Assembly: GCA_015519975.1 (NCBI GenBank)
Contig: WIAL01000030.1
Span: 1-38,715, forward strand
DNA from: Hydrogenothermaceae bacterium
GTDB taxonomy: Bacteria > Aquificota > Aquificia > Aquificales > Hydrogenothermaceae
Reading direction: 5' to 3'
DNA length: 38,715 nucleotides
The notes beneath the pieces are model-generated. The model did not search any database and was not told the origin of the DNA. It saw nothing but the letters and a program-made list of their open reading frames with translations. Positions 1 to 38,715 of this stretch are shown here, one piece after another. Within the stretch, counting starts at the first letter, position 1, and every line of letters starts with the position of its first letter. The translations under genes and the position numbers were made by a program.

Positions 1-101
1 AAGCCACTGCACGGGTATTTAAGGATAATCCTTATATCCGTGTAAGCTATACTTCTACGAAACAGGAAGCACGGCTTTTTTCAAAGCCGTGAGGATGTCA
101 C
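1..101 (+). mobile_element. Right end of an IS200/IS605/IS1341-type (TnpB) element
   Basis: The first 101 bases end in the stem-loop plus GAGGATGTCAC arrangement that I know from the right ends of tnpB-carrying IS605/IS1341-family elements. The terminal hairpin pairs 70-78 (CACGGCTTT) with 83-91 (AAAGCCGTG) around a TTTC loop and is followed at once by AGGATGTCAC. Beyond 101 the sequence becomes protein-coding. The left end and any tnpB or tnpA gene would lie upstream, outside the window, so neither completeness nor activity can be judged. The family call rests on the end structure alone. Confidence 0.72.
1..101 (+). ncRNA. 3' scaffold of a TnpB omega RNA (reRNA), partial
   Basis: Two strong hairpins lie in tandem. 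The first pairs 10-14 (CACGG) with 38-42 (CCGTG) and contains an inner stem of 20-25 with 29-34 closed by a TAA triloop. The second is the right-end hairpin at 70-91. In characterised IS200/IS605 systems the RNA read from this end carries the scaffold, and its guide is the host sequence just past the element. Here the guide would begin near 102 and read into the P-loop codons of the neighbouring kinase gene. The 5' part of the RNA lies outside the window. Expression is inferred. Confidence 0.58.
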
Positions 102-580
102 CTATATCTGCACCGTCTGGAGGTAAATCCACAATAGCTCAAAAGCTTTCAGAAATTTATGAAAATGACTTTTATAAAATAGGATTGGATGATTTAAGAT
201 TGAAAATTTTTTGTGAGAATTTTCCTAAAGTTTGCAAAGGAAATTTAACGGATGTTTATAAAAAAGCATTTAAATACATAATAGAAAATAAAATAGACAT
301 TGAAAAACTGCTCATCCAAAAAATAAAAGAAAACTTAAATAAAAAAGTAATATATGTTGACAATACAAATGCAACCTATAAGAGCAGGAGAAAAATTTTA
401 AACTCTGTTGAAAAAGAAAGATACAAAGTTGGGATATTTATATTTAGTGTTACTTTAAATGAAATTTTTAAAAGAAACGAAAAAAGAGAAATAAAAATAA
501 ATAAATCAGCAATTAGGCAGATTTATAATACTATATCTTTTCCTTCTTTGATTGAATTTGATGAAATTATTGTTTTATAG
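95..580 (+). CDS. AAA_33-type P-loop kinase, 5' end replaced by the IS end
   Basis: This small P-loop nucleotidyl or polynucleotide kinase-like protein (AAA_33 type) would have 161 residues from ATG 95, or 163 from GTG 89. Its Walker A reads SAPSGGKST, with serine where the family has the first glycine. A YVDNTNATYKSRR segment and the C-terminal lid-like RNEKREIK region fit small kinases of about 150-170 residues. Both possible start codons lie inside the IS right end, and GAGG abuts ATG 95 with no usable spacing. The original start was therefore probably lost and the present N-terminus is chimeric. The 3' end overlaps the convergent mnmD by 14 bp. The substrate is unknown. The gene may be expressed from the element or may be a decaying remnant. 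Confidence 0.6.
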   Translation: MSPISAPSGGKSTIAQKLSEIYENDFYKIGLDDLRLKIFCENFPKVCKGNLTDVYKKAFKYIIENKIDIEKLLIQKIKENLNKKVIYVDNTNATYKSRRKILNSVEKERYKVGIFIFSVTLNEIFKRNEKREIKINKSAIRQIYNTISFPSLIEFDEIIVL

Positions 581-1412
581 AACTTTCCCAGGTTTCCTTT
601 ATTTCTTTCGGAGAAAGAGTTAAACTCTCATTATCATAGTAAGGAACTGCATAAGGAGAGGTTTTTAGCCTTTTTTCTTCTTTTTCTGTTAATGGAGGAA
701 TCTCTCCATTAATGGTTGCAACAGTTGAGTAGCTTTTTCTTCCAATTGGTTCAACAAGCCCTATTTTAAAACCTGCTTCTAAAAGCCCTTTTCTAACTGC
801 AAGTGATGCACTGTAGGTTGCAAGAACAGCTTTCTCAGTCATTAAGTTTTTAACTAATTTAAAAATATTTACAGTCCACATTTCTGTGTTTACTTTAGGA
901 GAAAAGGCATCCCAGAAAACAGCGTCAAACTTTATATTTTCATTTTGAAGGTCTTTTATTATCTGTCTTCCTTCTCCTAAAACAACTTTTAAGTTTAAAT
1001 TGTTTTCATCTAACGTAAAAACTTCATAAGTATTATTTCCTATTTTTTCTTTTTTGAATTCACCTTTTTCCAAAAGCTTGTAAAACTCTTTTAGATTTTC
1101 AGGAAGGTTTAAAGATTTTATTCTTTCAAAGTTGTTTTTATCTTTCTCAATAGAAATTACATTTAATTTTGCATTTTTATTTACCTTTAAAATCTCTGTA
1201 TAACAGACTGCCACATTATAGGCAAGACCAAAACCAATATCTAATATGTTTACTTGCTCTTTTTCTTTTACTATTTCTTTAACTTTTGTAGGGTTAATAA
1301 ACTTATGCAGGCTCTCTGTATATGCCCCTGCCTTTGTGCTGTGGTAAGCTTCGTTATATTCTTCATTAAAAAATGTTTCTGTTCCGTCTGCTGTGATTAT
1401 TTTACTATCCAT
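567..1412 (-). CDS. mnmD: tRNA 5-methylaminomethyl-2-thiouridine methyltransferase, stand-alone DUF752
   Basis: This protein is a SAM-dependent methyltransferase of the DUF752 family that completes mnm5(s2)U at the wobble position of certain tRNAs. It has only the methyltransferase half of the fused MnmC protein: 281 residues with no FAD-oxidase domain. A stand-alone DUF752 enzyme is known from Aquifex. The SAM motif ILDIGFGLAYN lies near residues 56-66, an acidic VISIEKD motif near 86, and VFWDAFSPKVNTEMW near 165-179, which is the family hallmark. A YSTVATINGEIPPL segment follows. It is the last gene of the leftward run; its start overlaps the stop of the FAH-family gene by 16 bp. Confidence 0.85.
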   Translation of the reverse strand: MDSKIITADGTETFFNEEYNEAYHSTKAGAYTESLHKFINPTKVKEIVKEKEQVNILDIGFGLAYNVAVCYTEILKVNKNAKLNVISIEKDKNNFERIKSLNLPENLKEFYKLLEKGEFKKEKIGNNTYEVFTLDENNLNLKVVLGEGRQIIKDLQNENIKFDAVFWDAFSPKVNTEMWTVNIFKLVKNLMTEKAVLATYSASLAVRKGLLEAGFKIGLVEPIGRKSYSTVATINGEIPPLTEKEEKRLKTSPYAVPYYDNESLTLSPKEIKETWESSIKQ

Positions 1413-2002
1413 TCTTTTTCTATTAATGATTTTCCATTTTTTATTATTTTCCCTAAAAATTTATCTCCTTTTTCAAAATATCCAACTCCTTTTGGAGTTC
1501 CTGTCACTAGAATATCTCCATCTTCAAAGGAAAAATACTCTTTTGCTTTTTCAATTATTTCATAAGGTTTATAAATCATTAAATTAATATTTCCTTTTTG
1601 CTTTAACTCTCCATTTATGTAAAGCTGCATTTCTAGTCCTTCTATATCACTAATTTCCACAAAATCAGAAAATACTGCAGAGTTGTCAAAAGCTTTAGCC
1701 TTTTCCCACGGTAGACTTTCTTTTTTTGCCTTTTCCTGTTCATCAACAAGTGTTAAATCAATTCCAAAACCTACTGCATTTATTTTATTACCAATAATCA
1801 AAAATGATATTTCACCTTCGTATCTACATTTTTTATCAGGTTTTATAAGATCATCAGATATTGAAGAGTTTGGTTTTATAAAAAATACAATATCATCAGG
1901 CATTTTATTATTAAGTTCTTTTATATGTTCAACATAATTTCTTCCAACGCATAAGATTTTAGATGGATAAATTTCTTTTCCTTCAAAAATTACCTTTTTC
2001 AT
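1397..2002 (-). CDS. Fumarylacetoacetate hydrolase (FAH) family protein
   Basis: This is a short single-domain FAH protein of 201 residues. It resembles the YcgM/FAHD1 group of acylpyruvate hydrolases and oxaloacetate decarboxylases or tautomerases. Seen in the sequence are the opening CVGRNYVEHIKEL, the metal-binding RYEGEISF (E-x-E, near residues 62-69), WEKAKAFDNSAVF, and the C-terminal DILVTGTPKGVGYFEKGD loop. The family acts on cytosolic 2-oxo acids with a divalent metal, but the substrate cannot be read from sequence. Its ATG shares the TAATG junction with the rsmI stop, so the two are probably translationally coupled. Its 3' end overlaps mnmD. Confidence 0.83.
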   Translation of the reverse strand: MKKVIFEGKEIYPSKILCVGRNYVEHIKELNNKMPDDIVFFIKPNSSISDDLIKPDKKCRYEGEISFLIIGNKINAVGFGIDLTLVDEQEKAKKESLPWEKAKAFDNSAVFSDFVEISDIEGLEMQLYINGELKQKGNINLMIYKPYEIIEKAKEYFSFEDGDILVTGTPKGVGYFEKGDKFLGKIIKNGKSLIEKEWIVK

Positions 2003-2823
2003 TACTCCTCCAGAGTAAGTTTGTAGGCTTCTTTTTTTGATATACCGAATTTTTCAGAGATTATTTTTGCTATATCTTTTGATTTAAAACCTTCTTTTTT
2101 TAGAATTTCGATTTCTTTTGTTAGGTTCTCAGCACTTATTTCTTCTTTTTCTTCTGGATGGCATAAAATAACAAATTCGCCTTTTAACCTGTCAGGATTT
2201 TCTTCAAAATAATCTATTACTTGCCCTGCCGTTCCTCTTATAAATTCTTCGTGTATTTTGGTCAACTCTTTTGCTACAACCACCGGAGAGTTTGGTAAAA
2301 TTTTTTCAATAGCCTGCAGAGTTTTTAAAATTCTTTTTGGACTTTCATATAAAATAAACGTAACGCCTACATTTTTCAGCCATAAAAGAACTTCTTCTCT
2401 TTTTTTATCTTTGTTTGGTAAAAATCCAGAAAACAAAAACTTATCAGATGGAAGACCGGAAGCAGAAAGTGCAGCAGCTCCGGCAAAAGCTCCTGGGATA
2501 GGAGAAACATTAAATCCATTTTCCCATACAAGTTTTACAACTCTATATCCCGGGTCCGATATACAAGGAGTTCCAGCATCAGAAACAAGTGCCACGTCTT
2601 CATCTTCAAGGATTTTTAAGATTTTTTCCGCTGACTTTTCTTCATTATGTTCATGATATGAAATAAGTTTTTTACCTTTTATACCGTAGTGATTTAAAAG
2701 TTTTGAAGTAACCCTTGTATCTTCACAGGCTATGTAATTTACAGATTTTAAAATATTTAAAGCTCTAAAAGTTATATCTTCAAGATTTCCTATAGGGGTA
2801 GCAACCACATATAAAGTTGGCAT
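2002..2823 (-). CDS. rsmI: 16S rRNA (cytidine-1402-2'-O)-methyltransferase
   Basis: RsmI 2'-O-methylates C1402 in the decoding centre of 16S rRNA. The 273 residues fit the usual length of a tetrapyrrole-methylase-fold enzyme. Diagnostic segments are the N-terminal LYVVATPIGNLEDITFRAL, ACEDTRVTSKLLNHYGI near 32-48, LVSDAGTPCISDPGYR near 79-94, and the proline-rich SPIPGAFAGAAALSASGLP near 106-124. The C-terminal region carries a helical domain. The start overlaps the stop of the upstream secreted protein by 1 bp (TAATG), and the stop overlaps the next start in the same way. Confidence 0.95.
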   Translation of the reverse strand: MPTLYVVATPIGNLEDITFRALNILKSVNYIACEDTRVTSKLLNHYGIKGKKLISYHEHNEEKSAEKILKILEDEDVALVSDAGTPCISDPGYRVVKLVWENGFNVSPIPGAFAGAAALSASGLPSDKFLFSGFLPNKDKKREEVLLWLKNVGVTFILYESPKRILKTLQAIEKILPNSPVVVAKELTKIHEEFIRGTAGQVIDYFEENPDRLKGEFVILCHPEEKEEISAENLTKEIEILKKEGFKSKDIAKIISEKFGISKKEAYKLTLEE

Positions 2824-3590
2824 TACTTTCTTCTATATACTCTTATACTTTCCACATTCTGGTTTTTATATCTATATATAAGACCTTCTTCAAACTGTTC
2901 TTTTTTTATATCAGCCTTGATAACTTTTTTACTATAAGCAGGCAGGTAAAAATCTTTTATTACTTTTGTAAAAAGTTTTCCTTTTATTTTGAGAGTTATT
3001 TTTTCAAAATTTACAGAAGTTTTATTTTCAAGTACAAAATAAGGAGTTAGTTTATCTTTTTCTGCCACATATTTCATTTTATATGTGATACCCCTTACAG
3101 GGTATATGATTTTAATTGTTTTTTCTCCAACATCTTTTGAATAAATATTCACATCAATTGAAGGAGAAAAAGACTTTTTATAACTTCCTTTTAAGGATAT
3201 TTTAGATGGAAATGTTGGAAAAGTAGTTATTACTAAACCTTTTGCTGTATTTAAAAGTATGTTTTCTCCCTGGACATCCATAACTTTACCACTTATTACC
3301 CTACCGTTTCCTTCTATTGATATATTTTTTCCTTTTAGGTTCTCCTTCCAGTTAGTAGAAAAATTATTTAAAACGTAGCTTATTAAGTGACCATCTTGTA
3401 TTTCAAACTTTAAAAAATCTCCGTATATTATAGGAAGCAAATTAATAGGACCTAAAACATTTTCACCATCTGCAAGCATAAATTTTTCTTCCTGTACATA
3501 TGTATCTTTACCATCTGTTTTAACAACAAGAGTATCTGCATAAGTAAATCCTACAATTAAAAGTAAAAATGTTAGTATTTTATTCTTCAT
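2823..3590 (-). CDS. Exported beta-rich protein, DUF4139-like
   Basis: I do not recognise a specific function. From ATG 3590 the protein has 255 residues and begins with a clear signal peptide (MKNKILTFLLLIVGFTYA, cleaved before DTL). A longer in-frame start at 3629 would bury this signal behind 13 residues and overlap the pterin gene more, so 3590 is chosen. The mature part is beta-rich with no cysteines. The segment IIYPVRGITYKMKYV (about 150-165) and the following ENKTSVNFEKITLKIKGK resemble the start of DUF4139 domains. It is probably periplasmic or surface-exposed. Its start overlaps the 3' end of the pterin gene by 11 bp. Confidence 0.68.
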   Translation of the reverse strand: MKNKILTFLLLIVGFTYADTLVVKTDGKDTYVQEEKFMLADGENVLGPINLLPIIYGDFLKFEIQDGHLISYVLNNFSTNWKENLKGKNISIEGNGRVISGKVMDVQGENILLNTAKGLVITTFPTFPSKISLKGSYKKSFSPSIDVNIYSKDVGEKTIKIIYPVRGITYKMKYVAEKDKLTPYFVLENKTSVNFEKITLKIKGKLFTKVIKDFYLPAYSKKVIKADIKKEQFEEGLIYRYKNQNVESIRVYRRK

Positions 3591-3927
3591 AATATTCAGC
3601 TCCACCGTGTTTTGTTTCCCATACAACAACTTTTTGCAAGGAAGGATATTTTTCTTTTATTTTATCGTAAAGATATTTTGCTACATTTTCAGCACTTGGA
3701 GAAAAATCATAAATATCATTCATACATTTGTAATTAGGAAGTATCTCATTTAAAAAATTATCTATTTCTATAAAATCGTATCCCATTCCACCTTTATCCA
3801 GTTTATCTGCCCTTATAAAAACCTCCACTTCCCATGTATGACCGTGAAGAGGTTCTGGCTTGCCGTGGTAATCTGTCAAAAAATGTGCTGCCTGAAATTC
3901 CTTTCTAACTCTAACTATGTAAGGCAT
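3580..3927 (-). CDS. PTPS/QueD superfamily enzyme of PTPS-III type (probable folate branch)
   Basis: This is a 115-residue COG0720 protein with the zinc histidines at 15, 28 and 30 (AAH and HGH). QueD and classical PTPS carry a catalytic cysteine before HGH. Here the segment is GKPEPLHGHTW, with proline at the QueD cysteine position and glutamate 25 at the position used by PTPS-III. PTPS-III enzymes make 6-hydroxymethyl-7,8-dihydropterin from dihydroneopterin triphosphate and replace FolB in folate synthesis, so I favour that role over queuosine synthesis. ATG 3927 is preferred over GTG 3939 because GGAG lies 6 bp upstream of it. It follows the DUF302-like gene by 1 bp. Confidence 0.85.
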   Translation of the reverse strand: MPYIVRVRKEFQAAHFLTDYHGKPEPLHGHTWEVEVFIRADKLDKGGMGYDFIEIDNFLNEILPNYKCMNDIYDFSPSAENVAKYLYDKIKEKYPSLQKVVVWETKHGGAEYYEE

Positions 3928-3928
3928 T

Positions 3929-4441
3929 TTACTCTCCACTTAGTATTTTCTTTTTCTTTTTCAAATCCCAATAAATTGAGTCAAGTATTAATGAAATTTC
4001 CTCAGAATAAGATTGAACAATATCATCAAGATAAGAAGAGGGGGAGATCATGTCCCATATATATGGATTGTTGGCAACTACAGCTGTTCCATCTCCAATA
4101 TCATGTACAGACAGATTTATTATAGAAGCTATAGCAACATCAGGTGCTTCTACCATAAGTTTTTCAAGAAGTTTGGGCTTTATTATCTGAAGGATTATAA
4201 CCTTATCATCCTTTGCTATTTCTTTAACTACTAAATGATTTTTTTCGGCAGAAAGTTTAAGCTCATTTATGTACTCCTGAGGTTTTACTTTAGGATATGC
4301 TTTTTGCATTAATATAGCTTCTTTTACAGTGTTTATGGCAAGACCCTGAACAAAAATAAAGGTTATTAAGAATACTGCAACAACACCAAATCCGGTAATT
4401 ATTATTAAAGGCCAGTTTAAGGATTTTTTATTTTCACTCAT
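3929..4441 (-). CDS. Membrane-anchored DUF302-like protein
   Basis: The 170-residue protein has one N-terminal transmembrane helix (about 11-33) and a soluble C-terminal domain that is probably outside the inner membrane. Residues about 70-128 resemble DUF302: KVIILQIIKPKLLEKLM, then VAIASIINLSVHDIGDGTAV and NNPYIWDMI, matching the family's product-paired core of a conserved NPKL-type turn and a V-x-D-x-G strand. DUF302 proteins are common in sulfur- and hydrogen-oxidising bacteria, but the biochemical role is unknown. It overlaps the upstream small membrane gene by 8 bp and sits 1 bp before the pterin gene, so it belongs to the same transcript. Confidence 0.66.
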   Translation of the reverse strand: MSENKKSLNWPLIIITGFGVVAVFLITFIFVQGLAINTVKEAILMQKAYPKVKPQEYINELKLSAEKNHLVVKEIAKDDKVIILQIIKPKLLEKLMVEAPDVAIASIINLSVHDIGDGTAVVANNPYIWDMISPSSYLDDIVQSYSEEISLILDSIYWDLKKKKKILSGE

Positions 4442-4616
4442 TCACATTTCCCTGTACTTGTTGTTGCTTTCGGCTCTGTTGTTTTTGCTTTTTCTTTTCT
4501 TCATTATAGCTTGCTTTCAGGGCAAGTCCCCATAAAATTCCAACTGTAACAACCATAAATGTGAAAAATATTATTCCTGCATATTCAAACCACGTACTTA
4601 GAGTGTCATTTTCCAT
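4434..4616 (-). CDS. Small single-pass membrane protein
   Basis: This 60-residue protein has one hydrophobic helix (about 14-34, ending VGILWGLALKAS) and a Lys/Gln-rich tail. ATG 4616 is preferred over GTG 4625 because AAGGTG lies 6 bp ahead of it. The shape, with a short N-terminus, one helix with tryptophan near its end and a charged tail, is like the CcoQ/FixQ subunit of cbb3 oxidases. No oxidase genes are near, so this is only a comparison. It is the first gene of the leftward run and overlaps the DUF302-like gene by 8 bp, suggesting the two act together at the membrane. Confidence 0.6.
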   Translation of the reverse strand: MENDTLSTWFEYAGIIFFTFMVVTVGILWGLALKASYNEEKKKQKQQSRKQQQVQGNVNE

Positions 4617-4649
4617 TGTCTTCACCTTTATAAAATAATTTCTAAATCT

Positions 4650-4680
4650 ATTATAACTTTTATTAATTTTGAAGTATAAT
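4650..4680. promoter_or_regulatory. Divergent promoter region between the leftward run and serA
   Basis: A TATAAT box lies on the plus strand at 4675-4680, about 35 bp before the serA start. A second TATAAT lies on the minus strand at 4655-4650, about 34 bp before the small membrane protein start. Neither has a good TTGACA at 16-18 bp spacing. The -10 boxes are seen; their activity is inferred. Confidence 0.45.
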
Positions 4681-4714
4681 TTTATTTTAATAACGCGTCA
4701 AGGAGGAATTCAAA

Positions 4715-7329
<2,615 letters not shown>

Positions 7330-7334
7330 ACTGC

Positions 7335-7355
7335 AGGGGCAAAAGCCCCTTTTTT
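7335..7355 (+). terminator. Rho-independent terminator after gap
   Basis: A six-base-pair stem, AGGGGC (7335-7340) with GCCCCT (7345-7350), is closed by AAAA and followed by a run of T. It begins 5 bp after the gap stop. The T-run overlaps the stop of the convergent Uma2-type gene. Confidence 0.88.
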
Positions 7356-7890
7356 ATTCCCATATTTTGGAAAAGTCAAACTCTATAAAGCAATTTTTTA
7401 AATCAAATTTAACGATTTCTTCAGTTGCATCTATTAGTTTTGAATACTTCCCATTTATAAGCTCAAAAACCTTAGCAAGTCTTTCCTCAGGATAAACAAG
7501 AATATAGTATTTAACTCCTTCCCTTTCATAAATTTCAAATTTTATTTTTTCATCCTTTTCCTGCGTTAATTTTGAAACAACTTCAAAAATCATAGTAGGA
7601 GCTTTAGTTATATATGGTTTATTTTCTAAAGGATAACAAATGACAATGTTATCAGGCTGAACAACTGTATCCTCGCTGATTTTCCAGTCAACAGCTAAAA
7701 GAGCTTTACATTCTTTGCAGTCTTTTAAAAGTTCTTTTAACTGCCAAGCAATATTATTGCTTACAAGCTGGTGTTTTACAGCAGGAGCTGGAGACATAGC
7801 AAAGGGAATACCTTCTATAAGTTCCCATCTGCCTTCCCAGTTTTTGTAATCTTCATAAGTATAATGGGGCAAGTACTTTTGAGCTAACAT
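7354..7890 (-). CDS. Uma2-family (DUF820) PD-(D/E)XK nuclease-like protein
   Basis: This 178-residue protein shows the Uma2 pattern: N-terminal YTYEDYKNWEGRWELIEGIP, a VVQPDNIVIC strand giving the PD of the nuclease core, then TMIFEVVSKLT (E-x-V-S) and the helix KFEIYEREGVKYYILVYP. Uma2 proteins are widespread in cyanobacteria and thermophiles, often in many copies. Their substrate is not established. Residues near 80 and 104-106 would be the catalytic acids. GAGG 8 bp before ATG 7890 supports the start. It is transcribed alone, toward gap, from its own promoter. Confidence 0.85.
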   Translation of the reverse strand: MLAQKYLPHYTYEDYKNWEGRWELIEGIPFAMSPAPAVKHQLVSNNIAWQLKELLKDCKECKALLAVDWKISEDTVVQPDNIVICYPLENKPYITKAPTMIFEVVSKLTQEKDEKIKFEIYEREGVKYYILVYPEERLAKVFELINGKYSKLIDATEEIVKFDLKNCFIEFDFSKIWE

Positions 7891-7907
7891 AAAAATTTCC
7901 TCTTTAA

Positions 7908-7925
7908 TGCTGTTTTTTCAGCATA
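7908..7925. promoter_or_regulatory. Short hairpin in the leader of the Uma2-type gene
   Basis: ATGCTG (7908-7913) pairs with CAGCAT (7920-7925) across a six-base T-rich loop. It lies between the predicted promoter and the Uma2 start, 18 bp from the ATG. On the minus strand the loop is AAAAAA, so it does not look like a terminator. Function is unknown. Confidence 0.35.
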
Positions 7926-7988
7926 TTTATAAAATCTTTAATTTCAAAATAAAACAGCATAAATAAATATTTCTATTATAATAATCTC

Positions 7989-8017
7989 AATATAAGTTTG
8001 GCATTTTTATCTGTCAA
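7989..8017 (-). promoter_or_regulatory. Sigma70-type promoter for the Uma2-type gene
   Basis: On the minus strand TTGACA (8017-8012) is followed after exactly 17 bp by TATATT (7994-7989). This is the best promoter match seen in the window. Transcription would begin near 7981, giving a leader of about 90 bases. The 140-bp gap 7891-8030 otherwise holds only the short hairpin and AT-rich sequence. Confidence 0.65.
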
Positions 8018-8030
8018 TAAATATTTTTTA

Positions 8031-9284
8031 CTAAATTTCATATAAATTCATTACTTTTCTAACTTCTTTCATGTTTTTTTCAGCTATTTCCCTGCACTTT
8101 AAAGTACCTTCGATAAAAACTTTTTCGTATTTTTCATAATCTTTTTCTATTTCTTTTCTTTTTTCTCTTATTGGACTTAAAAACTTATTTATGTTTTCGG
8201 CAAGAATTTTTTTACAGTCTGTACATCCTATTTCTGCTTTTCTACATTTGCTGTCAATATCTTTTAAAAGATTTTCATCCTTTGTAAATATTTTATGATA
8301 GTCGTACACTATGCAAACATCTGGATTTCCAGGGTCTGTTCTTTTTACCCTTTGAGGGTCAGTTTTCATCTGCATTGTTTTCTTATTTACTTCTTCTTCG
8401 CTGTCTGAAAGGTAAATAGCGTTATTGTAAGATTTTGACATTTTTCTGCCATCTATTCCAGGTAGCTTTGCTTCTTTTGTTAAAATTGCTTTAGGTTCAG
8501 GGAATATTTCGTCATATAGGTTGTTAAACCTTCTTGCAATTTCCCTTGTAAGTTCAATATGAGGAAGCTGGTCTTCTCCAACAGGAACTCCCTGCGCTTT
8601 ATATATAAGAATATCTGCAGCCTGAAGGACAGGATAAGCCAAAAATCCAAGTGTATCTATATCTTTTCCAACATCCCCTTTTTCTAAATTATTAACTACT
8701 TCTTCTACAATTTTCTTATTAATTCCAAATTTAATAAGAACTTCTTTTAAATATCCAAAGTTTATACCTTTTTGATTGTAAAATGCTCTGTGGAAAGCTT
8801 CCCTTAAATATTCTTCAAAAATTTTATTTTTTTGCTTACCTGTAGCTCTTTCTAAAGCCTCGTCATAACTTTCCGGAGGGGGAGCTTGATTTACCTTAAC
8901 CTGCTTTCCAAGTAAAAAATCCCTTAAGTACTGATAAAAAAGATTAAATTTTAAATCTTTGTAAGATGGATTAAGCTCAAGCCAGCTTTTTGGAGTTATC
9001 ATTGAAAACAAAAGTGAAAGCTCTGCGTGCTGTTTTACTCCAGACTGTATGAAAAGGGTTGCTTTATCAGGGTTAAGCCCGCAGGCAAGCCAGTCTATTA
9101 TCATCTCTTTTATATTTTCTTTTAGATCTTTTGTATCTTTATATTTATTTGTAAGGGCATGCCAGTCTGCTACAAAAAAGAAGCACTGATGCTCATCTTG
9201 AAGCTTTAGCCAGTTTTCAATAACTCCAAAGTAATGCCCAAGATGTAATTTACCTGTTGGCCTCATTCCGCTAACTATTACCAA
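8031..9284 (-). CDS. trpS: Tryptophanyl-tRNA synthetase with Fe-S cysteine motif and insertion
   Basis: The class Ic synthetase charges tRNA-Trp. The HIGH-type motif HLGH is at residues 14-17 and KMSKS at 281-285. The protein has 417 residues against about 330 usually. The excess is mainly an insertion of about 75-95 residues (roughly 112-207) between LELNPSYKD and AYPVLQAADIL. Cysteines 324, 347, 354 and 357 form C-x22-C-x6-C-x2-C, the spacing of the [4Fe-4S] site described in Thermotoga maritima TrpRS. The TTG start has GGAGG 7 bp upstream. It lies 14 bp after the DsrE-like gene, in the same leftward run. Confidence 0.95.
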   Translation of the reverse strand: MVIVSGMRPTGKLHLGHYFGVIENWLKLQDEHQCFFFVADWHALTNKYKDTKDLKENIKEMIIDWLACGLNPDKATLFIQSGVKQHAELSLLFSMITPKSWLELNPSYKDLKFNLFYQYLRDFLLGKQVKVNQAPPPESYDEALERATGKQKNKIFEEYLREAFHRAFYNQKGINFGYLKEVLIKFGINKKIVEEVVNNLEKGDVGKDIDTLGFLAYPVLQAADILIYKAQGVPVGEDQLPHIELTREIARRFNNLYDEIFPEPKAILTKEAKLPGIDGRKMSKSYNNAIYLSDSEEEVNKKTMQMKTDPQRVKRTDPGNPDVCIVYDYHKIFTKDENLLKDIDSKCRKAEIGCTDCKKILAENINKFLSPIREKRKEIEKDYEKYEKVFIEGTLKCREIAEKNMKEVRKVMNLYEI

Positions 9285-9298
9285 TTGTTTACCTCCAC

Positions 9299-9766
9299 TT
9301 AAAATATTGGCATATAAGCATATCCTTTATTTTGCCATTCTACAAGTCCTGTTAATGCAGAATATACAGGTTTAACAAATTTATAAAGGTTTTTAATATC
9401 TAATTTTCTTGCTTTCATACCAAGTTCGCATATTTCAAACTTTACACCGTAAAAATCGTGAAGATTTTTAAGTCTCTCATAAAGTTCTTTATGTTTTTTC
9501 AAAAGCTCTTTATCATTTTTATAAGGGGTCTTAGATAAATCTTTTAGAAAAAATTTATAACTGTTTCCGTGGGCAACCACTACAACTTTTAAATCTTCAA
9601 GCCTGTTTCTATAATAATCAATATGCTTTGCTATTCCATTTATAAGCTCTTCAAATTTCTTTAAATCACCAGTTCTAAGGTCAAATACAACCTTTTTAAC
9701 TTCATCTTCCTGAGCATAAGAAAAGCTAAATGTCATTAAAAATAAAAATGTTAATATCTTCTTCAT
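9299..9766 (-). CDS. Exported DsrE/F-like protein
   Basis: The 155-residue precursor starts with a signal peptide (MKKILTFLFLMTFSFSYA). The mature domain has the DsrE pattern: KVVFDLRTGDLKKFEELING, then LEDLKVVVVAHGNSYKFFL, and a single cysteine in FEICELGMKARKLD (about residue 113), the place where DsrE-fold proteins carry a reactive cysteine. These proteins handle sulfur or persulfide, and a periplasmic form fits a sulfur-oxidising host. The substrate is not known. GGAGG upstream of ATG 9766 supports the start. It sits between the DUF4405-like membrane gene and trpS, with 12-14 bp gaps. Confidence 0.78.
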   Translation of the reverse strand: MKKILTFLFLMTFSFSYAQEDEVKKVVFDLRTGDLKKFEELINGIAKHIDYYRNRLEDLKVVVVAHGNSYKFFLKDLSKTPYKNDKELLKKHKELYERLKNLHDFYGVKFEICELGMKARKLDIKNLYKFVKPVYSALTGLVEWQNKGYAYMPIF

Positions 9767-9778
9767 AGGAATTTCCTC

Positions 9779-10078
9779 CTAAATAAAATGCATATAAATC
9801 ACTAAAATTAATATTAGTACATTAAAGGTTAAAAAAGAATATCTAAGTTTTGTATTTTTTATTTTCCTATAAATGCCCCAGTAAGAATGAATTAAAAATA
9901 AAACAACTAAAATTAAAGGCAGTACATTAACATGTAAAAAAAACGCAGTTCCCCTATCTAAAATATTAAGAAATAGGGCAGATATTTCACGGGGCTTCCA
10001 TATCCAGTAACCTGTTATTGTTTCAACCAAAAATATAAAATAAAGTAATAAAGCTAATGAAAAAAATACCTTTCGCAT
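9779..10078 (-). CDS. Three-helix membrane protein, DUF4405/cytochrome b-like
   Basis: The 99-residue protein has three predicted helices, at about 5-21, 47-64 and 80-97. TGYWIWKPR follows helix 1, and histidines sit in FFLHVNVLPLI and FLIHSYWG, 15 residues apart on helix 2. This resembles DUF4405-type cytochrome b-like proteins where helix histidines may hold heme. The partner redox protein is not evident unless it is the exported DsrE-like protein encoded 12 bp downstream. No Shine-Dalgarno sequence precedes ATG 10078. A minus-strand TATAAT at 10092-10087 would put the transcript start close to the start codon. Confidence 0.68.
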   Translation of the reverse strand: MRKVFFSLALLLYFIFLVETITGYWIWKPREISALFLNILDRGTAFFLHVNVLPLILVVLFLIHSYWGIYRKIKNTKLRYSFLTFNVLILILVIYMHFI

Positions 10079-10086
10079 TTATATTT

Positions 10087-10092
10087 ATTATA
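10087..10092 (-). promoter_or_regulatory. -10 box very close to the DUF4405-like start
   Basis: TATAAT on the minus strand lies only 9 bp before ATG 10078, with no recognisable -35. If active, the transcript would be leaderless or nearly so. The overlapping plus-strand TATATA (10089-10094) could serve the M20 gene, whose AAAAGGAG ribosome site follows. Confidence 0.35.
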
Positions 10093-10121
10093 TACGCTAA
10101 AAATACAAAAGGAGAAAAAAT

Positions 10122-11342
10122 ATGCATCTAACACCTGTAGAAGCAAAAGAAAGAATAAAAAAGCTATCTGAAGAAATTAAAAACGAGCTTATAAACTGGA
10201 GAAGACATATACATATGCATCCGGAGCTTAGCGGTCAGGAATATGAGACTGGAAAATTTGTAGCACAAAAACTTAGAGAATTTGGAGTTGATGAAGTAAT
10301 AGAAAACTTTGCAGGAACTGCAGCTGTAGTTGGTTTAATAAAAGGAAAACACGACATAACAGTAGCCCTCAGAGCTGATATGGATGCTCTTCCTATGCTG
10401 GAAAAAAGAGATGTTCCTTACAGATCTAAAATTGAAGGAGTAATGCACTCATGCGGACATGATGCCCATACAACAATTTTACTTGGAGCCGCAAAAGTTT
10501 TAATGGAGATGAAAGAACATTTACAGGGTAATGTAAAACTTATCTTTCAGCCCTGTGAAGAAAGAATGGACTGCAAAGGTGCAAAATATTTAATAGAAAA
10601 CGGTGTACTTGAAAAACCCGATGTTTCAGCAATTTTTGGGGTTCATATGTTTCCTGAACTTCCAGCAGGAAAAGTAGGTACACGGATAGGTCATTTTATG
10701 GCATCTTCTGATATTTTCAGGGTAAAAATTAAAGGAAAAGGTTCTCATGCCTCAAGACCACATATGGGAGTTGATCCTGTTTTAATTGCATCACAAACTA
10801 TAAACTCTCTGCATCACATTGTAAGTAGAAAAGTTGATCCCCTACATCCTGCGGTAATAACAATAGGAAAAATAAATGGAGGTTTTGCTGAAAATATAAT
10901 ACCTGATGAAGTTGAATTTTCAGGAACAGTTAGAACGCTAAGTATTGACCTTAGAGATCAAATACCAAAATGGATGGAGCATACTATCTGGGGAACCACT
11001 TTAGCGTACGGCGGAGCTTATGAGTTTAAATATCAGCACGGAACTCCTCCTGTTATAAATGATGAAAAAACAACAAAATTTGCCCTTTCAATGATGAAAG
11101 ATATTTTAGGAAATGAAAATGTTGTAGAACTTGAGTACCCAAGTATGGGTGGTGAGGATTTTGGAGAGTATTTATTAAAAGTTCCCGGAACATTCATAAG
11201 AATTGGAACAAGAAATGAAGAAAAAGGAATTACTGCTCCTCTTCACAGTCCATTATTTGATATAGACGAAGAAGTTGTTCTTCCTACAGGAACAAAAGTA
11301 ATGGCATATTTAGCTTATAAATGGCTAGAGGAGCATTCTTAA
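10122..11342 (+). CDS. M20 family metallo-amidohydrolase (N-acyl amino acid / hippurate hydrolase type)
   Basis: This cytosolic two-domain M20D peptidase-like amidohydrolase has 406 residues. Metal-binding and catalytic segments are HMHPELSGQE (about 31-40), ALRADMDALPM, HSCGHDAHTTILLGAAKVL (about 109-127), QPCEERMDCKGA and GVHMFPELPAGKVGTR. MGGEDFGEYLLKVPG near the end supplies another ligand. A lid domain lies at about 190-300. Family members remove acyl groups from amino acids or related compounds; the exact substrate is open. AAGGAG lies ahead of ATG 10122. It is divergent from the DUF4405-like gene, with 43 bp between the two starts. Confidence 0.9.
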   Translation: MHLTPVEAKERIKKLSEEIKNELINWRRHIHMHPELSGQEYETGKFVAQKLREFGVDEVIENFAGTAAVVGLIKGKHDITVALRADMDALPMLEKRDVPYRSKIEGVMHSCGHDAHTTILLGAAKVLMEMKEHLQGNVKLIFQPCEERMDCKGAKYLIENGVLEKPDVSAIFGVHMFPELPAGKVGTRIGHFMASSDIFRVKIKGKGSHASRPHMGVDPVLIASQTINSLHHIVSRKVDPLHPAVITIGKINGGFAENIIPDEVEFSGTVRTLSIDLRDQIPKWMEHTIWGTTLAYGGAYEFKYQHGTPPVINDEKTTKFALSMMKDILGNENVVELEYPSMGGEDFGEYLLKVPGTFIRIGTRNEEKGITAPLHSPLFDIDEEVVLPTGTKVMAYLAYKWLEEHS

Positions 11343-11366
11343 GAAAAAGGAATTTATTATTTTATC

Positions 11367-12590
11367 ATGAACAAAATTCTATTTGGAGTTTATATATTTA
11401 TTTGGATTTTAACAGTAATATATACAGTATATACTGCATTTAAAAATAAAAAGAAATTTAAAGAACTATCAAGTGAAGGACAGAATATAAGATATTCGAA
11501 AGACGCGAACATTTTTATATTAATGGGGGTTTTCTCACTTCTTATAATAGCTCCTTTTTTTTATATAGAAAGAAATAAAATTCCTGATATCTTTATAGAA
11601 AATCCAGCTACTTCTATGTATATATTATTTCTACTTATAGGTTCAGGATTTTTACTCTATGGTATAAGATTACATATTAAAAACAAAAAAATCTTAAAAA
11701 ATCTGATTATTGAAGTTGAAGATATATCTGCCGGTGGAAAACTAAAAGGAAAAATAGTATATAAAGGACTCCATATTAAAGAAAGAAAACCTGTAAAGGT
11801 TAATCTTATTTTACAAAAGGTTTATGTTATTTCAAACAGAGAAATGGAGCTTGGAGAAAAAGCTGTCTGGTCTCAGGAAGTAGAAAGCCATCCTTACACT
11901 TTTAAAGATTATGTAGAAGTTCCTTTTGAATTTAACATAAAAGATGATTTTCCAAAAAACTGGGAAGAAGGTTACGAGCTTGTTTTGGCTGTTCAAGGAG
12001 AAAATGTAGGAGTTGATACATTTGTTTTAAAGTCAGAGGGTAAAGCAGTTGAAAATATAGAATTTGATGAATTATTTGAAGAACCGATAACAAAAGATGC
12101 TAAAACAAGTATGGAATTAATAGCACAAAAAAGAAAGCAAAATGTCCTAATAAATTTACTAAGTATAATTTTTGTTATTTATATACCTGCTTCCTTTTGG
12201 ATATTTTTAATATATCAAGGTACACCTTTAAAGAAAGTGCAAGAAATAATATTTTACAATCTATTTTCTGGAGTAATATTCATTTCAGTGTTTTATCTTC
12301 CCATATATTTTTTCGCTAAAAGTTTCACAGAAGCCAATGTAGAAGAAAAAAAGAAAAAATTAAAAATTTTTAAAATTTTTGTTTATGGAATAGTTGTTTT
12401 TTCTTTTTTATTTAGTGGTTTTTTAATATTTGAGTTTTTAAAAGGTAATAGTAAAGTAACCAATTTTATATTTGATGAAGGTATAAAGTACATGATAAAT
12501 GGATTCTTAGGAGGGATTTTTATATTAGGTGTATATTCGTTAATTTCCTATATTAGGGCTTTGATAACAGGTGATCAAAATGTATATTGA
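11367..12590 (+). CDS. Multi-pass membrane protein with central beta domain, unrecognised
   Basis: I do not recognise this 407-residue protein. It has three N-terminal helices (about 4-22, 49-66 and 83-102). A soluble region at about 110-245 follows and looks like a beta sandwich: LIIEVEDISAGGKLKGKIVY, VKVNLILQKVYVI and VEVPFEFNIKDDFPKNWEE, reminiscent of arrestin-like or DUF3592-type folds. Four C-terminal helices follow (about 260-283, 291-315, 331-353 and 376-398). No catalytic motif or cysteine pattern is visible. It starts 24 bp after the M20 gene with only a distant AAGGAA, and overlaps the next gene by 11 bp, so the two membrane genes form a unit. Confidence 0.6.
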   Translation: MNKILFGVYIFIWILTVIYTVYTAFKNKKKFKELSSEGQNIRYSKDANIFILMGVFSLLIIAPFFYIERNKIPDIFIENPATSMYILFLLIGSGFLLYGIRLHIKNKKILKNLIIEVEDISAGGKLKGKIVYKGLHIKERKPVKVNLILQKVYVISNREMELGEKAVWSQEVESHPYTFKDYVEVPFEFNIKDDFPKNWEEGYELVLAVQGENVGVDTFVLKSEGKAVENIEFDELFEEPITKDAKTSMELIAQKRKQNVLINLLSIIFVIYIPASFWIFLIYQGTPLKKVQEIIFYNLFSGVIFISVFYLPIYFFAKSFTEANVEEKKKKLKIFKIFVYGIVVFSFLFSGFLIFEFLKGNSKVTNFIFDEGIKYMINGFLGGIFILGVYSLISYIRALITGDQNVY

Positions 12591-13227
12591 TAAAGTTAAG
12601 CCATATAGAGGTGGAATTTTACTATTAAGTAGAAGTAAGGTCTTAAATATTGGTATCCCCTTATTTGCAGGTTTAGTTTTTTCTATTGCTACATTTATTC
12701 CACAAGACTTACCTTCTTTCATAAGAATCATTCTTGGTATTAGCTCTTTAATAGCATTCTGGGTAATGTTTAGAGGAGCAAAACAACTTCAAATGTATGG
12801 AGGAGAAAGATTTGCAATTATAAATAGTAAAGGAATAGAACTATTTTCAAATGAAAAAACAGATTTAATTCCATGGGAATATATTGAAAGCATTTCATTT
12901 GCGTTATCAAGCAAATGGAAATTCAAAAATAGGATTTCCGATAGAAAAAATGAAGTTTTTATTTGGTTAAATAAGAACATAAGTGAAGGTGTATCTTATG
13001 AAACTATAGGAGCTAAAGTTTATATTCCTCAAAGCTTATCATTAAAGAAAATCAAAAATAAAACTTTTATATCTTTTAGTATACATCATCCTCTAAAAAA
13101 TAGACTCTTATCGTGGATTGAAAGCTATTCTAATGAGAAAGTACATATAGAAGAATGTATAAACATTTATTTCGATTTTGTGGAAGGAAAAATAGAAAAA
13201 GAAGATTGCCAAAAGTGGATTAACTAA
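12580..13227 (+). CDS. Membrane protein with PH-like domain (STM3941-like), unrecognised
   Basis: The 215-residue protein has two N-terminal helices (about 21-37 and 47-64). The remaining part resembles bacterial PH-like or STM3941-type domains: ERFAIINSKGIELFSNEK, LIPWEYIESISFAL, then strands and a C-terminal helix. ATG 12580 is preferred to GTG 12571 because AGGTGA lies 5 bp ahead of it. It overlaps the preceding membrane gene by 11 bp. Its stop overlaps that of the convergent STAS gene by 3 bp. Function is unknown; bacterial PH domains mostly mediate protein contacts at the membrane. Confidence 0.58.
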   Translation: MYIDKVKPYRGGILLLSRSKVLNIGIPLFAGLVFSIATFIPQDLPSFIRIILGISSLIAFWVMFRGAKQLQMYGGERFAIINSKGIELFSNEKTDLIPWEYIESISFALSSKWKFKNRISDRKNEVFIWLNKNISEGVSYETIGAKVYIPQSLSLKKIKNKTFISFSIHHPLKNRLLSWIESYSNEKVHIEECINIYFDFVEGKIEKEDCQKWIN

Positions 13228-13457
13228 ACATTAATCTGCAAAATTTTTAGTATTTTTTTATAAATTTCAGGTGGATCTTTTACTTCCACCCTTTTCCCTT
13301 CTTTTTTTAATTGAAAAATAAGTTTTATAGCTTCTGAATCTACTATTTCACAATCTGACAGGTCAAAAACAACTTCAGTTTCATCTTTTAACTGATTCTT
13401 TATTATGCTTACGTAATAACTGTTAAAAGCCCATTCAGGTTTTATAATTTTTGCCAT
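13224..13457 (-). CDS. STAS-domain protein, probable anti-sigma-antagonist type
   Basis: The 77-residue protein is little more than one STAS domain. The core strand and loop EVVFDLSDCEIVDSEAIKLI place aspartate 40 and serine 41 where anti-anti-sigma factors carry the phosphorylated D-S. The strand KRVEVKDPPE and a last helix follow. It overlaps the end of the upstream HATPase-GNAT gene by 16 bp. This pairing of a kinase-like HATPase with its STAS partner is the usual layout of partner-switching modules, so it is probably that enzyme's substrate and binding partner. AAGGA 9 bp before ATG 13457 supports the start. Confidence 0.72.
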   Translation of the reverse strand: MAKIIKPEWAFNSYYVSIIKNQLKDETEVVFDLSDCEIVDSEAIKLIFQLKKEGKRVEVKDPPEIYKKILKILQINV

Positions 13458-14890
13458 TTTTTCATATCCTTAAATACAAATTTTTTTAATTTTTGAGCCA
13501 TATCTGAGTAAACATGTATCCATTCAGGTTTAAATTCTAAATTTATATTCTGCATTCTTAGATAATCTTTTTCCTTATGAAAAAGAGGCATTATTCCGGA
13601 AAAGAAAAACCCAATTTCATTTAGCTGTGGAACAATCTTTTTAGTATAAGGATTGTCTAAAGGAATATCTATCATTATACATTCTATACCTTTATTTTTT
13701 AAATTTTCATATCTGGATTTTATTTTTTCAAAAATATCCTTACCGTATTTTCTTATTATCATCAATGAAAATTTTTTCTCAAAATCAACTATTGTCTCTA
13801 CCTTCGATCTTTCAGGAAGCTGCAGTTTTTTAAATTTTTTATTTATAACCTTAATTCCCATATTTTCATATATTTCTTTAATTATATTTTTGTAATTATT
13901 AGGTAAATAAACTTCAACTTTTTCCCTCTTTACTAAATGAAGAAAATCTATAACTACAGAAATTCTCGGTTGTTTAACCTTAAACCCTTTATACTCAATA
14001 TATGGAAACATACCTATAATTAAAGCTGTTGATTTAAACCCATATTTTGCATTCACTTTTTGGCTTATTGTATGAACTGTAACTGCTTCTCCAAAAAGAC
14101 CTAAAAGTCCTTTTGATTTTGCAAGCTCAATAAGAGCATTCATCATAAGCTTCATTAAACCTTTTCCACGGTAGTTTGGCGAAACAACAACTTCCCCAAC
14201 TTCTCCAATATTTGAATCAGTGCTTCTTAAAACTGCAAAATATCCTACTGCTTCTCCTTCTTTTGTTTTTACAATTACACCAAATTTTTCACCTTTTCTC
14301 AAAGCTTCCTTTATTTTTTCTGGATAATAAAGCTCTGTTTTTGCGTAAGTATACCCATAAGCCCTGTAAATAAGCTTTGCTATATCCTCAGCATCATCTT
14401 CAGCTACAATTCCAAGCTGGAAGCTAACTCCCGTTGGTTCTTCTTTTTTTATTTTTTCTGGTTTGTATATCTCAGTTATGTGTTTTCTGGGAAGTTTTTT
14501 TTCAAGTTGAAATTCTTTACCTTCGTTCCCTAAATTCAAAAATAAAAAATTATCTGTCAATTCTTTAGCTATTTTTAAACCTGCCCCTTCAAAATTTCCA
14601 TTTTTAGCCTTTTCTGGATTGTACTTATGCTTTTCTATATCAAAAGGCTCTCCATATTCGTGTATTTTTACAAGTATTTTTGAAACATCTGCATATATTT
14701 CTATATGAACTTCTCCCTTTTCTTCTTTATATCCATGCAAGATGACATTAGATAAAATTTCATCTACTGCTGTAGTAAATTCTATTGTTTTATTTTCTGG
14801 AAGACCGTTTATAATTGAAAACTCTTTTATAAATCTAAGAGCTGGATTTAAATTTTCTATGCTTGATTCTATCTTAATTTTATTTGCCAT
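13442..14890 (-). CDS. HATPase (RsbW-like) fused to GNAT acetyltransferase
   Basis: Three parts are visible in 482 residues. Residues 1-140 form an RsbW/SpoIIAB-like HATPase: N-box EFTTAVDEILSNVILHGY (37-54), HEYGEPFDI (77-85) and GAGLKIAKEL (102-111). The G1 aspartate appears replaced by glutamate 78. Residues about 158-300 form a GNAT domain with acetyl-CoA loop VVVSPNYRGKGLMKLMM (234-250). Residues about 305-482 look like a second, degenerate GNAT half (IDIPLDNPYTKKIVPQLNEI, GFFFSGIMPLF). The STAS gene follows with a 16-bp overlap. It may phosphorylate the STAS partner and acetylate an unknown target. GGAGAG before ATG 14890 supports the start. Confidence 0.8.
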   Translation of the reverse strand: MANKIKIESSIENLNPALRFIKEFSIINGLPENKTIEFTTAVDEILSNVILHGYKEEKGEVHIEIYADVSKILVKIHEYGEPFDIEKHKYNPEKAKNGNFEGAGLKIAKELTDNFLFLNLGNEGKEFQLEKKLPRKHITEIYKPEKIKKEEPTGVSFQLGIVAEDDAEDIAKLIYRAYGYTYAKTELYYPEKIKEALRKGEKFGVIVKTKEGEAVGYFAVLRSTDSNIGEVGEVVVSPNYRGKGLMKLMMNALIELAKSKGLLGLFGEAVTVHTISQKVNAKYGFKSTALIIGMFPYIEYKGFKVKQPRISVVIDFLHLVKREKVEVYLPNNYKNIIKEIYENMGIKVINKKFKKLQLPERSKVETIVDFEKKFSLMIIRKYGKDIFEKIKSRYENLKNKGIECIMIDIPLDNPYTKKIVPQLNEIGFFFSGIMPLFHKEKDYLRMQNINLEFKPEWIHVYSDMAQKLKKFVFKDMKKWQKL

Positions 14891-14911
14891 TAATCTCTCC
14901 TAAAGATTTAT

Positions 14912-14921
14912 AGTATATAAT
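14912..14921. promoter_or_regulatory. Overlapping divergent -10 boxes, HATPase-GNAT / tsaE
   Basis: TATAAT lies on the plus strand at 14916-14921, about 37 bp before the tsaE start. TATACT lies on the minus strand at 14917-14912, about 22 bp before the HATPase-GNAT start. They overlap by two bases, so the two promoters would compete. No clear -35 is seen for either. Confidence 0.42.
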
Positions 14922-14957
14922 TTAAAAACAAAATTAAATATAGTAAAGAGGTGAGTT

Positions 14958-15395
14958 TTGGAAATAAATATTAAAAACCTAAACGAACTGAGAAATTTTT
15001 CAAAAAAATTTGCAAATTGTTTGAAAGGAAATGAAATTATACTTTTATACGGTAATTTAGGTGCAGGAAAGACAACATTTACTAAATATTTAGTGTCTTC
15101 AATAAACCCTGAACTTGAAGATGATGTAAATTCACCAACTTTTACGGTTATGAATATTTACGAAACAGAAAAATTTCCTGTTTATCATATAGATCTTTAC
15201 AGAATAAAAGATTTTGATATATCAGATATAATTGGAACAGGTGTAATTGTAATAGAGTGGTCAGAATATATAAAATTAGAAAATTTAGACGTCCCAATTA
15301 TAAAAATAAAAATATTAACTGAAGGTGAAGAAGAAAGAAAGTTAATTATTGAGTTTGAAAATGCTGAGAATATTAAAAAATGTTTAAGTGAATAA
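14958..15395 (+). CDS. tsaE: tRNA threonylcarbamoyladenosine biosynthesis ATPase TsaE
   Basis: TsaE is the ATPase that works with TsaB, TsaC and TsaD to make t6A37 in ANN-reading tRNAs. The 145 residues are the normal size. Walker A is LLYGNLGAGKTTFTKYLV (about residues 30-47), followed by SPTFTVMNIYE, VYHIDLYRIKD and the VIEWSEY motif near 100. The TTG start has GAGGTGA a few bases upstream. The gene stands alone, between the divergent HATPase-GNAT gene and the convergent khpA, and ends at a shared terminator. Confidence 0.94.
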   Translation: MEINIKNLNELRNFSKKFANCLKGNEIILLYGNLGAGKTTFTKYLVSSINPELEDDVNSPTFTVMNIYETEKFPVYHIDLYRIKDFDISDIIGTGVIVIEWSEYIKLENLDVPIIKIKILTEGEEERKLIIEFENAENIKKCLSE

Positions 15396-15401
15396 TATAT
15401 A

Positions 15402-15419
15402 AAGGGGCAAAAGCCCCTT
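15402..15419. terminator. Shared stem-loop terminator between tsaE and khpA
   Basis: AAGGGGC (15402-15408) pairs with GCCCCTT (15413-15419) around an AAAA loop. It lies 6 bp after the tsaE stop and 5 bp from the khpA stop. On the minus strand it is followed by TTTATATATTATT, so it fits khpA best but can serve both convergent genes. Confidence 0.8.
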
Positions 15420-15424
15420 ATAGA

Positions 15425-15664
15425 TTATTCTAATATTTCAAGAACAGCTCTTTTGTTTTGTTTTCTTGCAAGTGCTGCGAGTAAAGTTCTAATAGCTCTT
15501 GCTGTTCTTCCTTGCTTACCGATTACTTTTCCGAGGTCTTCAGGAGCAACTTTTAATTCTATAACAGTAGTTTTTTCTCCTTCAATTTCTCTGACCTCAA
15601 CCTTGTCAGGGTGGTCAACTAAAGACTTAGCTACAAACTCTACGAATTCCTGTAGTTTGCTCAT
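15425..15664 (-). CDS. khpA: KH-domain RNA-binding protein KhpA
   Basis: The single type II KH domain (79 residues) has the GXXG loop in [18 protein letters not shown] (about 44-61). KhpA (YlqC) binds RNA, often with KhpB, and affects cell size and translation in Gram-positives; its role in Aquificota is not known. The order ffh-rpsP-khpA is a conserved bacterial arrangement that often continues to rimM and trmD. Here it stops at a terminator, so those genes must lie elsewhere. GGAGG lies 9 bp before ATG 15664, which is 19 bp after rpsP. Confidence 0.92.
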
Positions 15665-15683
15665 TCGATTCTACCTCCGCTTG

Positions 15684-15941
15684 TTATTTTCCTCTTGGAA
15701 TTTCGATTTCTTCTAAGCCAAATGCTTTTAATATTTTAGCTGCTCTTTCTGTAGGCTGTGCACCTTTATCAAGCCAAACTTTAGCTTTTTCAACATTTAT
15801 ATTTCCAGTTTTTAATATTGGATCATAAGTTCCAATGTAATCAATATAATCTGATTCTCTAGGTTTTCTACTATCAACAACAACCATTTTGTAAACTGGA
15901 TGTTTCTTCCTTCCGTATCTCGCAAGTCTAATTTTAACCAA
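15684..15941 (-). CDS. rpsP: 30S ribosomal protein bS16
   Basis: bS16 is a small-subunit assembly protein. The 85 residues show the family pattern MVKIRLARYGRKKHPVYKMV, then DSRKPRESDYIDYIGTYDP and VDKGAQPTERAAKIL-type spacing (here WLDKGAQPTERAAKIL). The start is TTG 15941 with GGAGG 8 bp upstream. It lies 20 bp after ffh and 19 bp before khpA in the same leftward operon. Confidence 0.97.
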   Translation of the reverse strand: MVKIRLARYGRKKHPVYKMVVVDSRKPRESDYIDYIGTYDPILKTGNINVEKAKVWLDKGAQPTERAAKILKAFGLEEIEIPRGK

Positions 15942-15961
15942 CTACTGTACCTCCTTAGATT

Positions 15962-17290
15962 TTAAAATGGTAAATTTGGCATATTAAACGGAAGTTTCAT
16001 TTTACCAGATTTTTTCATTTTTTTCATCATTTTTTTCATTTCTTTGTGTTGTTTTAAAAGTTTATTTACGTCCATTATTGTTGTACCGCTTCCTCTTGCT
16101 ATTCTTTTCTTCCTGCTTCCATTTATAATATGCGGTTTTTCCCTTTCTTCAGGAGTCATTGAGTTTATTATTGCCTCTATTTTTACAAACTGTTTTTCAT
16201 CAACTTTTAAATCTTTTATTTTGCTTCCAATTCCAGGAATCATTTTTAAAACATTTTCTAAAGGTCCTAAATTTTTAATCATTTGGAGTTGTTCCTTCAA
16301 GTCTTCAAGGGTAAACTCTGCATTCATTACCCTTTCTGCCATTTTTTTAGCTTTATCTTCGTCGATGGCAGCTTCCATTTTCTCAATTAAAGACTGAATA
16401 TCACCAAGTCCTAAAATTCTCTGCGCTAATCTATCTGGGTAAAATGGCTCAAAATCTGATATTTTTTCACCAACCCCAACAAATTTAATTGGAACACCTA
16501 AAACTTTTCTAACAGATAAAGCAATACCGCCTTTTGCATCACCATCTACTTTTGTTAAGATTACTCCTGTAAGCCCAACTCTGTCGTGGTATTCTTTAGC
16601 AGTTTCAATTGCTTCCTGACCCTGCATTGAATCAGCAACGTATAAAATCTCATGTGGATGAACTTTTTCTTTTATTTTTACAAGCTCATCCATTAATTCT
16701 TCATCAATGTGAAGTCTACCTGCTGTATCAAGGATTAAATAAGACAGTCCAGCATTTTTTGCCTGATTTATAACTTTTTCAGTTAGTTTTAATGCATCTT
16801 TTTCATTTTCATCTACAAAACAAGGAACGTCTATAGTCTGCGCAAGTGTACAAAGCTGTTTTGCAGCAGCTGGTCTTCTAACGTCTGTAGAAGCAACTCC
16901 AACTGTAAACCCTTTTGATTTTAAATAATTTGCAAGTTTACCGGCAGTTGTGGTTTTACCTGTACCTTGAAGACCAACAAGCATTATGATTGTTGGAGGT
17001 TTTTCAGCTTTTGTCAGAGGCTCGGCTTCACCTAATATATTTAAAAGTTCATCATATATCAGTTTTATTACTGTTTCACCAGCATTTAAACCTTTTATAA
17101 CTTCCTGTCCAACTAATTTTTGCTTTATGTCTAATATAAACTGCTGAACAACTTCAACATTTACGTCAGCTTCAAGTAAAGCCCTTCTTATATCTTTTAA
17201 TGCTTCATCTACTGTTTTTTCATCAAGTTTTTTAGCCCTTTTTAGTTTTTCAACTACAGAGGAAAACTTTTCGGTTAAAAGGTCAAACAA
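15962..17290 (-). CDS. ffh: Signal recognition particle protein Ffh
   Basis: Ffh is the GTPase that binds 4.5S RNA and signal sequences for co-translational membrane targeting. The 442 residues cover the N domain (1-90), G domain with GLQGTGKTTTAGKLANYLK (about 104-122), ASTDVRRPAAAKQL, LDTAGRLHID and TKVDGDAKGG, and the methionine-rich M domain with RIARGSGTT and MKKMMKKMKKSGKMKLPF. It ends in a short hydrophobic NMPNLPF. The TTG start at 17290 is fixed by GAGGTG 6 bp upstream. It is the first gene of ffh-rpsP-khpA and diverges from the PAP2 gene across 66 bp. Confidence 0.97.
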   Translation of the reverse strand: MFDLLTEKFSSVVEKLKRAKKLDEKTVDEALKDIRRALLEADVNVEVVQQFILDIKQKLVGQEVIKGLNAGETVIKLIYDELLNILGEAEPLTKAEKPPTIIMLVGLQGTGKTTTAGKLANYLKSKGFTVGVASTDVRRPAAAKQLCTLAQTIDVPCFVDENEKDALKLTEKVINQAKNAGLSYLILDTAGRLHIDEELMDELVKIKEKVHPHEILYVADSMQGQEAIETAKEYHDRVGLTGVILTKVDGDAKGGIALSVRKVLGVPIKFVGVGEKISDFEPFYPDRLAQRILGLGDIQSLIEKMEAAIDEDKAKKMAERVMNAEFTLEDLKEQLQMIKNLGPLENVLKMIPGIGSKIKDLKVDEKQFVKIEAIINSMTPEEREKPHIINGSRKKRIARGSGTTIMDVNKLLKQHKEMKKMMKKMKKSGKMKLPFNMPNLPF

Positions 17291-17356
17291 TTTTTACACC
17301 TCTTTTATGGTATTTTAAATTTATATTTTATCATAGGCACTAAAAGGAAATTTTCA

Positions 17357-18049
17357 ATGAAATATTTGCTTACTTTTATATTAATTTTTACACTGCAATT
17401 TGCTGGTGCACAGGAAGAGGATCAGCAAAATTTTAATTTTAGCTATAAAACTTTATTAATTGGTTCCATTTTAACGGCAATTTCATTTTCTATAGACGAA
17501 AACGTAAAAGAAATTGTTCAAAAAAATAAAGGAGAAACCTTAAATACCGTAGCTAATATATTTAATGAAGCAGGTTCTGGTTATGCTATAGGCATTCCAA
17601 TCTCGACATATATTTTTGGATATTACTCAAAAGATGAAAAACTTGCTAAAGCTTCAAAGGTGGCAACTGCTTCTGCAGTTGTATCTGCAAGTATAACATT
17701 TCCTTTAAAATATGCCGTAAATAGAGAACGGCCTGACGGCTCAGATGATGATTCATTTCCTTCAGGACATACAGCCTTTGCCTTTTCAATTTTTGGAAGT
17801 TATGCAAGATTTTATAACGAAGGTATAACTCCGTATATCCTTTACTCTGTTCCTGTTCTTACAGGTTTAAGCAGAATTTATAAAAATAAACACTATCTTT
17901 CTGATGTTGTGGCAGGAGCAACTATTGGTTTAATAAGCATTCCAATCGGTCAGTGGCTTGAGGAAAATTTAAGTATAAGATTTGGAGCACAAGGTTATAT
18001 AAAAATATCTAAAAAAGAAGCAGGATTTAGTTTAAAGTATAATTTTTAA
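17357..18049 (+). CDS. Exported PAP2-family phosphatase
   Basis: The 230-residue protein begins with a signal peptide (MKYLLTFILIFTLQFAGA). It carries the full PAP2 signature: KYAVNRERP (about 121-129), PSGHTAFAFS (about 138-147), and SRIYKNKHYLSDVVAG with catalytic histidine and aspartate (about 174-189). Such enzymes remove phosphate from lipid phosphates or undecaprenyl pyrophosphate on the periplasmic side. The C-terminus ends GFSLKYNF, with a final aromatic as seen in outer-membrane strands, so an outer-membrane location is possible. AAAGGAAA precedes ATG 17357. The M16 gene follows within 13 bp. Confidence 0.87.
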   Translation: MKYLLTFILIFTLQFAGAQEEDQQNFNFSYKTLLIGSILTAISFSIDENVKEIVQKNKGETLNTVANIFNEAGSGYAIGIPISTYIFGYYSKDEKLAKASKVATASAVVSASITFPLKYAVNRERPDGSDDDSFPSGHTAFAFSIFGSYARFYNEGITPYILYSVPVLTGLSRIYKNKHYLSDVVAGATIGLISIPIGQWLEENLSIRFGAQGYIKISKKEAGFSLKYNF

Positions 18050-18062
18050 TATGAGGTTAGAA

Positions 18063-19337
18063 ATGATTAAATACATTTTCTTACTATTTGTGTTTTTTAA
18101 TATAGCTTTTGCAGGAGGATACAACGTGATAAAAAATATACTACCTAATGGTGTCACCATTTTATATAAACAAACAGAAGGCCCGGGAATAATTGCCGGA
18201 AGTATTTTCATAAAAGGAGGAAGTATAGAAGACCCTGAAGGGAAAAAAGGTGTTACAAATCTTTTAATGAGAATGCTTTTAAAGGGAAGTAAAAATTATT
18301 CAAGTCTTGAAATAAATAAAACCTTTGAAGACAGTGGAGGAGGAATTTCCTCTTCTGCAGCAGAAGAGTTTTCAACTGTAGAGTTTGCTTTAAAAGTTGA
18401 AGATTTTGATAAAGGTATGAAAGTAATAAAAGATATACTTTTTAATCCTGTTTTCGATGAAAAAAAACTTAAGCAAGAGATTCAAAACACAATAGCTCAA
18501 ATACAGGCAAAAAAAGAAGAAGGTTTTTCTTATGCATTTGATAAATTAAGACATGAACTTTATAAAGGGACTCCTTATCAGTATTCACCACTTGGAGAAA
18601 TTGAGGATTTAAAAACAATCACTAAAAAAGACCTGCAAAAAAGACTAAAAGAAATTTTAAACGGCAGTAGATTTGTAGTATCCATAGTAGGGGATATGCC
18701 TTATGAAAAGGCAGAAAAGTATATAAAGGAAGTTTTTGAAGGTCTTCCTAAAGAAGGTTACAGCTTTCCTAAATATACTGTTGAAATAAAAGGAGAAAAA
18801 ACAAAAGAATTTCAAAGGGAAGGAGCACAGTCAACAATTCTTGTTGCTTATAATGCACCAAATGCTAAAGGAAAGTACTATTTTGAAATGAAAGTTTTAA
18901 ACGCAGTTTTAGGAAATGGATTTACTTCAAGACTATTTCAAGAACTTAGAGAAAAAAGAGGTCTTGCATATGCAGTTGGAAGTGTTTATCCAACAAGAAT
19001 TAATATTGGAAATCTAATTGCATATATAGGAACAGCTCCTGAAAAAACAAGAGAATCTTTAAATGGAATAAGAGAAGTTGTAAAAAGCATTGAAAAAGGT
19101 GTAAGTGATGAAGAAATAGAAATTGCAAAAGAAAAAATAATAGGACATTACCTTTTAGACCTTCAAACACGCTCAAAGCAAGCTTATTACATAGGATGGT
19201 TTGAAACCATAGGACTGGGATATAAAATGTATAAAGATTATGTAAATAATATTCAAAAAGTGAAGGAAAAAAACATTTTAGAAGCGTACAAAGAGTACAT
19301 ACCTAAAGGCAATTTAGCTGTTATAGTAAAACCTTAA
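18063..19337 (+). CDS. Exported M16-family protein lacking the zinc site
   Basis: The 424-residue precursor has signal peptide MIKYIFLLFVFFNIAFA. ATG 18063 is chosen over ATG 18051 because GAGG lies 6 bp ahead of it. The fold is M16 (insulinase/processing-peptidase): GVTILYKQTEGPGIIAGSIF near the start and the C-terminal-half motif FQELREKRGLAYAVGS. Where active members have HxxEH, this protein reads NLLMR at 66-70, so all three zinc and catalytic positions are lost. Inactive M16 subunits usually pair with an active one; none is in this window. It sits between the PAP2 gene and speE, spaced 11 bp from speE. Confidence 0.87.
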   Translation: MIKYIFLLFVFFNIAFAGGYNVIKNILPNGVTILYKQTEGPGIIAGSIFIKGGSIEDPEGKKGVTNLLMRMLLKGSKNYSSLEINKTFEDSGGGISSSAAEEFSTVEFALKVEDFDKGMKVIKDILFNPVFDEKKLKQEIQNTIAQIQAKKEEGFSYAFDKLRHELYKGTPYQYSPLGEIEDLKTITKKDLQKRLKEILNGSRFVVSIVGDMPYEKAEKYIKEVFEGLPKEGYSFPKYTVEIKGEKTKEFQREGAQSTILVAYNAPNAKGKYYFEMKVLNAVLGNGFTSRLFQELREKRGLAYAVGSVYPTRINIGNLIAYIGTAPEKTRESLNGIREVVKSIEKGVSDEEIEIAKEKIIGHYLLDLQTRSKQAYYIGWFETIGLGYKMYKDYVNNIQKVKEKNILEAYKEYIPKGNLAVIVKP

Positions 19338-19348
19338 AGGAGGATAAA

Positions 19349-20179
19349 TTGGTCTGGTTTACAGAATATCAAACAGAAAATGTTGGACTTACGATTAAAG
19401 CAAAGGAAGTTAAAACAATACATTCAAAGTATCAGGAAATAGTTGTTTTAGATACACCGGAATTTGGGAAAGTTTTGGTTCTAGATGGAGCTATTCAAAC
19501 AACTGAAAAAGACGAATTTATGTACCACGAAATGCTGGTACATCCGGCAATGCTTAAACATAAAAATCCAGAAAGGGTTTTAATCATAGGTGGTGGAGAC
19601 GGTGGAAGTGTTAGAGAAGCATTAAAACACCCTTCAGTACAGGAAGTACATCTTTGTGAAATTGATGAAGAAGTGATAATAGTAGCAGAAAAATACTTTC
19701 CAAGCATATCAGAAAAATTAAGAGACCCTAAAGTAAAAATATTCATAGAAGATGGAAACCAGTTTTTAGAAGAGAGAAAAAACTACTACGACGTCATTAT
19801 TATGGACTCCTCTGATCCTATAGGGCCTGCAGAGGTTCTATTTAAAGAAGAATTTTATAACAAAGTAAAAGGAGCTCTCAGAGAAGGTGGAATAATGGCT
19901 GCACAAACAGAGTCTCCTTTTCTTCAGGAAAATTATTTTAAAAATGCTGTAAAAGAAATTAAAAAATCATTTAAAAATGTAGGAGTTTATGTTGGATTTG
20001 TTCCTTCTTATCCAGCTGGAATGTGGAGCTACACAATAGCATCAGATGATGTAGATGTTTGCAAAAATGATGAAAATTATAAAAAATTAAAAGATATGGA
20101 AACAAAATACCTAAATGAAGAAGTTTATAAATCATTATTTACTCTGCCAGAATTTATAAAGCAGATGATTCATACTTAA
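19349..20179 (+). CDS. speE: Polyamine aminopropyltransferase (spermidine synthase)
   Basis: SpeE transfers aminopropyl from decarboxylated SAM to putrescine, or to other polyamines in thermophiles. The 276 residues show WFTEYQTENVGLTIKAKEV, then VLVLDGAIQTTEKDEFMYHE (substrate gate), RVLIIGGGDGGSVREAL (about 77-93), EIDEEVI, DGNQFLEE and the catalytic IMDSSDPIGPAE loop (about 151-162). The TTG start follows AAAGGAGG at good spacing. A nitrilase-type AguB (28760) encodes another step of the agmatine route, so both ends of the putrescine-spermidine route appear in this window. Confidence 0.95.
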   Translation: MVWFTEYQTENVGLTIKAKEVKTIHSKYQEIVVLDTPEFGKVLVLDGAIQTTEKDEFMYHEMLVHPAMLKHKNPERVLIIGGGDGGSVREALKHPSVQEVHLCEIDEEVIIVAEKYFPSISEKLRDPKVKIFIEDGNQFLEERKNYYDVIIMDSSDPIGPAEVLFKEEFYNKVKGALREGGIMAAQTESPFLQENYFKNAVKEIKKSFKNVGVYVGFVPSYPAGMWSYTIASDDVDVCKNDENYKKLKDMETKYLNEEVYKSLFTLPEFIKQMIHT

Positions 20180-20207
20180 CTCAGCAATACTTAATGGAGG
20201 CAGAAAA

Positions 20208-20534
20208 ATGGCAGAAAATTTGTCAGTTTTAGTTGAGTTTTCAATGTTTCCAACAGATGTTGGAGAAAGTAAAAGTCAGTATGTAAGCAAAATAATAGAT
20301 ATGCTTGATAAAGAAGGAATTAATTATAAATTAACTGCAATGTCAACAATATTTGAAGTTGACAGCATGGAAAAAGCTACGCAGATTCTTGCAAAAGCTT
20401 ATAAACAGCTTGAGCCTTATTCAAATAGGGTATATGCAGTTGCAAAATTTGACATAAGAAAAGGGAAAAAGGACAGATTAACAGGTAAAATAAAATCTGT
20501 TGAAGAAAAATTAGGCAGAGAGGTAAAAAAATAA
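20208..20534 (+). CDS. MTH1187/UPF0045 (thiamine-binding) family protein
   Basis: The 108-residue protein belongs to the ferredoxin-like MTH1187/YqgV family. SVLVEFSMFPTDVGESKSQYV opens it, followed by YKLTAMSTIFEVDSMEKATQI and RVYAVAKFDIRKGKKDRLTG. Some members bind thiamine or related compounds as small cytosolic tetramers; the physiological role is unclear. It lies 28 bp after speE and 3 bp before the Rad50-like gene. AATGGAGG precedes ATG 20208. Confidence 0.85.
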   Translation: MAENLSVLVEFSMFPTDVGESKSQYVSKIIDMLDKEGINYKLTAMSTIFEVDSMEKATQILAKAYKQLEPYSNRVYAVAKFDIRKGKKDRLTGKIKSVEEKLGREVKK

Positions 20535-20537
20535 TAG

Positions 20538-23213
20538 ATGATTCTTAAGTCCCTTTACTTAGAAAATTTCTTAGCCCACGAAGAAACAAAATTAGATTTT
20601 GCAGAAAACGGAATAACAGTACTGATAGGAGATAACGGAGCAGGAAAAAGCTCAATACTTGAAGCAATTCAATTTGCCCTTTATGGAAGCAGTTCAAAAG
20701 GAAACACTATATCTCAGCTTGTAAAATGGGGCAGAAAAAAAGCAAAAATAGAACTTGAATTTATAAAAGGTGGTAGCGAGTACAAAATAGAAAGAGAAAT
20801 AGTACTTACAGGAAAATCCCACAGCCAAACAGCAGTTGTTTATAAAAAGGAAAAAGGAAAATACAGACTCTATTATCAAAAAAATATAAATAAAGAACTT
20901 CCCAAGATAACAGGAATCACCCAAAAAACATTTTTAAACTCAATACTTGTTAAACAGGGAGAAATAGAAGGGCTTTTGGAACTAACTCCCAAAAAAAGAG
21001 CTCAGGTTTTTGAAGAACTTTTAGACATGAGCCTTTATCAGCTACTTTCTGAAAAATACGGTGAAAGAAGAAGGCAGATAGAAAAGGAAATTACTGCTAT
21101 ACAATCTTCTTTACCAGATAAAAAAGAAATAAAAGAGCAGTTAACCCAGCTAAAAGAAGAAAAAGAAGTCCTTGAGAAAAAAATAAAAGAACTGAGAACC
21201 AAGCAAAAAACTTTAGAGGAAAAATTAAAAGAAGAAAAGAACATCTTAAACAAATATCAAGAAGAAAAAGAAGAAAATCTAAAAAATTTAACAAAAATAA
21301 AAACATTAGAGGAAAAAATAAAATTTACAAATAAAGAAATAGCTGAAAAACAAGAGCAGTTAAAAGAAATAGAAGAAAAAGAAAAACTATTTCCTGAGCT
21401 TGAAGTTAAATACAATCTTTTAAAAGAAAAAGAAAAGCTGCTAAAACAAATATTAGAAGCAAAGACTTTGCAGGAAAAACTATCAAATCTAATTGAAAAA
21501 GAAGAAGAATATAAAAATAAAAAGGAAATATATGAAAAGTATAAAAATGTCGCAAAGCAATATGTAGAGTACAAAGAAAAGCTAAAACAAATAAATGAAA
21601 ACCTCAATCAGCTTTCAAAACTAAAAGGAGAGCTAATTGCATTAAAACCGCAAATAGAAAAGATAAAGGAAACATTAAAAGAAACAAAACAAAAAGCCCT
21701 TGAAACGGCTAAAGAGTTAATCAAGTTAAAACCAATATTTAAAACCCTTGAACTTAATCCTGTTTTAGTTGATACAATGATAAAAGATGAAAATAAAATA
21801 CTTGAAGATTATCAAAACAAAAGAGAAGAACTTCTATCAGAATATAAATCCCTTAAATCAAAAATAGAAGAGCTAAACCAGCAAGTTGAAAATATATCAA
21901 ATTTAAAAGGAAACTGCCCAACCTGCGCTAGACCTTTAGAAGAGCATTCCAAAGAAGAAATAATAAAAGAGATAAAAGAAAAACTACATAAGTTCCATAG
22001 TCAGCTCAAAGATATAGAGCAAGAAGGGAAAAAAGTTAAAGAAAAGATCGAGCTTGAAAAAAAGGCAATAAAACTTCTTGAAGAATTTAAAAAATGGTAT
22101 GAAAAACATAAGGATGCAAAAAAAGAAAAAGAAGAACTGCAGTCAAAAGCAAAAGTTCTGCAATTGAAGTTAAAAGATTTAGAAGATATTGAAAAGCAAA
22201 AACAGGAAATTGAAAAATTTTTGAAAGAAAATGAAGAAAATTATCAGTTATTTTTAGAAAGTAAAAAGTTTTTAAAAAATACTGATATAGAAAAATTAAA
22301 ACAGCAAATAAATATACTTAAAGAAAAATTAGAAAAAGTGCCAAGAGACACAAATCAACAGCAGCTTGAAGAAGAAATAAGGAGTTTGAAAGAGTCCGAA
22401 AAGTTGTATCTTGAAATAAAAAAAGAAATATCCCAAAAAGAAAAATTTATTTCCCGGCTTGAAAGTCTAAATGATGTTTTAAAGGATCTAAATAAGCAAG
22501 TAAACCTGTTAAAGGAAAATCTAAAAGATGAAAAACAGTTAGAAGAGAAAATTGATCAGCAGAATAAAAAAATACAGGAAATTGAAAACCAGATAAGAGA
22601 AATTGAAGATAGTTTAAATCCTGAGCTGTCAAAATATGGATATATCCAGGGACAGATAGAAAATTTAGAAAAACAGTTAAATCTTATAAAAGAAAATTTA
22701 GAAAAAATTAAAGCAAAAGAAGAAAAACTAAAAAAATATAGGAAACTTGAAGAAGCCTTAGGTCCTAAAGGAATACAAAAAGTAATAAGAGATTCTGCTC
22801 TTTATCAGCTTCCAATATTAACTGAGAAACTTTTTAAGGCTTTTGGGTTTGATTTTAATCAGGTTAAATTTTCCGATAACTTTGACATATCAGTTCAGGT
22901 TCTAACTTATGAAAAGACTGATAGATTTATTCCTGTTAACGCAATAAGTGGAGGACAAAAAGTAGCCCTTGGACTTGCTTTAAGACTTGCACTCAGCCAC
23001 TTTTTAGGTGGAAGGTCAGAATTTTTAATACTTGATGAACCAACAGTACATCTTGACAGCCAGAGAAAAGAAGAACTTATTAATATTCTCTTAAAACTAA
23101 AAGAGAAAAATTATGTTAAACAGCTTCTTGTTGTAACTCACGACAGAGAGATAGAAGATGCAGCTGATCAGATATATTACATAGAAAAAGGTAAGGTAAA
23201 AGAAATTGCTTAA
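20538..23213 (+). CDS. Rad50/SbcC-like ATPase with zinc hook
   Basis: The protein has 891 residues of SMC-like architecture. The N-terminal ATPase half carries Walker A GDNGAGKSS (31-39). Long Lys/Glu-rich coiled coils (about 175-450 and 465-760) flank the zinc hook CPTC at 460-463. The C-terminal half has signature SGGQKVALGLALRLAL (from 804) and Walker B FLILDEPTVHLD (about 829-840), then VVTHDREIEDAADQIYYIEKG. It should act with an Mre11/SbcD nuclease in DNA-end processing. No such nuclease gene is adjacent; neighbours are the MTH1187-family gene and coaBC. Its end overlaps the coaBC start by 8 bp. Confidence 0.93.
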   Translation: MILKSLYLENFLAHEETKLDFAENGITVLIGDNGAGKSSILEAIQFALYGSSSKGNTISQLVKWGRKKAKIELEFIKGGSEYKIEREIVLTGKSHSQTAVVYKKEKGKYRLYYQKNINKELPKITGITQKTFLNSILVKQGEIEGLLELTPKKRAQVFEELLDMSLYQLLSEKYGERRRQIEKEITAIQSSLPDKKEIKEQLTQLKEEKEVLEKKIKELRTKQKTLEEKLKEEKNILNKYQEEKEENLKNLTKIKTLEEKIKFTNKEIAEKQEQLKEIEEKEKLFPELEVKYNLLKEKEKLLKQILEAKTLQEKLSNLIEKEEEYKNKKEIYEKYKNVAKQYVEYKEKLKQINENLNQLSKLKGELIALKPQIEKIKETLKETKQKALETAKELIKLKPIFKTLELNPVLVDTMIKDENKILEDYQNKREELLSEYKSLKSKIEELNQQVENISNLKGNCPTCARPLEEHSKEEIIKEIKEKLHKFHSQLKDIEQEGKKVKEKIELEKKAIKLLEEFKKWYEKHKDAKKEKEELQSKAKVLQLKLKDLEDIEKQKQEIEKFLKENEENYQLFLESKKFLKNTDIEKLKQQINILKEKLEKVPRDTNQQQLEEEIRSLKESEKLYLEIKKEISQKEKFISRLESLNDVLKDLNKQVNLLKENLKDEKQLEEKIDQQNKKIQEIENQIREIEDSLNPELSKYGYIQGQIENLEKQLNLIKENLEKIKAKEEKLKKYRKLEEALGPKGIQKVIRDSALYQLPILTEKLFKAFGFDFNQVKFSDNFDISVQVLTYEKTDRFIPVNAISGGQKVALGLALRLALSHFLGGRSEFLILDEPTVHLDSQRKEELINILLKLKEKNYVKQLLVVTHDREIEDAADQIYYIEKGKVKEIA

Positions 23214-24381
23214 TGGAAAAAATATCCTCCTTGGGGTTAGCGGTTCAATAGCATCATATAAGGCTTGTGAGATAGTAAGACATTTTCAAAAGAAAGGAGC
23301 AAATGTTAGGGTTACAATGACCCCTTCAGCTAAAGAGTTTGTTGGAGAACTTACATTTAAAGCTTTAACAAATCATGAAGTGCTCTCAGACTGGAAAGAC
23401 GGACAAACAGGACTTGAGCATATCTATTGGGCAAGATGGGCTGATGTTTTTGTAATAGCTCCTGCTTCTGCAAATACAATTGCAAAACTTAGAATGGGAA
23501 TCACAGATAACTTTTTAACCTCACTTGCCCTCGCTTATGACAGACCGATAGTTATAGCTCCAGCAATGAACACAAAAATGTATGAAAATCCAGCAACTGC
23601 TGAAAATATTGAAGTGTTAAAAGAAAGAGGACATATAATAGTTGAGCCAGAAGAAGGGGAGCTTGCCTGTGGTGAGGAAGGAGCAGGAAAACTTGCAGGA
23701 CTGCAAGCTATTGAAACAATGGTTCTTTACTCTCTATATCCAAAACCTTTAAAAGGAAAAAAAGTTTTAGTAACTGCAGGCGGAACAAGAGAGCATTTTG
23801 ACCCAATCAGATATATCTCAAATGCATCATCAGGACAGATGGGATATGCCCTTGCAAAGGCAGCTTTTATACTTGGTGCCGATGAGGTTGTCTTAATTTC
23901 TGCACCTACCTGTCTGGAAAAACCTTACGGCGTAAAAAAAATAGATGTTGTTAGTGCCGATGAAATGTACAATGAAGTTATGAAACATTTAGATGATGTT
24001 GATATTATAATTATGAATGCAGCAGTAGCTGATTTTAAACCAGCCATTTACTCAAAAGAAAAGTTGAAAAAATCCAAAGAGAAACCGATTATTAAATTAG
24101 TGCCCAATCCAGATATATTAAAAGAAATCGGAAAAAATAAAAAAGAAAATCAGATTTTAATTGGGTTCGCCGCTGAAAGTAGTAATTTAAAAGAAAATGC
24201 TGTTGATAAATTAAAAAGAAAAAATTTAGATGCTATTGTGGTAAATAAATTAGATGTATTTAACAAAAACTACCACGAAGGCAGTATAATTTTTAAAAAC
24301 GGGGAAGAAGTGGAAATTCCTTTAATGGAAAAGGAAGAATCAGCTATTTTTATTCTTAAAAGCATTATAAAAGGGGCATAA
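23206..24381 (+). CDS. coaBC: Phosphopantothenoylcysteine decarboxylase / phosphopantothenate-cysteine ligase
   Basis: This bifunctional enzyme performs two steps of coenzyme A synthesis. The N-terminal CoaC flavoprotein (about 1-180) has ILLGVSGSIASYKACEIVR, catalytic histidine in GLEHIYWARWAD and VIAPAMNTKMYENPA. The C-terminal CoaB ligase (about 185-391) has KVLVTAGGTREHFDPIRY and NASSGQMGYALAKAAF. The TTG start at 23206 lies within the last codons of the Rad50-like gene and has AAGGT 8 bp upstream. The N-terminus aligns with family members from this start. Length is normal. The GGDEF-EAL gene starts 1 bp after its stop. Confidence 0.95.
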   Translation: MLNGKNILLGVSGSIASYKACEIVRHFQKKGANVRVTMTPSAKEFVGELTFKALTNHEVLSDWKDGQTGLEHIYWARWADVFVIAPASANTIAKLRMGITDNFLTSLALAYDRPIVIAPAMNTKMYENPATAENIEVLKERGHIIVEPEEGELACGEEGAGKLAGLQAIETMVLYSLYPKPLKGKKVLVTAGGTREHFDPIRYISNASSGQMGYALAKAAFILGADEVVLISAPTCLEKPYGVKKIDVVSADEMYNEVMKHLDDVDIIIMNAAVADFKPAIYSKEKLKKSKEKPIIKLVPNPDILKEIGKNKKENQILIGFAAESSNLKENAVDKLKRKNLDAIVVNKLDVFNKNYHEGSIIFKNGEEVEIPLMEKEESAIFILKSIIKGA

Positions 24382-24382
24382 G

Positions 24383-26974
24383 TTGAGACTTGCCAAAAGG
24401 ATACTACTGTATTTAACAGCATTAATGATAATTTTTATAGGTGCTGTATATTTATTTTACAATTATTACGTATCTGCTACCTTAAAAGAAATTAATAAAA
24501 TTTTTATTAACTATTATGTTAAAGATTTAAAAAATACTGTTTCTCTTTTTGATTATGAGATTTCATACTTAAGTTCACTTCTTTCCAAAATAGATAAAAA
24601 TATAAAAAAAGAAAATTTAAAAGCATATAAAATTGATTTTGCAATAATTAACGATAAGTCAGTTTCAATAAAAAAGATAAATCCTGACCTGATAAAAGAA
24701 CTTAAAAACATTACAAAAGATAAAAGACAGATAAAAGGTATTCTTTTTTATAAAGATAAATTTATATTCATAGCAGGTAAAAAATTCTTTTCAGGAAGAA
24801 AAGTTATAGTAGGCCGTTTTTTAGATAATGAATTTATCAGAAATTTAAAAATGCTTACAGATTTACAGTTAAGTATTTCTAAAAGTGATTCTAGAAAAAA
24901 TAAGCCGTATAAAATTCTAAAGTTTAAACATATAAATAGTGTTGCTGTTTTTATAAAAGAAAACAAGGATTATATCCATTCGTATGCACTGATTGAACCT
25001 TTAAATGGAAAACCATTTCTTAAAATACATGTGAAACATCCAAACTTAGTTTACACATTAAGTAACAGATTTGAAACATTTTTTATAATGTCCTTTGTAT
25101 TTTTCTTCGGAATTTTTTATTTTGTATTAATAAATATACTAAAAAATATCTTTATTGAACCTGTTGAAAATATTACAGAAGAAATAAGTGATATAGCAAA
25201 AACCAAAAACTTTGATAAAAAATTGCCAAAATCAGGAGTAAAAGAACTTTCTACTTTATCAGATGCAATAAACTGGTTTACATCCTCATTAAAAGAATAT
25301 GAAAAACAATTAATAGAAGAAAAACTGCTGTTTGAAAGTTTAGCAACTTCTGCTCCTGTAGGTATAGCTATAATTTCAGGAGACAAAATAAAATATAAAA
25401 ATCTTTATTTCATAGAAAATATTGGAAATCTAGAAAATTTAGATGATTTATTTTTAAAGATTCCTGATACTTTTAGGTCGTTTTTTAAAAAAGCAATAAA
25501 CTTAGTAGAAAAAAGAGAATCTATGCTCGAGAAATTAGAATTAAAAATCATAACAATAGATAATAAAGAAAAAGATTTTGCCTTCATACTATCTCCTATA
25601 GAGTATGAAAATAAAAGTGCAGTTTTACTTATAGCTGTTGATCTATCTGAAGTTAAAGAAAAAGAAAGACAGATAGAAGATATGCTTTATAAAGACTCAA
25701 CCACAGGTATTCCAAATAGAAATGCTTTTATAAATAAAATCAGGGAATTAATTCTTCTTTCAAGTTTTGAAAATAAAAAATTTACAGTCATCATTATAGA
25801 CATTGATAATTTCAAGAATATAAACGACACTTTCGGTCCTGTTTTCGGAGATGAATTATTAAAAGAAATTGCCCATTGTCTTGTTAAAAACTTTAAAAAT
25901 GAAAAAATCTTTATTTCTAGATTAAGTGGTGATGAATTTGGCATAACATTTGAATGTGAGAAAAAAGAAGAGTTAAACAATTTTATAGAAAAAATAAAAA
26001 AACTTTTTAATAAAGAATTTGTAGTTAATGGAATACCAATATCTTTATCTATAAGTATAGGAATAGCATTATATCCTGAGCATGGAAGCGATGCTTTTGA
26101 ACTTATAAAACATGCAGACTCTGCACTTTATAAAGCAAAAAAAGAAGGAAAAAACAGATATGTAATATTTAATGAAAAATTTGAAAATGAACTTAAAGAA
26201 AAATTAGAATTAGAACAAAATATTAAGGAAGCCCTTGAAAAGGAAGAGTTTTACTTTGTTTATCAGCCAATTTTAGACTTAAAAACAGGAAATATCGTGG
26301 GAGCTGAAGCCCTAATAAGATGGCAATCTAAAAAACTTGGATTTGTTTCTCCTACTAAGTTTATACCTCTTGCTGAAGAATCAGACTTAATACTTGAAAT
26401 TGACGAATATGTCCTTAAGAAAAACATAAAATTTATTGAAAAGCTAATGAAAGAAAATATTAATAATATAGGAATTGCTTTAAACTTTTCTGCAAAATTT
26501 TTCAAAAAAGGTCTGGTTTACAAAAAACTAAATGAAATGATAAAGGATAAGAAGCTTTGTAGATGTATAGAAATAGAAATAACGGAAAGGGAAATTATGC
26601 AAGATGTTGATGAAAATTTAAAAACTTTAAACCTTTTAAAATCCATGGGATTTAAAATATCAATAGATGATTTTGGAACAGGATATTCTTCACTTTCATA
26701 TTTAAAGAAACTTCCCATTGATTTAATTAAAATAGATATTTCTTTTATTAGAGATATACCTGAAGATATAAATGACGTAATTATCACAAAAACAATAATA
26801 AATATGGCTCACAACTTAGGATTACAAACTATAGCTGAAGGTATAGAAAGAGAAGAACAGCTTTATATCCTTAAAAACGAAGGTTGTGATTTAGGGCAAG
26901 GATATTATTTTTCAAAACCTTTACCTGAGGATGAATTTTTAGAACTTCTGAAAAAGGGAAACTTAGATGCTTAG
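24383..26974 (+). CDS. Membrane sensor with GGDEF and EAL domains (c-di-GMP turnover)
   Basis: Order of parts in 863 residues: helix 7-29, extracytoplasmic sensor about 30-230, helix 232-254, HAMP-like linker 255-306, PAS-like region about 310-425, GGDEF 430-600 and EAL 608-858. The GGDEF motif reads SGDEF (515-519), and there is no RxxD inhibitory site before it. The EAL part has EALIR (642-646), EITERE, DDFGTGYSS (762-770), IKID, AEGIE and GQGYYFSKPL, so phosphodiesterase activity is likely. Cyclase activity is less certain. The TTG start is 1 bp after coaBC with AAGGGG 6 bp upstream. The sensed signal is unknown. Confidence 0.93.
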   Translation: MRLAKRILLYLTALMIIFIGAVYLFYNYYVSATLKEINKIFINYYVKDLKNTVSLFDYEISYLSSLLSKIDKNIKKENLKAYKIDFAIINDKSVSIKKINPDLIKELKNITKDKRQIKGILFYKDKFIFIAGKKFFSGRKVIVGRFLDNEFIRNLKMLTDLQLSISKSDSRKNKPYKILKFKHINSVAVFIKENKDYIHSYALIEPLNGKPFLKIHVKHPNLVYTLSNRFETFFIMSFVFFFGIFYFVLINILKNIFIEPVENITEEISDIAKTKNFDKKLPKSGVKELSTLSDAINWFTSSLKEYEKQLIEEKLLFESLATSAPVGIAIISGDKIKYKNLYFIENIGNLENLDDLFLKIPDTFRSFFKKAINLVEKRESMLEKLELKIITIDNKEKDFAFILSPIEYENKSAVLLIAVDLSEVKEKERQIEDMLYKDSTTGIPNRNAFINKIRELILLSSFENKKFTVIIIDIDNFKNINDTFGPVFGDELLKEIAHCLVKNFKNEKIFISRLSGDEFGITFECEKKEELNNFIEKIKKLFNKEFVVNGIPISLSISIGIALYPEHGSDAFELIKHADSALYKAKKEGKNRYVIFNEKFENELKEKLELEQNIKEALEKEEFYFVYQPILDLKTGNIVGAEALIRWQSKKLGFVSPTKFIPLAEESDLILEIDEYVLKKNIKFIEKLMKENINNIGIALNFSAKFFKKGLVYKKLNEMIKDKKLCRCIEIEITEREIMQDVDENLKTLNLLKSMGFKISIDDFGTGYSSLSYLKKLPIDLIKIDISFIRDIPEDINDVIITKTIINMAHNLGLQTIAEGIEREEQLYILKNEGCDLGQGYYFSKPLPEDEFLELLKKGNLDA

Positions 26975-27224
26975 AGTTATTATCAGTCTGCTTTTATTTT
27001 TTTACTTTTCTTTTGCTAATTTTTCGCCGGAAAAACTTGCAGAAAAATATAAACTCAATCCTGAGGAAAAAACATCTTACCAATGGATAGAATTATTTAA
27101 AGATAAAGAGTGGTTAAAAAAACATCATCTTGATAAACTTCCTAAAGAAGAACTAAATGAACTTTTAGATTACCTGGTAGAAAATGCAGCAGATGCAGAC
27201 AAAGCGACTTTACCCGGACTTTAA
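26967..27224 (+). CDS. Small exported protein, unrecognised
   Basis: The 85-residue precursor has a signal peptide (MLRVIISLLLFFYFSFA) and a helical mature part of about 68 residues with no cysteine. It contains SYQWIELFKDKEWLKKHH and ends ELNELLDYLVENAADADKATLPGL-like (…ENAADADKATLPGL). That tail recalls the last helix of small cytochrome c-type proteins, but there is no heme motif. It overlaps the end of the GGDEF-EAL gene by 8 bp and precedes the outer-membrane barrel by 12 bp. AGGGA 7 bp before ATG 26967 supports the start. It is probably a periplasmic accessory of one of these neighbours. Confidence 0.62.
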   Translation: MLRVIISLLLFFYFSFANFSPEKLAEKYKLNPEEKTSYQWIELFKDKEWLKKHHLDKLPKEELNELLDYLVENAADADKATLPGL

Positions 27225-27236
27225 GGAGGAGGTTTT

Positions 27237-28745
27237 ATGAAAAAATTAGCGATCCTTTTTACTTTTTTATTGTTTTCTTTCTCATTTGCTGGTGAGAATG
27301 ATTTAAATATAAACATAAATAAAAAGCAGTTAAAAAAAATCCAAGAAGAACTAAATCAGATTATTAATAATTTATCAAAAATAAAAAAATCTTCAGAAAC
27401 AGGCGAAAAAAAGTTTTTCTTAGATAAAATAAATTTTTATCCTGAACTAAGAATAAGAGTTGATAATTTTCACTACAAACTAAAACCTTTTAAAGCCGAG
27501 CAGGAAGTTTACAATAAAAATCCAGACCTTGCTACAAAAAGAGGCGCAAAAGGATTTACAAAAAATTATGATCCCCATTATTATGTAAGACTTAGATTAA
27601 ACATGTATACGCAGTTTGTGGAAGATTTAAAATTCATAGGAAGAATGCTTGTTGTAAAACACACGCATGATAATCAAAGGCTATGTATTTTAACTAATAC
27701 AATATCCTCTTCTGGAAAAGAAACACCGACAATTATAGAGTTTGATAGAGCATATTTTGACTGGAAATTTTATAAAGGTCAAAATTTAGAGCTTACATTT
27801 ACAGCTGGAATACTTCCAACAAGCGGCGGACAAAGCTCAAATTTATCAGAAAATACCCCAAGAAAATCATTTTTTCCAAGCTTAATATTTGATGCAAATT
27901 CTTTAGGCGGCATCTTAACTGCAAGGGTAAAAAAGGATTACTGGATAAGATTTGTTTACGGCAAAGGATACACATTAAACTCAGATATTTTTTACTTTCA
28001 GTGCAACAGAGAAAATATTCTTAATGATGATCTAACTGGTATTTTTGCAGAAAGTAAATTATTTGGAATAAAAAACAGTCTTGTATATTTAGGATTTTTA
28101 AAAAATGGAAAAATTAAAGCACATCCATATTTAGGACAGTTTTCCGCAACAGGTAATAAAAATACAAATACAGATTTAAAATACATGGAAGATCTAGGAG
28201 ATATTTACAATATAGGTGCAGGAGTTCAAATTGAAAAAATAGCAAGGAAACTTGATATATTTTTTAATTTTGGAGTTTCAATTCCAGATGGAAATGGAAA
28301 TTGTATGAATTATACGTCAAACAGTTATCCTGAATGTAAAAAATACGGCAGTCCTTACGGTACAGGTACAACAAATGATGTTTTTACAAATGCAAGATAC
28401 GCAGGTGGGCCTCTTTTAAAGAAAAATGGATATGCATTTTACACAGGATTTAGATATACAATTAAAAAGCTTAAAAAGGCAAAAACAGGCCTTGAATTTA
28501 ACTACGGTTCAAAATGGTGGTGGAGCGCAACTCAAGGCTCTGAAGATGTGTTTAACAAGCTTGCAACAAGGGGATATGCAGTTGAAGCTTACCATATCCA
28601 ACCTTTTAATAGATTTATATACTTAAAACTGGGATATCTTTACATAAAAGAGAAATATTCAGGTTCAGGATGGCATTTTGGATACCCTACAAAAAAAGAC
28701 GGTGCAATGCAAAATTTTTATTTATTATTTAATGTACATTTTTAA
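27237..28745 (+). CDS. Outer-membrane beta-barrel protein, DUF3373-like
   Basis: The 502-residue precursor begins MKKLAILFTFLLFSFSFA (signal peptide). A short coiled-coil segment (about 28-55) follows, as in porins that anchor to the cell wall. The remainder is alternating strands rich in Tyr, Phe and Gly, with RVDNFHYKL, PHYYVRLRLNMYTQF, IEFDRAYFDWKFYKGQ and a C-terminal YLLFNVHF with final phenylalanine. The pattern fits DUF3373-type barrels found in Campylobacterota and Aquificota. Substrate or pore role is unknown. AAGGAGG precedes ATG 27237. It lies 12 bp after the small exported protein and 14 bp before aguB. Confidence 0.8.
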   Translation: MKKLAILFTFLLFSFSFAGENDLNININKKQLKKIQEELNQIINNLSKIKKSSETGEKKFFLDKINFYPELRIRVDNFHYKLKPFKAEQEVYNKNPDLATKRGAKGFTKNYDPHYYVRLRLNMYTQFVEDLKFIGRMLVVKHTHDNQRLCILTNTISSSGKETPTIIEFDRAYFDWKFYKGQNLELTFTAGILPTSGGQSSNLSENTPRKSFFPSLIFDANSLGGILTARVKKDYWIRFVYGKGYTLNSDIFYFQCNRENILNDDLTGIFAESKLFGIKNSLVYLGFLKNGKIKAHPYLGQFSATGNKNTNTDLKYMEDLGDIYNIGAGVQIEKIARKLDIFFNFGVSIPDGNGNCMNYTSNSYPECKKYGSPYGTGTTNDVFTNARYAGGPLLKKNGYAFYTGFRYTIKKLKKAKTGLEFNYGSKWWWSATQGSEDVFNKLATRGYAVEAYHIQPFNRFIYLKLGYLYIKEKYSGSGWHFGYPTKKDGAMQNFYLLFNVHF

Positions 28746-28759
28746 AACAAGAGGTGAAA

Positions 28760-29650
28760 ATGAATAAAGTTAACATTGGTCTTATTCAGATGAAATGCAG
28801 CAGTAATGAAAAAGAAAATATTGAAAAGGCTTTAAATATGATTGAAGAGGCTTCAAAAAGAGGAGCCAATATAGTTTGTACGCAGGAACTTTTCAAAACA
28901 CCTTATTTTTGCCAGGTAGAAAACTGGGATTACTTTAAGCTGGCTGAAAAAATAGATGAAAATTCACCTACTGTAAAAGAACTTTCAAAAGCGGCAAAAT
29001 CAAATAATGTTGTAATTATAGCTTCTTTATTTGAGAAAAGAGATGAAGGTATTTATCACAATACTGCTGTAGTTATTGATGCTGACGGAAAATACTTAGG
29101 TAAATACAGAAAAATGCACATACCGGATGATCCACATTTTTACGAAAAATTTTACTTTACTCCGGGAGATTTAGGTTATAAAGTTTTCAAAACAAAATTT
29201 GCAGACGTAGGGGTTTTAATTTGCTGGGATCAGTGGTATCCTGAAGCTGCAAGGCTTACAGCAATGAAAGGTGCAAAAATACTTTTTTATCCAACAGCAA
29301 TAGGATGGCTTCCATCAGAAAAAGATGAATATGGACAATCTCAGTATAATGCTTGGGAAACCATTCAGCGTTCACACAGTGTTGCAAATGGACTTTACGT
29401 GGCAGCAGTTAATAGGGTTGGGTTTGAAGCTTCTCCCGATGGCAATGAAGGAATAGAGTTTTGGGGTCAGTCTTTTGTTTCAAATCCTTATGGTGAAATT
29501 ATAAGCAAGGCGTCTATTAATAAAGAAGAAATCTTAATAACAGAAATAGACTTATCTGTAATTGATGAAACAAGGATAACATGGCCGTTTTTCAGAGATA
29601 GAAGGATAGATAGCTACGGTGACCTTACAAAAAGATGGCTTATTGATTAG
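28760..29650 (+). CDS. aguB: N-carbamoylputrescine amidase (nitrilase superfamily)
   Basis: AguB hydrolyses N-carbamoylputrescine to putrescine in the agmatine route. The 296-residue protein has the nitrilase catalytic triad: Glu in VCTQELFKTPYF (about 43), Lys in KYRKMHIPDDP and Cys in VLICWDQWYPEAAR. WFDQWYPE-type and GWLPSEKDEYGQSQYNAW segments are typical of AguB rather than of general amidases. ATG 28760 is preferred to GTG 28754 because GAGG sits 5 bp ahead of it. Its stop overlaps the end of the convergent motE-like gene by 11 bp. Confidence 0.9.
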   Translation: MNKVNIGLIQMKCSSNEKENIEKALNMIEEASKRGANIVCTQELFKTPYFCQVENWDYFKLAEKIDENSPTVKELSKAAKSNNVVIIASLFEKRDEGIYHNTAVVIDADGKYLGKYRKMHIPDDPHFYEKFYFTPGDLGYKVFKTKFADVGVLICWDQWYPEAARLTAMKGAKILFYPTAIGWLPSEKDEYGQSQYNAWETIQRSHSVANGLYVAAVNRVGFEASPDGNEGIEFWGQSFVSNPYGEIISKASINKEEILITEIDLSVIDETRITWPFFRDRRIDSYGDLTKRWLID

Positions 29651-30158
29651 GCTGTCCTTGATTTTTCTTTAAATCAGTTAGTATTTTTGTTATTTGATTT
29701 ACCATGTCAGGAGATACGTAGTTTAAAACCTCTCCTGCTTTACTTTCTTTCATATTATATATTATGAAAGCTGCCTTTTTTGGATCTTCCATATTAGATA
29801 TCTTTTCTCCTGCAAGTTCAGGTTCCATTTTTTCAAACATTTTTGCCAGTTTTTTATATCTTTTGTCTTCTACCTGCTTTATATAATCTTCAAATGCTTT
29901 TTTTTCTTCTTCTAATTTTTTTCTTTCTTCTTCTATTTTTTTAAGTATTTTTTCATTTTTTTGAATAAGTGATTTAACTTCAGACCTTAATCTTTCAAGC
30001 TTTTTTATTTCTTTTTGTATTTCTTTTACATCAGCCTGTGCATAAACTTTATGTGAAAAGCTAAATATTAGACCTGCGGTTATTAAAAATGCTGTCGTAA
30101 AGCTCAATAAGTTTCTTCTCTTCTTTTCTTTCATTTTTCTTTTTAATTTTCTCTTCAT
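29640..30158 (-). CDS. motE: MotE-like flagellar protein (MgtE N-terminal domain type)
   Basis: The 172-residue protein has a basic N-terminus, one hydrophobic segment (about 18-35, ending VYAQA) and a coiled coil (about 42-100). A helical MgtE_N-like domain follows: YKKLAKMFEKMEPELAGEKI, KAAFIIYNMKESKAGEVLNY and MVNQITKIL. That order fits MotE, a periplasmic chaperone of the flagellar stator known from Campylobacterota. The start is uncertain: ATG 30158 overlaps fliJ by 98 bp, ATG 30134 by 74 bp, and TTG 30107 would still keep the signal segment. The fliJ-like gene directly upstream supports a flagellar role. Confidence 0.75.
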   Translation of the reverse strand: MKRKLKRKMKEKKRRNLLSFTTAFLITAGLIFSFSHKVYAQADVKEIQKEIKKLERLRSEVKSLIQKNEKILKKIEEERKKLEEEKKAFEDYIKQVEDKRYKKLAKMFEKMEPELAGEKISNMEDPKKAAFIIYNMKESKAGEVLNYVSPDMVNQITKILTDLKKNQGQPNQ

Positions 30159-30474
30159 ACTTTTCTACTGCCTTTTTTTCGCCTAAAACTATAGATAATT
30201 CTTTCTTTATTTTATCAATTTTTTCTAAAATTATTTTCTTTTCTGCATTTTTTTGCCTTATTTTCTCTTTCAGGCTAAAAAAATACTTATCTCTTAAGGA
30301 AAGTTCAATAACATTTTCATATTTAATATTTTCAAGCTTTTCTATTTCTTTTTGATACTGCTTAATTTCTATTTCTATATTATCAATCTGTGCTTGGTAT
30401 ATACTTATTTCTTTTTTTAACTGTTTAATTTCTTGCTCTTTAGCCTTCTTATAAGTGTTAATTATGGATTTCAT
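30061..30474 (-). CDS. fliJ: FliJ-like flagellar export chaperone
   Basis: The 137-residue protein is almost wholly coiled coil, with heptads at about 10-60 and 75-125. The C-terminal segment GEKKAVEKYEEKIKKKNERK followed by EEKKLIELYDSIF is the usual FliJ ending. FliJ is the stalk-like soluble part of the flagellar type III export ATPase complex. Pairwise coiled-coil similarity is weak evidence, but the MotE-like neighbour with its long overlap supports it. It starts 2 bp after the radical SAM gene. No other flagellar genes are in the window. Confidence 0.72.
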   Translation of the reverse strand: MKSIINTYKKAKEQEIKQLKKEISIYQAQIDNIEIEIKQYQKEIEKLENIKYENVIELSLRDKYFFSLKEKIRQKNAEKKIILEKIDKIKKELSIVLGEKKAVEKYEEKIKKKNERKEEKKLIELYDSIFNNRRSNI

Positions 30475-30476
30475 TA

Positions 30477-31391
30477 TTATATCCTAATTGTAAAAAATAA
30501 AACCCCAGCTACGCTTTTTTCGTAAATTTTACCTTCTTTCTTTAAGCTTAAGAAATTTTCTTTTGCTTTTTGTGTGAAAAGATTTTCAATATCAAATAAT
30601 GTTAACGGCCTTCTTTTTAATGTACTTAATATTTGTTCTTTTGTATAATCAAACTTTTTATTATTTTTTTGATTATTGTAAACAATATTTATATTTAAAT
30701 CTGTAAAGTATTTTGAAATTTCCACCAATTCTTCATTTGAAAGTGGAAAAACTCTATAAGCAGGTGGACGGTCAACTGTTCCAATATCAACCCTGTCTGG
30801 TTTTATATCTTTTAAAATATCAGCAAGTTTTTTTAAACCTTCAGGTTTATCATTTATATTTTTAACAATTAAAACTTCTATAATAAGGGTTCCTTTATAT
30901 TTTTTCCTAAATTCTTTTATTCCTTCTACAATTTCGTTAACGTCAATACTATTTAACGGTCTATCAACTTTTCTAAAAATATCTGGATTTACGCTGTCAA
31001 GTGAGAATTTAACGATATCAATTTTTCCCAAAATTTTTTGGATGTTTATATCAGTTACTGTAGACGCATTTGATAGTATTAAGAGTTTAGACTTTCCTTT
31101 AATTTTGTTTAAACCATCTACAAGCTCATCAAGCTTAGAATATAAAGTAGGCTCGCCATTTGCAGTTATAGTTATTACATCTGGGTATGGGTTTTTTGAT
31201 AAAAAGTCTTTTACTTCTTCTAAAATATCTTTAAGGGAAGGCTCATTTTCAATTTTGTTTGTAGGTTTTGATTTTTCAAGCTCACAGTATAGGCAGTCAA
31301 AGTTACAGCTTTTTATATCTGGACTTAAATCTATACCAAGTGAACTTCCAAACCTTCTTGAATTTACAGGCCCAAAAATATATTTATACAA
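30477..31391 (-). CDS. Radical SAM protein (COG0731, TYW1-like)
   Basis: The 304-residue protein has the radical SAM cluster motif CNFDCLYCE (about 29-37) after FGPVNSRRFGSSLGIDLSP, an opening characteristic of bacterial COG0731 proteins. ITITANGEPTLYSKLDELVDG, then LLILSNAS and IVKFSLDSV, complete the SAM-binding barrel (to about 230). The C-terminal 60 residues (YTKEQILSTLKRRPLTLFDI) look like a winged helix. The family is related to wyosine-forming TYW1, but the bacterial members' substrate is unknown. It is followed after 2 bp by the fliJ-like gene. Confidence 0.88.
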   Translation of the reverse strand: MYKYIFGPVNSRRFGSSLGIDLSPDIKSCNFDCLYCELEKSKPTNKIENEPSLKDILEEVKDFLSKNPYPDVITITANGEPTLYSKLDELVDGLNKIKGKSKLLILSNASTVTDINIQKILGKIDIVKFSLDSVNPDIFRKVDRPLNSIDVNEIVEGIKEFRKKYKGTLIIEVLIVKNINDKPEGLKKLADILKDIKPDRVDIGTVDRPPAYRVFPLSNEELVEISKYFTDLNINIVYNNQKNNKKFDYTKEQILSTLKRRPLTLFDIENLFTQKAKENFLSLKKEGKIYEKSVAGVLFFTIRI

Positions 31392-31446
31392 ATTTCAACC
31401 TAAAATATTAGTTTTATAAAACCTATAGAAAATTGCAAAGAAAATC

Positions 31447-31462
31447 AAGGGCAAAAGCCCTT
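31447..31462 (-). terminator. Stem-loop terminator after the rhodanese gene
   Basis: On the minus strand AAGGGC pairs with GCCCTT around TTTT (31462-31447), followed by GATTTTCTTT. It lies 4 bp after the rhodanese stop and separates that gene from the radical SAM gene. Confidence 0.78.
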
Positions 31463-31466
31463 ATTA

Positions 31467-31817
31467 TTAATATTTTGGTACAGATGGGTCAACTTCATCT
31501 GACCATGCAAGGATACCGCCTTCAACGTTTTTTACATTTTCAAAACCTTTTTGCATAAGCCAAAGCGTTGCCTGCAAGCTTCTATTACCACTTCTGCAGA
31601 GAACGTATATAGGTTTATCTTTTGGAAGCTTATCCATTACTGAAGGCAGCTTCATTAAAGGAACAAGCATTGCGTCTTTTTCCTTTATTCTTGAATAGTT
31701 ATACTCTTGAGGTTCTCTAACGTCTAAAAGTATAAAATCTTCACCTTTATCTATTTTTTCTTTTAACTCTTTTGGAGAAATATGTATTTTTTCGTAAGTT
31801 TCTCTATCTAAGAACAT
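31467..31817 (-). CDS. Rhodanese-like sulfurtransferase, single domain
   Basis: The 116-residue cytosolic protein has the rhodanese fold: ISPKELKEKIDKGEDFILLD, VREPQEYNYSRI and the active-site loop VLCRSGNRS with cysteine near 74, then GFENVKNVEGGILAW. The six-residue loop CRSGNR fits persulfide-carrying sulfurtransferases rather than CDC25-like phosphatases. It may pass sulfur to thiolation or oxidation enzymes. GAGGAGG precedes ATG 31817. It is monocistronic, ended by a terminator, and divergent from the anchored protein at 31923. Confidence 0.92.
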   Translation of the reverse strand: MFLDRETYEKIHISPKELKEKIDKGEDFILLDVREPQEYNYSRIKEKDAMLVPLMKLPSVMDKLPKDKPIYVLCRSGNRSLQATLWLMQKGFENVKNVEGGILAWSDEVDPSVPKY

Positions 31818-31844
31818 GGAAACCTCCTCAATTTTTTTACTTAA

Positions 31845-31852
31845 AGTATAAT
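31845..31852. promoter_or_regulatory. Divergent -10 boxes, rhodanese / anchored protein
   Basis: Plus-strand TATAAT lies at 31847-31852. Minus-strand TATACT lies at 31850-31845, about 28 bp before the rhodanese start. No convincing -35 elements are seen. The rest of the 105-bp gap is AT repeats (TATATATATA) and the AAGGAG ribosome site of the rightward gene. Confidence 0.4.
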
Positions 31853-31922
31853 ACTATATATATATTTAACCATAATTTATGTCATATTTAGAATATTCAA
31901 ATATTTTTATAAGGAGCGTGGG

Positions 31923-32432
31923 ATGAAACACTTAATAAACATTGGGTTTATTATTATTTTAGTTGTGGTTGTTTTATATGTTTTTAAAGATGAACTTTTT
32001 TATTCCCCTCCAGAAATGAAAAATGAAAATATAGCTCAAAAAGTTAATATTCCTATAAAAGAAGAAAAACCAAAAGAATTAGAAGTTACTGAAGAAAAAA
32101 CTACTATATCAAAGCCAGAAACAAAAAATGAAGTTCCTGTTAAATCTATAGAAAAAGAGATAGCTGAAAACAAAAATTTAGTAAAAACAGAAAATTTGCC
32201 AAAACAAGAAAGTGCAGAAAAAATAAAAGCTAAAGGAAAAGTTATTGAAATAAAACAAGAGGGAGATAAAATAAAAGGTGTAATAGAAGTAAATGGTGAA
32301 AAATTAAATTTTGAAATAAACTACGATCCTGATATAATGCTCCTCTTAGAAGATGCTAAAAAGTTAGACTTACCTCTGACGTTTGTCATTAAAAAAGAAG
32401 GAAATAAAGCTTATATTGAAGATATAAAATAA
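31923..32432 (+). CDS. Membrane-anchored protein with Lys/Glu linker, unrecognised
   Basis: Function is not recognisable. The 169 residues comprise an N-terminal helix (about 6-21), a low-complexity Lys/Glu/Pro linker (about 30-100) and a small beta domain. The beta domain reads KGKVIEIKQEGDKIKGVIEV, then NGEKLNFEIN and LPLTFVIKKEGNKAYIEDIK. The arrangement places the domain at a distance from the inner membrane, as in TonB-like or cell-wall-spanning proteins, though no TonB motif is present. AAGGAG 6 bp before ATG 31923 supports the start. glcD follows 17 bp later. Confidence 0.62.
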   Translation: MKHLINIGFIIILVVVVLYVFKDELFYSPPEMKNENIAQKVNIPIKEEKPKELEVTEEKTTISKPETKNEVPVKSIEKEIAENKNLVKTENLPKQESAEKIKAKGKVIEIKQEGDKIKGVIEVNGEKLNFEINYDPDIMLLLEDAKKLDLPLTFVIKKEGNKAYIEDIK

Positions 32433-32449
32433 GGATTTGAGGTATAAAA

Positions 32450-33856
32450 ATGTTTAATGTCCAGCAAAGAGAAATAATACCAGTTCCTGATAATGTAAAA
32501 AGAGCTCTAAAAGAGCTACTTGGTGAGCATAGAGTATTAGATGATGAAATGGACAGGCTTTTATACTCTTACGATGCTACAAGAATAAAAATGCTTCCAA
32601 ATGTAGTTGTTATACCTGAAAATGAAGAAGAAGTTCAAAAGGTTGTAAAAATCTGTTATGAGAATGATATTCCTGTAACACCAAGAGGAGCAGGCTCTGG
32701 ATATACTGGAGGAGCACTTCCTGTTAAAGGTGGAGTTTTAATATCTTTTGAAAAGATGGATAAAATCCTTGAAATAGATGAAGAAAACTCAATTGCAAGG
32801 GTACAGCCAGGAGTTGTTACGTTTAACTTACAAAAAGAAGTTGAAAAAAGAGGTCTTTTTTATCCACCAGACCCTGCAAGTTATAAATTCTGTACACTCG
32901 GTGGAAATGTTGCAGAAAATGCCGGCGGACCCAGATGTGTTAAGTACGGAGTTACAAGGGAATATGTAATGGAGCTAAATACAGTTATCCATACAGGAGA
33001 TATTATCCATACAGGAAGACCTACTTTAAAAGATGTTGCAGGATATGATATTACAAGACTTTTAATAGGAAGTGAAGGAACCTTAGGAATATTTACGGAA
33101 ATTACTTTAAAACTTATACCAAAACCAAAAGCAGCAAAAACGGTTAAAGCAATATTCTCAGATATAGCTGCAGTAGGTAAAACCGTTAAAGATATATTTA
33201 AAGCCGGAATTTCTCCATCTGCTCTTGAATTTATGGATAATCTTGCAATAAACGCAGTTGAAGATTTTGGACATTTTGGTCTTCCAAGAGATGCCGAAGT
33301 TTTACTTTTAATTGAAGTTGACGGTCATCCAAAGGCTGTAGATGAGGAAATAGTTGAAGTTGCAAGAATATGTGAAATGAATGGTGCACAGGTGGAAATT
33401 GCTAAAACACCTCAAGATGCAGCAAAACTCTGGGAAGCAAGAAGAGCTTTATCACCTGCAGTTGCAAAACTTGGAAGAACAAAAATAAATGAAGATATTG
33501 TATTTCCAAGAAGCTATTTACCTGAAGCCCTTCCAAGATTAAGAGATATAGGAAGAAAATACAACCTCAAAATGGTTAATTTTGGACATATTGGTGACGG
33601 AAATGTTCATGCAAACTTTATGATAAATGGACTTGATCCTGATGAAGTTGCGAGGGCAGAAAAGGCAGTAGAAGAAGTATTTAATCTTGCTCTTGAATAC
33701 GGCGGCTCTATTACAGGTGAACACGGAGTTGGAATAACAAAAGCTGCATTTATGAGAAAGCAGTTTAAACCGCAAGAAATGGACATTATGAGAAAGATTA
33801 AAAAAGTTTTTGACCCTAAAGATTTAATAAATCCAGGAAAAATGGATATAGATTAA
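32450..33856 (+). CDS. glcD: FAD-linked oxidase, GlcD type
   Basis: The 468-residue flavoprotein belongs to the glycolate oxidase subunit GlcD / D-lactate dehydrogenase family. The FAD domain has TPRGAGSGYTGGALPVKGGV (about 82-101), PDPASYKFCTLGGNVAENAG and DVAGYDITRLLIGSEGTLGI. The C-terminal FAD_oxidase_C domain ends in NFGHIGDGNVHANF, GGSITGEHGVG and VFDPKDLINPGKM. It oxidises a 2-hydroxy acid and passes electrons to a partner; GlcE and GlcF are not in the window. Glycolate salvage is possible but not shown. Confidence 0.88.
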   Translation: MFNVQQREIIPVPDNVKRALKELLGEHRVLDDEMDRLLYSYDATRIKMLPNVVVIPENEEEVQKVVKICYENDIPVTPRGAGSGYTGGALPVKGGVLISFEKMDKILEIDEENSIARVQPGVVTFNLQKEVEKRGLFYPPDPASYKFCTLGGNVAENAGGPRCVKYGVTREYVMELNTVIHTGDIIHTGRPTLKDVAGYDITRLLIGSEGTLGIFTEITLKLIPKPKAAKTVKAIFSDIAAVGKTVKDIFKAGISPSALEFMDNLAINAVEDFGHFGLPRDAEVLLLIEVDGHPKAVDEEIVEVARICEMNGAQVEIAKTPQDAAKLWEARRALSPAVAKLGRTKINEDIVFPRSYLPEALPRLRDIGRKYNLKMVNFGHIGDGNVHANFMINGLDPDEVARAEKAVEEVFNLALEYGGSITGEHGVGITKAAFMRKQFKPQEMDIMRKIKKVFDPKDLINPGKMDID

Positions 33857-33883
33857 AAAATAAAATTAATGGAGGGTAAGTAA

Positions 33884-34396
33884 ATGGAAGAACTAAATCA
33901 GGAGTTTGAGAATCTCCAAAAAAAAGTTAAGCATTTTCAAAGTGTTTTAGAAAGCTTAAGTAAAGAAATTGAAGAAGTTGACAAACAATTAAAAGAAACA
34001 AGAGAAGAATTAACCAAGAAAGAAGTTGAAATTTTAGAAGTAGAAAAACAGATTAAAGAGCTGCAGCATAAATTAACTGAAAAAAAGCAAAAGGCAAGCT
34101 ACCACAGAAAGTACATACAGCAAGCAGACTCTCCAAGAGAAAGAGAAAGACTTGAAGAACAAAGAAGAAAATTAATAAACGAAATTTTTGAACTTTATGA
34201 AAAACTTGATGAACTAAGAAAAAAACACGATGAGCTTGTTTTTGAAGAATCTCAGATTTCGGAAAAAGAATTGGAGCTTGAAAAGAAAAGACACAGACTT
34301 TTAGAAAAATATCATGCAATATTAAAAGAGTTAGAGTATTATTCAAATGAACTTAATAAACTTGTTCAAAGATTTCAAGGAAAACATCCTTTATAA
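33884..34396 (+). CDS. Coiled-coil protein, unrecognised
   Basis: The 170 residues are predicted to be nearly all alpha-helical coiled coil, very rich in Glu, Lys and Gln, with no cysteine, signal peptide or membrane segment. A break near YIQQADSPRERERLEEQRRK (about 82-101) may form a helical hairpin turn. It resembles the helical part of C4-type zinc-ribbon or tail-fibre-like proteins, but no zinc ribbon is present, so I assign no function. GGAGGG precedes ATG 33884. It lies 27 bp after glcD, and its 3' end overlaps the exported thioredoxin gene by 50 bp. Confidence 0.75.
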   Translation: MEELNQEFENLQKKVKHFQSVLESLSKEIEEVDKQLKETREELTKKEVEILEVEKQIKELQHKLTEKKQKASYHRKYIQQADSPRERERLEEQRRKLINEIFELYEKLDELRKKHDELVFEESQISEKELELEKKRHRLLEKYHAILKELEYYSNELNKLVQRFQGKHPL

Positions 34397-36200
34397 GACA
34401 TTTATAGGGGCTTTGTTGCCCCTTATTCTTTTATCTTTATCCTTTGCCAGTGAGATAAAATGGTACTCTTTTGAAGAAGGAATAAAAAAAGCCCAAAAAG
34501 AGAATAAACTTATATTGATGGACATTTATGCCAAATGGTGCCACTGGTGTAATGTTATCGAAAATACAACATATAGAGATAAAAAGGTTATTGAAATTAT
34601 AGAAAATTACTATATTCCAATTAGGGTTGACGCTGAAGAAAGACCAGATATAAACAAAAAGTACAATCAAGGAGGACTTCCTTCTACATTAATCCTGGAT
34701 AAAAATGGAAACATACTTTTTGGTGCAATATATGTTTCTCCTGAAGAAATGAGAAAATTACTGCTTCACTATGCTCATATGACACCTGAGGAAATAAGTC
34801 AAGAAGTCCAAAGGGTTAAATTAGAAAAAAAGTTAAAGATAAAAAGACTGGGAAGAAAATTAAAATCTAAAGAAATAACTCCAAAGCAGATAAAAAAAAC
34901 ATACAAATATATAAAACTTATCTATGATTACAAATACGGAGGACTTAAAGGGGTACCAAAATTCCCTAAAACAGAAATTCCTTACTTTTTAATGATTTAC
35001 GGCCTAATCTTTGAAGATAAAAATGCAGATAACCTTGCTATAAAAACATTAAATGCATATGAAAATTTAATTGATAAAGTAGAAGGTGGAATATACAGAT
35101 ACAGCGTAAATGAGTACTGGAGCGAGCCCCATTATGAAAAACTCCTAAAAGACCAGGCTGAACTTTCAATACTTTATTTTAACGGATACTCATTGTATAG
35201 AAATGGAAACTTTTTAAAAAATGCAAACCTTTTAATAAATTTTGCAAAAAATAAACTTTATGATAAAAAAACTGGTTATTTTTACAACTCCCAAGGTGCA
35301 GATATTGTTGATGATGAAGGAACCCTTTTAATGACAGGAGAAGAGTACTTCACAAAAGATGAAGAAGGCAGAGAAATTATAAAAGAGGCTTTAGGATATG
35401 GGCCTAGAATAGAAAGAAATATTTATTTTGCGAATAACGCTCTTATGGCAAATGCTCTTGTTTATTCTTTTGTTTACAACAATAACAGTGAGGATTTAAA
35501 AATAGCTGAAAAGCTCATAAACAACATAATAAATGACGGATTAAAAGAGAAAGGTGTAATCCATTCAAAAGATATTAAAGAGTATTACCTTTCTACTCAA
35601 GTTTACTTTTTAGAAGCTCTGCTGAACCTTTATCAGGTTACAGGAGATATTAAATATTTAAAACTGTCTAAAAAGATACTAAACATTTTAGATAAATACT
35701 ACTTTTCAAAAAAACTTGGGATATACGTTGATTTAAAAGACACTGGAATAAACCTTTCAAACATATCCTTCATAGATGATATATTTGCATTAAATGCACG
35801 TCTTGTAAAGGTTTTTTATCAGCTTCAGGTCTTTACAGGTGAAGATAACATGCAAGAAAAAATAGAAAAAATTACAAAAAAGCTGCCCTCAAAAGGAAAC
35901 TTTTATACATCAATTGCTTATTTTATAAATCTATATCCTCCAACTGTAGCTCATATCGTTGAAAACATCAGCAAAAAAGAAAATTTAATAAAAATTTCTT
36001 TCAAAATTTTCCCATTTTACCACTTTACACAGTTTATAGATGAAAATAATGCAAGCTTAGCAAGAAAACTTGGGTATGAAGAAAAAGGTATATACATATG
36101 TAATGCAAAAATGTGTTTTAAAAAAGTCTCAGATCCAAAAGATTTAGGAAAAGAAGTATTAAACGTTTTAAAAAAATATAAAGAATTTAATGCCTTTTAA
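34347..36200 (+). CDS. Exported DUF255 thioredoxin-like / six-hairpin protein (YyaL type)
   Basis: The N-terminal domain (about 35-150) is thioredoxin-like DUF255: LILMDIYAKWCHWCNVIEN with CHWC at 65-68, then VDAEERPDINKKY and GGLPSTLILD. Residues about 170-617 look like an alpha/alpha barrel of the YyaL/SSP411 type. An n-region and hydrophobic stretch (KTFIGALLPLILLSLSFA, 17-34) give a signal peptide, unlike most cytosolic members. ATG 34347 is the only standard start that keeps the charged n-region; it overlaps the upstream gene by 50 bp. A terminator-shaped hairpin lies within its signal-peptide codons. The 3' end overlaps the permease by 14 bp. Confidence 0.83.
   Translation: MNLINLFKDFKENILYKTFIGALLPLILLSLSFASEIKWYSFEEGIKKAQKENKLILMDIYAKWCHWCNVIENTTYRDKKVIEIIENYYIPIRVDAEERPDINKKYNQGGLPSTLILDKNGNILFGAIYVSPEEMRKLLLHYAHMTPEEISQEVQRVKLEKKLKIKRLGRKLKSKEITPKQIKKTYKYIKLIYDYKYGGLKGVPKFPKTEIPYFLMIYGLIFEDKNADNLAIKTLNAYENLIDKVEGGIYRYSVNEYWSEPHYEKLLKDQAELSILYFNGYSLYRNGNFLKNANLLINFAKNKLYDKKTGYFYNSQGADIVDDEGTLLMTGEEYFTKDEEGREIIKEALGYGPRIERNIYFANNALMANALVYSFVYNNNSEDLKIAEKLINNIINDGLKEKGVIHSKDIKEYYLSTQVYFLEALLNLYQVTGDIKYLKLSKKILNILDKYYFSKKLGIYVDLKDTGINLSNISFIDDIFALNARLVKVFYQLQVFTGEDNMQEKIEKITKKLPSKGNFYTSIAYFINLYPPTVAHIVENISKKENLIKISFKIFPFYHFTQFIDENNASLARKLGYEEKGIYICNAKMCFKKVSDPKDLGKEVLNVLKKYKEFNAF
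34406..34423 (+). terminator. Terminator-like hairpin inside the DUF255 signal-peptide codons
   Basis: AGGGGC (34406-34411) pairs with GCCCCT (34418-34423) around TTTGTT, followed by TATTCTTTTA. It starts 10 bp after the coiled-coil gene stop, where a terminator is expected, yet it lies inside the next reading frame. It may act as a partial terminator or attenuator, or may be coincidence of codons. Confidence 0.5.
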
Positions 36201-36996
36201 TTAATGACTTAAATAGTAAAACTCCTCCAAACACAAATGAGTATAAAAATACAATAAAAGCCCCTGCTGGAAGGTCATAAATGTATGATATGTAAATACC
36301 GGTAAGAACAATGATACAGCTAAATACTACTGAAAATAAAATTATTTTTTTGTAGTGCCAGAAAAACTGGGAAGCAAAAGCAGCTGGTAAAATCATCATT
36401 GCAGAGGCAAGTATTACACCTACAAGTTTTACAGATAAAACAGTTGCAATAGCTATTAATGTTATAAGCGTGTAATAGTAAAAACTTGTGTTAACACCTG
36501 CAGAATAAGCTACATCTTCATCAAAACAGCAAAACATAATTTTTTGGAAAAATAAATATAAAAAGAGCAAAGTAAAAAACGTAAAAGCTGTAAGCATATA
36601 AACGTCTGTATTCGTAATTGTTAAGATATTACCAAATAAAAATGTAAATAGGTCAGAACTGTAATTTGGAACAAGTGAAATTATCAAGACACCAAAAGCC
36701 ATTGAAAATGAAAAAAGTATTCCTATAGAAACATCTTCATGAAGCTTTCCATGTTTTGATATATATCCAATTAAAAATCCAACTACAATAGAAAAGATAA
36801 GACCTGTGATTGTAGGATTTAACCCGAGGTAAAATCCTATCGCAAGACCGCCAAAAGCAGCGTGAGATATCCCAACGTTTATAAACGACCAGTTTTTAAC
36901 AACTATAAATAAAGATAAAACAGAAAGTAAAACAGCAAGAAGAAGTCCACCAACTATAGCATTTTTTATAAAGCTTATTTCCAGTAAATCAATCAT
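36187..36996 (-). CDS. Metal ABC transporter permease (ZnuB/MntB family)
   Basis: This inner-membrane permease of the ABC-3 family has 269 residues with about eight predicted helices. Family segments are NWSFINVGISHAAFGGLAIG (about 33-52), the cytoplasmic KHGKLHEDVSIGILFSFSMA loop that contacts the ATPase, and SVKLVGVILASAMMILPAA near 205. The metal could be zinc, manganese or iron. It lies 2 bp after the ATPase gene in the same leftward unit. No substrate-binding protein gene lies in this unit. Confidence 0.92.
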   Translation of the reverse strand: MIDLLEISFIKNAIVGGLLLAVLLSVLSLFIVVKNWSFINVGISHAAFGGLAIGFYLGLNPTITGLIFSIVVGFLIGYISKHGKLHEDVSIGILFSFSMAFGVLIISLVPNYSSDLFTFLFGNILTITNTDVYMLTAFTFFTLLFLYLFFQKIMFCCFDEDVAYSAGVNTSFYYYTLITLIAIATVLSVKLVGVILASAMMILPAAFASQFFWHYKKIILFSVVFSCIIVLTGIYISYIYDLPAGAFIVFLYSFVFGGVLLFKSLIKRH

Positions 36997-36998
36997 TT

Positions 36999-37772
36999 TT
37001 ACCTCTTAAAGTCCATATGAAAATGCTCACAGGATACACATTCAGGAGAATGAACAAGTAGTTTAACTTCTGTTCCATAAAGTTTTTCAAGTATATCTTT
37101 CTGGAAAAATCCTTTTATATCTCCAAGGTAATGCATGTATTTGTTTAGCCCTATAACTTTATCGACAAACTCTGCAACAGTTCCGACATCATGGGTTACC
37201 ATAACAATAGATATACCCTTTTCGTCTCTTATTTTTTTTAAAAAATCATAAAAACTTTCCTGTGCAACAACATCTATACCTGTTGACGGCTCATCTAAAA
37301 ATATTATTTTTGGCTCCTGAGCTATTACCCTTCCTATAGATACCCTTTGCTGCTGTCCTCCTGATAAATCACTGTAGTGTCTATAGGCGTGCTTTTCCAT
37401 ACCAACTATTTTTAAAATATCTAAAGCTTTTTTAATTTTTTCTTTTTTTGAAAGTTTTGAGTGTATAAAACCAAATAAAACAACATCAAGAGCTGAAAGA
37501 TAAGTTTTTGTAGGAAGTACAGGTTTTTGAGGAAGATATCCTACTTTTCCTATTCTAACAGCCTCTTTTGGATTTTTCCCTAAAAGCCTAACATAACCTT
37601 TTTTTGGTTTTATAAAACCAAGGCATGTTTTTAAAAGGGTAGTCTTACCACCTCCGTTTGGTCCAACTATTGCAACTATTTCACGCTCAAAAATATCAAG
37701 ATTAATATCTTTCAAAATCTCTTTACCATTTAAAGCTACTTCTAAATTCTTAACTTCTAAAACTTTTTCCAT
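36999..37772 (-). CDS. Metal ABC transporter ATP-binding protein (ZnuC/MntB type)
   Basis: From ATG 37772 the ATPase has 257 residues; TTG 37784 would overlap the dehydrogenase stop and has no spaced ribosome site. Walker A is VGPNGGGKTTLLKTCLG, Q-loop GYLPQKPVLP, signature LSGGQQQRVSIGR, Walker B IIFLDEPSTGID and H-loop VMVTHDVG. The last 17 residues carry HSPECVSCEHFHMDF, a His/Cys cluster rarely seen in the family core, which could bind the transported metal. It pairs with the permease 2 bp downstream and follows the dehydrogenase by 4 bp. Confidence 0.93.
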   Translation of the reverse strand: MEKVLEVKNLEVALNGKEILKDINLDIFEREIVAIVGPNGGGKTTLLKTCLGFIKPKKGYVRLLGKNPKEAVRIGKVGYLPQKPVLPTKTYLSALDVVLFGFIHSKLSKKEKIKKALDILKIVGMEKHAYRHYSDLSGGQQQRVSIGRVIAQEPKIIFLDEPSTGIDVVAQESFYDFLKKIRDEKGISIVMVTHDVGTVAEFVDKVIGLNKYMHYLGDIKGFFQKDILEKLYGTEVKLLVHSPECVSCEHFHMDFKR

Positions 37773-37776
37773 TATT

Positions 37777-38715
37777 TTAGTCAACTCTCACTACTATTTT
37801 CCCAAAGAACTGCCTGCTCAAAAGTTTTTCATATGCTTTTTTAACATCTTCAAATTCAAATACAGAGTCGATAACTGGTTTTAAAGTATCAGGAAACAGT
37901 TTTAAATAATCAAAAACTTCTCCTTTCGTTCCCATATAAACGCCGTGAATAGTTTGATTTTTTCCAAAAATTTTCCTTAAATTTATATTTACATCAGCTC
38001 CTGTTGTTGTTCCAAAAGTTATAACATTTGAGCCCTTTTTACCACATTCTAAAGAACCGTTAAATGTCTTACTTCCTATATGATCAACTACAACATCACA
38101 AAGCTGTCCGTTGGTGATTTCTTTAACTTTTTCTACAAAATCTTCATTTTTATAGTTAATAACGTAATCAGCTCCTATCTGTTTTGCCTTTTCTACTTTC
38201 CAGTCATCTCCCACCGTAGTTATAATTGTTGTATTGAAAGCCTTTGCTATTTGAATTCCGGCAGTTCCAACGCCTGAACCACCACCGTGGATTAAAATCG
38301 TGCCTCCCTGCTTTATTTTTCCTCTCGTAACTATAGAATGCCACATAGTTGTATATGTTATTCCTATTGCAGATGCTTCTTCAAAAGTAAGACCTTCTGG
38401 TTTTTTAAAAACATTTACAGCAGGAACTTTTACATACTCAGCAGAAACTCCGTTTTCAATAACCCCAAGCACCCTAAACTGACTGCATTCATTATCTTTA
38501 CCAGATAAGCATTTCTCACAGTATCCGCATGAAAGACCTGGGTAAACAATAACTTCATCACCTACCTTTACATTCTCAACATTTTTACCAACCTTTTCTA
38601 CAACACCTGATGCATCAGATGCAAATATATGAGGCATCGGAATCTCAGTTGGATATTTACCTTCCATTACCCATATATCAAGGTGGTTTAAAGAAAAAGC
38701 CTTTACTCTAACTAA
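37777..38715 (-). CDS. Zinc-type alcohol dehydrogenase family protein, 5' end outside the window
   Basis: The reading frame runs on through the window end; codons before ATG 38667 read VKAFSLNHLDIWV, which is normal family sequence, so ATG 38667 is internal. The visible 312 residues include the structural-zinc cluster CGYCEKCLSGKDNEC, the nucleotide site IHGGGSGVGTAGIQIAKAF and DVVVDHIGSKTFNGSL. Where classical enzymes have the catalytic-zinc cysteine, the sequence reads NHLD, and the usual GHE segment is FASDASG. It therefore probably works without catalytic zinc, like quinone-reductase-type relatives. The substrate is unknown. The metal ABC genes follow. Confidence 0.9.
   Translation of the reverse strand, partial: LVRVKAFSLNHLDIWVMEGKYPTEIPMPHIFASDASGVVEKVGKNVENVKVGDEVIVYPGLSCGYCEKCLSGKDNECSQFRVLGVIENGVSAEYVKVPAVNVFKKPEGLTFEEASAIGITYTTMWHSIVTRGKIKQGGTILIHGGGSGVGTAGIQIAKAFNTTIITTVGDDWKVEKAKQIGADYVINYKNEDFVEKVKEITNGQLCDVVVDHIGSKTFNGSLECGKKGSNVITFGTTTGADVNINLRKIFGKNQTIHGVYMGTKGEVFDYLKLFPDTLKPVIDSVFEFEDVKKAYEKLLSRQFFGKIVVRVD

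What the first reader, a model, noticed from the sequence alone, without database searches (positions are those of the whole stretch)
1..101. TnpB-type element end with folded omega RNA at the window edge
Two nested hairpins (10-42 and 70-91) and the terminal GAGGATGTCAC match the right end of IS200/IS605/IS1341 elements, whose RNA guides TnpB nuclease. The guide would start near 102, inside the kinase gene. TnpB with its scaffold is a programmable nuclease, and thermophilic versions are of practical interest.
Basis: partly seen in the sequence, partly recalled or inferred. Interest (0 to 1): 0.72.

Follow-up and report, generated by a model that had tools for sequence, protein, structure and literature searches.

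The report
Split end of a TnpB transposon
The first 101 bases of the window are the tail of a 1.4-kb jumping gene, cut off by a contig break, that carries an apparently intact RNA-guided DNA-cutting protein (TnpB) with its guide RNA and has split a repair-enzyme-like gene in a probably heat-loving bacterium; it is a new member of a known kind, with one unusual and untested feature in its cutting site.

Summary
Window 1-101 is the right end of an IS200/IS605-type element of the tnpB-only (IS1341) kind. The rest lies on contig C54, whose last 251 bases equal window 1-251. The element is 1446 bp; its 438-aa tnpB ends at window 92. It sits exactly after TTTTAC in an HD-kinase gene; rejoining the flanks restores the frame and matches uninterrupted relatives. 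The "second copy" in this genome is only the contig overlap, but related copies abound in Aquificota: left ends follow TTTAC, right ends finish GTCAC. Twenty-eight scaffolds show compensatory changes in every stem of an ISDra2-like omega RNA, including a pseudoknot between a GGAC hairpin loop (upstream of the window) and the terminal GUC. Hairpin 10-42 is the variable stem 3b, hairpin 70-91 is stem 4, 102-117 is the predicted guide. Unexpected: in 48 of 48 clade TnpBs the canonical RuvC-II catalytic Glu is Gln, with an acid two residues on; nine canonical TnpBs show neither. Either the catalytic acid has shifted or this clade cuts poorly or not at all. New member of a known kind; RNA, TAM and cleavage are predicted, not measured.

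The parts
1..101 (+). Right end of a 1446-bp tnpB-only IS200/IS605-type element (C54:23790 to window 101); the rest lies on contig C54, which overlaps window 1-251
   Evidence: contig identity; same end in related genomes
3..92 (+). 3' end of tnpB: codons of residues 410-438 and the stop TGA (90-92); whole gene C54:23910-25226, 438 aa
2..48 (+).
52..56 (+). 3' strand of stem 3a (CUUCU; its 5' strand AGAAG is upstream of the window)
   Evidence: compensatory changes
63..66 (+). 3' strand of stem 2 (CAGG; pairs with CCUG upstream of the window)
   Evidence: U-A to C-G change in 7 scaffolds
70..91 (+).
   Evidence: changes on both sides of most pairs
96..99 (+). Pseudoknot strand (UGUC, positions -6 to -3), pairs with the GGACU loop of stem 1 at C54:25103-25107; the -6 position is U.U in this copy
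102..117 (+). Predicted 16-nt guide CTATATCTGCACCGTC, taken from the interrupted gene
   Evidence: element boundary; guide length by analogy with ISDra2 (PMC8612924)
102..580 (+). C-terminal kinase half of an HD-kinase gene split by the element; the HD half is C54:23183-23789

Best explanation
Window 1-101 is the right end of a tnpB-only (IS1341-type) IS200/IS605 element, 1446 bp, in an Aquificota (Hydrogenothermaceae) genome; a contig break hides the rest. A single-strand Y1 transposase acting in trans inserted it 3' of TTTAC in an HD-polynucleotide-kinase-like gene. The transcript of the 3' end of tnpB and the right end folds into an ISDra2-type omega RNA (stem 1, pseudoknot, stems 2, 3a/3b, 4) with about the first 16 bases of the interrupted gene as guide. 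TnpB with this RNA is predicted to cut the empty site TTTAC+CTATATCTGCACCGTC left by excision, so that repair from the copy that still holds the element restores it; the filled site is spared because GTCAC, not TTTAC, precedes the guide sequence. Shown from sequence: element, ends, insertion site, intact tnpB frame, RNA stems. Inferred: transcription, transposition in trans, cleavage and homing.
For: tnpB upstream with TnpB domains; sequence match to ISDra2 TnpB, E = 4e-20; model of the 87%-identical homologue finds TnpB-RNA-DNA structures first; close left ends follow TTTAC and right ends finish GTCAC; exact frame-restoring insertion with uninterrupted relatives; covariation in stems 1, 2, 3a, 4 and the pseudoknot over 28 to 48 right ends; left end folds as single-strand DNA hairpins.
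Against: No second copy in this genome and no tnpA with clearly matching ends. The canonical RuvC-II Glu is Gln, so nuclease activity is uncertain. No expression data. The left part of the element is on another contig; the join rests on a 251-base identity and on gene continuity.
Confidence: 0.9

Rival explanations
1. The element is real, but its TnpB is catalytically dead or weak and acts as an RNA-guided binder, or is merely carried along, as with nuclease-dead TnpB derivatives.
For: The residue aligned to catalytic E278 of ISDra2 is Gln in 48 of 48 clade members.
Against: An acid at +2 is present in all 48 and in none of nine canonical TnpBs, and D216 and D373 are invariant in alignment A3, which suggests a displaced rather than a lost acid. 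The clade is spread over many different insertion sites with conserved RNA and ends, unlike a domesticated gene at one locus.
Confidence: 0.15
2. The hairpins are a transcription terminator or an unrelated repeat, not an omega RNA.
For: Stem 4 of this copy has a run of T in its loop; Rfam gives no match.
Against: Position right after tnpB, the element boundary at 101 and the covarying pseudoknot and stems are not explained by a terminator; no T run follows the stem.
Confidence: 0.03
3. C54 and C19 carry two separate copies of the element in this genome.
For: Two contigs carry the sequence.
Against: The identity runs exactly from base 1 of C19 to the last base of C54 and includes kinase sequence, as in an assembly overlap; the HD half on C54 and the kinase half on C19 form one gene that is continuous in relatives.
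Confidence: 0.03

Closest known systems
ISDra2 TnpB and its omega RNA, Deinococcus radiodurans (PMC8612924, PMC10097598; PDB 8h1j, 8exa, 8bf8)
   Same: TnpB fold, D at RuvC-I and RuvC-III, zinc finger, RNA overlapping the 3' end of tnpB, stems 1 to 4, pseudoknot of the terminal bases with a GGA-type loop, guide from the flank, TAM equal to the insertion site
   Different: No tnpA in the element; TTTAC instead of TTGAT; GTCAC end; Gln at the E278 position with an acid at +2; pseudoknot loop in a tight 5-bp/5-nt hairpin, whereas the paper's numbering puts stem 1 of ISDra2 around a longer loop; 438 instead of 408 aa
Sulfolobus islandicus TnpBs (PMC10640517, PMC11043419)
   Same: Thermophile TnpBs; tnpB-only elements there follow TTTAT, close to TTTAC; right ends finish in TTCAC
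   Different: Archaeal; the active enzyme tested (SisTnpB1) comes from a tnpA+tnpB element and uses a canonical Glu (E271)
ISFba1 TnpB (PDB 8iaz)
   Same: Best fold match of the model (Foldseek E 7e-19, TM about 0.6)
   Different: 23% identity; canonical Glu at RuvC-II
TnpBs with alternative RuvC-II glutamate and Fanzors (PMC10711439)
   Same: The canonical RuvC-II Glu is missing; a Glu precedes the zinc finger in most members (E338 here)
   Different: E338 is six residues before the first Cys, whereas the published pattern ExxxxxxCxxC puts it at seven; ten of 48 clade members lack a Glu there, while all have an acid at Q+2
HD-PNK proteins such as D. radiodurans DRB0098 (PMC1997131)
   Same: HD domain followed by a P-loop kinase, as in the interrupted gene
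   Different: Interrupted at Walker A here; HD match just under the Pfam cut-off; activity unknown

Membership tests
IS200/IS605 superfamily, IS1341-type (tnpB only) | tnpB without tnpA between the ends | tested here: met
   1446 bp with one gene; nearest Y1 genes are in other elements
IS200/IS605 superfamily, IS1341-type (tnpB only) | Insertion 3' of a short fixed target without target duplication | tested here: met
   TTTAC before close left ends; flanks rejoin in frame and to the same length as relatives
IS200/IS605 superfamily, IS1341-type (tnpB only) | Subterminal imperfect palindromes at both ends | tested here: met
   Left end, right end
IS200/IS605 superfamily, IS1341-type (tnpB only) | Mobilised by a Y1 HUH transposase in trans | not testable with these tools
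   The genome has two Y1 genes, one with an in-frame stop; no transposition data
TnpB RNA-guided nucleases (OMEGA) | TnpB domains and fold | tested here: met
   PF01385 and PF07282; fold
TnpB RNA-guided nucleases (OMEGA) | RuvC D-E-D catalytic residues | tested here: inconclusive
   D216 and D373 present; the E278 position is Q296 with acid at 298
TnpB RNA-guided nucleases (OMEGA) | Omega RNA at the right end with pseudoknot and guide from the flank | tested here: met
   Structure by covariation; transcription not tested
TnpB RNA-guided nucleases (OMEGA) | RNA-guided, TAM-dependent DNA cutting | not testable with these tools
   Needs an experiment
TnpBs with alternative RuvC-II glutamate (E_alt clade of PMC10711439) | ExxxxxxCxxC: Glu seven residues before the first zinc-finger Cys | tested here: not met
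   Position 337 is Tyr; E338 is at C-6; 0 of 48 clade proteins have Glu at C-7
HD-PNK end-healing enzymes (the interrupted gene) | HD domain fused to a P-loop polynucleotide kinase | tested here: inconclusive
   HD 20.8 bits against cut-off 22; AAA_33 and KTI12 above cut-off; fusion continuous in two relatives; kinase substrate unknown

The most novel reading that the evidence does not exclude
The element's TnpB belongs to a broad clade of active RNA-guided nucleases whose RuvC-II catalytic acid has moved two residues along (Q-x-E/D in place of E), an active-site layout distinct from canonical TnpB/Cas12 and from the Fanzor-type alternative glutamate.
Probability: 0.35. Interest if true: 0.6.

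Novelty: new member of a known kind. Interest (0 to 1): 0.42.

Why it matters
It gives the full anatomy (ends, predicted TAM, omega RNA, guide, empty site) of a TnpB element from a probably thermophilic bacterial lineage, supported by covariation. Class-level relatives have natural scaffolds of only 91-94 nt, shorter than the 116-nt ISDra2 scaffold, which may interest genome editors. The Q-x-acid swap at the RuvC-II site is a clear, testable question about how TnpB/Cas12 active sites can be rearranged. It also shows that a fragment at a contig edge can be resolved through the overlapping contig.

Tried and rejected
Rfam at gathering thresholds: no match in the window. 'Second copy' on C54: rejected as contig overlap. 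First structure prediction with 10 close sequences: useless (pLDDT 42); repeated with viral-contig homologues (pLDDT 81). The idea that E338 is the Fanzor-type alternative glutamate was noted and dropped: the spacing differs by one residue and some relatives lack it. The first segmentation scripts found 0 or 1 scaffolds because of a pattern error and non-overlapping matching; corrected. Four of the 48 rows (L010, L040, L066, L178) picked a wrong nearer hairpin; they were left in and lower the pairing count. Whether the genome's TnpA elements share this element's ends: not clearly (they end TTCAC). Residue distances in the model could not be measured because coordinates are not exposed. Literature on a Q-x-E RuvC-II motif: none found in the held library; the PNAS 2023 TnpB/Cas12 classification paper is not held.

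Full report
What is in the window. Bases 91-101 read GAGGATGTCAC, and 1-120 folds into the two hairpins described, far below shuffled sequences (z = -4.0). The window is contig C19 of a 65-contig genome and starts at its first base. The same 101 bases also lie near the end of contig C54. The last 251 bases of C54 are identical to window 1-251, kinase flank included, and the match begins exactly at base 1 of C19. This is one locus cut by assembly, not two copies.

The rest of the element. On C54 a 438-aa tnpB (C54:23910-25226, ending at window 92) lies directly upstream, with OrfB_IS605 and Cas12f1-like TNB domains above cut-off. It matches ISDra2 TnpB at E = 4e-20 by sequence. A model of the 87%-identical homologue L013 (mean pLDDT 81) finds TnpB structures 8iaz and 8h1j first in the PDB. 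Its last 45 residues are of low confidence, matching the disordered ISDra2 C-terminal tail that also overlaps the RNA gene (PMC10097598). No tnpA lies in the element. The genome has two Y1 TnpA genes elsewhere, one with an in-frame stop, in elements that end TTCAC.

Ends and insertion site. In closely related copies with different flanks, the left end follows TTTAC and the right end finishes GTCAC, after which sequences diverge. More distant relatives show TTTAC, CTTAC or ATTAC. A few degraded left ends (such as L083) could not be read with confidence. Here the left flank ends AAAGTTTTAATTTTAC and the right flank starts CTATATCTGCACC. Joined, they read KVLILPISAPSGGKST, in frame. The corresponding gene is uninterrupted in G009 (411-aa frame, KVLILPVAPPASGKST, the same length) and in G006 (402-aa frame). 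It is an HD-domain/P-loop-kinase fusion, like D. radiodurans DRB0098 (PMC1997131). The insertion is thus exact and without target duplication. Both halves remain open, so it may be recent (inference). The left end folds into single-stranded DNA hairpins (z = -6.7).

The omega RNA. Twenty-eight distinct right ends could be segmented. Pair counts are as follows. Stem 1 (CCUAC/GUGGG here) also appears as CCCGU/GCGGG, GGGUU/GGCCC, GGGCU/GGCCC and others; its complementarity was a selection criterion, so its variety, not the 28 of 28, is the evidence. Stem 2 (CCUG/CAGG) changes to CCCG/CGGG. One stem 3a pair is A-U, U-A or C-G and forms in 28 of 28. Six of the seven stem 4 pairs vary with compensation. 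The 5-nt loop of stem 1 (GGACU here) pairs with the terminal bases: the -5 pair is C-G, A-U or G-C and the -6 pair is C-G, U-A, A-U or wobble, though U.U in this copy. With viral-contig and canonical relatives added, 166 of 192 cells pair; none of 5000 reassortments reaches this. Relatedness inflates such counts, but the changes span several families. The layout follows ISDra2, in which -105 to -103 pair with -5 to -3 (PMC10097598). In window terms: 2-48 is stem 3b, 52-56 the 3' strand of stem 3a, 63-66 the 3' strand of stem 2, 70-91 stem 4, 96-99 the pseudoknot strand, 102-117 the guide. The scaffold starts at C54:25098, 138 nt before the guide.

How it most likely works. By analogy with ISDra2 (PMC8612924): after strand-specific excision the empty site TTTAC+CTATATCTGCACCGTC is cut by TnpB with its RNA and repaired from the copy that still holds the element. 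The filled site carries GTCAC before the guide sequence and should be spared, as TTCAC-flanked native sites are in Sulfolobus (PMC11043419). No intact TTTAC-flanked copy of the target is left in this genome; the closest other sites have three mismatches in the 19-base query. These steps are inferred.

An unexpected feature. ISDra2 E278 aligns to Q296. All 48 clade proteins that could be scored, from Aquificota genomes and viral contigs, have Gln there plus Asp or Glu at +2, while nine canonical TnpBs, including this genome's two others, have Glu and no acid at +2. In a tree, the 45 Gln-type proteins lie on one side of a branch with support 100/100 (two canonical rows, L045 and L046, were mislabelled there by the text pattern). 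D216 and D373 are invariant in the 14-protein alignment A3. I first read E338 as the Fanzor-type alternative glutamate (PMC10711439), but its spacing to the zinc finger differs by one residue and ten of 48 members lack it, so that filing is not made. Either the catalytic acid has moved by two residues, or this clade cuts differently or not at all. Whether this has been described could not be settled with the held papers.

Verdict. The finding is real and correctly interpreted. It is a new member of a known kind, with a family-level active-site question that deserves an experiment.

Noticed in passing
P0001 (L003:3911-5227) residues 296-298 and homologues in A3, A4: Canonical RuvC-II Glu replaced by Gln with an acid two residues on, in 48 of 48 clade TnpBs; E338 before the zinc finger in 38 of 48.
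   Followed up: partly
L031, L032, L134, L135, L137, L139, L140, L142, L148, L149, L152, L153: Class relatives have very compact natural omega RNA scaffolds of 91-94 nt, with stem 3b reduced to a short hairpin.
   Followed up: partly
L010:5222-5429, L028:1485-1656, L017:565-737, L018:502-673, and C55:68714: A roughly 36-bp palindromic module (TTTGCnnnGCAAAnTGGCGAC...GGAGCAA) sits inside several IS200/IS605-type genes and scaffolds, apparently in frame; the pattern occurs in 8 of 41 genomes with almost none for the reversed control, and not in the window.
   Followed up: partly
G000:C54:10841-12318 (L006, L009): A tnpA+tnpB element of the same genome has an in-frame TAA in tnpA, a canonical TnpB, a GGAAC pseudoknot loop and a TTCAC end.
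   Followed up: partly
G000:C55:68279-70059 (L008): Intact Y1 tnpA followed by a 470-aa-frame TnpB-like gene, ending TAGTTCAC; the only intact Y1 TnpA found in this genome.
   Followed up: partly
L067:1279-1357 (G021:C86): A degraded right end with no tnpB match reported nearby, possibly a solo relic that keeps GGATGTCAC.
   Followed up: no
window 89-580: The element end supplies GTG (89) and ATG (95) in frame with the kinase half, so a truncated kinase starting just before Walker A could be translated; probably not functional without its first strand.
   Followed up: no
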